64,000 nucleotides of DNA from Streptomyces sp. NBC_01454 (lineage in GTDB: Bacteria > Actinomycetota > Actinomycetes > Streptomycetales > Streptomycetaceae). Under the pieces are notes generated by a model that was not told the DNA's origin, did no database searches, and saw only the letters and a list, made by a program, of their open reading frames with translations. The translations under genes and the position numbers were made by a program. Below, piece after piece: positions 1 to 64,000 of this stretch. The stretch's first letter is position 1. Each line of letters opens with the position of its first letter. The DNA lies in contig NZ_CP109460.1 of assembly GCF_036227565.1 (NCBI RefSeq), positions 5,208,001 to 5,272,000 of the forward strand, written 5' to 3'.

Positions 1-147
1 TACGGCGTGTGGGTCGGCATCGGGGCGGCCGGTGCGGCGGTGGCCGGGATGGTGCTGCTCGGCGAGCCGGCCACCGCGGCCCGGATCTTCTTCATCGGTC
101 TGCTGCTGGTGGCGGTCGTCGGGCTGAAGGCGACGTCGGGGCACTGA
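1..147 (+). CDS. SMR-family multidrug/cation exporter, C-terminal part (truncated by window edge)
   Basis: The window opens inside a reading frame that ends at a TGA at 145-147. The 48 visible residues read YGVWVGIGAAGAA followed by GMVLLGEPATAARIFFIG and a last hydrophobic stretch ending in KATSGH. This is the typical C-terminal end of small multidrug resistance (EmrE/SugE-type) proteins: a YxVWxGIGxxG segment, the helix-3/helix-4 connection with GE, and a short fourth helix. SMR proteins are about 105-110 residues, so more than half lies outside the window, including the helix-1 glutamate. The family exports quaternary ammonium compounds, guanidinium or dyes in exchange for protons. The substrate cannot be decided from this fragment. 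Confidence 0.8.
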   Translation, partial: YGVWVGIGAAGAAVAGMVLLGEPATAARIFFIGLLLVAVVGLKATSGH

Positions 148-188
148 CGGCGGAGCCGTACCGGTGACGGGCGGACACCTCCGGCCGG

Positions 189-2387
189 CTAGCCGCCCCA
201 CTCCGTCGGCAGGCGCTGGTCCAGGTCATAGGCCTGCGGGGCCACCGTCGGGAAGTCGTTCGTGGGTTCCGTGGTCGGGGTGGGCTCGGCCGGCCCCGTG
301 GGGGTGGGGGGGCCGGCGGTGGGCCGGGTCGGGGCGCCGGTGGGCGGTGCGGGGAGGGTGGCGGAGTCGCTCGGGCCGGTGGACGGCGAGTCCGACGTGC
401 CGGGCGAGGCGGAGTCGCTGGTGGAGGGCTCCGGGGACGCCGACTCGGCGCCCTTCTCCAGCTGGAGGTCGAAGTCGCGGACGGGCTGCCCGTGCAGCGC
501 GGCCGCGGTGTAGTCGGCCCAGATCTGGGCGGGGTAGTCGCCGCCGTTGACCCGCGACAGGCCCCCCGCGCCGTACAGGGGCTCCTGCGCGGCGCTCTCC
601 GGGTTCTGGCCGAGGACGGCGACGACGGTGGCGAGGTCGGGGGTGTAGCCCGCGAACCAGGCGGCCTTGTCGTCCTCCGCGGTGCCGGTCTTGCCGGCCG
701 CGGGGCGTCCGGCGCCCTGGGCGGCGGTGCCGGTGCCGCCGTCGACGACGCCGCGCAGGATCGAGGTGGTGGTGTCGGCGGCCGTGCGCGGGACGGCGGT
801 GGCCTCCTCGCGCTCCGGCAGCTCGAGGTCCTCCTCGTTCTTGGTGACCTTGTCGACGAGGGTGTACGGCCGGTGGGTGCCGTGGTGGGCGAGGGTGGCG
901 TAGACCTGGGTCATGGCCAGCACGCTGGGGGTGGCGGTGCCCAGGGAGATGGCGCCCTGGGACGCGGCGAGGCTCGGGGTGTCGGCGGGGATGCCCAGGC
1001 TGACGGCGGTGGCCTTGACCTTGCCGGGGCCGACGTCGATGCCCATCTGGGCGTAGACGGCGTTGACGGACTTGTCGGTGGCCTCGGTAACGGTGATCGG
1101 GCCGTAGGAGCGGTCGTCCTCGTTGCCGGGGGCGAAGCCGGTGGGGCGGCCATGACTGACCGTCATGCGTTTGTTGGTGCCGTCGTAGACGGTGTGGGGG
1201 GTGATCGGGGCGCCGTCCTGGGTGGTGGAGTCGTTCTGCACGGCGGAGGCGAAGACGATCGGCTTGAAGGTGGAGCCGACCTGGTAGTCGCTGCGGGTGG
1301 CGCCGTTGACGTACTGCTGGGCGTAGTCGATGCCGCCGTAGAGGGCGACGACCCGGCCGGTCGCGGGGTCGATGGAGGCGCCGCCGGCCCGGACGGAGCG
1401 GTCGACCTTCCGGGAGTCGTCGAGCCGGTCCATCACCCGGGTGTTGACCGCCTTGACGAAGGCGTTCTGGCGCTTGCGGCTGATGGTGGTGGTGATGCGG
1501 TAGCCGCCGCCCCGCAGGGTGTCCTCCTCGAGGATCTGGTGGTCGGTGAGGTAGTCCTTGACGGCCTCGACGAGGTAGCCGCGCTGGCCGGTGAGTCCGG
1601 GGGAGGCCTTCGCGGGCTTCGGTTCGGGGAAGCGCAGCGCGGCCCGCTCGGCGGGGCCGAGCCACTTCTTGGTCACCATGCCGTCCACGACGTAGTTCCA
1701 GCGCGCCAGCGCCCGCGGGCGGTTGCCGGGGTGGGCGGTGATGTCGTAGGCGCTGGGGGCGTTGAGGAGGGTGGCGAGGTAGGCGCCCTGGGCGGTGGTC
1801 AGCGCCTCGGCGTCGCGGCCGTAGTAGGACTGGGCGGCGGCCTGGATGCCGTAGGCATTGCGGCCGTAGTAGCTGGAGTTGAGGTAGCCCTCCAGGATGT
1901 TGTCCTTGCTCACCTCGCGGTCCAGCTTGATGGCGATGAAGAACTCCTTGGCCTTGCGGGTGACGGTCTGTTCCTGGCCGAGGTAGTAGTTCTTCACGTA
2001 CTGCTGGGTGATGGTCGAGCCGGACTGTTTGCCCTTGCCGGTCACGGTGTTCCAGGCGGCCCGGAGCATCGCGGCGGGGTCGACCGCGGACTCGGAGTAG
2101 AAGTCGCGGTCCTCGGCGGCGAGGACGGCCTGCTGGACGGACTTCGGGATCTGGCTGAGCGTCACGTTCTGCCGGTTGACCTCGCCGTCGCGGGCCAGTT
2201 CCGAACCGTCGGAGTAGAGGTAGACGTTGCTCTGGGCCTTGGCGGCGCTGTTCGCCGGCGGGATGCCGACCAGCAGATAGCCGGTGATCATCCCGCCGAC
2301 GATGAGCAGCAGGAACAGCAGCACGGTGCCCAGCACCGTGCGCCAGGTGGGGAGGGCACGGCGCCAGCCCGTACGTGGTCCGCTCAT
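189..2387 (-). CDS. Class A penicillin-binding protein (glycosyltransferase/transpeptidase)
   Basis: This bifunctional peptidoglycan synthase polymerises lipid II and cross-links stem peptides outside the membrane. Counting from the chosen ATG (732 aa), a basic cytoplasmic tail is followed by one membrane anchor at about 18-40. The family-51 glycosyltransferase domain has the AEDRDF box with catalytic Glu near 92 and the STITQQYVKN box near 124. The transpeptidase domain has STFK near 372, SVN near 440 and KTGT near 566. The last 90 residues are a Ser/Thr/Pro-rich tail typical of actinobacterial PBPs. The frame stays open to 2507, but the ATG at 2387 has a GAGGAG upstream (11-nt gap) while the earlier ATGs have none. 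The divergent ABC operon starts about 385 bp away. Confidence 0.93.
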   Translation of the reverse strand: MSGPRTGWRRALPTWRTVLGTVLLFLLLIVGGMITGYLLVGIPPANSAAKAQSNVYLYSDGSELARDGEVNRQNVTLSQIPKSVQQAVLAAEDRDFYSESAVDPAAMLRAAWNTVTGKGKQSGSTITQQYVKNYYLGQEQTVTRKAKEFFIAIKLDREVSKDNILEGYLNSSYYGRNAYGIQAAAQSYYGRDAEALTTAQGAYLATLLNAPSAYDITAHPGNRPRALARWNYVVDGMVTKKWLGPAERAALRFPEPKPAKASPGLTGQRGYLVEAVKDYLTDHQILEEDTLRGGGYRITTTISRKRQNAFVKAVNTRVMDRLDDSRKVDRSVRAGGASIDPATGRVVALYGGIDYAQQYVNGATRSDYQVGSTFKPIVFASAVQNDSTTQDGAPITPHTVYDGTNKRMTVSHGRPTGFAPGNEDDRSYGPITVTEATDKSVNAVYAQMGIDVGPGKVKATAVSLGIPADTPSLAASQGAISLGTATPSVLAMTQVYATLAHHGTHRPYTLVDKVTKNEEDLELPEREEATAVPRTAADTTTSILRGVVDGGTGTAAQGAGRPAAGKTGTAEDDKAAWFAGYTPDLATVVAVLGQNPESAAQEPLYGAGGLSRVNGGDYPAQIWADYTAAALHGQPVRDFDLQLEKGAESASPEPSTSDSASPGTSDSPSTGPSDSATLPAPPTGAPTRPTAGPPTPTGPAEPTPTTEPTNDFPTVAPQAYDLDQRLPTEWGG

Positions 2388-2771
2388 ATTCGGTTGGACT
2401 CCTCGGCCGCCGCCGGAGGTTGTCCTGCGGCGGGTCGGTGTCATATCGGGGATGTGTGCGGTACGCGGGACGAGCAAATGCCGCACACGGGGCAACTCTC
2501 GCATCATCCGTGCCGGTCAGGAGGGGTGGCGCGCACCCCGGACCGCCACCTGACCGGCTGAATGGCGCCCAGGGCTCACCCGAAGCGGTGACAATTCGAT
2601 GGTGCCCGCCCGACCCGCCCTCTAGGCTCCGGTGTTTTGCGTCTCCGGCGCGAACGACGCGAAGAGCGACGCGAAGAGCGACGTGAAGAGCGACGCGAAG
2701 AGCGATGTGAAGAGCGACGTGAAGAGCGACGCGAAGAGCGATGTGAAGGACGAGGGGGGAGGGGGCGCGGC
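2388..2771. other. Divergent intergenic region, PBP gene / ABC-2 exporter operon
   Basis: This 384-bp gap separates the PBP gene (minus) from the ABC permease operon (plus). It holds the leader of the PBP gene, whose frame remains open up to 2507, and the 12-bp tandem repeat at 2661-2744. Two plus-strand frames and one minus-strand frame stay open through the repeat only because the repeat lacks stops. No clear promoter hexamers were found; a TAGGCT at 2623-2628 is a possible -10 element for the plus-strand operon. Confidence 0.4.
2661..2744 (+). repeat. 12-bp tandem repeat, seven copies, in the leader of the ABC-2 operon
   Basis: Seven consecutive copies of the unit GAAGAGCGAYGY occupy 2661-2744, with a degenerate copy just before and a truncated one just after. 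The variation is limited to the two pyrimidine positions. The array ends about 27 bp before the GTG start of the first permease gene and immediately before its purine-rich ribosome-binding region. If translation began upstream in the same frame, it would encode a charged Arg/Glu repeat, which is unlikely at the N-terminus of a membrane protein. It is more likely a leader repeat that can change copy number. Confidence 0.85.
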
Positions 2772-3566
2772 GTGTGGTACGCGGCCGTGGCGGCCGGCAG
2801 CTTCCGGCGGTACGCCACGTATCAAATGGCCACCGTGGCGGGCGTGTTCACCAACACCGTCTTCGGATTCATCGTCGCCTTCACCTATCTCGCGCTGTGG
2901 CACGAGCGGCCGCATCTGGGCGGCTACGACCAGGCGCAGGCGCTGACCTTCGTGTGGACGGGGCAGGCGCTGCTGGCGGTCGCGGCGCTGATGGGCGGCG
3001 GCCTGGACGAGCTGCAGGAGCGGATCCGCAGCGGGGACATCGCGGTGGACCTCTACCGGCCCGCGGATCTGCAGTTGTGGTGGCTGTCCGTGGACCTGGG
3101 GCGGGCCGGGCTGCAGCTGCTGGGCCGCGGGGTGGCGCCGATGGCGGTGGGCGCCCTGGCCTTCCCGCTCGCGCTGCCCCGCGACCCGCTGACCTGGGGC
3201 TGTTTTCTGCTGTCGGTGCTGTGCGGGGTGGTGGTCAGCTTCGCGCTGCGGTATCTGGTGGCGCTGGCCTCGTTCTGGCTGCTCGACGGCTCGGGACTGT
3301 CCCTGATCAGCGGCCTGGCCGGCATGTTCTTCTCGGGGATGCTGCTGCCGCTGCGGGTCTTCCCCGGCGGTCTGGGGGAGGTCGCCCAGCTGCTGCCGTG
3401 GGCGGCGGTGCTGCAGACGCCGGCCGATGTGCTGGTCGGGGCGCTGCGCGGGGGCGCGCTGGTGCGGGGACTGGTGTTCCAGGTGGCGTGGGCCGTGGGG
3501 CTGCTGGCGCTGGGGCGGCTGGTGCAGTCGGCGGCGACCCGCAAGGTGGTGGTGCACGGTGGGTAG
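2772..3566 (+). CDS. ABC-2 type transporter permease (first subunit)
   Basis: Six-helix integral membrane subunit of an ABC exporter, 264 aa from the GTG at 2772, close to the usual size of DUF990/ABC-2 permeases. The start is chosen because the frame upstream is only tandem-repeat sequence and a G-rich GGGGGAGGGGG ribosome-binding stretch lies at 2756-2766. The protein starts WYAAVAAGSFRRYATYQ, then has a helix at TVFGFIVAFTYLALW and the cytoplasmic stretch LQERIRSGDIAVDLYRP that is characteristic of this permease family. The gene overlaps the second permease by 8 bp, and the ATPase follows, so the three form one operon. Function is inferred as export; the substrate is unknown. Confidence 0.88.
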   Translation: MWYAAVAAGSFRRYATYQMATVAGVFTNTVFGFIVAFTYLALWHERPHLGGYDQAQALTFVWTGQALLAVAALMGGGLDELQERIRSGDIAVDLYRPADLQLWWLSVDLGRAGLQLLGRGVAPMAVGALAFPLALPRDPLTWGCFLLSVLCGVVVSFALRYLVALASFWLLDGSGLSLISGLAGMFFSGMLLPLRVFPGGLGEVAQLLPWAAVLQTPADVLVGALRGGALVRGLVFQVAWAVGLLALGRLVQSAATRKVVVHGG

Positions 3567-4416
3567 CGGGCGGCCGGCCTGGCCGGGGGCGTTCCGCGGC
3601 CGGGCGGCGGCGGTGGCGCAGGGGGTGTCGGCGTACGGGCTGATCGTGCGGATGTGGGTGCGTTCCAGCCTCGCCTACCGGACCTCGTTCGTGATGATGG
3701 CCTTCGGCAACTTCGCGGCGAACGCACTGGACTTCGTCGCGATCATGCTGATGTTCTCGCGGATCGACGCGCTCGGCGGGTTCTCGCTGCCGGAGGTGGC
3801 CTTCTTGTACGGCACCTCCGGCGTCGCGCTGGGCCTGGCGGATCTGCTGCTGGGCAGCATCGAGGGGCTGGGCCGGCGGGTGCGCGACGGCACCCTGGAC
3901 ACCCTGCTGCTGCGCCCCGCGCCGGTCTTCGCGCAGATCGCCGCGGACCGCTTCGCGCTGCGCCGGCTGGGCCGCATCACCCAGGCGCTGTTGGTGCTGG
4001 GCTGGTCGCTGCCGCGGATCGAGGTGGACTGGACAGTGGGCCGGGTGCTGATGGTGCCGCTGATGGCGGTGTGCGGCACGGCCATCTTCGCGGCGGTCTT
4101 CACGGCCGGGGCCGCCTTCCAGTTCTGGGCGCAGGACGCGGCCGAGGTGCAGAACTCCTTCACCTACGGCGGCAACGCGATGCTGCAGTACCCGCCGACG
4201 GTGTTCGCGAAGGAACTGGTGCGCGGGGTCACCTTCCTGGTCCCGCTGGCGTTTGTGAACTGGCTGCCCGCGCTGCGGCTGCTGGGCCGTCCCGATCCGC
4301 TGGGGCTGCCGGGCTGGGTCGATTTCCTGGGGCCCGTGGTGGCGGCGCTGATGTGTACGGGGGCGGGGCTGGCATGGCGGCTGGGGCTCCGGTCGTACCG
4401 CAGCACCGGGAGCTGA
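3559..4416 (+). CDS. ABC-2 type transporter permease (second subunit)
   Basis: Second membrane subunit of the exporter, 285 aa. The GTG at 3559 lies inside the end of the previous gene (stop 3564-3566), giving an 8-bp overlap that suggests translational coupling. It shares the layout of the first permease: an N-terminal arginine-rich segment ending in SLAYRTSFVMMAFGNF, six hydrophobic segments, and the cytoplasmic motif RVRDGTLDTLLLRP that parallels the RIRSGDIAVDLYRP of subunit 1. The two are ancient paralogues and probably form a heterodimer with the ATPase dimer. The frame runs open further upstream, but only through the shadow of the first permease. Confidence 0.88.
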   Translation: MGSGRPAWPGAFRGRAAAVAQGVSAYGLIVRMWVRSSLAYRTSFVMMAFGNFAANALDFVAIMLMFSRIDALGGFSLPEVAFLYGTSGVALGLADLLLGSIEGLGRRVRDGTLDTLLLRPAPVFAQIAADRFALRRLGRITQALLVLGWSLPRIEVDWTVGRVLMVPLMAVCGTAIFAAVFTAGAAFQFWAQDAAEVQNSFTYGGNAMLQYPPTVFAKELVRGVTFLVPLAFVNWLPALRLLGRPDPLGLPGWVDFLGPVVAALMCTGAGLAWRLGLRSYRSTGS

Positions 4417-4427
4417 CGGAGGGCCAT

Positions 4428-5492
4428 ATGACGGGCCGGGCACGGGACGACGAGGGGGCGGGTGTGGTGGGCGATGCTGCCGCGACGGAGCAGTTGATCG
4501 AGGTGGACGGCGTCGAGAAGGTCTTCTCGGTGCGCCGCAAGGCGGGCCGGCTGCGCCGGGTGCGCGAGGAGGTCCGGGCCGTGGACGGGATCTCCTTCCG
4601 GGTGCCGCGCGGCGAGATGGTCGGCTACATCGGGCCGAACGGCGCGGGGAAGTCCACCACGATCAAGATGCTGACCGGCATCCTGGTGCCCAGCGGCGGC
4701 CGGCTGCGGGTCGCCGGCATCGACCCGGCGCGCGAGCGCACCCGCCTCGCCCGCCGGATCGGTGTGGTCTTCGGGCAGCGCACCACCCTGTGGTGGGACC
4801 TGCCGCTGAAGGACTCCTACGCGCTGGTGCGGCGGATGTACCGGGTCCCGGACGCCGTCTACCGCGCCAACCTTGAGCGTTGCGTGGAACTCCTCGACCT
4901 GGCCCCGCTGCTGGACGTACCGGTGCGGCAGCTGTCGCTGGGGCAGCGGATGCGCGGCGACATCGCGGCGGCGCTGCTGCCCGACCCCGAGGTGCTGTAT
5001 CTGGACGAGCCGACCATCGGCCTCGATGTGATCAGCAAGGCGAAGGTGCGCGGGTTCCTGCGCGAGGTGAACGCCGAGCGCGGCACCACGGTCCTGCTGA
5101 CCACCCATGACCTCACCGACATCGAGCAGCTGTGCCGCCGGGTGATGGTGATCGACCACGGCCGGCTGGTCTACGACGGCGGTCTCGACGGGCTGCGCAC
5201 GGCCGGCGGCGGGGAGCGCACCCTGGTGGTGGACCTGGCGCGCGAACTCCCGCCGATCGAGGGCATCCCCGGCGCCCGCACGGTCCGGGTGGCCGGCCCC
5301 CGGCAGTGGCTGGCCTTCCCGGCGTCGCAGAGCGCGGCGCCCCTGGTCGCGGCGGTCGCGGCGCGCTATCCGCTGGTGGATCTGTCGGTGCGGGAGCCGG
5401 ACATCGAGTCCTTGATCGCCGAGTTGTACGCGGGTGGCGGGATGCGTGCGGATGCGGCCGGCGCCGGGGGAAAAGACGGCCGCGCCCTCTAA
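4428..5492 (+). CDS. ABC transporter ATP-binding protein of the ABC-2 exporter
   Basis: Nucleotide-binding subunit, 354 aa, starting at ATG 4428 with GGAGG at 4418-4422. Visible motifs are Walker A GPNGAGKST at about 69-77, signature LSLGQRMR at about 169-176, Walker B VLYLDEP at about 189-195 and the switch His in TTHD. The signature reads LSLGQ rather than LSGGQ, as is common in the DUF990-associated ATPase group. A C-terminal extension of about 80 residues follows the catalytic core and ends in a low-complexity AGAGGKDGRAL tail. It lies 11 bp after the second permease and completes the three-gene exporter operon. Confidence 0.92.
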   Translation: MTGRARDDEGAGVVGDAAATEQLIEVDGVEKVFSVRRKAGRLRRVREEVRAVDGISFRVPRGEMVGYIGPNGAGKSTTIKMLTGILVPSGGRLRVAGIDPARERTRLARRIGVVFGQRTTLWWDLPLKDSYALVRRMYRVPDAVYRANLERCVELLDLAPLLDVPVRQLSLGQRMRGDIAAALLPDPEVLYLDEPTIGLDVISKAKVRGFLREVNAERGTTVLLTTHDLTDIEQLCRRVMVIDHGRLVYDGGLDGLRTAGGGERTLVVDLARELPPIEGIPGARTVRVAGPRQWLAFPASQSAAPLVAAVAARYPLVDLSVREPDIESLIAELYAGGGMRADAAGAGGKDGRAL

Positions 5493-5501
5493 TCTGTCCG
5501 T

Positions 5502-6182
5502 ATGACTGAAGACCTTCCGGAACTGCGCGCCTCCGACGCCGACCGTGAGCGGGTCGCCGAGATCCTGCGGGACGCCGTCGCCGAGGGGCGGCTGGCGATG
5601 GAGGAGTTCGACGAGCGGCTGGAAGCGGCGTACCGGGCGCGCACCTACGGGGAGCTGGAGCCGCTCACCGCCGATCTGCCGGCCGTCGCGACGGCCCCCG
5701 CGCCGCTGTCGCTGCGCAAGGACACCGCGGCGGTGACGGCGTGGTCGGAGCGGATCGCGCACCACACGGAGGGCTCCGGGGCGGGCATCGGCATCCTGGG
5801 CGGCTTCCAGCGCAAGGGCCGGTGGACCATCGGGCGCCGCTTCACGGCGGTGTGCCTCATGGGCGGCGGCGAGCTCGACCTGCGCGAGGCGAACTTCGCC
5901 GGGCCCGAAGTCGTCATCACCTGCTGGGCGTTGATGGGCGGGGTCAGCATCGTGGTGCCGCCCGGCGTCGAGGTCGATGTGCGGGGACTGGGCATCATGG
6001 GCGGCTTCGACTCGCGGGAGGACGGGACGCCGGGCGAGCCCGGTGCGCCCCGGGTGATCGTCAAGGGGCTGGCCCTGATGGGCGGCGTCGGCGTCGAGCG
6101 CAAGCTGCTCAAGGAGGAGAAGCGCCGCCTGAAGGAAGAGAAGCGGCGCCTGAAGGACGAGGGGCGCAAGGAGCTGAACTGA
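5502..6182 (+). CDS. DUF1707 protein with LiaF-like C-terminal domain
   Basis: 226-aa protein starting at ATG 5502, nine bases after the ABC ATPase stop, so probably co-transcribed. Residues 1-55 carry the DUF1707 (SHOCT-like) motif ASDADRERVAEIL followed by GRLAMEEFDERLEAAYRA, found in many actinobacterial membrane-associated proteins. The centre contains repeated LMGG turns (CLMGGGELDL, WALMGGVSIVVP, GIMGGFDSRE, LALMGGVGVE), the beta-helix pattern of LiaF/DUF2154 cell-wall-stress proteins. The end is a short, highly charged helix with three KEEKRRL-like repeats, probably coiled-coil. There is no membrane span. Its role is unknown; related proteins link to envelope-stress signalling. Confidence 0.82.
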   Translation: MTEDLPELRASDADRERVAEILRDAVAEGRLAMEEFDERLEAAYRARTYGELEPLTADLPAVATAPAPLSLRKDTAAVTAWSERIAHHTEGSGAGIGILGGFQRKGRWTIGRRFTAVCLMGGGELDLREANFAGPEVVITCWALMGGVSIVVPPGVEVDVRGLGIMGGFDSREDGTPGEPGAPRVIVKGLALMGGVGVERKLLKEEKRRLKEEKRRLKDEGRKELN

Positions 6183-6206
6183 GCGGTGGCGCCTGCCCCG
6201 CCGGTG

Positions 6207-7517
6207 TCACAGCGCGGCGGGCGCGGCCTGCTTGAGGTGCTCCAGGTTCACCGCGTCGGCCATCGCCCTGAAGCCCTCGTCGCTCGGGTGGAGATGGTCA
6301 CCGGAGTCGTAGGAGGGCCGCAGCCGCACCGGCATCGACGGGTCGCGCAGCGCCTTGTCGAAGTCCACGACCTCGTCGTAGACGGAGCCGGAGCGAATGA
6401 TCCGGTTGACCTGCTGGCGGACCGAATTCAGCAGATCGGAGTAGCCGCGGTGTCCCCCGAACGGCGTAAGGGTGCTGCCGGTGACGCGCAGCCCGCGGGC
6501 ATGCGCCTCGCGGACGATCTGCCGCATCCCCGCCACGATCTTCTGCGGGTCGAGCTGACGCGGTGACTTGAACAGGTCGTTCAGCCCGATCTCGACGATC
6601 ACCGCCTTCACCCCGGTGCGCGACAGCGCGTCGCGGTCCAGGCGGGACAGCACGCTGGGCCCGTTGTTCGGCGAGAACCTGCTGCCGTTGACCAGCAGGC
6701 GGTTGCCGCTGATGCCCTGGTTGAGGACGCCGTAGCGGGGCGCGCCGGGCTCGTTGCGCAGCCTTGCTGCGAGGAAGTCCGTCCAGCGGTGGTTGGCGCC
6801 GGCGGTGGAGGTGATGCCGTCGGTGATGGAGTCGCCGATGGCGACGACCGCGCCGCGCGCCTGGGTGCTCCACACGTCCACACCGGTCAGATAGCGCCAG
6901 TACGGGCTCTGCTCGGTGTAGGCGGCGCCGGTGGCGTCCTCCGCCCGGTCGCCGCGCGCCAGGTAGGAGGTCTGCCGGGCGTACGGGTGATACGTGGCGG
7001 GGCCCGAGGACGACGGGGAGTACGTGGTGACCAGCAGGTCCGCGTCGCCCGGCACCTTCAGCCGGGTCGGGTCGCTGGTGACCGCGCCGCCCGCCGGGAT
7101 GGTCACCGCGGGCTTGCCGCCGAAGGACAGCCGCCGCATGGTGCCGGTCGCGGCGGTGGGGTTGCTGGGAGCCGCGGCCAGCGCCAGCGAGGCATGGCTG
7201 ACCACCAGCGGGCGGGTGCCGTAGAGGTTGGAGAGCTGGATGCGCACGCCGGAGCCGCCGACGCTGGTGTGCACGACGTTGCGTATCGACATCCCCGCGT
7301 AGCCGTTCAGGGTGCCCGGCTCGGCCGCCGCGGCGGCCGCCGACCAGGTGCCGACCCACTGGCCGGAGACCGCGGGGGCCGCCGGGTCGCGGGGCTTGTG
7401 GGGGGAACTGCCCAGGCCGCCGTCGTCGCCGCCGAAGCCGACGAATATCGCGGTCGAGATCAGCACGACCACTGCCGCCAGTCCGGCGAACAGGGCGTAA
7501 CCCACACTTTTGGTCAT
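6207..7517 (-). CDS. Membrane-anchored or secreted SGNH/GDSL hydrolase
   Basis: Esterase/lipase-fold hydrolase of 436 aa. The ATG at 7517 is chosen because AGGAGA lies 10 nt upstream and the protein then begins with MTKSVGYALF and one hydrophobic segment (about 6-28), a signal peptide or anchor. The four SGNH blocks are visible: GDSI with nucleophile Ser near 230, the Gly in NQGISGN, the Asn in IGLNDL, and the catalytic Asp/His pair in DSGDHLHP near the C-terminus. The N-terminal 190 residues form an extra beta-rich domain. The frame is open far upstream, but that part is antisense to the DUF445 gene. The gene converges on the DUF1707 gene, with 24 bp between stops. Confidence 0.9.
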   Translation of the reverse strand: MTKSVGYALFAGLAAVVVLISTAIFVGFGGDDGGLGSSPHKPRDPAAPAVSGQWVGTWSAAAAAAEPGTLNGYAGMSIRNVVHTSVGGSGVRIQLSNLYGTRPLVVSHASLALAAAPSNPTAATGTMRRLSFGGKPAVTIPAGGAVTSDPTRLKVPGDADLLVTTYSPSSSGPATYHPYARQTSYLARGDRAEDATGAAYTEQSPYWRYLTGVDVWSTQARGAVVAIGDSITDGITSTAGANHRWTDFLAARLRNEPGAPRYGVLNQGISGNRLLVNGSRFSPNNGPSVLSRLDRDALSRTGVKAVIVEIGLNDLFKSPRQLDPQKIVAGMRQIVREAHARGLRVTGSTLTPFGGHRGYSDLLNSVRQQVNRIIRSGSVYDEVVDFDKALRDPSMPVRLRPSYDSGDHLHPSDEGFRAMADAVNLEHLKQAAPAAL

Positions 7518-7781
7518 GCGGGAGGGGTCTCCTGGGGAAAGCGGAGCAACACGCTCCGGGCGGGCAAGGGCAGCGGATGGGCAGCGGCACCGTTGCGGTC
7601 CGATCGGTCCTTCATGATCCCACGGACCTCCGGGGAACCGCCCGGCGCCCCGGACCGTGCCGCCATGGCATGGACGCGGGGAACTCGTGGTTCGTTCCAG
7701 GAGTAGGTCACAGTGGGACACAGGGCCGGCCCGGCGGCCGGTGCGGAGCAGCATAGGCCGTCGGGATGACGGGGGAACGCG

Positions 7782-9137
7782 GTGGGAGCGGTGGAGCGGA
7801 TGGAACGCAGAGATTCGGACACGGCGGCCGGTGCGGCGCGCGCCCCGGTGACGCATGCCACGCCCGGGGCGGCCGGCTTCGCCTACGGCGCCGCCGACGA
7901 GGAGCGCCGGCGCGCGGTGCGCCGGATGAAAACCCTGGCCACCGGCCTGCTGCTGGCCGTCGCACTCGTCTACGTCCTGGCGAAATGGGCCGGATCCGCC
8001 GGGGCGGGCGGCTGGACCGGATTTGTCGCGGCCGCCGCGGAGGCCGGGATGGTCGGTGCGCTGGCCGACTGGTTCGCGGTCACCGCGCTGTTCAAGCGGC
8101 CGATGGGGCTGCCGATCCCGCACACCGCGATCATCCCCACCAAGAAGGACCAACTGGGTCAGAGCCTGGGGGATTTCGTCGGGGAGAACTTCCTCTCCGG
8201 CGAGGTCGTCCGCCGCCGGCTGCGCTCGGTGGCCGTCGGCCGGCGGCTCGGCGGCTGGCTCGCCGACCCGCGGAACGCCGACCGGGTCACCGCCGAGGTG
8301 TCCACGGCGCTGCGCGGCGCGCTGACCGTGCTGCGCGACTCCGATGTGCAGGCCGTGGTCGGCGAGGCGATCACCCGCCGCGCCGCCGCCCAGGAGATCG
8401 CGCCCGGACTCGGCACGCTGCTGGAGCGGGTCGTCGCCGAGGGCGGCCACACCCGGACGGTGGACCTGGTCGTCGCCCGCGCCCACGACTGGCTGGTCGA
8501 GCACGGCGACTCCGTGATGACCGCGGTCTCCGGCGGCGCGCCCGGATGGACCCCGCGGTTCGTCGACCGCAAGGTGGGCGACCGGGTCTACAAGGAGCTG
8601 CTGCGCTTCGTCACCGAAATGCGGGACATGCCCGCACACCCGGCGCGCGGGGCGATCGACCGCTTTCTGCGGGACTTCGCGGACGACCTGCAGTCCGACC
8701 CCGACACCCGCGCCCGGGTCGAGCGGCTGAAGTCCGAGGTGCTGGGGCGCGGCGAGGTGCAGGACCTGATCGCCTCGGCCTGGGGCTCGGTCCGCGCGAT
8801 GATCGTCGCCGCCGCCGAGGACGAGCGCAGCGAACTGCGCCTGCGGGTCCGGGCGGCGCTGCTGTCCCTGGGCCGGCGGCTGGCCGCCGAGGAGCGGCTG
8901 CAGGGCAAGGTGGACGGCTGGCTGGAGAACGCGGCGATCTATGTGGTGACGACCTATCAGAGCGAGATCACCTCCCTGATCACCGACACCGTCGCCGGCT
9001 GGGACGCCGAGCACACCTCCAAGAAGATCGAGGCGCACATCGGCCGCGACCTCCAGTTCATCCGCATCAACGGCACCGTCGTCGGCGCCCTGGCGGGCCT
9101 GGCGATCTACACCGTCTCGCAGGCCTTCGGCGGCTGA
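7782..9137 (+). CDS. DUF445 membrane protein
   Basis: 451-aa DUF445 protein. After a polar leader there is one transmembrane segment (TGLLLAVALVYVLA) and the hallmark stretch EAGMVGALADWFAVTALFK followed by PLPIPHTAIIP-like residues (here GLPIPHTAIIPTKK). A long helical, charged domain follows, ending with a second hydrophobic segment (GTVVGALAGLAIYTV). The family is widespread in Gram-positive bacteria and uncharacterised; it is thought to span the membrane near the division or outgrowth machinery. GTG 7782 has GGGGGAA close upstream and ATG 7800 has GGGAG 11 nt upstream; the longer form is given but either is possible. Confidence 0.88.
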   Translation: MGAVERMERRDSDTAAGAARAPVTHATPGAAGFAYGAADEERRRAVRRMKTLATGLLLAVALVYVLAKWAGSAGAGGWTGFVAAAAEAGMVGALADWFAVTALFKRPMGLPIPHTAIIPTKKDQLGQSLGDFVGENFLSGEVVRRRLRSVAVGRRLGGWLADPRNADRVTAEVSTALRGALTVLRDSDVQAVVGEAITRRAAAQEIAPGLGTLLERVVAEGGHTRTVDLVVARAHDWLVEHGDSVMTAVSGGAPGWTPRFVDRKVGDRVYKELLRFVTEMRDMPAHPARGAIDRFLRDFADDLQSDPDTRARVERLKSEVLGRGEVQDLIASAWGSVRAMIVAAAEDERSELRLRVRAALLSLGRRLAAEERLQGKVDGWLENAAIYVVTTYQSEITSLITDTVAGWDAEHTSKKIEAHIGRDLQFIRINGTVVGALAGLAIYTVSQAFGG

Positions 9138-9206
9138 CGCCCCGTTCGCGGCGCGGGCCGCGCACCGCCTCTGGTGGGTTGTGTCCGCAGGGCTTACGGT
9201 GCCCGC

Positions 9207-10001
9207 GTGCGCGAGCGGATACCGGTGGTCGTACAGGGGCGGCGCCCGACTCCACCGCGCCCTGCTGTCGTGCGGGTGCTGTGGACGGGCGCGGAGCTGG
9301 CCGTGACGGTCGGCGTCGTCCTGCTGCTGTTCGTCGTCCACCAGCTGTGGTGGACCAACCGTCAGGCGCAGGAGGCGGCCCGGGACCAGGTGGACCGGCT
9401 GGAGCGGCAGTGGGACGCCCGCCTGCCGTCACCCGGCGCGTCCCCGGAGCCGGGGGACGGGGCAGCCGACGGGGCACGCGGCTCCGGGCGTCTCGCGTCG
9501 CCCGGAGCCCCCGGCGGGCGCGCCGCCGCCCCGTCCCCGCGGCCCCGCGCGGACCTGGCGTACGCCGTGCTGCGCATCCCGAGGCTCGGCCTGACCGTCC
9601 CCGTCGCCGAGGGCACGAGCAAGGCCGCGGTCCTCAACAGGGGCTACGTGGGCCACTATCCGCACAGCGCGCAGCCCGGCGAGTGGGGCAACGTCGCACT
9701 GGCCGGGCACCGCAACACCCACGGCGAACCGTTCCGCCACCTCGACCGGCTGCGCACCGGCGACACCGTCACCCTCGACACCGCCCGGACCCGCGCCACC
9801 TACACCATCCGGCGCATCCTGCCGCGCACCACACCCGGTGACGGTACGGTCCTCGCCGCGGTGCCCCGCAGTGGCGTGCACCCCTCCTACGGCTTCACCG
9901 CGCCCGGCGCCTATCTCACCCTGACGACCTGTACGCCGGCCTACACCTCCACCTACCGCCTGGTGGTGTGGGGAGTGTTGCGGTCGACACAGTCCCGGTG
10001 A
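9207..10001 (+). CDS. Class E sortase
   Basis: Membrane-bound transpeptidase that attaches sorted proteins to peptidoglycan; class E enzymes of actinobacteria recognise LAXTG-type signals. From the GTG at 9207 the protein has 264 aa. One membrane segment (about 30-48) is followed by a disordered, Pro/Ala-rich linker and the sortase barrel starting at LRIPRLGLTVPV. The triad is intact: His168 in LAGHRNTHG, Cys242 in TLTTC, and Arg251 in STYRLVVWG. There is no clear ribosome-binding site; an in-frame GTG at 9174 is the alternative. The intact triad contrasts with the degenerate sortase-like protein at 40836-41945. Confidence 0.9.
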   Translation: MRERIPVVVQGRRPTPPRPAVVRVLWTGAELAVTVGVVLLLFVVHQLWWTNRQAQEAARDQVDRLERQWDARLPSPGASPEPGDGAADGARGSGRLASPGAPGGRAAAPSPRPRADLAYAVLRIPRLGLTVPVAEGTSKAAVLNRGYVGHYPHSAQPGEWGNVALAGHRNTHGEPFRHLDRLRTGDTVTLDTARTRATYTIRRILPRTTPGDGTVLAAVPRSGVHPSYGFTAPGAYLTLTTCTPAYTSTYRLVVWGVLRSTQSR

Positions 10002-10019
10002 GCGCGGCCGGGTGTCGCC

Positions 10020-10025
10020 TAGGCT
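10020..10025 (+). promoter_or_regulatory. Candidate -10 element of a leaderless promoter for the DUF3311/symporter operon
   Basis: TAGGCT sits eight bases before the GTG at 10034 and fits the TAnnnT pattern. No Shine-Dalgarno sequence precedes that GTG. In streptomycetes this arrangement often marks transcription starting at the start codon itself. No matching -35 element was seen. Confidence 0.4.
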
Positions 10026-10033
10026 CTCGCCCC

Positions 10034-10267
10034 GTGCTTCACCAGATCCGCCAAGGGCGGTCCCCAGGCTCCCGCAAACGTCCCGCGCTGCTGTGGCTGT
10101 TGCTGCCGTACGTGCTGTTCCTGGGGGCGCTGCCCCTGGTGAACCGGGTGACACCGACGGTGCTCGGGCTGCCGTTCCTGTTCTTCTGGGTGCTGCTGGC
10201 GACGCTGGCGACCCCGCTGTCGGTGTGGCTGGCGCGCCGCGGTGACCGGGCGCGGGGCCGGGGGTGA
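10034..10267 (+). CDS. DUF3311 small membrane protein, partner of the sodium/solute symporter
   Basis: 77-aa protein with two hydrophobic segments, LLWLLLPYVLFLGALPLVN and a second from VLGLPFLFFWVLLATLAT, ending in a basic tail. This is the DUF3311 pattern; the family is nearly always encoded just before an SSS-family symporter and is thought to be an accessory subunit. GTG 10034 is preferred because the -10-like TAGGCT lies eight bases upstream. The stop TGA overlaps the GTG of the symporter gene (GTGA), indicating translational coupling. Confidence 0.82.
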   Translation: MLHQIRQGRSPGSRKRPALLWLLLPYVLFLGALPLVNRVTPTVLGLPFLFFWVLLATLATPLSVWLARRGDRARGRG

Positions 10268-11895
10268 ACGCCACCGTCGCCACCGCCGTGTTCGGCGGAT
10301 TCATGGTGCTCACCGTCGCGCTGGGACTGCTCGCGGTGCGGGGGCGCGGAACAGCGGAGGGGCAGCCCGACGGGCTTGCGGGGAAGGGCGGTGGCGGGCG
10401 ACGGGCCGGCGGACTCACCGAGTGGTCGGTGGGCGGCCGGAGCCTGGGCACGGTCTTCATCTGGGTGCTGATGGCCGGCGAGAGCTATACGAGCTTCAGC
10501 TACCTCGGCGCGGCCGGCTGGGGCTACAACTTCGGCGCCCCGGTGCTCTATGTGCTGGCCTATATGTCCTGCGGCTATGCGCTCGGGTATGTCGTCGGCC
10601 CGATGCTGTGGGCCTACGCCCGCCGGCACGGCCTGGTCGGCCTCACCGACATCGTGGCGCACCGCTACGGCCGGCCCTGGCTCGGCGCCGCCGTCGCGCT
10701 GCTCGCCACCGTCTGCCTGCTGCCGTACATCCAGCTGCAGATCACCGGCATGGGCGTGGTCGTCTCCACGATCTCCTACGGGGCGATCAGCCTGAACTGG
10801 GGCTACTTCCTCAGCTTCGCGGTCACCACCGCCTTCGTCACGGTCAGCGGGCTGCGGGGCAGTGCCTGGGTCTCGGTGCTCAAGGACATTCTGGTCATCG
10901 CGACCCTCGGGTTCCTCGCAGTCTATGTGCCGTGGCACTACTTCGGCGGCTACGGGCCCTTCCTGCACCGGATCGTCGCCGAGAAGCCGCAGTGGCTGAC
11001 CTTCCCCGGGCACGCCTCGGGCGGTCTGGGCCAGGTCTGGTTCCTCACCACCACCGTCGTCAACTCCCTGACGGTGGTGATCTTTCCGACGACCGTGGCC
11101 GGCTATCTGGGTGCCCGCGATGCCGGGGTCCTGCGCCGCAATGCCATGTATCTGCCCTTCTACAACGTGCTCTTGTTCGTGCCGGTGCTGCTGGGGATGG
11201 CCGCGCTGTTCGTGGTGCCGCACCTGAGCGGTGCGGGCTCCAACCTCGCGGTGTTCAAGCTGGTGGTGGACTCCCTTCCGGCCTGGGCCGTGGGGCTGAT
11301 CGGGGTGGCCGCCGCCCTCTCCTCCATCGTGCCGATGGCCGTGTTCATGCTGGTCATCGGCACGATGTGGGGGAGGAGCGTGCTGGGTGCCTTCGCGCGC
11401 GGGTCCGCCGGGGCGACGGGAGCGGCCGAGGGGGGAGAGCGGGGGGCGGTGCCGGGCAGCCGGCAGAAGCTGTTCTCGCAGCTGGTCGTGGTGGTGGCCG
11501 GAGCCCTGGCACTGCTGTTGACCTACACCGCCCCGGACACCCTCGTCCGGCTGTCGCTGATCTCGTATGAGGGCATGGCGCAGCTCGTACCGATGCTGCT
11601 GCTGGGGCTGGTGTGGCGGCGGCTGACGGTGCACGCCGCGGTGAGCGGCCTGGTCGTGGGCTTTGCGCTCGTCTGTGTCCTGGTGTTCGGGGGACACGAC
11701 CCGGTGCGGGGGGTGAACGCGGGGCTCGTCGGGCTCGTCGTGAATCTGGCGGTGGCGCTCGTGGTCACCTGGCTGGGGCCGCGTACGAAGGATGAGCGGC
11801 CGGACGCCGAAGTGCTGGCGCTGGAGGACGAGTTCCCCCGGGAGGAGAAGACGGCGCCGCGGGGCGGTGCGGTCAGCCCGCCGGTGTCGACGTGA
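10264..11895 (+). CDS. Sodium:solute symporter (SSS family)
   Basis: 543-aa integral membrane transporter with about 13 hydrophobic segments. The first helix is followed by LTEWSVGGRSLGTVF, the conserved SSS start, and then AGESYTSFSYLGAAGWGY. The sequence is closest in style to monocarboxylate/organic-acid or unassigned symporters that pair with DUF3311. It uses the sodium gradient to import a small solute. Translation starts at GTG 10264, overlapping DUF3311 by 4 bp. The C-terminal 50 residues are polar and cytoplasmic. The 3' end overlaps the convergent lipoprotein gene by 23 bp. Confidence 0.9.
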   Translation: MNATVATAVFGGFMVLTVALGLLAVRGRGTAEGQPDGLAGKGGGGRRAGGLTEWSVGGRSLGTVFIWVLMAGESYTSFSYLGAAGWGYNFGAPVLYVLAYMSCGYALGYVVGPMLWAYARRHGLVGLTDIVAHRYGRPWLGAAVALLATVCLLPYIQLQITGMGVVVSTISYGAISLNWGYFLSFAVTTAFVTVSGLRGSAWVSVLKDILVIATLGFLAVYVPWHYFGGYGPFLHRIVAEKPQWLTFPGHASGGLGQVWFLTTTVVNSLTVVIFPTTVAGYLGARDAGVLRRNAMYLPFYNVLLFVPVLLGMAALFVVPHLSGAGSNLAVFKLVVDSLPAWAVGLIGVAAALSSIVPMAVFMLVIGTMWGRSVLGAFARGSAGATGAAEGGERGAVPGSRQKLFSQLVVVVAGALALLLTYTAPDTLVRLSLISYEGMAQLVPMLLLGLVWRRLTVHAAVSGLVVGFALVCVLVFGGHDPVRGVNAGLVGLVVNLAVALVVTWLGPRTKDERPDAEVLALEDEFPREEKTAPRGGAVSPPVST

Positions 11896-12841
11896 TCTTC
11901 TTGCCCTCCTTGGAGACCGCGAACCACAGGCCCATCTTGCCCTGGCCGTTGATGTCGCCGGGCTGCTTGTCACCGGTGAAGGTGTAGACCGGCCAGCAGT
12001 CGACGGCCAGCTGACGCAGGCCGTCGGGGCGGGTGACGGTGGAGATGAGCTTGGCGGGGATGCCCTTCAGCTTGGAGCGGTCGGCGGGCTTGGCCGGCTT
12101 CCAGGTGTCCAGGCAGGCGTCGTTGCAGCCGAACTTCATCGGCCAGGCACTGTCCTTGTTGAAGCGGTAGAGGGTCATGCCCTTGCCGTCGACGAGGATG
12201 TCGCCGAGCTCGGGCTGGTTGAGCACCGAGACGTCGCCGGGCTCCTGGGCGCCGGCCTTCTTGCCGTCGGCGGCCAGCGCGTTCCAGGTGCCGCCCACGC
12301 CCTGGCCGTTGGTGTCGCCGGCCTTGGTGTCCTTGGCGTAGCGGTAGGCGGGCCAGCCGCCGATGGTGAGCTGCTTGGTGCCGTCGGCGCGGGTGACCGA
12401 GCCCAGGTCGCTCTTGGCGATGCCCGCGGGGGCCTGGGCGCCGTCGGCGGGGACCACCGGCCAGGTGGTGGCGCAGGAGCCGGAGCAGTTGGACTTCGGC
12501 GGCTTGGCGGTGTCCTTGTCGAAGCGGTAGAGGGTCATGCCCTTGGAGTCGGTGACGACCGGGCCGAGCTTGGCGTCCTGGTGCAGTGCCAGCGTCCCGG
12601 CGCTGGGTGCGGCCTGGGGTGCCGCGCCGCTGTCGCCGCCGGCCTGGCCGCCGTAGCCGTCGCTGCCCTGGCCGGAGCCGGAGGAGCCGTACTTGTAGTC
12701 GCTGCCCGAGCCGGCCGGCTGCACGGTGTCGGTGGTGGGGGTGGTGCCGGCGCTCTGGTTGTCGCTGCTGCCGCAGGCGGCGGTCAGCGCCAAGGTGGCG
12801 ACCGCCATGGCCGCGAGTCCCGCTCGACGTCGAGTGATCAT
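11873..12841 (-). CDS. Lipoprotein with two Yx(FWY)xxD secreted-repeat domains
   Basis: 322-aa exported lipoprotein. The N-terminus RRRAGLAAMAVATLALTAACGSS has a lipobox LTAAC. A Gly/Ser/Gln-rich linker follows, then pairs of the PF03640-type secreted repeat (COG4315). Diagnostic motifs appear twice: MTLYRFDKD followed by CSGSCATTWP, and MTLYRFNKD followed by CNDACLDTW, so each unit has the Tyr-aromatic-Asp motif and a Cys pair. The biochemical role is unknown. It is encoded downstream of a flavoprotein-ferredoxin and a cytochrome-like membrane protein, which suggests an extracytoplasmic redox role; that is inference. ATG 12841 has GAGGAGA six bases upstream. Confidence 0.88.
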   Translation of the reverse strand: MITRRRAGLAAMAVATLALTAACGSSDNQSAGTTPTTDTVQPAGSGSDYKYGSSGSGQGSDGYGGQAGGDSGAAPQAAPSAGTLALHQDAKLGPVVTDSKGMTLYRFDKDTAKPPKSNCSGSCATTWPVVPADGAQAPAGIAKSDLGSVTRADGTKQLTIGGWPAYRYAKDTKAGDTNGQGVGGTWNALAADGKKAGAQEPGDVSVLNQPELGDILVDGKGMTLYRFNKDSAWPMKFGCNDACLDTWKPAKPADRSKLKGIPAKLISTVTRPDGLRQLAVDCWPVYTFTGDKQPGDINGQGKMGLWFAVSKEGKKITSTPAG

Positions 12842-12928
12842 GATGTCTCCTCTGCCGGTTGGTGGCTGTGTCGCTTGCTGGGGTGGAACCGAGGTGCCTG
12901 TCCGGTGGCCCGTGTCGTTGCGGGCCGG

Positions 12929-12956
12929 CCCCGGCGGCGGGGTGCCGTCGCCGGGG
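12929..12956 (-). terminator. Hairpin between flavoprotein-ferredoxin and lipoprotein genes
   Basis: CCCCGGCG (12929-12936) can pair with CGCCGGGG (12949-12956) across a 12-nt loop. It lies in the 192-bp gap between the two minus-strand genes and could attenuate or end transcription from the upstream pair, so the lipoprotein gene may have its own promoter. Confidence 0.35.
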
Positions 12957-13033
12957 GAATACGCGCTACGGGGGGCGGGGCGTTCAACGGCGGCGAAGAA
13001 TTTTCCCCGCGCGCAAAAACCCTGCCTGCCACG

Positions 13034-14581
13034 TCAGTTGCCGACCTGCACCCGCAGCGCCAGCGCCGGGCAGCGGCGCACCGCGAGCTGCGCGCGGCGC
13101 CGCATCCGGGCGGGCAGCGCCATGCTGGCCTTCTCCGGGTAGCCGTCCGGGCCGAGCTTCACGATGCCGGGCACCACGTCCGCACACAGGCCGTGGCCGC
13201 GGCACAGCGTCCAGTCCACCAGCAGCCGTTCCTGCTGCGGCGCGGCGGGCGCCGCCGGCGTGGCGACGGGCGTGACGGCCGGCAGCAGCGGCAGGTGCCC
13301 GGTGACCGGCAGGGCCCCGGTCACCGGGCGGCCGCACCCGAACCCCCGCGCATGGCGCTCGAACTCCTCGGGGAAGGCGGCGAGGGCCGAGGCCACGAAG
13401 CGGGCGGTGCCGTCCGGGTGGCTGCAGGCGCCGCGCTTCTCCACGGCCCGCATCCGGGCCTGCACGGCGTCCAGCGCGGCGTCCCCGCCGCCGCGGACCG
13501 CGAGGTCGAGCTGGTCGGCGAGCGCGGGCAGCCCCAGCACACAGGGGCCGCACTGACCGGCCGATTCGGCGCCCATCCACTTCGCGACGCGTACGGTCTC
13601 GCCGGCGGGGCAGGTGTCGTACGGCAGCGGCAGGACCGCCCCGGCACCCAGGACCGCGTGGTAGGTCTTCAGCGCCTCACGGGAGAGCGTCGCGGTCTGG
13701 GCGTCGACGGGCGAGATGAACGTGCCGTGGTAACCACCGATCAGCACGCCCTGGCCCGCGTCCATGCCGCACAGCGCGAGGACCCGGTTGAGCGGCACAC
13801 CGTAGGGGACCTCGACCACCCGGCTGCCGGCCACGGTCAGCAGCAGCGTGCCGGGCTCCGCGGGCAGGCCGGCGGTGCGGTAGCCGAGCGCCCCGAGCCG
13901 GGCGGCCACGGCGAGCTGGGCGTAGGTCTCGGTGTTCGACAGCAGGGTCGGCACACCGTTCAGCCCGCGCTCGCTGGAGCGGATCTTGCGGCCCGAGGGC
14001 AGGCCGGGGCCGCCGCCCAGGCCGTTCGTCATCGCGGAGCCCTCACCGGTGACGAACCGTTCGGTCAGCAGCGTGACCCGTAACGTCGGCCGCACCGGCC
14101 CGCGTTCGTCGATGGCCCGCTGCACGGAGTTCAGGACGTCCGTGCGGGTCACGCCGATGGCGACCTCCTGGGCGCCGAGGGAGTCGGCGGCCAGCAGGGC
14201 GCCGTCGATCACCAGATGCGGGGCGTGCAGCAGCATCGCGGTGTCCTTGAGGCAACTGGGCTCGCCCTCGCTGCCGTTGACCACGATCGCGCCCTTGCCG
14301 TCGGCCCGCTGCATGCCGTCCAGGACCGCGGTCACCTTGCGGGCGAACGGGAAGCCCGCGCCGCCGCGGCCGCGCAGGTCGATGTTCTCGGCCAGCGCCA
14401 CCAGCTCCTGAGCGGTCAGCTGGGGCAGGCTGCCGTGCCGGGCCAGATGCGCCACCCGGTCCATGCGGGGCATCTCGTCCAGGCCGGCCAGCAGCCGCGG
14501 CGGGCCCAGGGACGCCAGCGTCGGGACGGGCTCCGGGGTGGTGAGGGCCGGCAGCATGCGGGTGGGGGCGGGGGCGGTCAT
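13034..14581 (-). CDS. NuoF-like flavoprotein fused to a C-terminal ferredoxin
   Basis: 515-aa redox protein. The first 430 residues resemble the 51-kDa subunit of NADH dehydrogenase: the nucleotide site GRGGAGFPFARK near residue 73, the flavin-loop motif NGSEGEPSCLKD, and an SLBB-type stretch before the Fe-S region. The cluster-binding motif reads GESAGQCGPC, so the first Cys of the usual SCGxCxPC is Ala; another Cys follows in GACSHPDG. The last 60 residues form a ferredoxin-like domain beginning LLVDWTLCRGHGLC and ending with RRCPALAL. ATG 14581 has AGGAGA just upstream and overlaps the stop of the cytochrome-like gene (ATGA). It probably passes electrons between a nicotinamide nucleotide and the membrane partner; this is inferred. 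Confidence 0.85.
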   Translation of the reverse strand: MTAPAPTRMLPALTTPEPVPTLASLGPPRLLAGLDEMPRMDRVAHLARHGSLPQLTAQELVALAENIDLRGRGGAGFPFARKVTAVLDGMQRADGKGAIVVNGSEGEPSCLKDTAMLLHAPHLVIDGALLAADSLGAQEVAIGVTRTDVLNSVQRAIDERGPVRPTLRVTLLTERFVTGEGSAMTNGLGGGPGLPSGRKIRSSERGLNGVPTLLSNTETYAQLAVAARLGALGYRTAGLPAEPGTLLLTVAGSRVVEVPYGVPLNRVLALCGMDAGQGVLIGGYHGTFISPVDAQTATLSREALKTYHAVLGAGAVLPLPYDTCPAGETVRVAKWMGAESAGQCGPCVLGLPALADQLDLAVRGGGDAALDAVQARMRAVEKRGACSHPDGTARFVASALAAFPEEFERHARGFGCGRPVTGALPVTGHLPLLPAVTPVATPAAPAAPQQERLLVDWTLCRGHGLCADVVPGIVKLGPDGYPEKASMALPARMRRRAQLAVRRCPALALRVQVGN

Positions 14582-15333
14582 GGGAGTTCTCCTGAGTTCC
14601 TGCGGGTGTCGCGCAGCCGCAGCGCGAGTCGTACGGCCACCGCGGTGAGGCAGATGGCGTAGCCGACGAGGGCATAGCCGGACGCGGGGCGTCCCGCCCT
14701 GAGGCCGTGCACCAGGGCCAGCCCCCAGGCGACGTACGCGCTCATGTGCAGTCCCCGCCACCACCGGGAAGCGGTGATACCGGTAAAGGCGCCGCGCACC
14801 GCGCCGGTCACCGCCACGGCGATGAACACGTAGGCGGCGAGGGTGCCGAGGCCGATGAGTCCGGGGCGGGCGCCATCGGTGAACGGCACCGCGGCGGCCG
14901 TCGCATCGGTGTGGCCCTCGGTGACTTTGACCCAGATGTGCAGGCCCAGGAAGCCGAGGCCGGCGATGCCGGTGCCGCGGTGCACGGCCTGGGCGAGCAG
15001 CCGGTGACCGGAGTGCAGCACCATCCGGTCGGTGGCGGCCAGGCCCCACAGCACCGTGACCGAGAGGGAGACCAGCGCGAGCACCCCGGCGCCGAAGTCA
15101 AGGAAGTTCAGCAGGCCGTCCATCGCGCCGGAGCGCATCAGGACGGCGAGGAAGAGCAGCAGTGCGGCCGGAAGCGCCGGGCGGAGTACGGCGGTTCCGG
15201 CGAAGCCGCCGGCCGGTCGGCGGGCCGGCGGCCCGGGTTCGTTCGGAGGGCGCCGGGGGCGTGGCACGAGGGGCGAGGACCGGGCACGGTGTGCGCGGCG
15301 GCCCTGACGGGTCTGCAGACGCGGTGTCGACAT
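14578..15333 (-). CDS. Cytochrome-b/ferric-reductase-like membrane protein
   Basis: 251-aa protein with a long basic N-terminus and six predicted hydrophobic segments. Histidines sit in helices in a heme-ligating style: VLHSGHRLLAQAVHR, GFLGLHIWVKV, RGLHMSAYVAWGLALVHGL. This resembles ferric-reductase-like transmembrane or cytochrome b561-type domains, but there is no attached FAD/NAD domain. That role may be filled by the NuoF-like protein, whose start codon overlaps this gene's stop. The GC-rich 321-bp gap upstream separates it from the divergent PucR-type regulator. Heme binding is inferred from His spacing only. Confidence 0.72.
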   Translation of the reverse strand: MSTPRLQTRQGRRAHRARSSPLVPRPRRPPNEPGPPARRPAGGFAGTAVLRPALPAALLLFLAVLMRSGAMDGLLNFLDFGAGVLALVSLSVTVLWGLAATDRMVLHSGHRLLAQAVHRGTGIAGLGFLGLHIWVKVTEGHTDATAAAVPFTDGARPGLIGLGTLAAYVFIAVAVTGAVRGAFTGITASRWWRGLHMSAYVAWGLALVHGLRAGRPASGYALVGYAICLTAVAVRLALRLRDTRRNSGELP

Positions 15334-15654
15334 CGATCCTCCCGGTGTTCGGGCACGGGTACGGGATGCGAATTTCCATGAAATCTCCCGGCGGCGGTAT
15401 TTGCCCCGGGGCTTTTGTTCGGGTGACCCCCGGTAACACTAAACATTCTGTAACCGGGTGGATACGCAGGGCCGTAATCCGGATGTCAAAAGCATCTACG
15501 AACGTGTTCAGGATTTCGTAAGCTTTATCGCGCTGTGACAAATTCCTGCAGTGGCATCGCGGGCGCGCGGCACGACTCCGGATGATGCCGACTCAGGCGC
15601 ACGGGGTGCGCCACCCCCCGTAACAGCCGCATCCCCGCCAGGATCGAGGTAGCG
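15334..15654. other. Divergent promoter region, redox locus / PucR-type regulator
   Basis: This 321-bp gap is AT-richer than its surroundings. It contains CCGGTAAC at 15430-15437 and GTAACCGG at 15450-15457, which can be read as an imperfect inverted repeat around an A/T-rich centre or as a 20-nt direct repeat of GTAAC. It is a candidate binding site for the adjacent regulator. No other feature was recognised. Confidence 0.35.
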
Positions 15655-16710
15655 ATGTGTGATCTCCTGAACCGCATCTGGTCGCGTCCACGAGGTGAGT
15701 GGACCCGCGTAGTCAGAAATGAACTACCGGATCTCGCCGAGAAGTTGGTCGCGGAGTTGCAACGCGGATTTCCCGCATTGTCCGCACTTCTCGGGGACAC
15801 TCCCGTAGAAGAGGCACATTGGGCGCTTGAACAGGCCTTGCTGACAGTTCTTGGGTACCAAAAAGAGTCGGAGAGTAAACCTCCGGCAGGACCTTCAGTG
15901 GTGACTCCGATGCCCGTCGCACGGGCTCGCCAGGATCTGTTCGATGCGCTCGCCGGACAACGCGAGGTGCCGGAGGAGGGATTGAGCGATCTGTCCCGCG
16001 CGGCCGGCTGGCCCATCCCCGACACCCTGCAGGCCGTCGTGCTTGCCACCCCTGCCGAGGCGCCGCAGCTCGCCGCGGCACTGGGCCACGCCCTCATCGG
16101 CAATGTCGAGGGCTACACCTGTCTGTTCGTCCCCGACCCGGCCACCCAGACCCGGGCCCGCCTGGAGGCGGCGCTCAAGGGCCGGCCGGCAGCGGTCGGG
16201 CACGTGGTGCCGGCCACCGACACCGCGTCGTCGCTGCGTTGGGCCCGCTATCTGCTGACGCTGGCACCGAGCCGGGTCGGCCCGGAGTCGCGGCCCGCCT
16301 TCGTCGACGACCATCTCTCGGCGCTGCTGCTGCTCCAGGACGAGTCGCTGGCGGACGCGCTGACGTCCCGCTGGCTCGGACCGCTGGAGGAGCTGACGCC
16401 ACGGCAGAGCGAACGGCTCGAAGTCACCCTGCTGGCGTGGCTGGAGGGCGGCGGAGCCCCGGAGGCCGCCAAGCTGTTGCATGTGCACCCCCAGACGGTC
16501 CGCTACCGCCTGCGCCAGATAGAGAAGCTCTTCGGTCCGGTGCTGCGCGATCCGCGTACCCGCTTCGAGCTGGAGATGGCGCTGCGCAGCCGCCGTCTGA
16601 TGGCGCATGTCCGCAGCTACCGCGCACGGGCCGGCCGCCGCGCCAGGGCCGTCGCCTCCTCCATCCGCCCGCTGGGCGTGGCCCGCGAGGCCCGCGTCAA
16701 CGGTCTTTGA
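15655..16710 (+). CDS. PucR/CdaR-type transcriptional regulator
   Basis: 351-aa regulator. The C-terminal 80 residues contain the PucR-type helix-turn-helix: EELTPRQSERLEVTLLAWLE, then the recognition segment EAAKLLHVHPQTVRYRLRQ and IEKLFGP. This order matches the HTH_30 domain found in PucR, CdaR and AdeR. The N-terminal part is helical and probably carries sensing or dimerisation functions; no known ligand domain is evident. It ends in an unusually basic tail. It is divergent from the redox trio, so that locus is its most likely target. Confidence 0.85.
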   Translation: MCDLLNRIWSRPRGEWTRVVRNELPDLAEKLVAELQRGFPALSALLGDTPVEEAHWALEQALLTVLGYQKESESKPPAGPSVVTPMPVARARQDLFDALAGQREVPEEGLSDLSRAAGWPIPDTLQAVVLATPAEAPQLAAALGHALIGNVEGYTCLFVPDPATQTRARLEAALKGRPAAVGHVVPATDTASSLRWARYLLTLAPSRVGPESRPAFVDDHLSALLLLQDESLADALTSRWLGPLEELTPRQSERLEVTLLAWLEGGGAPEAAKLLHVHPQTVRYRLRQIEKLFGPVLRDPRTRFELEMALRSRRLMAHVRSYRARAGRRARAVASSIRPLGVAREARVNGL

Positions 16711-16762
16711 CGTATCGGCGGATGAACCACCGCGCCCCGTGAGCTGACCGCCGGCGCAGCGC

Positions 16763-16801
16763 AGCGGCCCCGACCCCCGGAACATCCGGGTCGGGGCCGC
16801 T
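16763..16801 (+). terminator. Intrinsic-type terminator hairpin after the PucR-type gene
   Basis: AGCGGCCCCGACCC pairs with GGGTCGGGGCCGCT style sequence across a short CCGGAACATCCG centre. It starts about 53 bp after the stop codon. Between this hairpin and the next at 17090 lies about 290 bp of GC-rich sequence in which no gene was found. Confidence 0.7.
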
Positions 16802-17089
16802 GCCGTGCCGTGCCCGCGGTCACCGCGCCGTGCCACCCGGCGGAGTGACCGCGGTGCCGCGCCGAGGGGCCGCCGCGGGGTCGTGCCGCGCCGTCGCTGC
16901 TGCTGTGCCATGTCCTGGGGCCACCGCTTCGTCAGGGCCCTGGGGCCGGTGCTGTGTCGTGTCCTCGGGGGTGGCGGTGTGGCGGGGGCCGGAGCCCGGA
17001 GCCCGGAACCGGCGGGGCCGGCACCGTTGCTGTGCCGGTCCCGCCGCCCCGCTGCCTTGCCCCGCCGCCCCGCCGTCCCCGGCATGCCG

Positions 17090-17124
17090 GGTGCCCCTCG
17101 GGGAGCGTCTCCCCGAGGGGCACC
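17090..17124. terminator. Bidirectional terminator hairpin between convergent genes
   Basis: GGTGCCCCTCGGGGAG (17090-17105) and CTCCCCGAGGGGCACC (17109-17124) form a perfect 16-bp stem with a 3-nt loop. It lies 45 bp past the stop of the minus-strand DUF1996 gene and can serve both directions. Confidence 0.8.
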
Positions 17125-17169
17125 ACGTCCGTCAGATGACGGCGGACGTCCGTGCGGTGCCGATGTCCG

Positions 17170-18678
17170 TCAGGTGCACTTCTGGCCGTTGTTGATGCAG
17201 TCCACGGCCTTGCTCATCAGGTTGTCCGGCATCACGTTGATGAAGTCACCGTGGTCCGTGACGGGTTTGTGCAGCTGCTCGGGGAAGCTGTCCACCGCGA
17301 AGCTGTTGCCCTGCGGGACGTCGTAGGTGATCCGCTCCACCAGCTGCGGCACGGCCTTGAACCCGTTGGGGCAGGTGCCGTTCTGGTCCGAGAACGCCAT
17401 GTGGTCGCGATGGTTCGCGCTGTCGGTCTCCCGGCCGTCCCAGCAGTTCTGGAAGGCGAAGTTGCGCACGACCTGGGAGCCGTTGGGGCAGAGCGGGTAC
17501 TTGTCCTTCAGCTGCCGGTTCTCGAAGCCCGTGCAGCTCCAGGAGGCGTTGGCGTTCTTGGTGCCGTTGGTGAACGCCTTGGCGTCACCGGTGATGATCC
17601 GCAGGAAGCGCGGCATCGCCTCGACCTGGCCGGCCTGGCTGCCGCGGTAGGTGAGGGTCACCGTGGCCGGGGTCAGCACCGAGCCGACGTTGGCGTCCTG
17701 CGCGGCGCCCGGCTTCTGCTCCGCGTTCCCGTCCAGCTTGCGCAGCACCGGCCAGTAGTAGGTCGACTGGTCGCCGTTGGTGCAGGTCGTGTCGGAGGCG
17801 GCCAGGGACTGGTCGGTGGAGTTGCCGTCGGTGGTGGTGTTGCCGACGTAGTCGTGCGTGTGGTGGGCGCCGTTGCTGACGCCCGGCGTCACGATGACGT
17901 TGTCGGAGTTGAAGTGGCCCTCCTCGTTGCGGCCGCACTCCGTGGTGAAGGTACCCGTCGTGGCGTTGCCGCCCTGGGGGGCCGCGAACGGCGGCTGGTC
18001 CGCGTTCGGCTGGACGTTGTTGATGTCGACGAAGTCGTCGGGGGAGGGCCCGCCGGCCTGGCCCTGCTGCTGCCCGCCGTTCTGGTTCGGATCCTGGGTC
18101 TGCTGCTGGCCGCCGCTCTGGTTGGGGTCCTGCCCCTGGGTCTGGCCGGTGGTCTGGTTCGGGCTCTGTCCCTGGTACCAGCCTTCCTTCACGGTCTTGG
18201 TGGAGTCGTTGCCGCCCGCGCCCGCGCCCTCGTTGACGGGCTTGACGGTGCAGCCGCTCATCTTGAGCAGATAGCCCGGCCGCTTGGCGTTCTTGGAGAT
18301 CGCCGTGACCATCATCTTGATCGTCTTCTGGCGCTGCGTCTTGAGCCCGCCGAGGACGCTGGAGCCGCTGCCGCCCATCATCTTGTGGTACGCGTCGTGC
18401 ACCTGCCGGTCCAGCGAGGACAGCCCCTTGGAGACCGGGAGCTGGGCGCTGTGCGGCACCTGACGCAGTCGCTCGCCCACATCGGGGCAGGAGATCGTGA
18501 AGGCGCTCACGGTGTGCTGATGGCCCGCGGAGGAGCCCGTTTCCGGGTGGGAGTTGCCGGCCAGCGCGGTCGTGGCGACCGCCGCCAGACCGCCGCCGCC
18601 CAGCAGGAGCGCCGCGGCTCCCACGAGCATTCTGTTCGTCAAACGCGAGCGTTTATGGGCTTGTTGCCGTTGCCTCAT
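17170..18678 (-). CDS. Secreted DUF1996 protein
   Basis: 502-aa exported protein. A basic N-terminus with a hydrophobic segment (MLVGAAALLLGGGGLAAVA) is followed by AGNSHPETG, a probable signal-peptide region. Residues to about 150 are helical. A Gln/Asn/Gly-rich linker with repeats of QDPNQxGGQQQ spans about 165-205. The C-terminal domain of about 290 residues has the DUF1996 hallmarks: VSNGAHHTHDYVGN, TTCTNGDQSTYYWPV, ENRQLKDKYPLCPNGSQ-like spacing, and NCWDGRETDSANHRDHMAF. The family occurs in fungi and actinomycetes as extracellular proteins of unknown function. The gene follows DUF4142 by about 94 bp in the same direction. Confidence 0.9.
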   Translation of the reverse strand: MRQRQQAHKRSRLTNRMLVGAAALLLGGGGLAAVATTALAGNSHPETGSSAGHQHTVSAFTISCPDVGERLRQVPHSAQLPVSKGLSSLDRQVHDAYHKMMGGSGSSVLGGLKTQRQKTIKMMVTAISKNAKRPGYLLKMSGCTVKPVNEGAGAGGNDSTKTVKEGWYQGQSPNQTTGQTQGQDPNQSGGQQQTQDPNQNGGQQQGQAGGPSPDDFVDINNVQPNADQPPFAAPQGGNATTGTFTTECGRNEEGHFNSDNVIVTPGVSNGAHHTHDYVGNTTTDGNSTDQSLAASDTTCTNGDQSTYYWPVLRKLDGNAEQKPGAAQDANVGSVLTPATVTLTYRGSQAGQVEAMPRFLRIITGDAKAFTNGTKNANASWSCTGFENRQLKDKYPLCPNGSQVVRNFAFQNCWDGRETDSANHRDHMAFSDQNGTCPNGFKAVPQLVERITYDVPQGNSFAVDSFPEQLHKPVTDHGDFINVMPDNLMSKAVDCINNGQKCT

Positions 18679-18772
18679 GAGATCACTTCGCTTCGTCCGA
18701 TGTGAGGGGTGTCGTCCTGATTCGGTTCACACAGGGGCGTGATGGGCGCCTCCCGGCGGGTGCCTGCGCAAG

Positions 18773-19420
18773 TCAGCTGGAGTGCAGGGTGTTGAAGTCG
18801 ACCCGACCGGTCTTCTCCAGGAACGTGATGTGGTCCAGCACAACGTCGTTGGCGCGGTCGGCCAGCGCGCGCACCATCGTGTTCTTGGTCTGGTCACGGA
18901 CCAGGGCCACCAGCCCGAAGACCTTGCCGTGGGCCCGGCGCAGCAGCTCCGCGAACAGCGGGTCGAAGTCCTTGCCCTGGGCGGCGTTGAGCTGCCCGAG
19001 CCAGCCCTGCTGGGCGACGTTGGGCTCGGTGGGCAGGGCGACGCCCAGCGCCCGCCCGGCCTCGTTCGACCGCCGGTCCAACTCGGTGTGTCCGGCCACG
19101 AGATGGTTGCCGGCCGTGCGGACGGCGGCAGTCGTCCCGCGCTGCTGCGCCAACCGGCCCGAGGGCAGCTCCCACAGCCCGGCCAGCTTCACCTTGCGTA
19201 CGAAGTCCCGGTCCATCGCGGTGAGCGGACCGTAGCGGGTGCTGACCGTGCCCCCGCCGTCGTCGTCGTACGTGAGAGTGGTGGTCGCCGCGGCTGCGGT
19301 CTCGCCGAAGAGCTGGACGGGCAGCAGCAGAGCCGCGAGCGTCGCCACGAGCGCAGCCACCACCAGTCCGGTGGCGATGGTCCGCCCGGATGTTGCGGAG
19401 TTGCTGAGGATCGACCGCAC
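18773..19420 (-). CDS. Exported DUF4142 protein
   Basis: 215-aa protein starting at GTG 19420, with GGGAGG about five bases upstream. It has a signal peptide or anchor (TGLVVAALVATLAALLLPV) and then a helical ferritin-like DUF4142 domain: LTAMDRDFVRKVKLAGLWE, GRLAQQRGTTAAVRTAGNHLVAGHTELD, and a late FLEKTGRVDFNTLH. DUF4142 proteins are extracytoplasmic four-helix bundles with unknown function. The gene precedes the DUF1996 gene and the two probably form one secreted-protein operon. Confidence 0.87.
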   Translation of the reverse strand: MRSILSNSATSGRTIATGLVVAALVATLAALLLPVQLFGETAAAATTTLTYDDDGGGTVSTRYGPLTAMDRDFVRKVKLAGLWELPSGRLAQQRGTTAAVRTAGNHLVAGHTELDRRSNEAGRALGVALPTEPNVAQQGWLGQLNAAQGKDFDPLFAELLRRAHGKVFGLVALVRDQTKNTMVRALADRANDVVLDHITFLEKTGRVDFNTLHSS

Positions 19421-19512
19421 ACGGCCTCCCGGTTCGTCTTACTGGAATGCCACCGGACGCTAAAGGCCGCGCGGGGTCCGCGGTGGTGGGTCCTCACCCC
19501 TGGACAAATAAC

Positions 19513-19560
19513 GGCCGGGCCCGCCGCGGCACTGCTACGGTGCCGCGTGCGGGCCCGGCC
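19513..19560 (-). terminator. Long terminator hairpin after the acyl-CoA synthetase gene
   Basis: GGCCGGGCCCGC (19513-19524) pairs with GCGGGCCCGGCC (19549-19560), and the inner CGCGGCAC/GTGCCGCG extends the stem to a loop of about six bases. It lies about 75 bp after the stop of the minus-strand synthetase. Confidence 0.75.
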
Positions 19561-19633
19561 GGGTGAAACGGGTGACGTGCGCCGGATGCCGTATGCCCGG
19601 CCGGGCCCGCACCAGGCGCTCGGCCCTGCGCGC

Positions 19634-21529
19634 TCAGCGTGCGTACAGGCTCGCCGCCGCCCAACGGCGGCGCTCCCGCCGGGACTCGAGCTCCTCGCTG
19701 CGGCCCTCGGCGTACAACGCCTCGATCTCCGCCGCGTACGCCCGGACGATCGCCGCGCGCCGCAGCTTCAGCGACGGCGTCACCAGCCCGGACTCCTGGC
19801 TGAACTCGCCCGGCAGCACCCGGAAGGCGCGGATCGACTCGGCCCGCGACACCGAGGCGTTCGCCCGCGCCACCGCCCGCCGCACCTCCGCCTGCAACTG
19901 CTCCTCGGGTGAGGGTGCCGCGCTGTCCGGGCCCGGCTCGTCGCGCAGGGTGCGCCAGTGCGTCAGCGAATCCGGGTCCAGGGTGATCAGGGCGGTCACA
20001 TAGGGCCGGTTGTCGCCGACGACCACACACTGCGAGATCAGCGGATGGGCGCACAGCCGCTGCTCCAGCCCCTGCGGCGCCACGCTCTTGCCGTTGCTGG
20101 TGATGATGATGTCCTTCTTGCGGCCGGTGATGACGAGATAGCCCTGCTCGTCCAGATGCCCCAGGTCACCGGTCGCCAGCCAGCCGTCGTACAGCCCGTC
20201 GTCCGGGGTGCCGCCCTCGTCGAGATAGCCGGCGAACACCACCGCACCGCGGACCCACACCTCGCCGTCCAGCGCCAGATGCACCGCACTGCCCGGCAGC
20301 GGCAGGCCCACCGTCCCGAACCGCACCCGGCCGGGCGGCTGCACGGTGATCGCGCCGCTGGTCTCGGTCAGGCCGTAGCCGTCGTAGACGGTGACACCGA
20401 TGCCGGCGAACAGCAGCCCCAGCTCCCGCAGCAGCGGCGAGCCGCCGGAGACGGCCGTGCGCACCCGGCCGCCCAGCATCTCGCGGATGCGCGAGTACAC
20501 CAGCCGGTCGTAGAGCGCGTGGCGGGCGCGCAGGAACGGGTCGGGACCGCGCCCGGTGCCCGCCTCCTGCTCCGCGAGCGCCTCCGCGTAGCGCACCGCC
20601 ACCGTCATCGCCGCGTCGAACGTCCGCTGCCGGCCCGCCTGTTCCGCGGCCAGCCGGGCGCGGGTGCAGATCTTCTCGAAGACGTACGGCACCGCGAACA
20701 GGAACGTCGGCCGGAACGAGGCCAGCGCCGGCAGCAGTTCACGGGACGACACCTCGGGCTGATGGGCGAGCTTGACCCCGCCGCGCAGGCAGGCGACCTG
20801 CACCATCAGTCCGTAGACATGCGCGAACGGCAAGAACGCCAGCAGTGACGGGCGCTCGCCGGGCGCGGCCAGCAGCCCGCCCCAGCCCGCGTAGAGGGTG
20901 TCGCACTCGGCGGCGAGATTGGCGTGGGTGATCACACAGCCGCGCGGCCGGCCGGTGGTCCCCGAGGTGTAGACGATGGCCGCGATGCCGTCCGGGTCGA
21001 CGGCGTGCCGCAGCCGGTGGACGTCCGCGTCGGTCAGCCGGGTGCCCTCCTCCATCAGCCGCTGCACACAGTCCAGGTCCAGCTGCCACAGCCGGCGCAG
21101 CGCCCGCTCGTCACAGGCCTCGGCCACGGTCATCGCGTGTGCCTCGTTCTCCACGACGATCGCGGTGACCCGCGCGCCGGTGAGGATCGAGCGCAGCTGC
21201 TCGGCCGACGCGGTCGGATAGACCGGCACCAGCTGCCCGCCGATCGCCCACAACGCATAGCTGAACAGCGTCCACTCGTAGCGGGTACGGGCCATCAGGG
21301 CGACCCGGGTACCGGGCCGGACCCCGTCCGCCAGCAGCCCCCTGGCCAGGGCCATGACCTCGTCCCGGAATTCCGCCGCGGACACCTCCTGCCAGGCGCC
21401 GCCGGCCCGGGGATCGCGACGGGCGAGCTGAGCGAAATCCGGCTGATGGGCGGCGGTGTCGAAGACGGAGTCGGCGAGACCGCCGGTCCGCAGTGGAGCC
21501 GCCAGGGCCGGAACGCTGATGTCGCGCAC
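19634..21529 (-). CDS. Long-chain fatty-acid-CoA ligase (AMP-binding)
   Basis: 631-aa acyl-CoA synthetase that activates fatty acids with ATP and CoA. The GTG at 21529 is chosen because AAGGAGGTG lies directly upstream; the frame is open further but is antisense to the DUF6412-like gene. Motifs: the P-loop-like AIVYTSGTTGRPRG (about residue 195), the YGLTE block as YDGYGLTETSGAI, GWLATGDLGHLDEQGYL, and the hinge region VITGRKKDIIITSNGKSVAP. The C-terminal catalytic Lys region is shortened and the protein ends with an Arg-rich tail, as in long-chain FadD15-type enzymes of actinobacteria. It is monocistronic. Confidence 0.92.
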   Translation of the reverse strand: MRDISVPALAAPLRTGGLADSVFDTAAHQPDFAQLARRDPRAGGAWQEVSAAEFRDEVMALARGLLADGVRPGTRVALMARTRYEWTLFSYALWAIGGQLVPVYPTASAEQLRSILTGARVTAIVVENEAHAMTVAEACDERALRRLWQLDLDCVQRLMEEGTRLTDADVHRLRHAVDPDGIAAIVYTSGTTGRPRGCVITHANLAAECDTLYAGWGGLLAAPGERPSLLAFLPFAHVYGLMVQVACLRGGVKLAHQPEVSSRELLPALASFRPTFLFAVPYVFEKICTRARLAAEQAGRQRTFDAAMTVAVRYAEALAEQEAGTGRGPDPFLRARHALYDRLVYSRIREMLGGRVRTAVSGGSPLLRELGLLFAGIGVTVYDGYGLTETSGAITVQPPGRVRFGTVGLPLPGSAVHLALDGEVWVRGAVVFAGYLDEGGTPDDGLYDGWLATGDLGHLDEQGYLVITGRKKDIIITSNGKSVAPQGLEQRLCAHPLISQCVVVGDNRPYVTALITLDPDSLTHWRTLRDEPGPDSAAPSPEEQLQAEVRRAVARANASVSRAESIRAFRVLPGEFSQESGLVTPSLKLRRAAIVRAYAAEIEALYAEGRSEELESRRERRRWAAASLYAR

Positions 21530-21691
21530 AGCACCTCCTTGGTGTTCCCCCTTGATTCCCCCTGGTCCGCCGACGTCCCGACGGCAGGCAGGGCAAGTTA
21601 CCGGCAGGTCTCCCGGCTGCCCAGATCTATGGCTACTCTTGAGCGGAAGACGACAAGTCTTGAGGACCGGACAACCAGAGGAGGACGCCGG

Positions 21692-21997
21692 ATGCACCGC
21701 ATCGTCGATGCCTGGCGCCTCTGCCTCTCGGCACTGTTCTTCCTCCTGGCCGGTCTCCTGCTCTCGCAGACCGGCCTCACCACGGCCCTGACCGCTGCCG
21801 CGGCCACCGCGGCGATGCTGCTGCTGTGCAGCGCCTTCCTGATCGCGGCCGTCGCCCGGCCGCTGCCACCGGGCCGGGTCCGTACCGCCCTGCGCGACCG
21901 CGAGCGGCGTACGGCCTTCCTGCCCCAGCGCGATCCCGACGCGGCCGGCCGGCCGCGTCCCCGGGCACCGGGCCGTCCCCTCCCGACGGCCGCGTAG
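21692..21997 (+). CDS. Small membrane protein (DUF6412-like), upstream of a YidC paralogue
   Basis: 101-aa protein starting at ATG 21692 with GAGGAGG eight bases upstream. Two hydrophobic helices (LCLSALFFLLAGLLLSQTG and a second through AAMLLLCSAFLIAAVA) are followed by a basic, Pro-rich cytoplasmic tail. In streptomycetes a similar small gene commonly precedes a second YidC-like insertase gene, and here it does so with a 96-bp gap. The DUF6412 label is from memory of that context and not verified. The function is unknown; an accessory role in membrane protein insertion is possible. Confidence 0.65.
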   Translation: MHRIVDAWRLCLSALFFLLAGLLLSQTGLTTALTAAAATAAMLLLCSAFLIAAVARPLPPGRVRTALRDRERRTAFLPQRDPDAAGRPRPRAPGRPLPTAA

Positions 21998-22093
21998 GCG
22001 CCCGGACCGGTCACCGCACCGCTGTCCGCGTCCGCGCGGCTCGTCACGCCGAATCCTCATCCCGGCACGACGAGACCCGTGGAGGGCTCACCC

Positions 22094-23026
22094 ATGTCCA
22101 TGTTCGGCTTCCTCGGCGAGGCACTGACCCACGCCGCCGACGCACTCACCCCGCTCTTCGGCACGACGGCCATGGCCGCCACCATCGTCCTGTGCACGCT
22201 GGGCGTCCGTGCCGCGCTGCACCCCCTCGCCCGCGCGGCCGCCCGCGGCGAGAAGGCCCGCTCGGCGCTCGCCCCGCGCATGGCGGAACTGCAGCGCACG
22301 CACAAGGGCAACCCCGAGCGGCTGCAGAAGGCGATGAGCGAGCTGTACGCCGACACCGGCTCCTCGCCGCTGGCCGGCTGCCTGCCGATGCTGCTCCAGC
22401 TGCCCATCTTCTTCGTGATGTACCACCTGTTCTCCCGCGGGGGCGGCGGTCTGCTGAACCACACACTCCTGGGAGCGCCGCTCGGCGGCCACTGGACCCA
22501 GGCGCTCGCCGACGGTGGTGTCCTCGGGCCGCAGGGCCTGGTCTACCTCGCACTGTTCGCGCTGATCGCGGCGGTGGCCACCTGGAACTTCCGGCGGGCC
22601 CGGGCCACGCTGGCCAAGGCCCCCGCCCCGGCCGCGGGCGGGGCGAACGCCGCACTGCCCGGCATGGCGTCCCTGTCCAAGCTGATGCCGCTGCTGTCCT
22701 TCGGCACGCTGATCACGATCGCCGTGGTGCCGCTGGCCGCCGGGCTCTACATGGTCACGACGACGACCTGGACGGCGTGCGAGCGGGCGCTGCTGCACCG
22801 CGACCGCAAGGCCGCGGAGACGACCGCGGCCGAGGGGGACGCCGCCGCCGAGCCCACCCCGGACGCGCGCGTCCCGGCCCGCCGCCCGGCCCCGCAGCGC
22901 GCCCCGAAGACCCGCGCGGCCCGGCAGCGGGCGGCCCGCTCCCGTGCCAACTCCCGGGCCGGCGCCCGCCCGGCGCCCGACACCGTGCCGCCGGCGGTCG
23001 AGGCGACCGTCCCCACCGCGGGCTAG
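22094..23026 (+). CDS. yidC: YidC/Oxa1-type membrane protein insertase (paralogue)
   Basis: 310-aa member of the YidC/Oxa1 family, which inserts proteins into the membrane with or without Sec. ATG 22094 has GGAGG eight bases upstream, favoured over an upstream in-frame GTG. The core is visible: LGVRAALHPLARAAARG with the groove Arg, the cytoplasmic helices RMAELQRTHKGNPERLQKAM, then CLPMLLQLPIFFVMYHLF and two further hydrophobic segments. The C-terminal 75 residues are Ala/Pro/Arg-rich and disordered, likely ribosome-contacting. The main yidC of the genome is expected near rpmH and dnaA, so this is probably a second, specialised copy. Confidence 0.88.
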   Translation: MSMFGFLGEALTHAADALTPLFGTTAMAATIVLCTLGVRAALHPLARAAARGEKARSALAPRMAELQRTHKGNPERLQKAMSELYADTGSSPLAGCLPMLLQLPIFFVMYHLFSRGGGGLLNHTLLGAPLGGHWTQALADGGVLGPQGLVYLALFALIAAVATWNFRRARATLAKAPAPAAGGANAALPGMASLSKLMPLLSFGTLITIAVVPLAAGLYMVTTTTWTACERALLHRDRKAAETTAAEGDAAAEPTPDARVPARRPAPQRAPKTRAARQRAARSRANSRAGARPAPDTVPPAVEATVPTAG

Positions 23027-23054
23027 GCCGCCGGGCCACCGTCCCCACCGCGGG

Positions 23055-23081
23055 CCGGGCGGGCCCGCGCGGCCCGCCCGG
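23055..23081 (+). terminator. Terminator hairpin after the YidC paralogue
   Basis: CCGGGCGGGCC (23055-23065) pairs perfectly with GGCCCGCCCGG (23071-23081) around a 5-nt loop, 29 bp after the stop codon. A 17-nt direct repeat of the end of the coding sequence (about 23010-23026 and 23039-23055) lies just before it. Confidence 0.7.
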
Positions 23082-23128
23082 CGGTCCGGCGGTCCAGTCC
23101 GTGAACGGGGTCTTGCGGACCGCACCCC

Positions 23129-23150
23129 ATTCTTGGACGATCGTCCGAAT
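23129..23150 (+). promoter_or_regulatory. Candidate operator palindrome upstream of the FAH-family gene
   Basis: GGACGATCGTCC at 23135-23146 is a perfect 12-bp palindrome, and ATTC (23129-23132) and GAAT (23147-23150) extend the symmetry with a two-base offset. It lies about 80 bp before the start codon and looks like a GntR- or TetR-family operator. The regulator is not next to it. Confidence 0.45.
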
Positions 23151-23176
23151 CGCTCGATGGCCGTCCCCCATCGGCC

Positions 23177-23200
23177 GGCCGGGAAGAGCCCTTCCCGGCC
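23177..23200 (+). promoter_or_regulatory. Leader hairpin before the FAH-family gene
   Basis: GGCCGGGAAG (23177-23186) pairs perfectly with CTTCCCGGCC (23191-23200) over a 4-nt loop. It ends 26 bp before the ATG at 23227, so it would lie in the mRNA leader or mark the end of an upstream transcript. Confidence 0.4.
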
Positions 23201-23226
23201 GACCTATGACCACGGGAGTGCACTCG

Positions 23227-24084
23227 ATGAAGCTGCTGCGTGTCGGCACGGTGGGGGCGGAACGCCCGGCGCTGCTCGACGGGTCCGGGGTCCTGCGGGA
23301 CCTGTCGGGCCTGGTCCCGGACATCGACGGAACGCTGCTCGCGGACGAGCGGAAGCTGGCGGCCGTCCGCGCCGCCGCCGCGTCCGGTGAGCTGCCGCGG
23401 CTCGACGCGGACGGGCTGCGCACCGGCCCGCCGCTGGCCCGGATCGGCAAGATCGTCTGCATCGGCCTGAACTACCACGATCACGCCCGGGAGACGGGGG
23501 CCACGCCACCCGACGAGCCGATCCTCTTCCTGAAGGCCCCGGACACGGTCGTCGGCCCCGACGACACCGTGCTGGTGCCGCGGGGCAGCGTGAAGACCGA
23601 CTGGGAGGTGGAGCTGGCGGTCGTCATCGGCCGCACGGCCCGCTACCTGGAGACCGACGCGCAGGCGCTGGCGGCGGTCGCCGGCTACGCGGTGGCGCAC
23701 GACGTCTCCGAGCGCGCCTTCCAGATCGAGCGCGGCGGCCAGTGGGACAAGGGCAAGAACTGCGAGACGTTCAACCCGCTGGGCCCCTGGCTGGTGACCG
23801 CCGACGAGGTACCCGACCCGCAGGCCCTCGGCCTGCGACTGTGGGTCAACGGCGAGCTGAAACAGGACGGCACGACCGCCGAGCAGATCTTCCCGGTGGC
23901 CGAAGTGGTCCGCTACGTCAGCCATTTCATGACCCTCCACCCCGGCGACATCCTCAACACCGGCACCCCCGCCGGCGTCGCCATGGGCCACCCCGACCCC
24001 AAGCCGTATCTGCGGTCCGGCGACGTCGTGGAGCTGGAGATCGACGGACTGGGGCGGCAGCGGCAGCCCTTCCACGGGGCGTAG
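23227..24084 (+). CDS. Fumarylacetoacetate hydrolase (FAH) family protein
   Basis: 285-aa enzyme of the FAH superfamily, which cleaves or isomerises beta-diketo and 2-oxo acids such as acylpyruvates. ATG 23227 has GGGAG eight bases upstream. After a small N-terminal domain comes the catalytic core: IVCIGLNYHDHARETG (catalytic His), EPILFLKAPDTVVGPDD, the metal-binding DWEVELAVVIGR, AYAVAHDVSERAFQ-type segment, and the end block TPAGVAMG. Length and motifs fit the 2-hydroxyhepta-2,4-diene-1,7-dioate isomerase/ureidoglycolate-lyase-like subgroup. No neighbour identifies a pathway, so the substrate is open. Confidence 0.88.
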   Translation: MKLLRVGTVGAERPALLDGSGVLRDLSGLVPDIDGTLLADERKLAAVRAAAASGELPRLDADGLRTGPPLARIGKIVCIGLNYHDHARETGATPPDEPILFLKAPDTVVGPDDTVLVPRGSVKTDWEVELAVVIGRTARYLETDAQALAAVAGYAVAHDVSERAFQIERGGQWDKGKNCETFNPLGPWLVTADEVPDPQALGLRLWVNGELKQDGTTAEQIFPVAEVVRYVSHFMTLHPGDILNTGTPAGVAMGHPDPKPYLRSGDVVELEIDGLGRQRQPFHGA

Positions 24085-24095
24085 CGCGGCTCCTT

Positions 24096-24318
24096 CCCAC
24101 GTTTTTGGCTTTCCCGCCGTGGTGGTTGCTCGCCTCTCCGCTGCGCTTGGCTGACTTCCCACGTTGTCGTCTGCGGCGTCGTGGTTCGTCTCGCCGTTGC
24201 GCCTGCGGCGGGCGGGTGGGTGTGGGGTGCGGTGACGGGCCTCCGGGGGTGGGTGTTCGGACTGCTTCGCTTTACGTCCGAACACCCACCCCCTCCGGCC
24301 CGTCCCCTCCCGTGGGGG
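24096..24318 (+). repeat. Left arm of a large imperfect inverted repeat
   Basis: This intergenic stretch of about 220 bp matches, in reverse complement and with small gaps, the stretch at about 24421-24650. Shared blocks in order include the CCCGCCGTGG-type start, GTTGTCGTCTGCGGCGTCGT, GGTTCGTCTCGCCGTTGCGC, GGTGCGGTGACGGGCCTCCG, and the hairpin loop TGCTTCGCTTTAC. It is non-coding by eye: frames here give low-complexity products. The two arms surround about 100 bp of unique sequence. Confidence 0.85.
24246..24292 (+). repeat. Perfect hairpin A with loop TGCTTCGCTTTAC
   Basis: GGGGTGGGTGTTCGGAC (24246-24262) pairs perfectly with GTCCGAACACCCACCCC (24276-24292), a 17-bp stem around the 13-nt loop TGCTTCGCTTTAC. 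The loop recurs exactly, in inverted orientation, in hairpin B, whereas the stem is different there. Confidence 0.9.
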
Positions 24319-24420
24319 GATGAGTGAACGTGTGTGGGGGCGGGCCGCCGATGGCCGTCTCGGTACGACCTGTCAGGCGCGCTGGACCAGCTGGGGCCAC
24401 CCCCACCGGCTGTTCCTCTC

Positions 24421-24650
24421 CCACAACGGGAGGGGGCGGGCCGGAGGGGCCGGTGTGTGGGACGTAAAGCGAAGCAGTCCCACACACCGGCCCCGGAGGC
24501 CCGTCACCGCACCCGACAGCCCCGCGCAGCGGACCCCGCCCGCCGCCAGGCGCAACGGCGAGACGAACCACGACGCCGCAGACGACAACGCGGGAATCAG
24601 CCCCGCGCAGCGGAGAGGCGCAACGGCGGGAAAGCCAAAATCGGGCCGAG
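24421..24650 (-). repeat. Right arm of the inverted repeat
   Basis: This is the reverse-complement partner of 24096-24318. Beyond hairpin B it carries the matching blocks for the left arm, with a GGGAAAGCC stretch at the far end. It continues into further repeat copies up to the MFS gene; a 17-nt core CAGCCCCGCGCAGCGGA occurs three times in direct orientation, at 24517-24533, 24598-24614 and 24745-24761. Confidence 0.85.
24446..24494 (-). repeat. Perfect hairpin B, same loop as hairpin A, different stem
   Basis: GGGGCCGGTGTGTGGGAC (24446-24463) pairs perfectly with GTCCCACACACCGGCCCC (24477-24494), an 18-bp stem. Its loop GTAAAGCGAAGCA is the exact reverse complement of the hairpin A loop. 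Both strands of the stem have changed together relative to hairpin A. Confidence 0.9.
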
Positions 24651-24761
24651 GCAAAGCGCAGCGGACAGGCAACGGCGAGCGCACCGCGAAGCGGGCGAAA
24701 CACGGCGAGAAACCCCACGGCGGATCAGCCAACAACGTGGGAATCAGCCCCGCGCAGCGGA
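24592..24761 (+). repeat. Direct repeat pair flanking the right arm
   Basis: An identical 23-nt block beginning GGGAATCAGCCCC occurs at 24592-24614 and 24739-24761; each is preceded by ACAACGY, so about 30 nt are shared with one mismatch. The second copy lies inside the 3' end of the MFS transporter reading frame. Confidence 0.85.
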
Positions 24762-25927
24762 CCCGGCTCGAGGGGGACGGGCTCGTGCAGGCGGCGAAGG
24801 AAGCGACATCCCAGGGCGGGCAGGACGATGAGCGGGGCGAGCGCGGTCTGCAGGGTGGTGGCGTCGGCGAGCGCGCCGACAAGGGGGCTGGCGACCCCGC
24901 CGATGCTGACGGCGAGCCCGAGGGTGACGCCGCTGGCGGTGCCCACCCGCCGCGGCAGGTAGTCCTGGCCGAGGGTGACGTGCAGGGAGAAGGGCACGTA
25001 CAGGCCGGCCGAGGCGAGCGCGACGAACAGGTAGAGCAGCGGGCCGGGTACGAACACCAGCCCCGCGACGGCCGGGACGGTCAGGGCGTAGGACCACCGC
25101 GCGACCGGGAGCCGGCCGAAGCGGCGGGCGAGTCTGCCGCCGGCCACGGTGCCCACCGCGCCGCCGAGGTAGAGCACGAACAGGGCGGCCGTCCCGGAGA
25201 CCTCGCCGCCCCCGGTCCGCTGGCGCACGTACAGCGAGAGGAACGCGCTCAGGCCGACGAAGACGACGGACCGGCAGACGATGGCCCCGGTCAACCGGAG
25301 GAAAGAAGGCCAGTCATCCGTGCCGGCCCGGGCGGCGGCCCCCGCCGGGTGCGCCGGTGGCCGGGCGATCCCGGCCGACCGGACGGCGGCGAGGCACAGG
25401 GCGGCGCCGGCCAGGGCGGGGACGACCAGTAGGGGAGAGGCTTGCAGGCCGCCCGTGGCGATGACGGCGGAGACCATCAGGGGGGCGGTGGCGAAGCCGA
25501 GGTTGCCGCCCAGGGAGAACCAGCCCATCGCGGTGTGGCTGCCTCCGCTCGCGCGGCGGGCCACGCGCGCCGCCTCCGGGTGGTAGGCGGCGACGCCGAT
25601 CCCGGACACGGCCACCACCAGCAGCGTGAGGGGGTAGGACGACATGATCCCGGCCAGGGCGACGCCGGTCCCGCCCAGCACGGTACTCACGGGCAGGAGC
25701 CATGGCATGGTCCACCGGTCGGTGAGTGCCCCGAACAACGGCTGCACCACCGACGACAGGAGTGCGGCGGCCAGCACGATCCCGGAGGCCGCGGCGTAGG
25801 TGTAGGCCCGTTCGGAGACGAAGAAGGGCACCAGGGCGGCCACCGAGCCCTGGTAGATGTCCACGCAGGCATGTCCCAGGGACAGCAGGGTGAGAGGTCC
25901 GGTACGCCGGGTCTGGTGGGTTGACAT
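24725..25927 (-). CDS. MFS transporter (fosmidomycin-resistance-like)
   Basis: 400-aa major facilitator protein with 12 hydrophobic segments. It begins at ATG 25927 (MSTHQTRRTGPLTLLSLGHA), then CVDIYQGSVAALVPFFVSE and the A-motif-like PLFGALTDRW, a pattern seen in Fsr-type fosmidomycin exporters. The upstream part of the open frame overlaps the divergent AraC gene and is not used. The last dozen codons, GPLRGADSHVVG and the stop, lie within the intergenic repeat at 24739-24761, so the C-terminus seems to have been rewritten by the repeat. The divergent AraC-type gene 54 bp away is the likely regulator. Confidence 0.87.
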   Translation of the reverse strand: MSTHQTRRTGPLTLLSLGHACVDIYQGSVAALVPFFVSERAYTYAAASGIVLAAALLSSVVQPLFGALTDRWTMPWLLPVSTVLGGTGVALAGIMSSYPLTLLVVAVSGIGVAAYHPEAARVARRASGGSHTAMGWFSLGGNLGFATAPLMVSAVIATGGLQASPLLVVPALAGAALCLAAVRSAGIARPPAHPAGAAARAGTDDWPSFLRLTGAIVCRSVVFVGLSAFLSLYVRQRTGGGEVSGTAALFVLYLGGAVGTVAGGRLARRFGRLPVARWSYALTVPAVAGLVFVPGPLLYLFVALASAGLYVPFSLHVTLGQDYLPRRVGTASGVTLGLAVSIGGVASPLVGALADATTLQTALAPLIVLPALGCRFLRRLHEPVPLEPGPLRGADSHVVG

Positions 25928-25975
25928 GCCTCGATCGTCGCCTCGGGGCACCACGTCGCGCTTCCGGTAAACTGC

Positions 25976-25987
25976 CGACATATGTCG
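25976..25987 (+). promoter_or_regulatory. Palindrome overlapping the AraC-type start codon
   Basis: CGACATATGTCG is a perfect 12-bp palindrome that contains the ATG of the AraC-family gene, 49 bp from the divergent MFS start. It could be an autoregulatory operator, or chance symmetry. Confidence 0.3.
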
Positions 25988-26728
25988 AATATCCGCCACA
26001 CCCCGGAGGCGGCGACCACCGCACGGACGCTGGCCGCGGGGGAGCGCATCGACGCGCACCGCCACGACGACCATCAGATCCTCTATGCGGGATCGGGCGT
26101 CCTGGCGGTCACCACCGACGCGGGCACCTGGTTCGCGCCCGGCACCCGCGCCCTGTGGGTACCGGCCGGATGTGTCCACGCCCACCGCGCCCACGGGCGC
26201 CTCGACCTTCACCTGCTGGGCCTGCCCGCCACCGTCAACCCGCTCGGCCTCGACGCCCCCACCGTGCTGACCGTCAGCCCGCTTCTGCGCGAGCTGATCC
26301 TCGCCTGCACCCGTGAGCCGGACGACGACAGCCCCGAGCGCCGACGCCTGCGCGCCGTCCTCCTCGACCAGCTACGGGCCTCCCCGCAGCAGCCCGTTCA
26401 GCTGCCCGCCCCCACCGACTCCCGGCTGCGGACGGTCTGCGACCTCCTGTACCGCAACCCGGCCGACCCGCGCACCCTGGCCGCACTGGGGAACGAGGCG
26501 GGAGCCGGGGAACGCACCCTCAGCCGCCTCTTCCGCCGTGAACTGGGGATGACCTTCCCGCAGTGGCGCACGCAACTCCGCCTGTACCACGCCCTGCGGA
26601 TGCTGGCCGAGGGCGAGCCGGTCACCACGGTCGCCCGCCACTGCGGCTGGGCTTCCACCAGCGCCTTCATCGACGTCTTCCGCCGGGCTTTCGGCTACAC
26701 ACCCGGCACCCACCAACGCCGTCCCTGA
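25982..26728 (+). CDS. AraC-family transcriptional regulator
   Basis: 248-aa regulator with an N-terminal cupin (GERIDAHRHDDHQILYAGSG, then FAPGTRALWVPAGCVHAHR) and a C-terminal AraC double HTH: PADPRTLAALGNEAGAGERT, LSRLFRRELGMTFPQWRTQL, and HCGWASTSAFIDVFRRAFGY followed by TPG. The layout matches the short cupin-AraC class that controls adjacent exporters. It is divergent from the MFS gene. No ribosome-binding site is evident before ATG 25982, so translation may be leaderless. Confidence 0.9.
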   Translation: MSNIRHTPEAATTARTLAAGERIDAHRHDDHQILYAGSGVLAVTTDAGTWFAPGTRALWVPAGCVHAHRAHGRLDLHLLGLPATVNPLGLDAPTVLTVSPLLRELILACTREPDDDSPERRRLRAVLLDQLRASPQQPVQLPAPTDSRLRTVCDLLYRNPADPRTLAALGNEAGAGERTLSRLFRRELGMTFPQWRTQLRLYHALRMLAEGEPVTTVARHCGWASTSAFIDVFRRAFGYTPGTHQRRP

Positions 26729-26782
26729 CCACCGCAGCGCCCCGCCACGGCTCTGCCGGCCGACGCCCTCGGGTCTTTCCTC

Positions 26783-26806
26783 GCCCGGGGGCCGTGCCCC
26801 CCGGGC
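26783..26806. terminator. Terminator hairpin between convergent AraC-type and UPF0303 genes
   Basis: GCCCGGGGGC (26783-26792) pairs with GCCCCCCGGGC (26796-26806) with one bulged base and a 3-nt loop. It lies 55 bp after the AraC-type stop and just before the UPF0303 stop. Confidence 0.6.
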
Positions 26807-26813
26807 TCGTCCC

Positions 26814-27329
26814 TCAGCCCGTCGCGAGAAACCGCTCCAGCCCCTCCACCACCAGTGCGTGATCGTCGGCCTGGGGCAGCCCCGACACCGCGACCACTGC
26901 GACCACCCCCGTCCCCCGCAGCCGCACCGGGAACGCTCCGCCGTGCGCGGCGAAGCGGTCCGCGTCCAGCCGCGAGGACTCCTCGAAGGTCCGGCCCTTG
27001 GCACGGAACCGGGCGCCGACCAGGTAGGAGGACTCGCCGTAGCGCTCGACGACGGCGGATTTCCGGGCGATCCAGGCGTCGTTGTCGGCACTGGTGCCCG
27101 CCAGCGCGCAGTGGAACAGCCGCTGGGCGCCGCGCCGGATCCCGACCGTCACCGCGGCCCCGCGCTCGCGCGCCAACTCCGCCAGCAGCGCGCCCAGTTC
27201 CCAGGCCTCGTCATTGCCGAAGGTGTCGAAGACCAGCCGCTCCTCCTGCGCCGCCAGCTCGGTCACCTCGGCCGGCTCGGCGCACTCGGTCACCTCGCCG
27301 TCCGCCGCCCGTGGATCCGCCGGGTTCAT
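26814..27329 (-). CDS. UPF0303 / heme-degrading-domain protein
   Basis: 171-aa protein of the UPF0303 (DUF336-like, HbpS/GlcG fold) family. Landmarks are the N-terminal ELAAQEERLVFDTFGNDEAW, RGAAVTVGIRRGAQRLFHCALAGTSADND, and the core RFAAHGGAFPVRLRG with GVVAVVAVSGLPQADDHALVVEGL at the end. Relatives bind heme or small molecules; this subfamily is mostly uncharacterised and often paired with sugar-dehydrogenase genes. ATG 27329 overlaps the stop of the Gfo/Idh gene (ATGA), so the two are translationally coupled. Confidence 0.85.
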   Translation of the reverse strand: MNPADPRAADGEVTECAEPAEVTELAAQEERLVFDTFGNDEAWELGALLAELARERGAAVTVGIRRGAQRLFHCALAGTSADNDAWIARKSAVVERYGESSYLVGARFRAKGRTFEESSRLDADRFAAHGGAFPVRLRGTGVVAVVAVSGLPQADDHALVVEGLERFLATG

Positions 27330-28459
27330 GCGTCCGCCCCGATCCGGACCGTTCGGCCCTCGGCGGCGGAGAGCCTCGCGGCCTCCAGGACCCGCAGCGC
27401 GGCCGCGGCCTCCCGGGCCGTCACCGGCGGCTGTTCGCCCGCGCGCAGCGCCCGCTCGATCGCGGCGTAGTACGCGGGGTAGTCGCCCGGCAGCGTCGGC
27501 ACCCGTTCGCCGCCGCCGGTCTGCGGGGACGTCCCGGCGCCGAGGTGGCCCCAGTGGGACTCCGGCTCCACGCCCCATGCCGTGCCGTCGGCGCCGGGGC
27601 GACGTCCCTCGCGCAGGGCGGCCTCCTGCGGGTCCAGGCCGTGCTTCACGAAGCCGGCCCGGCTGCCCAGTACCCGGAAGCGCGGGCCGAGCAGGGCGGC
27701 GGTGGCGCTCATCCACAGATGGGAGCGGACGCCGTTGGCGTGGGTGAGGGCGACGAAGGTGTCGTCGTCGGCCGCCGCGCCCGGGCGGCGGACATCGGAC
27801 TCGGCGTAGACCGAGTCGACGGGGCCGAAGAGGGTCAGCGCCTGGTCGGCGAGGTGGCTGCCGAGGTCGTAGAGGAGGCCGCCGAGCTCCGCCGGGTCGC
27901 CGGACTCCCGCCAGCCGCCCTTGGGTTGCGGGCGCCAGCGCTCGAAGCGTGACTCGAAGCGCTGGACGTCGCCGAGCGCGCCCTCCTCGATCAGCTTGCG
28001 GACGGTGCGGAAGTCGTTGTCCCAGCGGCGGTTCTGGAAGACGGACAGCAGCAGTCCGCGGTCCTCGGCGAGCGCGGCGAGCTTCTCGGCCTCGGCGGCG
28101 GTGGCGGCCAGCGGCTTGTCGACGACCGCCGGCAGGCCGGCCTCCAGCGCGGCGGTGGCGAGCGGCACATGGGTCTTGTTCGGCGTCGCGATCACGAGCA
28201 GATCGAGGTCGTCGGCGCCGGCGAGCACCGCCTCGGCGGTCTCGGCCGTACGGACCTGCGGATGCTCGGCGCGGGCCTGCGCCTGCCGCTCGGGGCTCGC
28301 GGTCGAGACGACGTCCAGCCGCAGGCCCTGGGTCGCCGCGATCAGCGGGGCGTGGAAGACCGACCCCGCCAGGCCGTAGCCGAGGAGGCCGACACGGAGC
28401 GGACGGTCTTGGGCCGCGCCGCCGCCGCGCTTCTCGCTCATCTCGCGCTTCTCACTCAT
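27326..28459 (-). CDS. Gfo/Idh/MocA-family oxidoreductase
   Basis: NAD(P)-dependent sugar or cyclitol oxidoreductase of 377 aa. Rossmann motif GLLGYGLAGSVFHAPLI near the start, then the signature VIATPNKTHVPLA and VVDKPLA, with EKP replaced by DKP as in many bacterial members. The C-terminal domain has GGLLYDLGSHLADQAL, the catalytic-region D/H. The N-terminus carries an 18-nt tandem duplication, giving MSEKREMSEKR and two possible ATG starts (28459, 28441); a GTG at 28468 is also in frame. The gene is divergent from a ROK regulator and coupled to UPF0303. Confidence 0.9.
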   Translation of the reverse strand: MSEKREMSEKRGGGAAQDRPLRVGLLGYGLAGSVFHAPLIAATQGLRLDVVSTASPERQAQARAEHPQVRTAETAEAVLAGADDLDLLVIATPNKTHVPLATAALEAGLPAVVDKPLAATAAEAEKLAALAEDRGLLLSVFQNRRWDNDFRTVRKLIEEGALGDVQRFESRFERWRPQPKGGWRESGDPAELGGLLYDLGSHLADQALTLFGPVDSVYAESDVRRPGAAADDDTFVALTHANGVRSHLWMSATAALLGPRFRVLGSRAGFVKHGLDPQEAALREGRRPGADGTAWGVEPESHWGHLGAGTSPQTGGGERVPTLPGDYPAYYAAIERALRAGEQPPVTAREAAAALRVLEAARLSAAEGRTVRIGADA

Positions 28460-28472
28460 GGACCCCACTTAA

Positions 28473-28485
28473 GCAACGCTGTTGC
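28473..28485. promoter_or_regulatory. Candidate ROK operator in the divergent promoter
   Basis: GCAACGCTGTTGC is a perfect 5-3-5 inverted repeat in the 56-bp gap between the Gfo/Idh and ROK genes. Its position fits repression of both genes by the ROK protein. Confidence 0.45.
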
Positions 28486-28515
28486 CAAAGTGCAAGCGAT
28501 GCGGACAATGGACGG

Positions 28516-29679
28516 GTGAGCAGCCACGATCTCTCCTTCGCCGCCTTCTCCGGCAGTCCGGGCGCCAATCTCCCCGCACTGCGCGGCCACAACGCCGCCC
28601 TGGTGCTCGGGCTGCTGCGTGCGGCCGGCGAGGAGGGGGTTAGCCGGCCGGAGCTCGCCGCGCACACCGGCCTGACCCCGCAGGCCGTCAGCAAGATCAC
28701 CGCCCGGCTGCGGGCCGAGGGCCTGGCCGCCGAGGCGGGCCGCCGCGCCTCCACGGGCGGCAAGCCCGCCACCGCGCTGCGGCTGGTCCCCGGCGCCCGG
28801 CACGCCATCGGCCTGCACCTGGACCGCGACGAACTCACCGCCGTCCGCACCGATCTGGCCGGCGAGGCGGTCGCGGTACGCCACGCCCCGCTGGCCTTCG
28901 AGGCGGGCGCCGAGCAGCTGCTCGCCACCGCCGCGCGGGAGGTCACAGCGCTGCGCGCCGGAGCCGACGGGACCCCGGTCCTGGGCGTCGGGGCGGCCTG
29001 CCCCGGACCGCTGGACCACACCACCGGGGTGCTGCACCGGGTCACCGGCGCCCCCCGCTGGGACGGCTTCCCCCTGCGCGACGCGCTCGCCGCACGCCTC
29101 GGCCTGCCCGTCGTCCTCGACAAGGACACCAACGCGGCGGCGCTCGGCCTGGCCCGGGACCTGCCGCAGGGCGCCGGCTCGTTCGGCTACCTCCACCTGG
29201 GCACCGGCCTCGGCGCCGGACTCGTCCTGGGCGGCAGCCTCTACCGCGGCCCGCGCACCGGTGCCGGCGAATTCGGCCACCAGACGGTCCAGTGGGACGG
29301 GCCGCGCTGCGGCTGCGGCCGGCGCGGCTGCATCGAGGCGCTGTGCCTGGCGGCGGTGGCCCGCAGCGACCTGCCGGCCGCGGCCCGCGCCCTGGGCGTG
29401 GGCGCCGCCAACCTCGTCGAACTCCTCGACATCGACCGGGTACTGCTCGGCGGGCGCACCGTACTGGCGCACCCCGCACCGTTCCTCGACGGCGTGACCG
29501 AGGCCCTGGCCGACCTGGCCCGCGCCCGCGGCGGCACCGCGGCCCCGGTGGCGGTCCCGGTGACCCTCGCCCGGGGCGGCGCGCGGGCGGTCGCGGACGG
29601 CGCGGCCGAACTGGTGCTGGCCCCACTCTTCGGGACGCGACGGCCCGCCCTCACGACGGCCGGACACACCGCGTCCTGA
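28516..29679 (+). CDS. ROK-family transcriptional repressor
   Basis: 387-aa ROK regulator. The N-terminal winged HTH covers residues 20-85 (HNAALVLGLLRAAGEEGVSR, then THTGLT-type AAHTGLTPQAVSKITARL). The sugar-kinase-like domain has GLHLDRDELTAV, VLGVGAACPGPLD, NAAALGLARD, and the ROK zinc box EFGHQTVQWDGPRCGCGRRGC-type residues (EFGHQ, then CGCGRRGCIE). GTG 28516 is used; a short GGACGG lies upstream. It is divergent from the Gfo/Idh gene and probably controls it in response to a sugar. Confidence 0.9.
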   Translation: MSSHDLSFAAFSGSPGANLPALRGHNAALVLGLLRAAGEEGVSRPELAAHTGLTPQAVSKITARLRAEGLAAEAGRRASTGGKPATALRLVPGARHAIGLHLDRDELTAVRTDLAGEAVAVRHAPLAFEAGAEQLLATAAREVTALRAGADGTPVLGVGAACPGPLDHTTGVLHRVTGAPRWDGFPLRDALAARLGLPVVLDKDTNAAALGLARDLPQGAGSFGYLHLGTGLGAGLVLGGSLYRGPRTGAGEFGHQTVQWDGPRCGCGRRGCIEALCLAAVARSDLPAAARALGVGAANLVELLDIDRVLLGGRTVLAHPAPFLDGVTEALADLARARGGTAAPVAVPVTLARGGARAVADGAAELVLAPLFGTRRPALTTAGHTAS

Positions 29680-29686
29680 GGCTGTC

Positions 29687-30010
29687 TCAGCACGCTCCCG
29701 GCTGCTCGGGGTGCCCTTGCATGCCGTCGCCCGGCACGGGAATCCGCCCGCCCCGGCTCTCGGCGACGCGGAGCGCGTCCCGCAGGGCCTCGGCCAACCT
29801 GTGAACACAGAAGCGCAGTTCATCCGCTGTCGTCCGGTGCGCGCCGAGGAGTTCCTCGGTGTGGTCGAGCAGCTCCGCCCCGGTGTCGAGCTGAAGCTCT
29901 TCCAGCCGGTCGGCGAGCCGCGAGACCGGACCTCCGTCGGAGTCCGCCGACACGTAGCAGCGCCGGCCCTCCGGCCCCGACCAGGGGAGGAGTCGCAGGA
30001 GGTCGCTCAT
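29687..30010 (-). CDS. Small actinobacterial protein of unknown function
   Basis: 107-aa protein beginning MSDLLRLLPWSGPEGRRCYV. It then has SRLADRLEELQLDTGAELL, a helical stretch DELRFCVHRLAEALRDALRV and AESRG, and a short Pro/Gly tail. It is not a family I can name, but a second copy of the same pattern, broken by frameshifts, is present at 39000-39323. ATG 30010 has GGAGG seven bases upstream and overlaps the stop of a 24-codon micro-ORF (ATGA), so its translation probably depends on that ORF. No enzyme motif is visible. Confidence 0.7.
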   Translation of the reverse strand: MSDLLRLLPWSGPEGRRCYVSADSDGGPVSRLADRLEELQLDTGAELLDHTEELLGAHRTTADELRFCVHRLAEALRDALRVAESRGGRIPVPGDGMQGHPEQPGAC

Positions 30011-30081
30011 GAGACGACCTCCGGGCGGCAGGGCAGCGGTGCCCGTAACCGGGTGATGGCGCGGGCGATACGGTGAATCAT
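30007..30081 (-). CDS. 24-aa micro-ORF with a TTA codon, coupled to the downstream gene
   Basis: ATG at 30081 is preceded by AAGGAG at a good 7-nt distance. It encodes MIHRIARAITRL followed by RAPLPCRPEVVS and stops at 30007-30009, overlapping the next ATG by 4 bases. Codon 12 is TTA, the rare leucine codon that in streptomycetes depends on the bldA tRNA. The product is short, basic and partly amphipathic with one Cys. It may be a leader peptide that makes the downstream gene conditional on TTA decoding, or a functional small peptide. It is not in a family I recognise. Confidence 0.6.
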   Translation of the reverse strand: MIHRIARAITRLRAPLPCRPEVVS

Positions 30082-30168
30082 GTCGACACTCCTTGGGAGG
30101 TGTTGGCCGCGCCCCGGGGGTGTTGGCCCACCCGCCGGGGTCATTTCCTCCGAGTCTAGTGCACCGTA

Positions 30169-30182
30169 GTACCCCAAGGTAC
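30169..30182. promoter_or_regulatory. Candidate operator between micro-ORF operon and small GntR gene
   Basis: GTACC-CCAA-GGTAC is an inverted repeat in the 150-bp divergent gap. It lies 50 bp upstream of the -10-like element of the GntR-type gene and about 90 bp from the micro-ORF start. Confidence 0.35.
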
Positions 30183-30219
30183 CCCGTGCTGCATCTCGCC
30201 TGGCACGCGACACCCTGCT

Positions 30220-30225
30220 TACTTT
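30220..30225 (+). promoter_or_regulatory. Candidate -10 element of a leaderless promoter for the small GntR gene
   Basis: TACTTT ends six bases before the GTG at 30232, and no Shine-Dalgarno sequence is present. The spacing fits transcription starting at the first codon. Confidence 0.4.
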
Positions 30226-30231
30226 GGTCAG

Positions 30232-30498
30232 GTGATCGAATTTGCTCCCGACGAGCCCCGCTGGCGCCAGGTCGCCAGAATTATTCGCCAGCGCATCGAC
30301 GACGGCACCTACCAGCCCGGGACGCGCGTCCCTTCGGTCGTCGAGCTGCTGGAGGAATTCGGCATCGCCACGTCCACCGGTCAGAAGGTGCACCGCGGGC
30401 TACGGGCGGAAGGTCTGATCTACACCGAGCCCGGCCTGGGCTCCTTCGTCTCCAAGAAGCCGCCGACGCCTCCCGCCGAGGACGCCGGAGGCTCCTAG
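30232..30498 (+). CDS. Small GntR-type DNA-binding protein (HTH only)
   Basis: 88-aa protein consisting of a single GntR winged helix-turn-helix: PRWRQVARIIRQRIDDGTYQ, PGTRVPSVVELLEEFGIATS and GQKVHRGLRAEGLIYTEPGL followed by GSFV. A GntR protein normally has an effector domain of 150 residues or more; this one has only a short Pro-rich tail. Such HTH-only GntR proteins are common in streptomycetes and on their conjugative plasmids. It is divergent from the TTA micro-ORF operon, which is the likely target. Confidence 0.82.
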   Translation: MIEFAPDEPRWRQVARIIRQRIDDGTYQPGTRVPSVVELLEEFGIATSTGQKVHRGLRAEGLIYTEPGLGSFVSKKPPTPPAEDAGGS

Positions 30499-30585
30499 GG
30501 TGTGTCGTCCGGTCCTGGCGGGCGCGCGGGAGCCAACCCGCCCCCGCGCGCCGGGCCTCCCGGCCCCTGGTGCGAGGATCACCGC

Positions 30586-31356
30586 GTGGAATTCCCGTAC
30601 GGCCAGGATCCTGGCGCACCCGTCCGGTCCGGCATCCCCGAGCACGGACGCATTCCCAAGTACTACGCGGCCAAGGTCGACATCGCCGCGCTGCTCGAGG
30701 AGTTGGGCGAGGGCGGGGTGCTGCCCACCGAGCGCGAGCTGGCGCAGCGTTTCGAGGTCTCCCGCGAGACGCTGCGCCAGGCGCTGCGGGAGCTGATCCT
30801 GGAGGGGCGGCTGCGCCGGGCGGGACGCGGCACGGTCGTCGCGGGCCCCAAGATGGCGCAGCCGCTGTCCCTGGCGAGCTACACCGAGGGCGTACGCGAC
30901 CAGGGCCGCGAACCCGGCCGCCACCTCGTCTCCCTCGACCGCTTCCGCTGTCCGCCCGCGCTCGCCGCCGATCTGGGCCTGGCGGTGGGCGACGCCGTAT
31001 GGCACATGGAACGGGTGCTGCTCGCCGACGACGAACGGGTCGGCCTGGAGAGCACCTACGTCGCGGTCGAACGGGTCCCGGACCTGGCCACCGACTTCCC
31101 CCCGGACTCCTCCTTCTACGCCTACCTCCGCCGCCACCTCGGCATCGACTTCGGCGACGCCGACGAACGCCTGGAAACCGTCCTCGCCACCCCCCGCGAG
31201 GCCCTCCTGATCGGCACCCCCGGCGCCCTGCCCATGCTGCTGATCCACCGCCTCTCCCGGGACACCGCCGGCCGCCCCCTGGAACGCGTCCGCTCGCTCT
31301 ATCGGGGCGACCGGTTCTCCTTCACGGCCCATCTGGGGAGGGGGGCGGGGGGCTGA
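30586..31356 (+). CDS. GntR-family regulator with UTRA domain, likely controls phosphonate operon
   Basis: 256-aa HutC-subfamily regulator. From GTG 30586, an N-terminal winged HTH (YYAAKVDIAALLEELGEGGV, PTERELAQRFEVSRETLRQA) is followed by a UTRA effector domain (PLSLASYTEGVRDQGREPG, LRRHLGIDFGDADERLE, LLIGTPGALPMLLIHRLSRD). The first HTH helix carries an insertion-like start EHGRIPKYY. The adjacent same-strand genes encode aminophosphonate uptake and breakdown, and regulators of this type (PhnF-like) are frequently placed there. Upstream in-frame codons are shadows of a GC-rich gap. Ligand specificity is inferred from position. Confidence 0.85.
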   Translation: MEFPYGQDPGAPVRSGIPEHGRIPKYYAAKVDIAALLEELGEGGVLPTERELAQRFEVSRETLRQALRELILEGRLRRAGRGTVVAGPKMAQPLSLASYTEGVRDQGREPGRHLVSLDRFRCPPALAADLGLAVGDAVWHMERVLLADDERVGLESTYVAVERVPDLATDFPPDSSFYAYLRRHLGIDFGDADERLETVLATPREALLIGTPGALPMLLIHRLSRDTAGRPLERVRSLYRGDRFSFTAHLGRGAGG

Positions 31357-31403
31357 GCCTCCCGGCCGCCGCGCCGCCTCACAGCCGTCTCACCCCGCCC
31401 GTC

Positions 31404-31423
31404 AAGGTCACGAGAAGGTAACG
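31404..31423 (+). promoter_or_regulatory. Candidate PHO box before the phosphonate operon
   Basis: AAGGTCACG (31404-31412) and AAGGTAACG (31415-31423) form a direct repeat with an 11-nt period, in the 153-bp gap before the flavoenzyme gene. Streptomyces PhoP binds 11-nt direct repeats with a GTTCACC-like core, so GGTCACG/GGTAACG is a plausible but imperfect match. An inverted AAGGT/ACCTT (31415-31419 / 31435-31439) overlaps it and could be a GntR operator. Confidence 0.35.
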
Positions 31424-31509
31424 GGTCTAGGCCAACCTTGCCGCCCTGTTCACCGTCGCGTCGCCGAGGGGTCCCCGGGGGTCCACCCGCCGCGGCGAGC
31501 GTCGGTGGC

Positions 31510-32631
31510 ATGCGAGTCATAGTTGTCGGAGCCGGTGTGCTGGGGACCATGCATGCCTGGCAGGCGGTCGAGCGGGGTCATGAGGTCCTGCACATCGAGC
31601 GGGAGGCCGAGGCCCGTGGTGCCTCGGTCCGGAACTTCGGGCAGATCTGGGTCAGTGGGCGGGCCGGGGGAGCGGAGCTGGCGACCGCGCTGCGCGCCCG
31701 TGAGCTGTGGGAGGGGATCGGTGCCCGGGTTCCCGGGCTGGGCTTCCGGGCCATCGGCTCGCTGACCGTCGTCAAGAACGCCGCCGAACGGGCGGTCGCC
31801 GAGGCCGCCGCCCGCCGCCCGGACGCCGCCGCCCGCGGCTACCGGCTGCTGGACGCCGGTCAGGCCCGGGAGATCAACCCCGCCCTGCGCGGCACCTTCG
31901 ACGGGGCGCTGTGGTGCGAGCGGGACGCCGCCGTGGAGCCGCGGATCGCTCAACGGGCCCTGAAGGAAGAGCTGTTGGCGTCCGGGCGGTACACCTACCT
32001 CGGCGGCCGGGAGGTCCGTGCGGTGGTGGGGGAGCGGGCGGTGCGTGACGATCACGGTGAGACCCACCACGGCGACGCCGTGATCCTGTGCACCGGTGCC
32101 TGGCTCGGCGGGCTGGTCCGGGAGCTGATCCCCGAGCTGCCGGTGCGCCGGGTGCGGCTGCAGATGATGCAGACCGACCCGCTCGGCGAGCCGCTGACCA
32201 CCTCCGTCGCCGACGCCGACAGCTTCCGCTACTACCCGGCCTACCGCGGCGACGCCCTGGATGCGCTCAACGCCGGCCAGGCCCAGACCCCGACCGCCGC
32301 CGCGCACAAGATGCAGCTGCTGATGGTCCAGCGCGCCGACGGCGGGCTGACCATCGGCGACACCCACGAGTACGAGGCGCCGTTCGCCTTCGACACCGTC
32401 GAGGAGCCCTACGAGCACCTGACCGGCGTGGTCGAGTCGATTCTCGGCCGTCCGCTGCCCCGTATCCGCCGCCGCTGGGCCGGGGTCTACGCACAGTGCA
32501 CCGACACCGGCCGCGTCGTGCACCGCCAGCAGGCCCGTGACGGCGTCTGGCTGGTCACCGGGCCCGGCGGCCGCGGCATGACCTGTTCCCCGGCAATCGC
32601 CGAGACCACCGCGAACGAACTGGGATGGTGA
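31510..32631 (+). CDS. FAD-dependent oxidoreductase of the phosphonate operon (DAO family)
   Basis: 373-aa flavoenzyme of the D-amino-acid-oxidase fold. The FAD-binding start MRVIVVGAGVLGTMHAWQAV is followed by RNFGQIWVSGR, which fits the subgroup found with phosphonatases. The later block includes GAWLGGLVRELIPELPVRR, the substrate-domain YRGDALDALNAGQ and the final GPGGRGMTCSPAIAE. In relatives of this operon type, the enzyme is thought to oxidise an aminoalkylphosphonate at nitrogen-bearing carbon, giving phosphonoacetaldehyde. The actual substrate is not shown here. It overlaps the HAD gene start, so the two are co-translated. Confidence 0.85.
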   Translation: MRVIVVGAGVLGTMHAWQAVERGHEVLHIEREAEARGASVRNFGQIWVSGRAGGAELATALRARELWEGIGARVPGLGFRAIGSLTVVKNAAERAVAEAAARRPDAAARGYRLLDAGQAREINPALRGTFDGALWCERDAAVEPRIAQRALKEELLASGRYTYLGGREVRAVVGERAVRDDHGETHHGDAVILCTGAWLGGLVRELIPELPVRRVRLQMMQTDPLGEPLTTSVADADSFRYYPAYRGDALDALNAGQAQTPTAAAHKMQLLMVQRADGGLTIGDTHEYEAPFAFDTVEEPYEHLTGVVESILGRPLPRIRRRWAGVYAQCTDTGRVVHRQQARDGVWLVTGPGGRGMTCSPAIAETTANELGW

Positions 32632-33347
32632 GCCCGTTGACGCACCCCGACCGCACCCCGGCCCCCGACGACATCCAGCTGGTCGTCCTCGACATGGCCG
32701 GCACCACCGTGGCCGACGGCGGCCTGGTCGAGCAGGCCTTCGACGCCGCCGCCCGCAGCCTGGGCGTGGAGCCGGGCAGCGCCGAACACGCCCGGCAACT
32801 CGCCTACGTCCGGGCCACCATGGGCGAGTCCAAGATCTCCGTCTTCCGCCATCTCTTCGGTGACGAGCCGGCCGCCCGGCGCGCCAACGCCGCCTTCGAG
32901 GCGGCCTATGGCGAGCTGGTCGGCGGTGGCCGGATCGCGCCGGTCGCCGGAGCCCGCGAGGCGATCGAGGCACTGCGGGCGGCCGGCCGCACCGTGGTGC
33001 TGTCCACCGGCTTCGCCCGCGTCACCCAGGACGCCCTGCTCGCCGCCCTCGGCTGGCAGGACCTGGCCGACCTCACCCTCTGCCCGGCCGACGCGGGCGG
33101 CCGCGGCCGCCCCTACCCCGACATGGTCCTCACCGCGCTGCTGCGCACCCACGCCACCGACTCCGTCCGGCGGATCGCGGTGGCCGGCGACACCTCGTAC
33201 GACATGCTCTCCGGGCGGCGGGCCGGTGCCGGGGTCGTCGCCGGGGTACTCACCGGGGCGCACGACCGGGCGCAGCTGGAGTCGGCCGGCGCCACCCACG
33301 TCCTGGGTTCCGTCGCCGAACTGCCCGCGCTGCTGGGAGTGGTGTGA
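32625..33347 (+). CDS. Phosphonatase-like HAD hydrolase
   Basis: 240-aa HAD-superfamily protein. Motif I is VLDMAGTTVADGG, the DxAGTT form special to phosphonoacetaldehyde hydrolase (PhnX) and its relatives. A short cap follows with TMGESKISVFRHLFGD. Motif II lies in VVLSTGF, motif III and IV in VAGDTSYDMLSG. It is shorter than PhnX and matches the PhnX-like group that occurs with a DAO flavoenzyme. The expected reaction is C-P cleavage of phosphonoacetaldehyde; the Schiff-base Lys assignment needs alignment. ATG 32625 and GTG 32628 are both possible; the latter gives a 4-bp overlap. Confidence 0.85.
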   Translation: MVSPLTHPDRTPAPDDIQLVVLDMAGTTVADGGLVEQAFDAAARSLGVEPGSAEHARQLAYVRATMGESKISVFRHLFGDEPAARRANAAFEAAYGELVGGGRIAPVAGAREAIEALRAAGRTVVLSTGFARVTQDALLAALGWQDLADLTLCPADAGGRGRPYPDMVLTALLRTHATDSVRRIAVAGDTSYDMLSGRRAGAGVVAGVLTGAHDRAQLESAGATHVLGSVAELPALLGVV

Positions 33348-33348
33348 G

Positions 33349-34512
33349 ATGCCGGCCCCCGCCGCCACGGCAGCACCCGCCCGGCACCCGGCCCCCGCGG
33401 CACCCGGCCCCACCTCGGGCATCCGCTTCGACGGCGTCAGCGTCACCTACGGCCGGCACGGCGAACACACCGTCCTGGACGCCCTCGATCTGACCGTCGC
33501 CCCGGGCGAGGTGCTGGCCCTGCTCGGCCCGTCCGGCTCCGGGAAGACCACCGCGCTGCGGACGGTCGCCGGATTCGTCCAGCCGTCCGCCGGGCGGGTG
33601 CTGATCGGCGACCGTGACGTGACCGGGCTGCCACCCCACAAGCGCGGCATCGGCATGGTCGTCCAGCAGTACGCGCTGTTCCCGCACATGAAGGTCGCCG
33701 ACAACGTCGCCTTCGGCCTCCGGGCGCAGAAGACCCCGCGCGCCGAGATCCCCGGCCGGGTCGCCGAGGCGCTGGAGATGACGGGCATGGCCGCGTACGC
33801 CGGACGGCACCCCCGGGAGCTGTCCGGCGGCCAGCAGCAGCGGGTCGCCCTCGCGCGGGCCCTCGCCATCCGCCCCGGCGTCCTGCTGCTGGACGAGCCG
33901 CTGTCCGCGCTCGACGCCCAGCTGCGCTCCGGCATGCTCGCCGAACTCGCCCGGCTGCACCGCGAACTGCCCGACGTCTCGATCCTCTACGTCACCCACG
34001 ACCAGATCGAGGCCCTGACCCTGGCCGACCGGATCGCCGTCCTGGACCGGGCCCGGCTGCGGGACTGCGGCACCCCGCAGGACCTCTACCGGCGCCCGCG
34101 CACCGAGTTCACCGCCTCCTTCGTCGGCACCGCCAATCTGCTGCCGGTGACGGTGCGCGCGGACCGCGACGGCGTCGACTTCGCCGGGCGGCAGCTGACG
34201 GTGCCGGTCGGCGAGGGCGTGGCCGGGGGCGCCGCCGCCACCCTCTGTCTGCGGCCGCACCTCGTCGGACTCGGCGAGGGCCCGCACGGCGGCGGCCCCG
34301 TCAACACCCTGCGCGGCACGGTCACCGAAGTGCAGTGGCGCGGCTCGACGCACCGTCTGTATGTGACGGTCGACGGCCATCGCGTCCTGGCCGATCCGCG
34401 CGAACTGCGCACGACACCGGAGCTGGGCGAGGAGATCGCACTGCACTTCGCCCCCGAGGACGCGGTCCTCATCCCGGCGGGGCTCACGGAGGACGGTGCG
34501 CACCATGACTAG
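33349..34512 (+). CDS. ABC transporter ATP-binding protein, aminophosphonate import
   Basis: 387-aa PotA/PhnT-type ATPase. Walker A is GPSGSGKTT, the Q-loop QQYALFPHM, the signature LSGGQQQR, Walker B LLLDEPLSALD, and the switch His in THDQIEALTLADR. A C-terminal TOBE domain follows (about 110 residues, with CLRPHLVGLG), as in the 2-aminoethylphosphonate and polyamine/iron import ATPases. It starts one base after the HAD stop region (TGAGATG) and overlaps the first permease gene by 8 bp. N-terminal Ala/Pro-rich residues are disordered. Confidence 0.9.
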   Translation: MPAPAATAAPARHPAPAAPGPTSGIRFDGVSVTYGRHGEHTVLDALDLTVAPGEVLALLGPSGSGKTTALRTVAGFVQPSAGRVLIGDRDVTGLPPHKRGIGMVVQQYALFPHMKVADNVAFGLRAQKTPRAEIPGRVAEALEMTGMAAYAGRHPRELSGGQQQRVALARALAIRPGVLLLDEPLSALDAQLRSGMLAELARLHRELPDVSILYVTHDQIEALTLADRIAVLDRARLRDCGTPQDLYRRPRTEFTASFVGTANLLPVTVRADRDGVDFAGRQLTVPVGEGVAGGAAATLCLRPHLVGLGEGPHGGGPVNTLRGTVTEVQWRGSTHRLYVTVDGHRVLADPRELRTTPELGEEIALHFAPEDAVLIPAGLTEDGAHHD

Positions 34513-35485
34513 GACGCAATCGGCGGGCGTGAGGAGGGAGACGGCGGCGGCCGGGACGGAGACGGAGACGGCGCCGGTGCCGGCCGCGGCGAGCCCCCGC
34601 CCCCGCCCTCGCCCCCGCCGCACGGGGGCCGCCGCCCTGTGGACCCTCCCCCCGATCGCCGCCCTCGCCCTGGTCTTCCTCTACCCCCTGGCCCTGGTGG
34701 TGTGGCAGTCCTTCACCCCGGAGGACGGCGGCGCCCACTCCACCGCCCCGTATGCCACGGTCTTCGCCGAGGCCTCCTTCCGCGGGGCCCTGACGAACAC
34801 GGTGCTCCTCGCGGTCGGCGCCACCGCCGGCGCGCTCCTCCTCGGCCTCGTGCTCTCCCTCGTCATCGCCTTCGTCCCGTTCCCCGGCGGCCGGGCCCTC
34901 AGCCGCTTCATCGACCTCTTCCTGGCCTTCCCCTCGTTCCTGATCACGCTGGCGCTGCTGTTCCTCTACGGCACCGTCGGCATGGCCAACGGCCTGTGGA
35001 CGGAGGTGACCGGCGCCGCCCACGGGCCGCTGAACTTCCTCCACACCCCCTGGGGCGTGCTGCTGGCCGAGGTCACCTACTTCACCCCGTTCGTGATGCG
35101 CCCGCTGCTCGCCGCTTTCTCCCAGGTGGAGACCGGCCAACTGGAGGCCGCCGCCTCGCTGGGCGCCCGGCCCTGGCGGATCGTACGGACGGTGATCCTG
35201 CCGGAGGCGCTGCCCTCGCTGGCGGCCGGCGGCGCACTCGTCCTGGTCCTCGGCCTCAACGAATTCGGCATCGTGCTCTTCACCGGCGCCAAGGACGTCG
35301 TCACGCTCCCGATGCTCGTCTACACCAAGGCACTTCTCGACGGCGACTACACCGGAGCCTGCGTCGTCGCCGTCGTCAACATCGCGCTGTCCGTGACGCT
35401 CTACGCCCTCTACCGGACGGTGACGTCCCGTACGGGCGGCAGGGCGGCCCCCCGCACCGGAGGTGCTCACCGTGCTGGTGCCTAG
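34505..35485 (+). CDS. ABC transporter permease, aminophosphonate import (first)
   Basis: 326-aa permease. A long basic, low-complexity N-terminus precedes six membrane segments. The EAA loop reads ETGQLEAAASLGARPWRIVR. Also typical is GLNEFGIVLFTGAKDVVTLP before the last helices, which matches the PhnU-like permeases of AEP transporters. ATG 34505 overlaps the ATPase stop by 8 bp, and the end overlaps the second permease by 14 bp, so the genes are tightly coupled. Confidence 0.88.
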   Translation: MTRTQSAGVRRETAAAGTETETAPVPAAASPRPRPRPRRTGAAALWTLPPIAALALVFLYPLALVVWQSFTPEDGGAHSTAPYATVFAEASFRGALTNTVLLAVGATAGALLLGLVLSLVIAFVPFPGGRALSRFIDLFLAFPSFLITLALLFLYGTVGMANGLWTEVTGAAHGPLNFLHTPWGVLLAEVTYFTPFVMRPLLAAFSQVETGQLEAAASLGARPWRIVRTVILPEALPSLAAGGALVLVLGLNEFGIVLFTGAKDVVTLPMLVYTKALLDGDYTGACVVAVVNIALSVTLYALYRTVTSRTGGRAAPRTGGAHRAGA

Positions 35486-36269
35486 CAAGTCCGCCCGCCG
35501 GGCCATCCACCTCCTCTTCCTCGCCCTCTTCGTCCCCGTCTTCGCGCTGCCGCTGCTGGTGATCGTCGCCGCGTCCTTCGCGACGGGCTGGAGCGGCGTC
35601 CTGCCCTCCGGCGCGACCCTGGCGCACTACCGGGACATCGCGCACGGCGAGCCGCTCGACGCCCTGCTCACCAGCCTGGCGACCGCACTGGCGGCGAGCC
35701 TCGCCGCGCTCACCGCCGGCACCTGGGCGGCCCTGGCCGCCGAGAAGCGCAGCCGCCGCACCCGCCGGATCATCGACGCCCTGTTCCTGCTCCCGGTCGC
35801 CGTCCCCTCCGTGGTCGTCGGCCTCTCCCTCCTCGTGGCCTTCTCCCGGCCCCCGCTCCTGCTCAACGGCACCCCGCAGATCGTGATCCTCGCCCACACC
35901 GTGCTGGTCACCGCCTTCGCCTACCAGTCCGTGACCGCCGCGCTGACCCGCCTCGACCCGGCGTACGAACAGAGCGCGGCCGGCCTCGGCGCCCGCCCCG
36001 CCTACGTCCTGTGGCGGGTCAAGCTCCCCCTGCTCCTGCCGTCCCTCACCGCGGCCGCCGGCCTCTGCTTCGCCCTGTCCATGGGTGAGCTGAGCGCCAC
36101 GATGATGATCTATCCGCCGGACTGGCTGCCGCTGCCGGTGCAGATCTTCGCCGCCACCGACCGCGGTTCCCTCTTCACCGGTGCCGCCCTCGCCGTCGCC
36201 CTGATGGCCACCACCCTCCTCGTCCTCCTCGGTGTCTCCCGTATCCGCACCAAGGCCTCCTACCGCTGA
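35472..36269 (+). CDS. ABC transporter permease, aminophosphonate import (second)
   Basis: 265-aa permease with six membrane segments and the EAA loop RLDPAYEQSAAGLGARPAYV. It resembles the PhnV-like partner permease. GTG 35472 is chosen because GGAGG lies eight bases upstream (35459-35463); GTG 35463 is also in frame but overlaps that site. It is followed 41 bp later by the binding-protein gene, which has its own AGGAG. Confidence 0.88.
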   Translation: MLVPSKSARRAIHLLFLALFVPVFALPLLVIVAASFATGWSGVLPSGATLAHYRDIAHGEPLDALLTSLATALAASLAALTAGTWAALAAEKRSRRTRRIIDALFLLPVAVPSVVVGLSLLVAFSRPPLLLNGTPQIVILAHTVLVTAFAYQSVTAALTRLDPAYEQSAAGLGARPAYVLWRVKLPLLLPSLTAAAGLCFALSMGELSATMMIYPPDWLPLPVQIFAATDRGSLFTGAALAVALMATTLLVLLGVSRIRTKASYR

Positions 36270-36310
36270 CCCTCCCGAATCCCCTTGCGCTTACCAGGAG
36301 TTGCCCCGCC

Positions 36311-37390
36311 ATGTCCCTCTCCGGCATCCGCCCCTTCCGCAAGCCGCTCGCCGCCTGCTGCGGCGCCCTCACCCTCGCCGCCTCGCTCACCGCGTGCGGC
36401 GGCGCCTCCACCACCGACCCCCACGCCAAGGAGATCACCGTCTACAGCGCCGACGGCCTCAAGAGCGAGCGGGGCGACGGCTTCTACGACAAGGTCTTCC
36501 AGGACTTCGAGAAGAAGACCGGCATCAAGGTCAACTACGTCGAGTCCGGCTCCGGCGCGGCCGTTCAGCGCCTGGCCCGCGAGCGGGCCAACACCAAGGC
36601 CGACGTCGTCGTCACCCTTCCGCCGTTCATCCAGCAGGCCGAGGGCAAGGGCCTGCTGGACACCTACCGCCCCAAGGGCGCCGACCAGGTCGCCGCCGCC
36701 GACAAGGACCCGGCCGGCAAGTGGACCTCGATCGTCAACAACTACTTCTGCTTCATCTACAACAAGAAGCAGCTGAAGAAGGCCCCCGCCACCTGGCAGG
36801 ACCTGCTGGACCCGAAGTTCAAGGACAAGCTCCAGTACTCCACGCCCGGCGTCGCCGGCGACGGCACCGCCGTGCTCATCAAGGCCCTGCACGACTTCGG
36901 CGGCCAGGAACCGGCCATGGAATTCTTCAAGAAGCTCCAGGCCAACAACGTCGGCCCGTCCTCCTCCACCGGCCAGCTCGCCCCCAAGACGGACAAGGGC
37001 GAACTCCTCGTCGCCAACGGCGATGTCCAGATGAACTACGCCAACCAGAAGTCGATGCCGGACCAGGGCATCTTCTTCCCCGCCGCCGAGCCCGGCGCCA
37101 AGCCCACCACCTTCTCCCTCCCGTACGCCGCCGGCCTGGTCAAGGACGCCCCGCACCGCGCCAACGCCCAGAAGTTCCTCGACTACCTGCTGTCCCCCGA
37201 GGTCCAGCAGCAGGTCTCCGCCGTCGGCGGCGGCTTCACCTCCCGCAAGGACATCAAGCCCACCGACTCCCACGCCACCCACCTCGCCGCCCTCATGAAG
37301 GACGTCGAGATCTTCCACCCGGACTGGAACGACATCGACAAGAACCTTGAGACCTACCTCGAGGCGTGGCGCACGGCTACGGGGAGCTGA
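36311..37390 (+). CDS. Lipoprotein substrate-binding protein, aminophosphonate ABC importer
   Basis: 359-aa extracytoplasmic binding protein. The signal peptide ends in the lipobox LTAC (ASLTACGG). The mature protein begins KEITVYSADGLKSE and has the iron/thiamine/spermidine-binding-protein fold, with KTGIKVNYVESGSG, NNYFCFIYNKK, and a late QQQVSAVGGGFTSRKD. This matches PhnS-like 2-aminoethylphosphonate binding proteins. AGGAG lies 11 bases before the ATG. As the last gene of the operon, it is followed by a GC-rich hairpin. Confidence 0.88.
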   Translation: MSLSGIRPFRKPLAACCGALTLAASLTACGGASTTDPHAKEITVYSADGLKSERGDGFYDKVFQDFEKKTGIKVNYVESGSGAAVQRLARERANTKADVVVTLPPFIQQAEGKGLLDTYRPKGADQVAAADKDPAGKWTSIVNNYFCFIYNKKQLKKAPATWQDLLDPKFKDKLQYSTPGVAGDGTAVLIKALHDFGGQEPAMEFFKKLQANNVGPSSSTGQLAPKTDKGELLVANGDVQMNYANQKSMPDQGIFFPAAEPGAKPTTFSLPYAAGLVKDAPHRANAQKFLDYLLSPEVQQQVSAVGGGFTSRKDIKPTDSHATHLAALMKDVEIFHPDWNDIDKNLETYLEAWRTATGS

Positions 37391-37409
37391 CGGGAAGGGT
37401 GCGGATGCA

Positions 37410-37439
37410 CCGGGCCCGGTAGGCACGCACCGGGCCCGG
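37410..37439 (+). terminator. Terminator-like repeat after the phosphonate operon
   Basis: Two copies of CCGGGCCCGG (37410-37419 and 37430-37439) can pair with each other across a 10-nt loop, 20 bp after the binding-protein stop and about 65 bp from the convergent GntR gene's stop. It may serve both. Confidence 0.6.
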
Positions 37440-37505
37440 CCGTACCTGTTCACGCGGCGGCCGGGCCTGGTCGCTCCGGCGCACGTGGCGGCCGGGCCCG
37501 CCGCG

Positions 37506-38288
37506 TCACTCCGCCGTGAACTCGTACTGCATCTCGTAGAGATGACCCGCCTTGACCATCACCGTGACCTCGAGGGGGCGGTCGCCCTCGCCGTGGACGA
37601 CACGCAAGGTGCGCAGCACCGGGAGATCGCCCGGCAGCCGGAGCGCGGTGAACTGCTCCTGGGTGGGCACCCGCGCCGAGACCCGGTCCACGCTGAGCCG
37701 GGGCGGATACCCCAGCTCGGCAAGGAGTGCGGGCGTGCCGCCCCTGATCTTCCGGCGCTTCTCGATCGCCGTGCCCCGGGCGATCTCCGGCGGGTAGTAG
37801 GAGCTGACCAGCTCCACCGGCTCGTCATCGATCAGCAGCAGTTGATGACGGAGCAGGGCCGTGCCGCCCTCCGGGAGCCCGAGCGCCGCAGCCACATCGG
37901 CGGGCGGCACGACGTCCGCCACGCGCAGCAGTCTGCTCCGGGCATGGGTCCCCAGCTTCTCGGCCTCGGTCAGCCAGCGGTAGCGTTCGCCACCGGCTGC
38001 CGGTGCCATGTACGAAGCCGGGCGCATGGTCCGCTGCCGGTGGTCTCGCACGGTGACGGCGGCCCCGGCCCGCCCGACGACCAGGCGTTCGTCCTTCAAC
38101 AGGCCCAGCGCCTTCTGCACGGTGGCGTTCGAGGCGGCGAACCGCTCCTTGAGCTGTGCCGTGGAGGGCAGCTTGGCGCCCGGCGCGAGGTCGCCGTTCA
38201 TGATCTCGTCGCGCAGATCGGCGGCGATCCTCTCGTGCAGCGAACGGTGGTCAACGGCGCCGGTCTCTTCGCTGGGCACAGGAGTCAC
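37506..38288 (-). CDS. GntR-family regulator with HTH and UTRA domains
   Basis: 260-aa HutC-type regulator. The HTH is HERIAADLRDEIMNGDLAPG, then KLPSTAQLKERFAASNATVQ and KALGLLKDERLVVG. The UTRA domain contains DDEPVELVSSYYPPEIARGT, LLAELGYPPRLSVDRVSARV and VLRTLRVVHGEGDRPLEVTV. The GTG start overlaps the stop of the upstream HTH-less UTRA gene (GTGA). The two UTRA domains are visibly homologous (YYPPxIARGT, GG-x-LLAELGY, VSAR-P). Its target is unknown. Confidence 0.88.
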   Translation of the reverse strand: MTPVPSEETGAVDHRSLHERIAADLRDEIMNGDLAPGAKLPSTAQLKERFAASNATVQKALGLLKDERLVVGRAGAAVTVRDHRQRTMRPASYMAPAAGGERYRWLTEAEKLGTHARSRLLRVADVVPPADVAAALGLPEGGTALLRHQLLLIDDEPVELVSSYYPPEIARGTAIEKRRKIRGGTPALLAELGYPPRLSVDRVSARVPTQEQFTALRLPGDLPVLRTLRVVHGEGDRPLEVTVMVKAGHLYEMQYEFTAE

Positions 38289-38827
38289 CCGATCCTCATG
38301 TCGTAGCGCAGTTGCTGGAGCTGGGCCGGCATGACCATCCTGTCCGCCTGGATCGGCCGGTCCCGGGCGTCGAGCGTCAGCCGGATCAACTGGAGTACGG
38401 GCTGCGTCATTTCCGACTCCAGGGCCTCGGCCTCCTCCTCGCTGGGCAGCCGCGCACTGACGTCCTCACGGGAGCGGACGCCGACGTATCCGAGTTCGGC
38501 GAGCAGCGTGACCGCCCCGCCCGGGATCTTCGCCGTCCCGGCGAGCCGGGTGCCGCGGGCGATCACCGGCGGGTAGTAGGTGTCCGTCAACTCGCACGGC
38601 CGGTCGTCGAGATACATGATGCGCCGTCGTACGACGACTTCGGCGCCCTGTTCCAGGCCCAGTACCTCCGCGATCGCGGCGGGCGCGGTGACCTCTCCCG
38701 CCTGCACGATGCGCTGGCTTCCCCGCCGCCCCCTGGCCGCGGTCTCGGTGCTCCAGGCATCACTCTGCCCGGGCTGCCGCGCGCTCAGGTACGGCACTGA
38801 CGTGGTGACCCACTCGACGCTGCTCAC
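38285..38827 (-). CDS. UTRA-domain protein lacking the GntR helix-turn-helix
   Basis: 180-aa protein. GTG 38827 is chosen because GGAGGG lies about five bases upstream; the frame extends to 38866 but without a start signal. It begins SSVEWVTTSVPYLSARQPGQ, then RRGSQRIVQAGEVTAPAAIA and a complete UTRA domain: VVVRRRIMYLDDRPCELTDT, YYPPVIARGT, GGAVTLLAELGYVGVRSREDV. No DNA-binding HTH precedes the UTRA part, and the N-terminal 40 residues do not resemble one. It is translationally coupled to a full GntR regulator with a similar UTRA domain, so a mixed-dimer or ligand-sensing partner is plausible. Confidence 0.82.
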   Translation of the reverse strand: MSSVEWVTTSVPYLSARQPGQSDAWSTETAARGRRGSQRIVQAGEVTAPAAIAEVLGLEQGAEVVVRRRIMYLDDRPCELTDTYYPPVIARGTRLAGTAKIPGGAVTLLAELGYVGVRSREDVSARLPSEEEAEALESEMTQPVLQLIRLTLDARDRPIQADRMVMPAQLQQLRYDMRIG

Positions 38828-38882
38828 GGCACCCTCCGGCACGGACGACCCTCTCCCCGATCCCACTGTGCTGCCTTACGAA

Positions 38883-38894
38883 ACAAGTGACAAG
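38883..38894 (-). promoter_or_regulatory. Candidate GntR-type direct repeat upstream of the UTRA gene pair
   Basis: ACAAG-TG-ACAAG at 38883-38894 (CTTGT-CA-CTTGT on the transcribed strand) lies about 55 bp upstream of the GTG at 38827. Tandem ACTTGT elements occur in operators of some Streptomyces GntR regulators. The 173-bp gap shows nothing else clear. Confidence 0.3.
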
Positions 38895-38999
38895 CTCAGC
38901 CCACTCCCGTGAATCCTTGCTGCTATTCGTGAAAACCGATACTGCCCTCGATGTGAACAGCCTCGATATCAGGCGGTGGTCCACCGTGTATGTGCCTCA

Positions 39000-39323
39000 G
39001 TGACAGCAGCCCCGACTCCTGCCGTGGTCCGACTCCGGGGGCAAACCCTGCTACCTCATAGGGGAGGGAAGCGGCCCGATCTCACGCCTGGCCGACGAGG
39101 TGGAGGCGACCCAGCTGGAGATGGCGGTCGCATTACTCGGGCATGCACGAGCGATGCTCAACGACCGCCGGGTGTCGGACGGCGAGCTGCGTTTCCTCGG
39201 AGAGCGATGCACCGAGTCGCTCCGTGACGGCTGCGGATCGCCGAGATCCGGGGCGCGCACGTGCCGGACGCCGTCGAAGATCCCCGGTCATCGCCGGGTC
39301 GGGGGCGTGAGGGGCTGACTTAG
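39000..39323 (+). pseudogene. Frameshifted paralogue of the small gene at 29687-30010
   Basis: Reading from 39004, one frame gives QQPRLLPWSDSGGKPCYLIG followed by SRLADEVEATQLEMAVALLG and DGELRFLGERCTESLRD. These align with RLLPWSGPEGRRCYV, SRLADRLEELQLDTGAELL and DELRFCVHRLAEALRD of the 29.7-kb protein. The frame is broken at both ends. The only start nearby (GTG 39000, then ACA GCA GCC) is one base out of phase across a CCCC run at 39010-39013. After ESLRD, the match resumes in another frame as LRIAEIRGAHVPDAVEDP at about 39231, implying a one-base loss near 39229-39231. That frame ends at TAG 39321-39323. Sequencing errors could mimic this. Confidence 0.7.
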
Positions 39324-39430
39324 GGTGGGTGTGTCGGCCGTACGTACGCCCCGGGGGCACGCTCGTGGTTCGCGGCGTGTGCGGGAGGCGGTCGGCGCCC
39401 CTGGTCCTCACGCACGGCAGGAGTCCGGCA

Positions 39431-40210
39431 GTGGCAGAGCGCAAGCCGATCGAGTCATGGCTCACCGACATGGACGGCGTCCTGATGCACGAGGGCGTTC
39501 CGGTTCCCGGGGCGGACGCCTTCATCAAGCGGCTGCGCGAATCGGGCAAACCCTTTCTTGTGCTGACGAATAACTCCATTTACACCCCGCGCGATCTCCA
39601 CGCCCGGCTGAGCCGTATCGGGCTGGATGTGCCCTGGGAGTCCATCTGGACCTCCGCGCTGGCCACTGCCCAGTTCCTCGACGACCAGCGGCCCGGCGGC
39701 ACCGCGTACGTCATCGGGGAGGCGGGCCTGACCACCGCCCTGCACGACATCGGCTATGTCCTGACCGACCACTCCCCGGATTACGTGGTCCTCGGCGAGA
39801 CCCGCACCTACAGCTTCGAGGCCCTGACGAAGGCGATCCGGCTGATCAACGACGGGGCCCGGTTCATCGCGACCAACCCCGACGAGACCGGTCCCTCGCC
39901 GCAGGGCGCGCTGCCCGCTACCGGGTCGGTGGCCGCGCTGATCACCAAGGCGACGGGCGTCGACCCGTACTTCGTCGGCAAGCCCAACCCGCTGATGATG
40001 CGGCACGGCCTCAACGTCATCGGCGCCCACTCCGAGACCTCCGCGATGATCGGCGACCGGATGGACACCGATGTGGTGGCCGGACTGGAAGCGGGCATGG
40101 AGACCTTCCTGGTGCTGACCGGGCTGACCCGCCCCGAGGAGGTCGAGCGGCATCCGTTCCGCCCCTCCCGCGTGGTGGACTCGATCGCGGACCTCATCGA
40201 CCTGGTCTGA
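39431..40210 (+). CDS. NagD-like HAD-IIA sugar phosphatase
   Basis: 259-aa HAD phosphatase of the NagD/AraL subfamily. Motif I is ESWLTDMDGVLMHEGVPVPG, motif II LVLTNNSIYTPRDL, motif III and IV VGKPNPLMM and MIGDRMDTDVVAGLEAGM. The C2-type cap lies between. GTG 39431 has AGGAG eight bases upstream; upstream in-frame codons are unlikely. The enzymes dephosphorylate small sugar or nucleotide phosphates in the cytoplasm. The neighbours do not define a pathway. Confidence 0.9.
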   Translation: MAERKPIESWLTDMDGVLMHEGVPVPGADAFIKRLRESGKPFLVLTNNSIYTPRDLHARLSRIGLDVPWESIWTSALATAQFLDDQRPGGTAYVIGEAGLTTALHDIGYVLTDHSPDYVVLGETRTYSFEALTKAIRLINDGARFIATNPDETGPSPQGALPATGSVAALITKATGVDPYFVGKPNPLMMRHGLNVIGAHSETSAMIGDRMDTDVVAGLEAGMETFLVLTGLTRPEEVERHPFRPSRVVDSIADLIDLV

Positions 40211-40345
40211 CCGCCGTCCGGCCGCCGCCGCGGCCGAGCCGGTGGCCTGCCGGCGCCCTGCCCCACCCGAACGGCGCAGCATCGGACCGCACCGGATGCG
40301 GGCGGGCTCGCTCGGGCGGACCTTCGGAGGTATCGGAGGTTCACC

Positions 40346-40846
40346 ATGCGCTCACGGCAACTTGCTCTCTGTGCCGCGGTCGCGGCGTGCGCGGTGATGG
40401 CGGCGCCCGCCTACGGGGTGGGCGTACACGGCACCGGCACCGGTAGCGGGAGCGGTTCCGGTTTCGGTACCGGCAGGAACCTTGTCGCATCGGCCCCGTA
40501 CGCCCCGTACGCCCCGTACGCCCCGCGCACCGCCCCGTACGCCCTGGGCCGCGCGGCTTCCCGGGAGGCCACCGGCTGTCATGCCGTATGGGGAGCCGCC
40601 TGCCCGTCGGCCTTCGCCACCGCGGTACCGCCCGTACGGAAGGCCGAGCCCTTGGCCGCCGCCGATGAGGCTTCCCCCGCCGGTCCCCGGCCCACCGCCG
40701 ACGCCGGGCCGCGCCACGAGCTGAGCAGTACCTCGGCCGTCGGCCTGGTGCTGGCCGGCGGCGCCGTCCTCGTCATCGCGGGACAGCTGCTCCGGCTCCG
40801 GCTGAGGTTGCGCCGCACGCGACGGGGCGGGGCCGATGAGCGCTGA
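40346..40846 (+). CDS. Small exported protein with C-terminal membrane anchor, coupled to sortase-like gene
   Basis: 166-aa protein. A signal peptide (ALCAAVAACAVMAAPAYG) is followed by Gly/Ser/Thr repeats (GTGTGSGSGSGFGTG) and a PYAPYAPYAP tract, then a Cys pair CHAVWGAAC, and a C-terminal helix VGLVLAGGAVLVIAGQLL with an Arg-rich end (RLRLRLRRTRRGG). Hydrophobic helix plus basic tail resembles a sortase-substrate tail, but no LPxTG-type motif precedes it. ATG 40346 has GGAGG seven bases upstream. It overlaps the sortase-like gene by 11 bp. No family is recognised. Confidence 0.75.
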   Translation: MRSRQLALCAAVAACAVMAAPAYGVGVHGTGTGSGSGSGFGTGRNLVASAPYAPYAPYAPRTAPYALGRAASREATGCHAVWGAACPSAFATAVPPVRKAEPLAAADEASPAGPRPTADAGPRHELSSTSAVGLVLAGGAVLVIAGQLLRLRLRLRRTRRGGADER

Positions 40847-41945
40847 CGAGGAAGGGCGGACGGGCGCCGCCGGGGTGGCTGCCCCGTCCGGCGCGCGCGG
40901 GGCGGATGTGGTCGACAGACCTGAGCGGGCCGCGCACCGCGCCTCCGGTCCGTATGGCCTCCCAGGGACGCTCAAACCCCTGAAACTGCCCGTCGCCGGC
41001 CCCGGAATCAGTACGGGGGGCGACGTCGTGGCCCCTCCGGGTACCAGGGCGGATGCGGGGAGCGAGAAGTCCGCAGGGGGACGTACGGCTACGGCTACGG
41101 CAGCCACTGTGGCCACAACTACGGCCACAACTTCGGCCACAACTTCGGCCACAACTGCGGCGACAAGCCCGGGTACGCCGCCGCCACATACTGGCGCTGC
41201 GCCACACATGAACAAGGGGAATGCCCACCTCCACCCCCACCGCACGGGCCAGCTTCTTGCGGGGGTGGCGTGGGCGGTGTTGTTGCTGGGGCTGTGGTTG
41301 TGGGGGCGTGATCTGGCTGAGGGCGTGGCCGCACAGCTCGCCACTACGGGTGATGTGGCCGCGGTCGGCCGTCCGTTGGGGCGTCAGGGGCCCGCGCATG
41401 CGCACGCCCCGGTGCCGGCCTCGGCGACCACGGAGCCCATGGGGATCACCATCGAAGCGCTCGGTGTACGGGGGGCCGGTATCGGCGCGCAAGATCTTGA
41501 CGAGAACGGGCTGCCGGCCCCGCCCGCGCCCGCCTCGCCGGACACCGTCAGCTGGTACGCCGCGGGGCCGCAACCGGGCGAGGCGGGCGCGGCGCTGCTG
41601 GTGGGCCGGGCCGGCGGCGACCGTGGTTCCGGTGCCGGGCCCCTCACCGTCCGGCGGCTGACCGGTCTCAAGCCGGGGCAGCGGGTGGAGGTCCGGCGTG
41701 CCGACGGCAGCACCGCGCGCTTCACCGTCGAGGACGTCCAGCTCTACGACCACGACCGCTTCGACCCCCACCGGGCCTACGCCCCGCACGAAGGAGGCCG
41801 CTCCGAACTGCGGTTGATCGTCGATGACGGCGCTCGCGGCGGTGCCGCGGCAGGGCGTGACGGTGGTCCTGCGAAGGTGGTCGTGGTCGCGGCGTATCTG
41901 ACGTCGTTCCAGGCCGGGAACGCGGGGGAGAGCCCCGCATCATGA
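40836..41945 (+). CDS. Sortase-fold (class F-like) protein lacking catalytic His and Cys
   Basis: 369-aa membrane protein. A long low-complexity N-terminus (about 130 aa, Ala/Thr-rich from a 12-bp tandem repeat) precedes a membrane segment LLAGVAWAVLLLGLWLWG. The sortase-like domain starts TEPMGITIEALGVRGAGIG and follows the class F order: WYAAGPQPGEAGAALLVG, TVRRLTGLKPGQRVEVRRAD, ELRLIV and VVVVAAYLTSF. Active class F enzymes have GHVD at the first site and ITC at the second. Here these read GRAGG (Arg258) and LIVDD (Val329), so both catalytic residues are replaced. It is therefore probably not a transpeptidase. ATG 40836 overlaps the previous stop. Confidence 0.8.
   Translation: MSADEEGRTGAAGVAAPSGARGADVVDRPERAAHRASGPYGLPGTLKPLKLPVAGPGISTGGDVVAPPGTRADAGSEKSAGGRTATATAATVATTTATTSATTSATTAATSPGTPPPHTGAAPHMNKGNAHLHPHRTGQLLAGVAWAVLLLGLWLWGRDLAEGVAAQLATTGDVAAVGRPLGRQGPAHAHAPVPASATTEPMGITIEALGVRGAGIGAQDLDENGLPAPPAPASPDTVSWYAAGPQPGEAGAALLVGRAGGDRGSGAGPLTVRRLTGLKPGQRVEVRRADGSTARFTVEDVQLYDHDRFDPHRAYAPHEGGRSELRLIVDDGARGGAAAGRDGGPAKVVVVAAYLTSFQAGNAGESPAS
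41111..41158 (+). repeat. 12-bp tandem repeat inside the sortase-like gene
   Basis: Four copies of GGCCACAACTWC (last copy GC) run from 41111 to 41158. In frame they encode a Thr/Ala/Ser array (ATT/SATT units) in the low-complexity linker before the membrane helix. Confidence 0.8.
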
Positions 41946-42083
41946 CGGGCGCGCTCCGTCAAGTCCCTTAGCGAGGACGGTGCAGGGCGCGTCCACAGGC
42001 CGACCCGGCAGGGGGGCCGTGTGCCACGATGGGGGCGGCCGGTGTTCTTCAGTCGGTCGTGTTCCGTGCCCGAGGGGGAGTGG

Positions 42084-43154
42084 ATGGACGGCAATCTGCG
42101 GCGGACGGCCGGGGCCGGGCCGCCGACGGGCCGCTCCGGTGCCGGACGGCGGCGTCTCGCGCATCCCGGTGCGGCAGCGGCGGGAGCGATGGCTGTGCTG
42201 CTGCTCGCCGGCTGTTCCTCCGACGGCGGCAAGGACGACGGCCTGCCGGCCGAGCCGGGCCAACGCCCCAAGTCCGTCACGCCGTTCTGGGTCAACCCGG
42301 ACAGCAAGGCGGCCCGCCAGATGTCCGCGTACCGCAAGGACGACAAGTCCGCGGACGCCCGCCTGGTCAACAAGATCGCGGCGCAGCCGGTCGCCGAGTG
42401 GATAGGCGTCGACGACCCGCAAGGGGAGGCCCGGGGCTTCACCGAGGCGGCCGCCAAGGCCGGCCGTGAGGCGCTGCTGGTCCTCTACAACATCCCGCAC
42501 CGCGACTGCGGCAGCTACTCCCAGGGAGGCGCCGCCGACGGCAACGCCTACCGGGCGTGGCTGGACGGTGTGCTCAAGGGCATCGGCGACCGCCCCACCA
42601 CCGTCATCCTGGAGCCCGACGCGCTGCCGCACATCGCGGACAAGTGCACCCCGCAGAAGTTCCAGGAGGAGCGGTACGCCCTGCTGACGGAGGCGGTCGG
42701 CAAGCTCAAGGCGCTGCCGCACACCAAGGTTTATCTGGATGCCGGCAATCCGCACTGGATCAAGGACCCGGGCCAGATGGTCGAACCCCTCAAGCGGGCC
42801 GGTATCGACCGGGCCGACGGCTTCGCGCTGAACATCTCCAACTACCAGACCACCGCGGAGAACACGAAGTACGGCAAGCAGCTGTCCGCCATGGTCGGCG
42901 GCAAGCGCTTCGTCATCGACACCAGCCGCAACGGCAACGGTCCGGCGCCCGGCGGCGACGACCCGGAGAACTGGTGCAACCCCCCGGGGCGCGCCCTGGG
43001 CACTCCGCCGACGACCAAGACCGCCGATCCCCTGATCGCCGACTACCTGTGGATCAAGCGCCCGGGTGAGTCGGACGGCACCTGCAAGGGCGGCCCGAAG
43101 GCGGGCGCCTGGTGGCCCTCGTACGCGTTGGGGCTGGCGCGCGGCGCGAAGTAG
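42084..43154 (+). CDS. cslZ: GH6-family secreted glycanase of the csl locus
   Basis: 356-aa glycoside hydrolase family 6 protein. It has an N-terminal twin-basic stretch and a lipobox-like LLLAGCSS, so it is likely membrane-tethered or secreted. The GH6 landmarks are YNIPHRDCGSYSQGG (catalytic Asp in DCGxYSxGG), VILEPDALPHI (EPD), YLDAGNPHWI, NISNYQTT, and FVIDTSRNGNGP near the C-terminus. ATG 42084 is preferred with GGGGGAG upstream. It converges on glxA and cslA. The enzyme hydrolyses beta-1,4-glucan, consistent with a role in releasing or trimming the CslA/GlxA glycan at hyphal tips. The symbol rests on the gene context. Confidence 0.85.
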   Translation: MDGNLRRTAGAGPPTGRSGAGRRRLAHPGAAAAGAMAVLLLAGCSSDGGKDDGLPAEPGQRPKSVTPFWVNPDSKAARQMSAYRKDDKSADARLVNKIAAQPVAEWIGVDDPQGEARGFTEAAAKAGREALLVLYNIPHRDCGSYSQGGAADGNAYRAWLDGVLKGIGDRPTTVILEPDALPHIADKCTPQKFQEERYALLTEAVGKLKALPHTKVYLDAGNPHWIKDPGQMVEPLKRAGIDRADGFALNISNYQTTAENTKYGKQLSAMVGGKRFVIDTSRNGNGPAPGGDDPENWCNPPGRALGTPPTTKTADPLIADYLWIKRPGESDGTCKGGPKAGAWWPSYALGLARGAK

Positions 43155-43444
43155 CGCGCAAGAGGTAATCGGTAGGGGACGGGGGCCGGGCGGGGCCGTC
43201 CGGGCGGGCTGCCGCGGAGGCTGATCGTCAGGGCTTTGATCTCCACGACCGGCGACCTCCACCACGGGGCCCGACAAGGGGTCGCCTGCTACAGCGTCGG
43301 CCTGATGTCGCTCCCGCTGCCCGACGGCTCGGTGCTGCGGCCTTCGCCACCTGAGCCCTGATGGCGAAGGCCCGGACGCCGGGGGAGGGCTGATGCCTCG
43401 CCCCCGGAGTCCCGGGACCGTACGGGCCCGGCGGGGCGGGCGGG
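43155..43444. terminator. Convergent gap with terminator hairpin at 43340-43371
   Basis: GCCTTCGCCA (43340-43349) pairs perfectly with TGGCGAAGGC (43362-43371), a 10-bp stem around a 12-nt loop. A second, imperfect GC-rich hairpin follows at about 43375-43415. Together they separate the convergent GH6 and glxA genes. The first 180 bp contain an open stretch at about 43214-43362 without recognisable protein similarity. Confidence 0.65.
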
Positions 43445-45397
43445 CTACCCCTGCGCCACCGGCACCTTCACCCATACCGCCTTCGACGGGGTTCCCTTGC
43501 CGTCGACCGCGTTCAGCATGTACCACCCGGGCGGTACCAGGGACGGGTCCTTGGGCAGCGTGACCCGTACCCCGTTCCCGTCCTCGGTCGCCTTGAAGTC
43601 CACCGCGATCGAGCGCTGTTCGACATTGGTGACATGGGTGAAGGACCCGGGGCGCATCAGCCGCATCTTCTTGATGGCGGAGGCGTGCGGAGCGCCGAAC
43701 GTCGCGCTGCCACCGAGCGGGACCGTCGTGGGGCCGCGGTCCGTCAGCTCGGGGCGGGAGCTGCGGTAGAGGTAGGGCGGGGTGTAGAGGTCGATCTGCT
43801 GCTGGAAGACGCCCGGCTTGGTGTTGTCCTTGTCGGCGTAGAGGGAGTCGGAGCCGAAGGTCATCACCCGGCCGTCGGGCAGCAGCAGCGCGCCGGAGTG
43901 GTAGTTGCGGCCCACCAGCGGGTCGGCCACCTGCCGGGCCGAGTTGCTCGCCGGGTCGTACAGCTCCGCCTTGAGGACGTTGGAGTCGCTGCGCCCGCGG
44001 TAGTCACCGGAGCCGTTGGTGGTCAGCACGGTGTCGTCCGGCATGATCACGCTGCTCGGGTAGCGGGCCTTCGCATACAGCGGCGGCCCGTCCTTGAAGC
44101 GCGGTGAGGGGGAGTGCAGGTCCACGATCCGGGTCTTGTCGGTGGACTTCGGGTCCTCGCCGACGCCGCCCCCGCCCAGCACCATGTAGCGCTGCTGCTG
44201 GGCCGGCGGCAACAGCACCGACATCGACGTCTCCAGGATGTTCGGGTCGCTCATCCCTGGCACCAGCTGGAACTTGTTGGACTTGAGGTCCCAGATGCCG
44301 GGCTTGCGGCCGATGTTGTCCGGCCCGTAGCCGGCGTTGGAGCCGGTGTAGAAGATCCGGCCCTTGTCGGTCAGGAAGAGCGCCGGGTAGGTCGGGAAGA
44401 AGCGCCGCTTGGGCAGATAGCGCCACTTCTTCGTCTTCGGGTCGTAGATCTCCTGCTTGCCGGGGACGACCTGCCCGATCTCGTCGAGGCCGGAGACCGA
44501 GAGCACCTTGCCGTCCTGCAGGGACGTGAGGGTGGGGTACCAGCGGGCCTCGTTCATCGGGCTGAGAGGGAGGTAGCGCTCGGCCACCGGGTCGAACTCG
44601 AAGGAGTCCTTGATCCCCTGGAAGTCCTTCTTGTCGAAGGACAGCTTCTGCGCGATGCCGTAGAAGTTACGGGCGTCCGCGCCGGTCAGGCCGTGGATGC
44701 GGTAGTTGTCCTGGGAACCGGTGGAGTGGCTGCGGCCGTCCTTGAGCGCCTCGACATAGACCCGGGCCTCACTGTGCACCACCATGACCTTGCCGGTCTT
44801 CGGGTCGGTCTTCTTCTTCGCCCGCGGCACCACGACCGGGTCCTTGGAGGCGAAGGTCTTGCCGTTCTGCTTGCCCGTGAAGAGCGTGCCGGCCGGGAAC
44901 GTCTTGGGGCCGTCCGGGTTCTCGTTGTAGACGATCATGAGGCCGCCGGCCTTCTTCACGTCGCCGTTCAGCTTCTCGTAGCGCTGGGTGCCGCCGGCCA
45001 CCAGGAGCTTGCCGTCCGGGAGCTGGGTGTGCCCGGAGCAGAAGAGGTCCTTGGGCGTGGGGATGTTCTTGAAGGTGTTCTTCTCCGGGTCCCACAGGAC
45101 CGTACGGAACGATTTCGCCCTGAAGTTCGCCGCGTTGTTGCCGGAGCCCGCGACCAGCAGCACCTTCCCCGTGTGCAGCAGGGCCGCGTGGATGGTGTTG
45201 ATGCGGTACTTCTGCGGGACGTTGACGACGTCCCACTTGCCGTTCGCCGCCTTGTACTCCGGCTTGTCGATCTTGTACTGGTGGTACTGCTCCGAGGCGA
45301 AGCTGTAGAGGGCCGGCCCGTTCATCCCGGCCAGCGCAACCACCACTGCCGTCGCTATCGCCACTCGGCGGGCGCGACGGCTCGGACGGTACTTCAT
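43445..45397 (-). CDS. glxA: Radical copper oxidase, galactose-oxidase-like
   Basis: 650-aa secreted mononuclear copper radical oxidase. One N-terminal hydrophobic segment (ATAVVVALAGMNGPALYSF) acts as anchor. Kelch-like beta-propeller repeats follow. The Tyr-Cys cofactor is readable as Cys120 in DLFCSGHTQLPDG and Tyr287 in NEARWYPTL, with Trp286 adjacent. Copper ligands fit Tyr499/His500 in GRNYHSGALLLP and His588 in GSFTHVTN. These match GlxA of Streptomyces, which oxidises a glycan made by CslA and is needed for normal hyphal-tip material and pellet formation. The ATG overlaps the cslA stop (ATGA), so the two are coupled. Confidence 0.93.
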   Translation of the reverse strand: MKYRPSRRARRVAIATAVVVALAGMNGPALYSFASEQYHQYKIDKPEYKAANGKWDVVNVPQKYRINTIHAALLHTGKVLLVAGSGNNAANFRAKSFRTVLWDPEKNTFKNIPTPKDLFCSGHTQLPDGKLLVAGGTQRYEKLNGDVKKAGGLMIVYNENPDGPKTFPAGTLFTGKQNGKTFASKDPVVVPRAKKKTDPKTGKVMVVHSEARVYVEALKDGRSHSTGSQDNYRIHGLTGADARNFYGIAQKLSFDKKDFQGIKDSFEFDPVAERYLPLSPMNEARWYPTLTSLQDGKVLSVSGLDEIGQVVPGKQEIYDPKTKKWRYLPKRRFFPTYPALFLTDKGRIFYTGSNAGYGPDNIGRKPGIWDLKSNKFQLVPGMSDPNILETSMSVLLPPAQQQRYMVLGGGGVGEDPKSTDKTRIVDLHSPSPRFKDGPPLYAKARYPSSVIMPDDTVLTTNGSGDYRGRSDSNVLKAELYDPASNSARQVADPLVGRNYHSGALLLPDGRVMTFGSDSLYADKDNTKPGVFQQQIDLYTPPYLYRSSRPELTDRGPTTVPLGGSATFGAPHASAIKKMRLMRPGSFTHVTNVEQRSIAVDFKATEDGNGVRVTLPKDPSLVPPGWYMLNAVDGKGTPSKAVWVKVPVAQG

Positions 45398-47712
45398 GTG
45401 TGACGTCCCCCAAGGGCGATCTGCATGGTCTGTTCGCTGACGGACGGGGCGGCGGTGCGGTCGCCGGCCCGGTCGGTGGCCCGCTCGTCGGCCCGCTCGC
45501 CTGCCCGGTCGGTGGCCGCGGCGCCGGCCTCATCGGAACCCCGGTCCTCGGACCGGTTCCCGTCCTGATCCCCGTCCTTTGCCCGGTCCCCGTCCCGGCC
45601 CTCTGCCGGGTCTCGATCCCCGACCCCGACCCCGACCCCGTCCCCGTCCTCGGCCCGGTCCCGGGCTCGCTCCTCGGCCTGGTCAGCGGGCCGCCTGGCA
45701 TGCGCGGCCGCCCGCCGCCCGCCGCCGGCGCTCCCGGCAGTGCCTCCGGAAACGGCACCGGAAACGGCACCGGCAGCGTCACCTGCCGTGACACCTCCCG
45801 CAGCCGTGACCGTGGCCCCGACAACGGTGTCGGCGAGGCCGGCGCCGCTGGTGCCGACGAGGGTGCCGGTGCTCGCGCCGTCCGCGTTGCCGGCGGTGCC
45901 CCCAGCCGGGGCGGTGGCCTGCTTCCGCTTCTCCGTACGCAGGGAATGGCGCCAGGCGGCGATCGGCGCGGCGGTGATGAGCATGGCGAGCACGGCCCAG
46001 GTGACCATCGCCGGATGGCTGTGGCCCAGCACGAACGAGGCCACCAGCGAGCCGCCGAAGACGGCCAGGAAGAACAGATGCACCCGGAAGGTGCCGAACA
46101 GGGTGTCCGGGCTGGACGAGTCACCCTTCGGCGTCACCACGAACTTGCTCTTGCGGCGCAGCACGGCGTCGAACAGCGACCGGGCGTAGATCGGCGCCGA
46201 CAGCGCGGACATCACCATGCCCGCGACACCGCCGGAGCCCTCCGGCTCGTGCGGCGAGACGTTGTGCCGCCGGTTCCAGATGTACAGCCCGATCTGCAGC
46301 GCCGAGGCGTTGCCGTACAGCATCATCCACACGGCCGGATCGATCTCCACACCCGAGGCGCCGAGCCCCAGGAACAACGCACAGCTCAGGGCCGCCAGAA
46401 TCCAGTTCAGGGCGGACATCGGGTAGAAGATGACCATCATCGAGTAGTTGAAGAGCCGGCCCACGGGCAGGGTGAACGGCGCCTTCCAGAACTGCTTGAG
46501 GATCGTCTCGTACGTCCCGCGCGACCAGCGCAGCTGCTGGGTGAAGAAGTCCGTCCAGGCCGTGGGCCCCTCGCCGACCGCGAGCACGTCCGGCGTGTAG
46601 ACCGAGCGCCACTTCTTCCCGGTCTGCGGATTGCGGTGCCGGTGCATCTCGAAACCGGTCGCCATGTCCTCGGTGATCGAGTCGTACAGCCCGCCGATCT
46701 GCTGGAGCGCGCTGATGCGGACGGCGTTGGACGTGCCGACGAACATCGGCGCGCCGTAGCGGTTGCCGGCCCGCTGGACCAGCGCGTGGAAGAGGAACTG
46801 CTGGGACTCGGCGGCCTTGGTGACGAAGGTGTCGTAGTTGCCGTACACCTGGGGGCCGATGACGAACCCCACGTCCGGGTCGCGGAAGAAGCCCAGCATC
46901 CGCTCCAGGTAGTTGGGCAGCGGGACATGGTCGGTGTCGACGGAGGCGAAGTAGTCGTAGGCGTCGCCGTGCGCCTGCAGCCAGGCGTTGTAGTTGCCGT
47001 GCTTGGTCTTGGCGCGGTGCGGGCCCTTGGGGAGGTTCCACTCCGGGACGCCCTTACGGGTGAAGTGGTGGACGCCCAGCCGCCGGCAGACCTCCTTGAC
47101 CTCGGGGTCGTCACCCTCGTCCAGCAGCCAGATGTGCAGCAGCCCGCGGTGGCGGATCTTGACCGCCGCCTCCAGCGTCTTCGTCACCATGTCCAGCGGT
47201 TCCTTGCCGGGCACGAAGGACGTGAGGAAGGCGACGCGGGTGCCGCTCTCGGGTATGACGGGTATGGGGTCGCGGGCGACGAGGGTGGCGTGCGCGTTGG
47301 ACAGCACATTCATGCACCGGAAGAACTCGATCAGCCCGATCGACACCAGCATGACGACGTCCAGCACGGGCAGGAAGTCGTAGGCGGGGTAGTCGCGTTC
47401 GGTCCAGTGCTCCGGCTGCATCAGCCAGATGAGCAGCCCGAACGAGACCAGCGGCGCGGCACCGAGCAGCAGCGCGGCCCGGATGCGGTGCGGTTCGCCG
47501 GAGAGCAGCGAGCGGTAGCGGACCGTGTAGGGCTTGTCCGGGTCGGGCTGGGTGAGCGGCCCGGCCAGCCTGCTGTAGTGCTCGTAGTCGTAGCGCGGCA
47601 GCGGCTTGCGCGCCATCTGCCGCTGCCGGCGGTGGCGTGGCATGCGCAGGCGTGTCGTGGCGGAGGGGTCGTACGGCTGCTGTGTCCCGGCGCCCTCAGG
47701 CGGCGATGTCAT
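45394..47712 (-). CDS. cslA: Cellulose-synthase-like glycosyltransferase
   Basis: 772-aa GT2 membrane glycan synthase. From ATG 47712, about 75 basic residues precede two membrane helices, the catalytic domain, and further helices. The GT2 motifs are present: D200-region LLDEGDD, DxD as SVDTDH (259, 261), TED at about 347-349, and QxxRW as QQLRW at about 392-396. It forms a beta-1,4-glucan-like polymer at hyphal tips in streptomycetes. The last 150 residues are an Ala/Gly run and then an Asp/Arg/Gly-rich repeat tract, ending in SVSEQTMQIALGGRHT. The low-complexity tract makes it longer than the roughly 650-aa relatives. It overlaps glxA by 4 bp. Confidence 0.92.
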   Translation of the reverse strand: MTSPPEGAGTQQPYDPSATTRLRMPRHRRQRQMARKPLPRYDYEHYSRLAGPLTQPDPDKPYTVRYRSLLSGEPHRIRAALLLGAAPLVSFGLLIWLMQPEHWTERDYPAYDFLPVLDVVMLVSIGLIEFFRCMNVLSNAHATLVARDPIPVIPESGTRVAFLTSFVPGKEPLDMVTKTLEAAVKIRHRGLLHIWLLDEGDDPEVKEVCRRLGVHHFTRKGVPEWNLPKGPHRAKTKHGNYNAWLQAHGDAYDYFASVDTDHVPLPNYLERMLGFFRDPDVGFVIGPQVYGNYDTFVTKAAESQQFLFHALVQRAGNRYGAPMFVGTSNAVRISALQQIGGLYDSITEDMATGFEMHRHRNPQTGKKWRSVYTPDVLAVGEGPTAWTDFFTQQLRWSRGTYETILKQFWKAPFTLPVGRLFNYSMMVIFYPMSALNWILAALSCALFLGLGASGVEIDPAVWMMLYGNASALQIGLYIWNRRHNVSPHEPEGSGGVAGMVMSALSAPIYARSLFDAVLRRKSKFVVTPKGDSSSPDTLFGTFRVHLFFLAVFGGSLVASFVLGHSHPAMVTWAVLAMLITAAPIAAWRHSLRTEKRKQATAPAGGTAGNADGASTGTLVGTSGAGLADTVVGATVTAAGGVTAGDAAGAVSGAVSGGTAGSAGGGRRAAAHARRPADQAEERARDRAEDGDGVGVGVGDRDPAEGRDGDRAKDGDQDGNRSEDRGSDEAGAAATDRAGERADERATDRAGDRTAAPSVSEQTMQIALGGRHT

Positions 47713-48956
47713 GAATCCATCCCCCCGCGCGCAACGTCGGCTGCGCGCCCGTCTGCTGATGGCCCGGGTCCGCGGTCCCCCGCGGTCGATCCGGGCGCTC
47801 TGAATGTCGGCGACCTGCACCGTCAGACGGTGACGACCATCTTCCGGTTGCGTGTGCAACACCTCCGCGATCTTGCCAAGCGGAGAGTTCCCCGTGTTCA
47901 CATCACGCCACCCGGCGTACCCCACTGTTCCAACGTCACAGAACCCGGCCCCATTTCTGCCGGGTGACCAGGTCAGGTTCCCCAACTGCAGTCGTGATGG
48001 CAAGAGTCACTCAAGAATATGCGCACAGAATGCGCAATACTGGGCGCGATGTGACGCAGGGCACATCACGCGATCCGGGACTGCCGCCAATTCTCCTGCT
48101 GTCGAGGGATATCGGGGCAATGGCCGGGCCCTGCCCCGCTCATGGGTCAGGAACGCCCCCGGCGACCGAAGAGGGATACTCCGCGGCCGTAAAGCCCGTG
48201 CCGCCGATCGGCCGTCAGCCGACGAGAATAGCGCCCCGTCGCGAGTTTCCGGGGCGCCCCGGCGGACGGTGCGGATGCCGCCGTTCGGCGAAAGAACCGC
48301 CTGCTCAGGGGAGTTGAGGCGCCCCGTGCGCGCCAGGTGGCGGCCGTCGGTGGAATTCACCGGCAAAGCGGGTGACGGGCGGATCCATGACGAGTTCGGT
48401 CTGTTTGGCGGTTCCGGTGAAGTTACCCTCGCGTACAGCGATTTGGCTGAAGGTATGGGCTGGTTCCAGGGGAATCCCTCCACTCTCGGCCGGTTGGCGC
48501 CGGGACGGCAGGAGAAGAACCCGGAGTGTCCCCTCCGTGGACACCGCCACGATGATTTCGACGGCTGCCGCGAGAGGTGCGGGCGTCTCCCCGGTGCCGG
48601 AAGGCTCGCCATCGGCCACGGCGGGTCCAGTGAAGATCAGGAAAGCCGGGGCTGGCCGAAGCGGGAGCTCGCGGAAAAAGAAAGGGCAGCCCCGGCCGCC
48701 GATTAATCCGTGTGCGATCGGACAATTACTGTTTGTGACTGTGCAAATTCCCCTCCGCCGCCTTCCGGGCGTCGCAAAGAGGGTGCCGTCCGGGCCTGGA
48801 TCATGACCTGCCGGGGGAGGTCCGGGTCGTCGGTGATGCCGCGTGCCCGCGGGGCGGCGCGAAGATCGCTTAAGCCGTTCGGCTTGCGGGTCCCGGAGTG
48901 AGCCGGAAGCAAGGGGGCGGAGGGCCGGCGGGTCGTCCGTCCGGCCGAGCGCATGA
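47713..48956. other. Long intergenic region upstream of cslA
   Basis: About 1.24 kb between cslA and the tRNA-Lys terminator. The half nearest cslA is its promoter/leader region. A Crp-like palindrome GATGTG-N8-CACATC lies at 48048-48067. Several frames stay open, for example a minus-strand one of 104 codons from GTG 48619 to 48305, but start signals and family resemblance are absent. No RNA gene was seen. The codon composition is less biased than in neighbouring genes, suggesting mostly non-coding or decayed sequence. Confidence 0.4.
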
Positions 48957-48987
48957 CTGAGGCCCCCCGCATGGCGAGGGGCCTCAG
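48957..48987 (-). terminator. Terminator of tRNA-Lys copy 1
   Basis: CTGAGGCCCC (48957-48966) pairs perfectly with GGGGCCTCAG (48978-48987) just after the 3' end of the minus-strand tRNA gene. Confidence 0.75.
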
Positions 48988-48990
48988 TCT

Positions 48991-49076
48991 TACGTGCGCC
49001 GCCAGGGACTCGAACCCCGGACCCGCTGATTAAGAGTCAGCTGCTCTAACCAACTGAGCTAGCGGCGCGCGCTGAC
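48991..49076 (-). repeat. 86-bp direct repeat carrying tRNA-Lys, copy 1
   Basis: This 86-bp block is identical to 51450-51535 and is larger than the tRNA itself, extending a few bases on each side. The two copies are in the same orientation, 2.46 kb apart. Confidence 0.9.
48995..49068 (-). tRNA. tRNA-Lys (anticodon CTT), copy 1
   Basis: On the minus strand the sequence starts GCGCCGCTAGCTCAGTTGG and ends TTCGAGTCCCTGGCGGCGC. It folds into a standard cloverleaf: 7-bp acceptor (GCGCCGC/GCGGCGC), D arm with the GG pair, anticodon stem GCTGA/TCAGC with loop CTCTTAA (anticodon CTT), and T arm with GTTCGAGTC. CCA is not encoded. A terminator hairpin follows. It decodes AAG, the dominant lysine codon in this genome. 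Confidence 0.95.
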
Positions 49077-49605
49077 CTGGAGAACTTTACACGAACTCGG
49101 GGGGTGCTCCGTACCCCGGACCGTCACGCTCACGCACCCCGGCCCTGTGATCCCTGCCACTCCCGAGTGCCCCCGCCGGCACCCCGCAGGCGCGCACTCC
49201 CCTCCCCGCGGGTGCCCGGTCCCGCCGTCCCGCAGGCCCCGCCCCGTCGCCCGTGCTCCACCGTCCGTACCTCGCCGGTGGTCCATCGCGCCGCGGTCAA
49301 AAGTCCCGTGATCTCGGGACCTTCGGCCGCTCGTGCGCCCGTATCGCTCTGTGAGGATCGAGAGCGGGGGCAGATGGGCGGTAGATCATCAGTTGCTCCG
49401 TCAACATGCGATATCGCCCGATGGTTGAGAGGCTGTGGCGACCGACAGGACGAAAAACCGCATACGCCCGGAGGGGCGCCGGCCATGGCGTCCGTCACTC
49501 CTCCGCCACCTGTTGCAACCCCACCCTCCACAGCAACGTCTGCCAGGACGCGCGCCCCGGACCGGGTCCCCGGGACTCGCCCCTCCGTCGGAAAGGTTGA
49601 TCGTC
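49069..49605. other. Intergenic region between tRNA-Lys copy 1 and the SsgA-like gene
   Basis: This 537-bp stretch contains the upstream region of the tRNA gene and the leader of the SsgA-like gene. A 10-bp palindrome GCGATATCGC lies at 49408-49417. The open frames seen across it have no convincing start or similarity. Promoter elements were not assigned. Confidence 0.35.
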
Positions 49606-50025
49606 GTGGTGTCGACAGCCAAGCGCACCCTTGAGATGCAGCTCCTCCTCGGGCCGGACGAAGCAGTTCCGGTGGCCGGCCGGTTCAGCTATCGCAGTGA
49701 CCGCCCCTACGAGGTCGAGGTCGCCTTCATCAGCCGCGGCCGGACGGTCGCCACCTGGCTGTTCGCCCGTGAACTGCTGCTGGCGGGGCTGTACGGCGAG
49801 GCGGGCGAGGGGGACGTACGGGTGTGGCCGTTCCGCCGGCCGGGCGAACTGCGGCGGGTGCACATCGAGCTGTCCACCGACGACAGCATCTGTGAGCTGT
49901 CGGTGCGGGCGAGTGAGCTGACCGCCTGGCTGGAGCAGACCGCGGCGATCGTCCCGCCCGGCCACGAGGACCGCTACCTCGACCTGGACGCCCACCTGGC
50001 CCGGCTGTTCGCGGGGAAGTGCTGA
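49606..50025 (+). CDS. SsgA-like sporulation/cell-division protein (SALP family)
   Basis: 139-aa protein, the typical size of SsgA-like proteins, which occur only in sporulating actinomycetes and guide septum and cell-wall placement. Landmarks are the N-terminal LEMQLLLGPDEAVPVAGRFS, then YRSDRPYEVEVAFISRGRTV, TWLFARELLLAGLYGEAGEG, DVRVWPFR, and HIELSTDDSICELSVRASEL. The C-terminus is WLEQTAAIVPPGHEDRYLDL. Two GTG codons (49606 and 49609) are possible starts, with GAAAGG upstream. It overlaps the next gene by one base (TGATG). Which SALP it is cannot be decided without alignment. Confidence 0.88.
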   Translation: MVSTAKRTLEMQLLLGPDEAVPVAGRFSYRSDRPYEVEVAFISRGRTVATWLFARELLLAGLYGEAGEGDVRVWPFRRPGELRRVHIELSTDDSICELSVRASELTAWLEQTAAIVPPGHEDRYLDLDAHLARLFAGKC

Positions 50026-51287
50026 TGGGGGACACGACGATCACGACCGGGCCCCCGACCGGGGCCGAGTCCATGGGGGTGACTGTGAACGGGTCTGCGA
50101 CTCCGGAGGCGGGAGCGGCCGAGTCCGCCGACTGCGCGATACCCGCCGCGCGGCAGGCCGCGCCACCGGGCCGGGCGGACGGGGGCGGCACCGATGCGAC
50201 AGCCGGCGGCGGCGCCGATGCCACCGCCGGCGACCCCGTCGCGGTCACTCCGCACGACCCCCGCACACACGGCTTCCTGCCCGAGCGGCCCCCCGTCCGT
50301 TCCATGATCGGGACCTGGACCCGGCTGGACGCCATGGCGCGGGCGGCCGCGACCGCACCCGACCGGGAAGCGGCCGTCGCACTGGTGGAACGGGCCCGCC
50401 GGGCCGGTGAGTTGGCAGCCCTGCGGCAACGCGTCTCCCGGCTCTCGCTGCGGAACGCGGAGGCCGCCGCCATGCGGATCGCGGTGATCGCGGTGTCCTG
50501 CGGCTGGTGCGGACTCGACCCGCAGGCACCCGCCGCACGTGAGGTCGCCGACCAGGCCTTTCTCGACCTGTGGGCGGCGATCGCGCACCGCATCGACCAC
50601 GACCAGTTCGTCGCCCTGCCCACCCTCGCGCTCCACAACTGGGCCCCCGAACGCAAACCGCGCCGCCATATCCCCATCGACCAACTGGCCCGCACCGAAG
50701 CCCTGGTACCGATCGTCCGCTGGGCCCCCGAGGGGCAGCCGCTCAGCCGGCTGGACCGGCTGATGCTGGCCGCCACCCGGCTGGAGGCCCACGGGATCTG
50801 GCTCTTCCGCCTCGCCGAAACCCTGGCGGGCCGCTCGCCCGACGACTCCTCCACCCCGACGGCGCTGCGCCGGCTGGTACGCGTCCAGCACGCCCTGCGC
50901 GCCCAGCTCCTCGCCGAGGCGGTGGAACTGGCGGCGGCCCCGGCCACCCCGCAGCAGCGCGCCGTCCTCGGTGCGCTCGCCGAACAGGGCGCCCTGGAGC
51001 CGCCGGTCCTCCAGGCGGCCGACGCGGTGCTGGGCATCGGCGGCCGCCGGATGGGCGACGGCCGGCGCCAGCTCCTGCGGCGTCACCTCCCCGCGCAGCA
51101 CCGGGCCTGGCTCAGCGCGATGGACCGCCACTGCGCACCCGTACGGACCCTCGCCCACCGCGGCGGCCCGGACGCCGCCGTCTACCGCGAGGCCCAGGAA
51201 TCGCTGATCGCCCTCCGCCGCACGTACACGGCCCTGGTGCAGGCGGCCGCCCGCCCCGACACGACCCCCCTCACGGTGGCCGCCTGA
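50025..51287 (+). CDS. Uncharacterised protein coupled to the SsgA-like gene
   Basis: 420-aa protein starting at ATG 50025, which shares one base with the SsgA-like stop. The first 85 residues are low-complexity, Gly/Ala/Thr-rich. The rest is predominantly helical and rich in Ala, Leu and Arg. Conserved-looking blocks are LRQRVSRLSLRNAEAAAMRI, SCGWCGLDP, LPTLALHNWAPERKPRRHIP and GRRQLLRRHLPAQHRAWLSA. There is no signal peptide, membrane segment or catalytic motif that I recognise. Translational coupling to a SALP gene suggests a developmental role, but this is only contextual. Confidence 0.65.
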   Translation: MGDTTITTGPPTGAESMGVTVNGSATPEAGAAESADCAIPAARQAAPPGRADGGGTDATAGGGADATAGDPVAVTPHDPRTHGFLPERPPVRSMIGTWTRLDAMARAAATAPDREAAVALVERARRAGELAALRQRVSRLSLRNAEAAAMRIAVIAVSCGWCGLDPQAPAAREVADQAFLDLWAAIAHRIDHDQFVALPTLALHNWAPERKPRRHIPIDQLARTEALVPIVRWAPEGQPLSRLDRLMLAATRLEAHGIWLFRLAETLAGRSPDDSSTPTALRRLVRVQHALRAQLLAEAVELAAAPATPQQRAVLGALAEQGALEPPVLQAADAVLGIGGRRMGDGRRQLLRRHLPAQHRAWLSAMDRHCAPVRTLAHRGGPDAAVYREAQESLIALRRTYTALVQAAARPDTTPLTVAA

Positions 51288-51411
51288 CACCCGCGGCCCG
51301 GCCCCGCCCGCCCTACGGCCCCAGCGGCCGACGGGTCAGGAGGCGCGCCCGCCGGACCCTCTCGGGCCGGTGGCCGCCGGCGGGTGCGTCCCGTCCGCCC
51401 ACCACACAGCA

Positions 51412-51447
51412 GAGTGGGCGTTCCCGGAGAACCGGAAACGCCCACTC
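51412..51447 (-). terminator. Terminator of tRNA-Lys copy 2
   Basis: GAGTGGGCGTT (51412-51422) pairs perfectly with AACGCCCACTC (51437-51447), with a CCGG/CCGG inner extension. It lies just past the 3' end of the second tRNA gene. The stem differs from that after copy 1. Confidence 0.75.
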
Positions 51448-51449
51448 GA

Positions 51450-51535
51450 TACGTGCGCCGCCAGGGACTCGAACCCCGGACCCGCTGATTAAGAGTCAGC
51501 TGCTCTAACCAACTGAGCTAGCGGCGCGCGCTGAC
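51450..51535 (-). repeat. 86-bp direct repeat carrying tRNA-Lys, copy 2
   Basis: Identical to 48991-49076. The sequences diverge immediately outside, including different terminators and upstream regions. Confidence 0.9.
51454..51527 (-). tRNA. tRNA-Lys (anticodon CTT), copy 2
   Basis: This sequence is identical to the copy at 48995-49068, with the same cloverleaf and CTT anticodon and no encoded CCA. It lies downstream of the unknown gene on the opposite strand, about 165 bp after that gene's stop. Confidence 0.95.
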
Positions 51536-51632
51536 GAAAGAAATACTACCTGGTCGAGAGGGGTGCTCCTGACCATGCCCACGGGGGTGGTGACCGTCCG
51601 GGCCCCGCCGGTGACCGTCCGGGCCGGCCGGT

Positions 51633-52391
51633 CTAGATCGCCAGCGACAGCAGCACCGGAGCGGCCTTGCGGTTGAGCGCGTCGGCGGCCTGGCGCAGCC
51701 GGTGGGCGTGCTCCAGCGGCATGGACAGCGCCAGACAGCCGACCGTCGAACCGGCGGTGATCGGCACGGCGGCACAGACCGTGCCGACGGCGTACTCCTG
51801 GAGGTCGAGCACGGGGACCGTGGGCGGCTGGCTGTCGAGCTTGTGGAACAGCACCTTCTCGTTGGTGATCGTCCGGGAGGTGAGCCGGGCGGTCTTGTGG
51901 CGGGAGAGGTGGTCCTTGCGGCCGTCGTGGTCGAGCTGGGCGAGCAGGCATTTGCCGACGGCGCTGGCGTGCGCCGTGCGATGGAATTCGGCCCACTCGT
52001 TGACCTTGGGCGCCAGCGGTCCGTCGGCGTAGTGGAGGATCTTCACCTCGCCGTCGATGTACCGGCTGATGTAGACCGCCGCGCCGACCGAGTCGCGCAG
52101 CTGGTCGAGGGTGAGCTGCAGCTTGTCGCGCAGCGCCTGGGTGCGTTCGTTGCCCGAGCCCAGGAGCAGCAGCGACTCGCCGACGACATACGCGCCGTCG
52201 GCGATCTGCTCGACATAGCCCTCGCGCCGCAGCATCGACAGCATGTGGGCGAGCTGGCCGGGGGACAGACCGGTCTCGCGGGCGATCTGCGCATCGGTCA
52301 CGCCGCCGGCGTGCCGGGAGATCGTTTCGAGTACGCGCAGGGCGTACTGCACCGAGTGGAACGGCGCGGTCGGCTCGGGCTTCAGCGCCAC
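51633..52391 (-). CDS. IclR-family transcriptional regulator
   Basis: 252-aa IclR protein. The N-terminal winged HTH spans about 10-65 (SVQYALRVLETISRHAGGVT, then IARETGLSPGQLAHMLSMLR). The effector domain has VYISRYIDGEVKILHYADG, HASAVGKCLLAQL, and AVGTVCAAVPITAGSTVGCL before the final helix. GTG 52391 has GGGGAG close upstream. It is encoded next to, and in the same direction as, the Ehu-type ABC operon and is the probable regulator of the amidase/racemase-like gene cluster; a palindrome related to one at the ehuB promoter lies upstream. Confidence 0.9.
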   Translation of the reverse strand: MALKPEPTAPFHSVQYALRVLETISRHAGGVTDAQIARETGLSPGQLAHMLSMLRREGYVEQIADGAYVVGESLLLLGSGNERTQALRDKLQLTLDQLRDSVGAAVYISRYIDGEVKILHYADGPLAPKVNEWAEFHRTAHASAVGKCLLAQLDHDGRKDHLSRHKTARLTSRTITNEKVLFHKLDSQPPTVPVLDLQEYAVGTVCAAVPITAGSTVGCLALSMPLEHAHRLRQAADALNRKAAPVLLSLAI

Positions 52392-52575
52392 GGTCTCCCC
52401 CTAGCAGGTTGGTACCGCTTGCGTCGTGGCCTCCGCCGGTGGTCACGGCCGAGGGATGCCCGGCCGCTCCCGGACAACGGGGGCTGCCCTCACGATAGCG
52501 GCCAACGGCCTTCGGCGGAGGGGGTCTTGACCGAAAAGAAGCGCGCCCGGGTTTTCTGTACTGGGGCGAGAGCCG

Positions 52576-52589
52576 TTGGCATATGCCAA
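52576..52589. promoter_or_regulatory. Candidate IclR operator upstream of iclR-type gene
   Basis: TTGGCATATGCCAA is a perfect 14-bp palindrome about 185 bp upstream of the regulator start. The palindrome CGGCATATATGCCG in the ehuB/DUF3830 divergent promoter shares GGCAT half-sites with a two-base longer centre. The rest of the 450-bp gap holds only the terminator at 52785-52819. Confidence 0.45.
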
Positions 52590-52784
52590 GGTCACGAGGC
52601 CGGATGCCGGGGAGTCTCCGGGCCCGAAGGTATCCGGCCACGTCGCGCCGGGGGCGGCCGTGGCCGGCGGAGCGTGCGGAACAGGCCATCGCCGTGGCCG
52701 GGCCGGGGAGTTGGCGCGCAAGGGTGCCTTCTCGGCCGGTGGCCCGGACGGCTTTCCGGCCGCCTGGCCGGGGCGGTACGGCAC

Positions 52785-52819
52785 CGGGTGGTGTGCCCCC
52801 GGCAGGGACACACCACCCG
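52785..52819 (-). terminator. Terminator after the Ehu-type operon
   Basis: CGGGTGGTGTG (52785-52795) pairs perfectly with CACACCACCCG (52809-52819), an 11-bp stem with a 13-nt loop, 25 bp past the ATPase gene stop. Confidence 0.75.
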
Positions 52820-52843
52820 AAACCATCGCCTACGGCCCGCCGT

Positions 52844-53677
52844 TCACAGCACGGCGCTCAGGAACTCCCTGGTGCGCTCGTGGGTCGGCTCGGTGAAGAT
52901 CTTCTCCGGGGAGCCGGATTCGATGACCCGTCCGGCGTCGAACATCAGGACGTCGTCGGAGATGTCCCGGGCGAAGTTCATCTCGTGGGTGACGCACAGC
53001 ATCGTGATGTCCGTGGTGTGGGCGATGTCCCGCAGCACGTCCAGTACCCCGGCCACCAGCTCCGGGTCGAGCGCCGAGGTCACCTCGTCCAGCAGCAGCA
53101 CCTGCGGGCGCATCGCCAGTGCCCGGGCGATGGCGACCCGCTGCTGCTGGCCGCCGGAGAGCTGGGTGGGGTACTTGTCGAGGTGCTCGGTCAGGCCCAC
53201 CAGCTCGAGGAGGTCGCGGGCCCGTTCCTCGGCGGCGTCCTTGCTCATGCCCAGGACGTGCACCGGCGCCTCGGTGATGTTCCGCAGCACCTTCATGTTG
53301 GGGAAGAGGTTGAACTGCTGGAAGACCATGCCGATCTTCTTGCGGACCTCGCGGATGTGCTTCTCCCCGGCCGGTACGAGCTTGCCGCCCTTCTCCTCCT
53401 GCGTCAGATACTCGCCGCCGACCGTGATCGTGCCCTCGTCCGGCGTCAGCAGCGTCATCAGCAGCCGCAGGATCGTGGTCTTGCCGGAGCCGGAGGGGCC
53501 GATGAGGGTGACGTGTTTGCCCGACGAGACGGTGAAGTCCAGGGAGTCCAGGACGGTGTGGGTCCCGAACCGCTTGGTGACCTTGTCGAAGCGGATCAGC
53601 TCGGTGCCTCCCGCGGCATCCGCGGGGTGGGCCGGCTCCGGTGTGTGGTCCTCGGGGGGATTGCTGTCAGCGGACAA
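52844..53677 (-). CDS. ehuA: ABC transporter ATP-binding protein (EhuA/GlnQ type)
   Basis: 277-aa ATPase of the polar-amino-acid/ectoine importer class. Walker A GPSGSGKTT, Q-loop VFQQFNLFPNMKV, signature LSGGQQQR, Walker B VLLLDEVTSALD, switch THEMNFARDISDDVL, and a C-terminal PTHERTREFLSAVL as in GlnQ-like proteins. The start appears to be TTG 53677 with GGAG seven bases upstream; the next in-frame candidates lie well inside the conserved part. The gene overlaps the preceding permease by 11 bp and is the last gene of the operon. Confidence 0.88.
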   Translation of the reverse strand: MSADSNPPEDHTPEPAHPADAAGGTELIRFDKVTKRFGTHTVLDSLDFTVSSGKHVTLIGPSGSGKTTILRLLMTLLTPDEGTITVGGEYLTQEEKGGKLVPAGEKHIREVRKKIGMVFQQFNLFPNMKVLRNITEAPVHVLGMSKDAAEERARDLLELVGLTEHLDKYPTQLSGGQQQRVAIARALAMRPQVLLLDEVTSALDPELVAGVLDVLRDIAHTTDITMLCVTHEMNFARDISDDVLMFDAGRVIESGSPEKIFTEPTHERTREFLSAVL

Positions 53678-54320
53678 GGCGACGCTCCAGGGCTCGCAGG
53701 AGGAGGGAGGTGGGGTAGGAGATGACCACGAAGAGGACGCCGACGACGGTGATCGGCTCCAGGTAGTCGAAGGTGGTCGCGCTGATGCTGTTCGCCTGGA
53801 AGAGCATGTCGGCGACGGTGATGCCGGCCAGCAGCGGCGTGTCCTTGAACATCGCGATGACGTAGTTGCCCAGCGCGGGCACCACCCGGCGGAACGCCTG
53901 CGGCAGGATCACCGCGATCCAGGTGCGCCGGCGGGGCAGGCTCAGCGCCGTCGCGGCCTCCCACTGGCCGGGCGGGACACCGTCGATACCGGCGCGGTAG
54001 ACCTCGGAGGTGTACGTCGAGTAGTGCAGGCCCAGGCCGATGACACCGGTGGTCAGCGGCGCGAAGGTCAGTCCCCAGCCCGGCAGGACGAAGAACAGGA
54101 AGAACAGCTGCACCAGCAGCGGGGTGTTGCGGACGAACTCGACGAAGATGCTCACCGGCCAGGTCACCCAGCGGCTCGGCGCGCGCAGCGCCAGCGCCCA
54201 GACCAGGCCCAGCGCGAACGAGACCAGCGAGCCGTAGATCGTCGCCTGGACGGTGATCCACAGCCCCCTGAGGATGTCGGGCATGATCTCGCCGACATAG
54301 CTCCACGACCAGTTGTTCAC
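53667..54320 (-). CDS. ehuD: ABC transporter permease (EhuD type)
   Basis: 217-aa HisM/GlnP-type permease with five to six membrane segments. It begins MNNWSWSYVGEIMPDILRGL and carries EFVRNTPLLVQLFFLFFVLP, a standard loop of the polar amino-acid permease family. The EAA loop is PPGQWEAATALSLPRRRTWI. It overlaps the first permease by 4 bp at its GTG start. The order binding protein, permease, permease, ATPase matches ectoine-type operons. Confidence 0.88.
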   Translation of the reverse strand: MNNWSWSYVGEIMPDILRGLWITVQATIYGSLVSFALGLVWALALRAPSRWVTWPVSIFVEFVRNTPLLVQLFFLFFVLPGWGLTFAPLTTGVIGLGLHYSTYTSEVYRAGIDGVPPGQWEAATALSLPRRRTWIAVILPQAFRRVVPALGNYVIAMFKDTPLLAGITVADMLFQANSISATTFDYLEPITVVGVLFVVISYPTSLLLRALERRLVR

Positions 54321-55048
54321 GGCTTTCCTCCGGTGGCCAGCGCCTCGGGGCCCTGCTGTTCGACGGGGAGCTTGCGGGAGAACCAGCCCTCGCCCTTGGG
54401 CACCGCCCGGCCGATCGAGGCCTTGGCGCGGCGCTCCAGGACCCGCATGATCCGGGTCAGGACGAACGCGACCAGGAAGTAGAGGACGAGGATGATGCCG
54501 TAGATCTGGGCGCTCTGGCCGGTCGACAGCCGGGCCAGCTTGGCCTGGAAGGTGAGTTCGCCGATGGACAGCAGCGAGGCCAGCGCGGTGCCCTTGAGCA
54601 GCTCGATCAGCAGGTTGTTGAACGGCGGCATCATCTCGGGGACGGCCTGCGGCAGGATCACCTTCCGCAGCCGCTGCCAGGGCGTGAAGCTCAGCGCGAT
54701 GGCCGCCTCACGCTGGGCGGGGGCCACCGCCTGGACGGCGCCGCGGACGATCTCGGAGCCGTAGGCGCCGTACGACAGGCCCAGGGCCAGGGTGCCCGCC
54801 CAGATGCCGACCAGCTGCCAGCCCAGCAGCGGCAGCGCGAAGAACAGCCAGAACATCAGCACCAGTGCCGAGGTGCCGCGGAAGAACTCCACATAGACAC
54901 CGGACAGGAAGCGGATGATCCAGAACCGTGAGGTGCGGGCCAGGCCGATGCCGAAGGCCACGGCCGCAGCCAGGGCGGCGCTGTAGACCATCAGCTGGAT
55001 GGTGATCCACAGCCCCTCGAAGAAGAGTTGCCACAGGGCGCCGGTCAC
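54317..55048 (-). CDS. ehuC: ABC transporter permease (EhuC type)
   Basis: 243-aa permease of the polar amino-acid family, with the characteristic YVEFFRGTSALVLMFWLFFA, YGAYGSEIVRGAVQAVAPAQ and EAAIALSFTPWQRLRKVILP EAA loop. The start GTG overlaps the ehuB stop (GTGA). The C-terminal 30 residues are polar. Together with the second permease it would form the membrane channel. Confidence 0.88.
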   Translation of the reverse strand: MTGALWQLFFEGLWITIQLMVYSAALAAAVAFGIGLARTSRFWIIRFLSGVYVEFFRGTSALVLMFWLFFALPLLGWQLVGIWAGTLALGLSYGAYGSEIVRGAVQAVAPAQREAAIALSFTPWQRLRKVILPQAVPEMMPPFNNLLIELLKGTALASLLSIGELTFQAKLARLSTGQSAQIYGIILVLYFLVAFVLTRIMRVLERRAKASIGRAVPKGEGWFSRKLPVEQQGPEALATGGKP

Positions 55049-55956
55049 TTCTTACAGAGCTCCTTCGCCGTGAGGTCGGTCTGGAACTCCTTGGTGAAGC
55101 CGTACGGCCGGGCGATGCGCAGGAGTTCGCCGCTCTTCTTCATCTTGTGCAGTTCGTGGTTGAAGGCGTCGCGCAGCTTGGTCTCGCCGATGCGGAAGCC
55201 GTAGCCGCCGCCGTCGCGCTGGGGCTTGCCGTCGACCTCCGGCGTGAACGGCGCGGTCATCGACACCTTGGGGTGGGCGCCGGTCTTCAGCGCCTCGATC
55301 ATGGTCAGCGCGGTGCCGGCGAAGACATCGATACGGCCGGCCTCCAGGGCCTCCATGCCGGCGATCTGGTCGCCGTAGGTCTGGATGGAGCTCTTCTTGA
55401 CGCCGTTGCCGACCGCATAGTCGATCTCGGCGTAGCCGATACCGGAACCCATCCGGTAATTCCCCTTGGCGATGTCCGCATAGGAGTGGATATTTTTCGG
55501 GTTGCCCTTGAGTACGAGGAAGGCGTCCTTGCTCTCGTAATCCGGGTCGGAGAAGAGGACGGCCGCACAGCGGGCCTTGTTGATGAACATGCCCGCGACG
55601 ATGACGTCGTACTGGAAGGAATGCAGACCGGGCACCAATGCGCCGAATTCGACCGGTACCGGCTCGAAGTTCTTGATGCCCAGCCGCCGGAAGATCGTCT
55701 TGGCTACCGCGGGGGCCTCGCCGGTCAATTCGCCCTTGTTGTTGATGGACGCATAGGGCGGTTCGCTGGCGATTCCCATGCGGACGGTGCCCTTTTTCCG
55801 CAGATCCTCAAGCTGGTGTCCGCCGCCGGTCGCTCCGGAGACGTCGACCCGCGAGCAGCCCGTGCCCGCTGCCGTCGCACCCGCCGCGCCGAGCGCCGCC
55901 ACCCCCGCGAGCAGCGTCCGTCGCCGGATGCCACCGGCCAATTTTCTATTGATCAT
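55045..55956 (-). CDS. ehuB: Ectoine/polar-amino-acid ABC transporter substrate-binding lipoprotein (EhuB type)
   Basis: 303-aa binding protein. ATG 55956 has AGGAGA five bases upstream. The signal peptide is a twin-arginine-like RRRTLLAGVAALGAAG ending in GTGC, a lipobox-like site. The mature protein resembles EhuB: VRMGIASEPPYASINN, VEFGALVPGLHSFQYDVIVA, GMFINKARCAAVLFSDPDYE, FLVLKGNPKN. Ehu proteins bind ectoine, hydroxyectoine or related cyclic amino acids. No known ectoine-degradation gene set is present, so this importer could carry a different substrate. It is divergent from DUF3830. Confidence 0.88.
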   Translation of the reverse strand: MINRKLAGGIRRRTLLAGVAALGAAGATAAGTGCSRVDVSGATGGGHQLEDLRKKGTVRMGIASEPPYASINNKGELTGEAPAVAKTIFRRLGIKNFEPVPVEFGALVPGLHSFQYDVIVAGMFINKARCAAVLFSDPDYESKDAFLVLKGNPKNIHSYADIAKGNYRMGSGIGYAEIDYAVGNGVKKSSIQTYGDQIAGMEALEAGRIDVFAGTALTMIEALKTGAHPKVSMTAPFTPEVDGKPQRDGGGYGFRIGETKLRDAFNHELHKMKKSGELLRIARPYGFTKEFQTDLTAKELCKK

Positions 55957-56003
55957 TCTGTTCTCCTGTGGTGGAGCCATGGGCGCGCGACTACCCGGAC
56001 GCC

Positions 56004-56017
56004 CGGCATATATGCCG
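56004..56017. promoter_or_regulatory. Candidate operator in the ehuB/DUF3830 divergent promoter
   Basis: CGGCATATATGCCG is a perfect 14-bp palindrome in the 134-bp gap between the divergent ehuB and DUF3830 genes. Its GGCAT half-sites match those of TTGGCATATGCCAA near the iclR-type gene, but with two extra central bases. Confidence 0.5.
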
Positions 56018-56090
56018 ATCGTTTCCGGCCCTTGATACAAGCGGCTCGGAGTTGTTCCGTACGCCGGTATTGCCCACCTACGATCGGGGC

Positions 56091-56591
56091 ATGACCGATC
56101 GCTTCATCGAAGTCTCCCTGGACAAGCGCGGCGTGAGCTGCACGGCCAAGTTGCTCGACGACCGCGCGCCGATCACCTGCAATGCCGTGTGGGATGCACT
56201 CCCGCTCGGCGGCGACGTCTATCACGCCAAATACGCCCGCAACGAGATCTACACCCTGCTCGCGCCGTTCGCTCCCGAGGAGCCGCCGCTGGAGAATCCG
56301 ACGATCACCCCGATCCCCGGCGATCTGTGCTACTTCACCTTCTCCGACACACAACTGGGGACGAAGTCCTACGGTTACGAGAGCCGGGCCGCACACCAGG
56401 GCCGCGCCACCGTCGTCGACCTCGCGCTGTTCTACGAGCGCAACAATCTGCTGATCAACGGTGACGCGGGCTGGGTGCCGGGCATCGTGTGGGGCGGCAT
56501 CGTCGACGGCCTGGACCGGATGGCCGACGCCTGTCAGGACCTGTGGCGGGCCGGGGCGCTGGGGGAGTCCCTCAGCTTCCGGCGGGCGTAG
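56091..56591 (+). CDS. DUF3830 cyclophilin-like protein
   Basis: 166-aa protein of the DUF3830 family, predicted to have a cyclophilin-like beta fold. Landmarks are MTDRFIEVSLDKRGVSCTAK, PITCNAVWDALPLGGDVYHA, ARNEIYTLLAPF, and NPTITPIPGDLCYFTF. It is found beside amidases, Asp/Glu-racemase-like enzymes and ABC importers in proteobacteria and actinobacteria, and its activity is not known. ATG 56091 follows a 134-bp divergent promoter. Its 3' end overlaps the convergent amidase gene by 20 bp. Confidence 0.85.
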   Translation: MTDRFIEVSLDKRGVSCTAKLLDDRAPITCNAVWDALPLGGDVYHAKYARNEIYTLLAPFAPEEPPLENPTITPIPGDLCYFTFSDTQLGTKSYGYESRAAHQGRATVVDLALFYERNNLLINGDAGWVPGIVWGGIVDGLDRMADACQDLWRAGALGESLSFRRA

Positions 56592-57996
56592 GAGGCGCGG
56601 GGATCCGCGCGGTCCCCGCCTCGTAGAGGGCATGCGCGGCGCGCAGCACCAGCGCGTCCGCATGCCGCGCGCCGACCAGCTGGACGCCGATCGGCATCCC
56701 GTCGCCGTCCACCCCGCACGGCAGCGTCGCGGCCGGCTGCTGGGTGAGGTTGAAGGGATAGGTGAACGGCGTCCAGCCGGTCCAGCGGGTGTGGCCCGAC
56801 CCGGACGGCACCTCGGCGCCCGCCTCGAAGGCGGTGATCGGTTCCGTCGGGGTCACCAGCAGGTCGTAGGCGCTGTGGAAGCGGCCCATCGCCTGACCGA
56901 GCGCCATCCGCGTGTCGACCGCCGCCAGATAGTCCAGCGCGCTGTAGCGGGCACCCTGCGCGCAGATCTCCTGCAGCCCCGGATCGAGCAGCGCCCGGTC
57001 CGCGTCGCCGAGATGCTGCACCACCCGGGCCGCGCCGCTGAACCACAGCGTGTGAAAGGCCTCCACGGGGTCCGCGATGCCCGGGTCGATCTCCTCGACG
57101 GACGCGCCGAGCCCGGCGAGGGTGTCGACCGCGCCGCGGACCGCCGCGGCGACCTCGGGAGCGACCGGGACGTCCCAGCCGAGCGACGGGCTGTAGGCCA
57201 CCCGCAGCCCGGAGACCGGACCGGCCAGCTCCGTGCGGAAATCGCCGGCCGCCGGACCGAGCTGGGACCAGTCGCGCCAGTCCGGCCCGCAGATCACGTC
57301 CATCATCAGCGCCGCGTCCGCCGCGTCCCGGGTCATCGGCCCGACGTGCGCCAGCGTCCCGAACGGGCTCGCCGGATACAGCGGCACCCGCCCGTAGGTC
57401 GCCTTGAGCGCGAAGATCCCGCAGAACGACGCCGGGATGCGCACCGAGCCGCCGCCGTCCGTGCCCAGGCTCAGCGGGCCCGCGCCCAGCGCCACCGCCG
57501 CCGCGCTGCCGCCGCTGGAGCCGCCCGCGGTGCGCCCCGGATCGTAGGGGTTGCCCGTCACCCCGTGCCGTGGGCTGTCGGTGACGCCCTTCCAGCCGAA
57601 CTCGGGGGTGGTGGTCTTGCCGACGAACACCGCACCGGACTCCCGCAGCCGGGCGACCGATGGGGCGTCCTCGTCCCAGGGGCCCTCGGCCCGCACCGTG
57701 CGCGAGCCGCGCAGCGTCGGGGTGCCCCGGGTGAGGAGCAGATCCTTGACGGTGACCGGGACCCCGTCCACCGGACCGGCGGGGGTGCCGGCCCGCCAGC
57801 GCTCCTCCGATTCCTTGGCGCCGGACAGCGCCTCGTCCGCGTCGATCCGGGTGAAGCAGTTCGTCGCGGCCCCGGCGGCCTCGGCGCGCTCCAGCACCGC
57901 CCGGGCCGCCTCGACGGGGGAGAACTCGCCGGTCGCGTACCCGGCGGTGAGCCGGGCGGCGGTGAGGTCGGCGAGGTGGGTCGGTTCGGTGGTCAT
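56572..57996 (-). CDS. Amidase (amidase signature family)
   Basis: 474-aa amidase with the Ser-cisSer-Lys triad: Lys84 in [13 protein letters not shown], the [20 protein letters not shown] block with cis-Ser near 160, and nucleophile Ser184 in [14 protein letters not shown]. It hydrolyses amides to acids plus ammonia. Its C-terminal part is typical ([18 protein letters not shown]). ATG 57996 has GGAGGA just upstream. It is placed between DUF3830 and the 2-hydroxyacid dehydrogenase, suggesting a deamidation step in the same catabolic pathway. The substrate is unknown. Confidence 0.9.
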
Positions 57997-58081
57997 GCGT
58001 CCTCCGAGCGTCGGCCGCCCCCGGGCGGGGCGGCGGTGGGGGGAGCGGGACTGCCGCGCCGGGGCCCGGCAGCCGGCCCCG

Positions 58082-59047
58082 TCACTGCACCGGTACGTAC
58101 CCGAGCCGTTTGTCGACGAGGTTGTCCAGCGGCTCGCCCGCCGACCACCGGTCGAAGTTGTCCTGGAACTGCTCGGCGAGGGCGTCCCGCCAGCCCAGGG
58201 TGTCGCCGCTCATGTGGGGCGAGACGATCAGGTGCGGCACGTCCCACAGCGGGCTGTCCGGGGTGAGCGGCTCCTGCTCGAAGACGTCCAGCGCGGCCGC
58301 CGCGATCCGCCACTCGCGCAGCGCCGCGACGAGGTCCGGCTCGACGACCATCGGCCCGCGCCCGACGTTGATGAAGCGGGCCCGCTCGGGCATCCGGTCG
58401 AAGGCCGCCCTGTCGAACAGCCCGCGGGTGGCGTCGGTCAGCGGCGCCGCGCAGATCACCCAGTCCGCGTGGGCGAGCAGCCCGTTCAGCGCCTCACTCG
58501 GGTGCACCAGGCCGAAGCGCGGATCGTCCCGGCGCTCCCGGCGGCCGACCAGATCGACCTTGACACCCAGTGCCAGCAGGGTGCTGCCGATGGCCCGGCC
58601 GATCGGCCCGGAGCCCACGACGACGGCCCGGCTCCCGGCCAGCCGCAGCGTCTCGCGGTGCCGCCAGCGCCGCTGTCGCTGCAGCTCCCAGCTTCCGTAG
58701 AAGTCTTTCGCCATGGCGATCACCAGCCCGGCGACATATTCGGCGATCGGCTGCTCGAAGACGCCGCGGGCGTTGGTCACCAGGGTGTCGTCCGCGACCA
58801 GCGCCGGGCACAGCAGCTGATCCACTCCCGCGCTGGCGGTGTGCACCCACCCCGGTTTGGGGCCCTGCTCCGGCCAGGCTCTGCGGATCGCGTCGGAGGT
58901 GAAATCCCAGGCCAACAACACGTCGGCGGAGGGGAGTCGGTCGGCGAGCGACTCCTCGTCGGTGAAGATCACCCGCGCCCGGCCGGTGAGCCGGTCGAGC
59001 TTCGGCGGCGGGTCGGATCCGAGGACGAGGACGGTGCTTTCGGACAT
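58082..59047 (-). CDS. D-isomer-specific 2-hydroxyacid dehydrogenase
   Basis: 321-aa NAD(P)-dependent dehydrogenase. The C-terminal Rossmann part has VVGSGPIGRAIG, RARFINVGRGPMVVE (active Arg nearby), and ALDVFEQEPLTPD (Glu) with SPHMSGDT (His). The N-terminal catalytic domain includes VHTASAGVDQLL and VTNARGVFEQPIAEYV. These belong to the D-2-hydroxyacid dehydrogenase family acting on glyoxylate, hydroxypyruvate or similar acids. The neighbouring racemase-like and amidase genes suggest it handles an alpha-keto/hydroxy acid from the imported compound. It is divergent from the first racemase-like gene. Confidence 0.88.
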   Translation of the reverse strand: MSESTVLVLGSDPPPKLDRLTGRARVIFTDEESLADRLPSADVLLAWDFTSDAIRRAWPEQGPKPGWVHTASAGVDQLLCPALVADDTLVTNARGVFEQPIAEYVAGLVIAMAKDFYGSWELQRQRRWRHRETLRLAGSRAVVVGSGPIGRAIGSTLLALGVKVDLVGRRERRDDPRFGLVHPSEALNGLLAHADWVICAAPLTDATRGLFDRAAFDRMPERARFINVGRGPMVVEPDLVAALREWRIAAAALDVFEQEPLTPDSPLWDVPHLIVSPHMSGDTLGWRDALAEQFQDNFDRWSAGEPLDNLVDKRLGYVPVQ

Positions 59048-59121
59048 AGCCAGAAACCGTTCTGAAACGTGAGCCCCCTATAAGAAAAGGGGGGCGCCGA
59101 CAGATGCCTGAGATGCGAGGA

Positions 59122-59151
59122 TTGACCACGCTAAGAAGTCGTATCTACCGT
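59122..59151 (+). promoter_or_regulatory. Candidate sigma-70 promoter of the racemase-like operon
   Basis: TTGACC (59122-59127) and TACCGT (59146-59151) are separated by 18 bp, upstream of the ATG at 59257. An imperfect inverted repeat TTGAC-ACG / CGTGTCAA spans the same segment and could bind a regulator. The sequence 59104-59256 has low third-position GC, so it is treated as leader, not coding. Confidence 0.45.
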
Positions 59152-59256
59152 GTCAACAACGGCTCTGTCCCGACGTCCCGGCTTGATCCGGCTGCACCTC
59201 CTCCTCGGCCACTGGCCTGGCCATCCCAGCCCTTCGCTTTTGTTCTAGGGGCCTTC

Positions 59257-60162
59257 ATGGACGTCTCTTTTCTGGGTGGCCCACAGCCGCAGCTCGGCGT
59301 GGGTGTTGTCGCTCCCTTCGACTTCGCTCTCGACCGGGAGCTGTGGCGATGGGTGCCCGACGACGTGTCCCTCCACCTCACCCGAACACCTTTCGTGCCG
59401 GTCGAGGTCAGCCTCGACCTGGCCAGGCTGGTCAGCGAGCACGAAACCCTGGACGCCGCGGTCCAGGCGCTGTGCGCGGTGTCACCGCAGGTCATCTCCT
59501 ATGCCTGCACCTCCGGCAGCTTCGTCGGCGGTGTGGCGGGCGAGCGGGCCATGTGCGCCGCCATGGTCCAGGCGGGGGAGGTTCCCTCCCTCACGACCTC
59601 GGGCGCGCTGATCGAAGCGGTGCGCGAGATCGGCGCCCGGCGCATCGCCGTCGTCACGCCGTACACGAAATCGGTCACCGACTCACTGGAGGACTATCTC
59701 GGCGAGGCCGGCATCACGGTCACCGGCCGCGCCTATCTCGGGCTGACCCGGCACATCTGGAAGGTGCCCTACCGGGACGTCGTCGACATGGCCCGCGCGG
59801 CCGTGGTCGGTGCCACCGACGCCCTCTTCATCAGCTGCACGAACCTGCCGACCTACGACGTCATCCCGCAGCTGGAGGCCGAGCTGCGGATGCCCGTGCT
59901 GTCGGCCAACCAGGTCACGATGTGGGCCGCGCTGCGCGCCATCGGCGTCGAGGCGGTGGGCCCCTACCAGGCGCTGCTCGATCCGGTGGCACGGCGCGGT
60001 CCGGCCGCGATGACCGGATCGGAACCGGTGGAAGGAGGACCGCGGGTGACCCCCGAGGCCGCCTTCGCCGGTTCTCCGGTGCCACCTGAGGGGGAGGTGG
60101 CCGACGGCCTCGATCCGCCGCCTTACCCGCCCGAGGACACCGGAGGCCTGCCCCCGGTCTGA
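59257..60162 (+). CDS. Asp/Glu racemase / maleate isomerase-fold protein (first)
   Basis: 301-aa protein of the maleate cis-trans isomerase/Asp-Glu racemase fold. It begins MDVSFLGGPQPQLGVGVVAP, and its two catalytic-type Cys sites are YACTSGSFVGG and FISCTNLPTYDVI. The second half has VLSANQVTMWAALRAIG. The C-terminal 45 residues are Pro/Gly-rich and outside the fold. An upstream ATG at 59104 has a good RBS but the intervening codons look non-coding. A second, related gene follows. It resembles EutA-type proteins of ectoine utilisation. Confidence 0.82.
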   Translation: MDVSFLGGPQPQLGVGVVAPFDFALDRELWRWVPDDVSLHLTRTPFVPVEVSLDLARLVSEHETLDAAVQALCAVSPQVISYACTSGSFVGGVAGERAMCAAMVQAGEVPSLTTSGALIEAVREIGARRIAVVTPYTKSVTDSLEDYLGEAGITVTGRAYLGLTRHIWKVPYRDVVDMARAAVVGATDALFISCTNLPTYDVIPQLEAELRMPVLSANQVTMWAALRAIGVEAVGPYQALLDPVARRGPAAMTGSEPVEGGPRVTPEAAFAGSPVPPEGEVADGLDPPPYPPEDTGGLPPV

Positions 60163-60328
60163 GACCGGTCCGGACCCTCCGGACCGGCCCCCGGAAGCTG
60201 CCGGCGCGGTCCCGCCCGCCGGCAGTGTTCCGTCCCGCACCGCTCACCACCGCTCCACCACCGCTCCACCCGTGAACGCACCCACGAACGCCCCTGCACC
60301 CGCAGCCGTACACGCAAGGGAGACCTGC

Positions 60329-61054
60329 ATGGCATCGGTCGGCTTCCTCTACCCCGGACACTCCGCGGAGGACGACTTCCCCCGGCTCGAATCGCTCCTG
60401 GGCGGCACGGTCCGCCTGCCGCTGGTCCATACCGACATCGGCGAGGACGCCCACCGGGTCGACGCACTGCTGGAGATGGGCTCCGCCGCGCGGTTGGCCG
60501 CCGGCGTCGACGAGCTCAAGGAGCGCGGCGCCGAGGCCGTCGTCTGGGCCTGTACCAGCGCCAGCTTCGTCTTCGGCTGGGAAGGCGCCCATGAACAGGT
60601 CCGGGAGCTGTCCGCCACCGCCGGCCTGCCCGCCTCCAGTACCTCCTTCGCCTTCGCCCATGCCGTCCAGGCCCTCGGGGCCCGGCGGGTCGCGATCGCG
60701 GCCACCTACCCCGACGACGTCGCCGAGCGCTTCCACGCGTTCTTGAAGTCCGCCGGGACGGAGGTGGTCTCGACCCGCGCCAGCGGCATCATCACCGCCG
60801 CCGAGGTCGGCACCTGGGGCCGCGAGGAGGTGCTGGCGCTGGCCCGGGCCGGCGACCATCCCGATGCCGAGGTGGTGCTGCTCCCGGACACCGCGCTGCA
60901 CACCGCCGAGCATCTGCCGGCCCTCGAGGCGGAGCTGCGCAAGCCGGTGCTCACCGCGAACCAGGTCACGGCCTGGGAGGGCCTGCGGCTGCTCGACCGC
61001 ACGCTCTCCTGCCCGGTGCTCGGCACCCTCTTCTCGCGGACGGCGCACGTCTGA
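60329..61054 (+). CDS. Asp/Glu racemase / maleate isomerase-fold protein (second)
   Basis: 241-aa member of the same fold. ATG 60329 has AAGGGAG upstream. Visible features are MASVGFLYPGHSAEDDFPRL, the Cys site VVWACTSASFVFGWEG, a position occupied by VLLPDTALHTAEH where the first protein has SCTN, and VLTANQVTAWEGLRLL. The second Cys position is therefore not conserved, which argues against a plain two-base racemase. It is encoded 166 bp after the first and probably in the same operon; a heteromeric enzyme or two steps are possible. Confidence 0.82.
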   Translation: MASVGFLYPGHSAEDDFPRLESLLGGTVRLPLVHTDIGEDAHRVDALLEMGSAARLAAGVDELKERGAEAVVWACTSASFVFGWEGAHEQVRELSATAGLPASSTSFAFAHAVQALGARRVAIAATYPDDVAERFHAFLKSAGTEVVSTRASGIITAAEVGTWGREEVLALARAGDHPDAEVVLLPDTALHTAEHLPALEAELRKPVLTANQVTAWEGLRLLDRTLSCPVLGTLFSRTAHV

Positions 61055-61176
61055 CCCCGGGCGGCCGGACGCCGCGGCCCGCGAGCCCGTTCCTCGCCGG
61101 GAACTCCCGGGAATAAGTGGAGAACCTCTCCGGTTGTGCTCCCCGCAGACCAGGCGACGCGAGGAGGACCCGTACC

Positions 61177-62316
61177 GTGAGCGGCGAAGAGGACACGACC
61201 CGGGACAGTGGCGAGACGCTCCACGACGGCGGCGAGGGGATACGGGGCACCGCCCTGGGCAGCGCCCCCGTACCGCTGTCGGTGCTCGACCTGGTGACGG
61301 TCGGCGCCGGCCACACCGCGTCCGGCGCGGTACGCACCGCCGTCGAGCTGGCCCGCACGGCCGAACGCCGCGGCTTCCACCGCTACTGGGTCGCCGAGCA
61401 CCACTCCATGCCCGGCGTCGCGTCCTCCTCGCCCGCGGTGCTGCTCGCCCATCTCGCCGCCCACACCGGGCGCATCCGGCTCGGCTCGGGCGGCGTGATG
61501 CTGCCCAACCACGCCCCGCTGGTCATCGCCGAGCAGTTCGGCACCCTGGAGGCGATGGCCCCCGGCCGGATCGACCTGGGGCTGGGCCGCGCGCCGGGCA
61601 CGGACGGCGCCACCGCCGCCGCGCTGCGCCGCACCGACCGGAGCCGAGAGCTCGGGGACGAATTCCCGCAGCAGCTGGCCGAGTTGACCCGCTTCCTCGA
61701 CGACTCCTTCCCCGACGGGCATCCGTACGCCACGATCCACGCGGTCCCCGGCCCGGTCCAGGCCACCTCGCCCGGCGGGGTGCAGTCCGCCCATCGGCCG
61801 CCCCTGTGGCTGCTGGGCTCGTCGGGTTTCAGTGCCCGGCTGGCCGGCTCGCTCGGTCTGCCGTTCGCCTTCGCGCACCACTTCTCCGCCGCCAACACCC
61901 TCCCCGCGCTGGACCTCTACCGCGCCTCCTTCCGCCCCTCCGAGACGCTCGCGGAGCCGTACGCCCTGATCGGGGTCGCGGCGCTGGCCGCCGAGGAGGA
62001 GCAGGAGGCCCGCCGCCAGGTGAGGACCGGCGCGCTGTCCATGCTCCGGCTGCGCACCGGCCGCCCCGGCCTGGTTCCCACCCCGGAGGAGGCCGCGGCG
62101 TACCCCTTCGACGAGGCTGAGCGCCGCTTCGTCGACAGCTGGCTCGGCAACGTCGTCCACGGCACCCCGGACGCGGTCCGCCAGGGCCTGGACGACCTCG
62201 CCAAGGGCACCGGCGCCGACGAGCTGATGATCACGGCCAACGCCCACGGCGGCGCGGCCCGGCTGCGCTCGTACGAGCTGATCGCGGACGCCTACGGGCT
62301 GCCGCACGAGGACTGA
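61177..62316 (+). CDS. LLM-class flavin-dependent oxidoreductase (luciferase-like)
   Basis: 379-aa bacterial-luciferase-like monooxygenase. It contains [20 protein letters not shown], the FMN-binding [20 protein letters not shown], and [20 protein letters not shown] followed by [18 protein letters not shown]. Such enzymes use FMNH2 and O2 on varied substrates. GTG 61177 has AGGAGG nine bases upstream. It follows the racemase-like genes by 120 bp, but the pathway link is uncertain. It converges on the c-di-GMP gene. Confidence 0.88.
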
Positions 62317-62340
62317 GGACCCGGCCGCCGCTTCCGTCCG

Positions 62341-62360
62341 CGCCCCCGCGGGCGGGGGCG
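62341..62360. terminator. Terminator hairpin between convergent LLM and GGDEF/EAL genes
   Basis: CGCCCCCG (62341-62348) pairs with CGGGGGCG (62353-62360) around a CGGG loop. It lies 25 bp after the LLM stop. Confidence 0.65.
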
Positions 62361-62361
62361 C

Positions 62362-64000
62362 TCAGATCCCCGGGCGCCCGCCGGCGTCCAGCAGCGCCGC
62401 CACCCGGTCCGGCGCCACCGGACGGGAGTAGAGCCAGCCCTGGCCGGTGTCGCAGCCGATCCGGCGGAGCCGCTCGGCCTGCTCGGCGCTCTCCACGCAC
62501 TCGGCGGTGACCGTGAGGCCGAGCCGGTGCGCCAGCGCCACCAGCGCCTCGACGATCATCTCGTCCGCGGGGTTGGGGTGCTCCTGCGAGCGGAAGCCGC
62601 GGACGAAGGACCCGTCCAGCTTCAGCACCGACACCGGCAGGCGGCTGAGGTAGGCGAGGTTGGAGTAGCCGGTGCCGAAGTCGTCGATGGCGATCCGGAC
62701 GCCCATGTCGCTCAGCGCCTGCAGGGCCTGCAGCGGCCGGCCGGCCGAGCCCATCACCGCCGACTCGGTCAGCTCCAGCTGGAGCAGCTGCGGCGGCAGC
62801 CCCGTCTCGGCGAGGATCCCGGCGACATCGGCGACCAGGTCGGAGTCCCACACCTGACGTACGGCCACATTGACGCTGACGAACAGCGGCCGGCCCGGAT
62901 GCGCCAGCTGCCAGGCACGCGCCTGGTAGCAGGCCCGCTCCAGGACCCAGCGGCCCAGCTCGACGATCGCGCCGTTCTCCTCCGCCAGCGCGATGAACCG
63001 ATTCGGCGACAGCGTCCCGAACTGCGGGTGCCGCCAGCGCACCAGCGCCTCCACGCCCTGCGCCCGCCCGTCCCCCAGCCCGACCAGCGGCTGGTACTCC
63101 AGGGTGAACTCGCCGCGGTCGACGGCCGGCCGCAGGGTGCTGGAGAGCGCCTGCCGGGTCATCCGGTGGGCGTTGCGCTCCGGGTCGAAGAGCGTCCAGC
63201 GGGCCTTGCCGTCCTCCTTCGCCCAGTACAGCGTGGTGTCCGCGGCCTGCATCAGACCGGTCGCGGTGGTGCCGCCGGCGGCCCGCTCCACCACGCCGAT
63301 GCTCGCCGAGACCGACAGCCGCTGCCCGGCCAGATCGAACGGGCGCTGCAGCGCGTCCAGGACACTCTGGGCGAGTTCGGCCAGCTGTTCGGTGCCGGTG
63401 GAGTCTTCCACCAAAAGAGCGAACTCGTCACCGCCGAGTCGTGCCACCAGATGCCCGGCGCGGTCCGGCCCGCGGTCCTCGGCGCTCTCCGCGCAGCGGG
63501 TCAGCCGCTGCGCCACCGCGCTCAGCAGCCGGTCGCCGACGCGGTGCCCGAGGGTGTCGTTGACGGCCTTGAAGCCGTCCAGGTCGAGGTAGCACAGCCC
63601 GATCCGGCCGGTGCCGGACGGTTCGAAGGAGGCGGACTCCAGCGCGGTGGAGAGCCGCTCGAAGAACAGCGCCCGGTTGGGCAGCCGGGTCACCGGGTCG
63701 TGCATCTGCAGATGCCGCAGCCGGGCCAGCAGATCGTGCCGGTCGCTGATGTCCGCCACCGACAGCAGCATCCGCTCCTCACCGCTGAGCGGCTCCGGGG
63801 TGAGCGGCTCGACGGTCACCTCCACCCAGACGGAGTGCCCCTCGGGGTGTTTGAGCCGGCGGGTGCAGCGCAGCCGCTCGCTGCGCCCGCACAGCACCTC
63901 GCGGTAGGCGGTCCACACCCGGGGGTCGGCGCCGAGGTCGGTGTGGTCGGCCGCGGTGGTGGCGACCAGCTCGTCCGGGTCGGCGCCGACCAGTTCGCCG
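62362..64000 (-). CDS. PAS-GGDEF-EAL cyclic-di-GMP turnover protein (N-terminus beyond window)
   Basis: The frame is open from the window's right edge to TGA 62362-62364, about 546 codons. The visible N-terminal part is a PAS/PAC-like sensor (HPEGHSVWVEVTVEPL, MLLSVADISDRHDL). The GGDEF domain has LDLDGFKAVNDTLGHRVGD and RLGGDEFALLVEDS, intact for diguanylate cyclase. The EAL domain has YQPLVGLGDGRAQGVEALVR, FVSVNVAVRQ, LELTESAVMG, IDDFGTGYSNLAYL, LKLDGSFVRG. Both active-site motifs look intact. Domain order fits RmdA/CdgA-type proteins controlling Streptomyces development. The exact homologue is undecided. Confidence 0.92.
   Translation of the reverse strand, partial: GELVGADPDELVATTAADHTDLGADPRVWTAYREVLCGRSERLRCTRRLKHPEGHSVWVEVTVEPLTPEPLSGEERMLLSVADISDRHDLLARLRHLQMHDPVTRLPNRALFFERLSTALESASFEPSGTGRIGLCYLDLDGFKAVNDTLGHRVGDRLLSAVAQRLTRCAESAEDRGPDRAGHLVARLGGDEFALLVEDSTGTEQLAELAQSVLDALQRPFDLAGQRLSVSASIGVVERAAGGTTATGLMQAADTTLYWAKEDGKARWTLFDPERNAHRMTRQALSSTLRPAVDRGEFTLEYQPLVGLGDGRAQGVEALVRWRHPQFGTLSPNRFIALAEENGAIVELGRWVLERACYQARAWQLAHPGRPLFVSVNVAVRQVWDSDLVADVAGILAETGLPPQLLQLELTESAVMGSAGRPLQALQALSDMGVRIAIDDFGTGYSNLAYLSRLPVSVLKLDGSFVRGFRSQEHPNPADEMIVEALVALAHRLGLTVTAECVESAEQAERLRRIGCDTGQGWLYSRPVAPDRVAALLDAGGRPGI

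Follow-up and report, generated by a model that had tools for sequence, protein, structure and literature searches.

Layout of the site between two convergent genes

We analysed a stretch of 64,000 nucleotides from Streptomyces sp. NBC_01454, referred to as the window. The site described here lies where two genes converge, an FAA hydrolase (PF01557; 23227..24084 on the plus strand, from a predicted start codon) and an MFS transporter (PF07690; 24725..26032 on the minus strand, with the domain scanned over 24749-26032 and an open reading frame that extends to 26212). Between the stop codon of the first and the end of the second we found a composite element of inverted repeats (24085..24761, outer limits approximate). 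It is one copy of a dispersed non-coding repeat, built as a nested palindrome with two hairpins, A and B. Roughly the last 10 codons of the MFS gene and its stop codon are inside the element, within the right end module, and the last residues of the protein are unlike the tails of the three relatives that we read. The homologues of the two genes are far apart in six other genomes (G004, G007, G009, G012, G013 and G023), and in G311 the element (locus L114) adjoins the FAA-hydrolase gene and has a different second neighbour, so that the element lies at a rearrangement junction.

The left end module CCCACGTTTTTGGCTTTCCCGCCGTGG was located at 24096..24122 (plus strand) by a pattern scan of the own genome, and its inverted copy with 2 mismatches at 24715..24741 (minus strand) overlaps the last MFS codons. 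Written as CCCACGTT..GGCTTTCCCGCCGTGG, this module is matched 26 times in the own genome when up to 2 mismatches are allowed, and the reversed control 0 times. Further inside, the left outer arm (24156..24205, plus) is 98% complementary over 50 nt to the right outer arm (24547..24596, minus), and the inner arms (24212-24320, plus; 24419-24527, minus) are 109 nt long and 81% complementary. A centre of 98 nt separates them (24321..24418), in which the window copy has no U-tailed terminator. This confirms the inverted arms facing each other across about 100 bp that the first-pass annotation had described.

Hairpin A is read on the plus strand and consists of the 5' stem GGGGGTGGGTGTTCGGAC (24245..24262), the loop TGCTTCGCTTTAC (24263..24275, located by pattern scan) and the 3' stem (24276..24293). 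Hairpin B is read on the minus strand, with the 5' stem GGGGCCGGTGTGTGGGAC at 24477..24494, the loop at 24464..24476 and the 3' stem at 24446..24463. The two 13-nt loops are identical, as had been claimed. Both stems of this locus (L014) pair perfectly, so the reported self-complementarity was correct; the reported lengths of 17 and 18 bp were not, as both measure 18 bp. The stems had also been called almost unrelated, which overstates their divergence: 7 of the 18 positions differ, and the inner 4 and outer 4 bases are common to both. The additional copies in direct orientation nearby are real (for example 24517-24542 / 24745-24770 and 24555-24614 / 24702-24761). A scan of 23500-25500 found no Rfam family at gathering score; the best of 15 sub-threshold matches reached 30.6 bits against a cut-off of 72, and the miRNA-like ones were rejected as long GC hairpins under the cut-off.

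Copies, carriers and shared sites

In the own genome a scan at up to 1 mismatch, the fair test of loop invariance, returned 25 loops, all exact and none with one mismatch, and 3 matches for the backward control pattern. They form 13 sites, namely 12 inverted pairs, all facing inward and 201-218 bp apart, and one single, and all sites fall at 2.78-6.87 Mb of the 8.36-Mb contig. A covariance model recovered the same 25 loops, together with 8 echoes of these on the reverse strand and a single weak extra match. Six stretches homologous to 24085..24761 occur at other own-genome sites (465-631 bp, 89-92% identity). The 12 further sites rule out a simple local inversion, that is, copies limited to this locus, the case that the first-pass annotation had set against its own reading. 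Chance is ruled out as well: dinucleotide shuffles of the window give an expectation of 0.01 loop matches at up to 1 mismatch, and the reversed-pattern control gave 0 in all 392 genomes of the genus.

Among these 392 genomes the exact 21-nt core is present in 15, the own genome included, with 1-49 copies each: 49 in G064, 25 each in the own genome (G000) and G390, 17 each in G191 and G348, 14 in G294, 9 in G175, 8 in G265, 5 in G311, 2 in two genomes and 1 in four. The carriers among the matches listed include S. lydicus, S. kronopolitis, S. albospinus, S. sioyaensis, S. niger, S. nigrescens, S. celluloflavus and S. albireticuli. The same loop with covarying stems is thus dispersed in the own and in other Streptomyces genomes, which bears out the structured family that the first-pass annotation had suggested searching for. 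The loci fetched from G064, G390, G191, G294 and G348 were the first places listed for each. The main loop occurs in 232 of the 254 collected hairpins, though it was this loop by which most loci had been fetched. Variants include a partner loop TGCTGCGCTTTAC, a loop TGCTGTCGCTTTAC in G194 and relatives in G174 (L247, L257 and L263) with an apical part of ~42 nt ending in GCTTTAC and the stem GGAGGGGGGTGTCCGGAA (read in L247 and L257). Other lineages have specific loops of their own (TTC, 14-nt or longer), and a sister family with the TTC loop has 34 copies in G137 and occurs in 5 of 199 genomes. We found no match in 50,697 phage records and one in 72,556 plasmid records, NZ_CP081497.1, a 2.8-Mb plasmid record of Streptomyces sp. 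BHT-5-2. Eight places on that record resemble the element, the best 71% identical over half of the query.

The sites are largely common to several species. At 11 of the 13 own sites both flanks match (82.7-95.0% identity) an element locus fetched from another carrier, the twelfth (L001) is occupied also in G064 and G390, and the window site has one flank in common with G311. In 66 orthologous arm comparisons the stems differ on average at 5.4 of 18 positions (2 identical, 9 within 2). The mean difference is 4.8 for arms at different sites of one genome, with 16% identical, and 6.2 for unrelated arms of different genomes, with 1.7% identical. Of 219 stems, 153 recur unchanged at another fetched locus of the genome to which they belong. 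The nearer relative of an arm (n=129) was a paralog in 115 cases, tied in 11 and an ortholog in 3, although paralogs, being more numerous, have the advantage in this comparison. As far as the compared sequences go, sites that are common to species while their stems are genome-specific amount to concerted evolution, with a weak trace of common descent per site. We dropped the idea of stem-only divergence between homogenised flanks, as gapped identity is similar for flanks (0.81-0.82) and stems (0.79-0.80), and retained from it just the permutation results on unlike stems.

Some sites are occupied in one genome and empty in a relative. At L001 the element is present in the own genome, G064 and G390, G348 has a palindrome of the element's two ends, and G294 and G191 are empty. 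By eye we saw no target duplication at this site, whose empty versions are diverged. At L069 only G064 of six genomes has the element, and at L064 G294 has TTC-loop hairpins where G064 has 13-nt loops. For the L018/L071 site we searched 61 genomes and fetched 30 loci, of which 22 of the 29 non-own ones were measurable, with one flank missing from the stretch in the other 7. Five carriers have 509-664 bp between the stop codons. In the non-carriers that could be measured (n=22), the gap is 23-112 bp in 18, and the remaining 4 contain 282-706 bp of other DNA. At least 8 of the 18 short gaps hold one simple palindromic hairpin (by eye). The element takes the place of, or enlarges, a spot at which non-carriers often have one palindromic hairpin.

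Stem pairing and the unlike stems of a pair

We aligned 57 distinct hairpins (alignment A1), chosen by the loop and at least 10 inner pairs, so that the invariance of the loop and of GGAC/GTCC and part of the pairing follow by construction. In this set 97.6% of 1026 cells are paired, both sides have changed in 14 of 18 pairs, and the covariation score is 0.586 versus 0.128 after shuffling. One-side-only changes account for 0 cells and U-G for a single cell. Many of the exchanges are G-C/U-A or G-C/C-G on the same sides, for which no passage via a single G-U step is possible. Pairs 5-16 are perfect in 121 of 153 distinct hairpins; the remaining 39 of 1836 cells comprise 5 G-T/T-G, 17 A-C/C-A and 17 others, counted as sequences and not as independent events. 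G or T stands on the 5' side in 1447 of the 1797 paired cells. The stem, wobble, homogenisation and energy analyses excluded 11 of 265 candidates with fewer than 12 of 16 inner pairs, 6 of which contain an inserted second hairpin next to the loop.

Selection on a sense RNA would favour G-U, and the lack of an excess counts against selection at the RNA level, which the wobble counts (5 G-U versus 17 A-C cells) leave unsupported; as A-C on one strand is G-U on the other, 17:5 would read as a wobble excess in an antisense RNA. Double changes in a single event are a published outcome of template switching (sections of PMC8794818), and the scarcity of G-U steps is as compatible with such copying as with selection. 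The first-pass argument that divergence of the stems with pairing kept means selection on structure and loop was therefore too strong for the structure. It held for the loop, whose identity across genomes with differing stems points to selection in these comparisons. Slippage as the origin of the stem variants was rejected, with no clear excess.

The two stems of a pair are unlike each other. Among 75 inverted pairs from 15 genomes (fetched loci), 0 have stems within 2 mismatches, compared with 20.3 expected by within-genome permutation, and 5000 within-genome shuffles never gave fewer than 9 alike pairs. When similarity is measured by edit distance, none of these pairs lies within 1, against 18.4 expected, and 2 lie within 2, against 22.5 expected. 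The orders A-B and B-A of the same two types are both present in 8 of the 15 genomes with pairs. We also read 12 loci of the TTC-loop family in G137, 11 of them with a pair, and all 11 pairs have one arm of each of two types. Folding energies were compared for 73 of the 75 pairs, as 2 fell out by the spacing limit or an N. With the real stems, two local hairpins (-79.7 kcal/mol, RNA) and the arm-arm duplex (-78.5 kcal/mol) are about equal; the duplex has the lower energy in 33 (RNA parameters) or 41 (DNA parameters) of the 73 pairs. If the stems are made equal, the duplex wins in 73 of 73 pairs and gains 35 kcal/mol (RNA; 29 with DNA parameters). The minimum fold of the whole element as RNA runs from arm to arm, as one long duplex via the outer arms and not as two hairpins, so that separate hairpins would require co-transcriptional folding.

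An A-B unit that spreads as a whole could be the simpler cause of the unlike stems. We consider it conceivable, though on balance unlikely, that they instead reflect a rule of orthogonality. Two-sided 3'-end elements throughout the genome would share a recognition loop and never a stem, lest the arms anneal; stem alleles would be rewritten pairwise by template switching and fixed by gene conversion, and each lineage would have its own stem code, with the loop read by a putative factor.

Gene context and possible explanations

For the placement we called genes by codon bias in a script and not from annotation. Out of 178 elements, 80 lie between convergent genes, 60 between tandem genes and 2 between divergent genes, with 36 unassigned. 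The first genome set contributed 82 elements, including 73 loci fetched earlier (47 convergent, 33 tandem, 0 divergent, 2 unassigned), and the second contributed 96 (33, 27, 2 and 34, respectively). Convergent and divergent junctions alternate along any chromosome and are thus themselves about 1:1. Over 193 measured distances, the loop lies a median of 160 nt from the stop codon. Single hairpins between tandem genes (n=33, some of which may have a partner with an unscanned loop form) are 19 sense and 14 antisense. A sense orientation is thus unsupported, and no clear tie of loop direction to transcription emerges, which counts against a strictly strand-specific role of the loop and lowered our estimate for a 3'-end function.

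Our best explanation, a tentative one, is that this dispersed element may well serve the 3' ends on its two sides, as a U-poor terminator or an RNA 3' block for both neighbours. It would sit at the meeting point of the transcripts of two genes. Each transcript, ~160 nt past its stop codon, would fold into a very stable hairpin and thereby be terminated or protected, the hairpin working as a U-poor terminator or as a block to exonucleases, and one unit would serve both genes. Unlike stems would let A and B fold separately without annealing to each other, ectopic gene conversion would spread stem versions through the genome, and template switching inside a hairpin would copy one side of the stem onto the other and keep it perfect. 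In favour we counted the exact loops, the convergent placement, the stop-to-loop distance, the covariation, the unlike stems with their balance of folding energies, the concerted evolution and the hairpins in the short gaps of non-carriers. Against it we counted the lack of a U-tailed terminator in the window copy, the arm-to-arm minimum fold and the lack of wobble tolerance. A search for a GC hairpin with U tract (intrinsic terminator) gave 0 in 23900-24900 of the window; in L004, L008, L010, L012, L074 and L109 the central hairpin is followed by 3-5 T. Sections of PMC8269248 and PMC12207403 describe Streptomyces terminators with long stems and few Us, and parts of PMC3765725 report that overlapping convergent 3' UTRs are common in Streptomyces.

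Alternatively, the element could be chiefly selfish, a REPIN- or MITE-like mobile element that is non-autonomous: an A-centre-B unit with inverted ends that is or was moved by a helper enzyme and for which 3' ends are merely tolerated landing sites. This is possible but doubtful. It would account for the sites that are occupied or empty among relatives (L001, L064, L069), the occurrence of both orders in 8 of 15 genomes, the inverted end module, the 1-49 copies per genome and the single hairpins without clear sense bias. However, Y1, the transposase family that we searched, is missing from 9 of 9 carriers, the three extra own-genome end-module sites that we read hold no coding cargo, inspection of the L001 site by eye showed no target duplication, and the phage and plasmid records gave 0 matches and one match, the latter in a 2.8-Mb Streptomyces plasmid. 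One could also suppose that pairing is under no selection, that nothing but template switching at replication keeps the stems perfect and that gene conversion disperses them; we consider this improbable. The mechanism is published (sections of PMC8794818), and the absence of one-side-only changes in 57 hairpins and the many exchanges impossible through a single G-U step agree with it, but it leaves unexplained the main loop that stays constant across genomes with differing stems, the 3'-end placement and the unlike-stem rule. Moreover, no loop is reversed inside a pair, and 75 inward pairs stand against one outward neighbour case (L116).

That the element acts as a structured RNA, with a protein or a small RNA recognising its conserved loop, seems to us quite improbable. 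The loop is invariant in the own genome and recurs in 232 of 254 hairpins (most fetched by that loop), but the 19 sense and 14 antisense single hairpins in tandem context lowered our estimate, and there is no G-U excess, no Rfam family at gathering score in 23500-25500 and a different loop (TTC, 14-nt or longer) in other lineages. It is likewise quite improbable that the element is a protein site at the DNA level, used in recombination or in organising the chromosome, where the hairpin would be extruded or would arise on single strands. Almost strict Watson-Crick pairing and the location of all 13 own sites within 2.78-6.87 Mb of the 8.36-Mb contig would suit it, as would the loop complement, which contains GCGAAGC, a very stable DNA mini-hairpin. 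Against this, the placement follows gene ends, which a chromosome mark does not need.

Compared with known systems, the repeat is a variant of the dispersed-palindrome (REP/REPIN) kind and not a member of it. Passages of PMC3733652 describe REP, REPIN and BIME as dispersed extragenic palindromes, often inverted homo- or heterodimers and mostly between unidirectional and convergent genes, and give the GTAG families stems of 6-13 bp and mostly 2-3-base loops. Like REP/REPIN, the window family consists of extragenic palindromes that are dispersed and arranged as inverted dimers (in the own genome, 12 pairs and 1 single), and like REP/BIME elements it appears to act at gene ends. Unlike REP/REPIN, it has stems of mostly 17-31 bp, a loop of 13 nt, loops ~200 bp apart in a nested palindrome, arms that are never alike in 75 pairs and no Y1 transposase. 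The GTAG/CGTC tag beside a short stem (REP definition in the same passages) was seen in none of the family sequences read by eye. The Y1 transposase (PF01797) was found in 0 of 9 carriers and 1 of 10 non-carriers, with 5 of 14 control genomes positive; given its absence from the nine carriers, we rejected RAYT/REPIN membership as unsupported. From the first-pass interpretation a real structured family remains, and membership of REP/REPIN is not supported. The family resembles MITEs in being non-coding and dispersed, in the inverted end module in both orientations and in its site polymorphism; it differs in its placement at 3' ends. No target duplication was seen at L001, where the empty sites are diverged, and no parent transposon with the same ends was found in the own genome (26 end-module copies, three extra sites read).

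With its very stable GC hairpins, placed at the ends of genes and where genes converge, the family resembles the U-poor ('I-shaped') and bidirectional Streptomyces terminators in sections of PMC8269248 and PMC12207403. Those are hairpins at transcript ends, whereas the window family has two same-loop hairpins within a repeat, a median of 160 nt past the stop. The cutoRNA loci (overlapping convergent 3' UTRs, PMC3765725) lie at the same place, convergent Streptomyces gene ends, but are a class of transcripts and not a sequence family, and the word 'repeat' is absent from the main text of that paper. Double changes without G-U steps, perfect stems and conserved loops are shared with template-switch hairpins, which sections of PMC8794818 describe for rRNA and microRNA genes and not for a bacterial dispersed repeat. 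Among the papers listed, our searches of the open-access literature found no published description of this repeat family. With many copies per genome, the same sites across species, stem changes on both sides and a constant loop, the family offers a natural experiment on the evolution of perfect hairpins. It bears on whether compensatory changes arise by selection or by template switching, and on how GC-rich bacteria separate convergent genes without U-rich terminators.

Several loci depart from the common layout. An own-genome sub-family (L004, L008, L010, L012) has a central hairpin of the type CAAAAGCCAGAAGCTCGGCCG..CGGCCGAGCTTCTGGCT with A-rich and T-rich sides; near-identical stems occur in another genome for L010/L102 and L012/L095, not for L004 and L008. 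In L059, L063, L087, L091, L130, L132, L207, L322 and L328 the loop is followed by an inserted second hairpin (starting GCTCCGCT..), and the outer stem is still partly paired where we read it. L298 (G000:C1:5012456-5013318) is a related element without the 13-nt loop; we rejected it as a cargo-bearing element, as it holds only duplicated modules, with TTC-loop hairpins, and no coding cargo. The model-search matches L246, L248 and L249 look like unrelated hairpins. L116:1972-2289 (S. niger) is the sole locus in the stem comparison with two outward-facing loops and looks like two neighbouring half-elements. Draft contigs end within ~30 bases of the loop at L108, L138, L151, L164 and L189, and the element may explain why draft Streptomyces contigs break at these loops.
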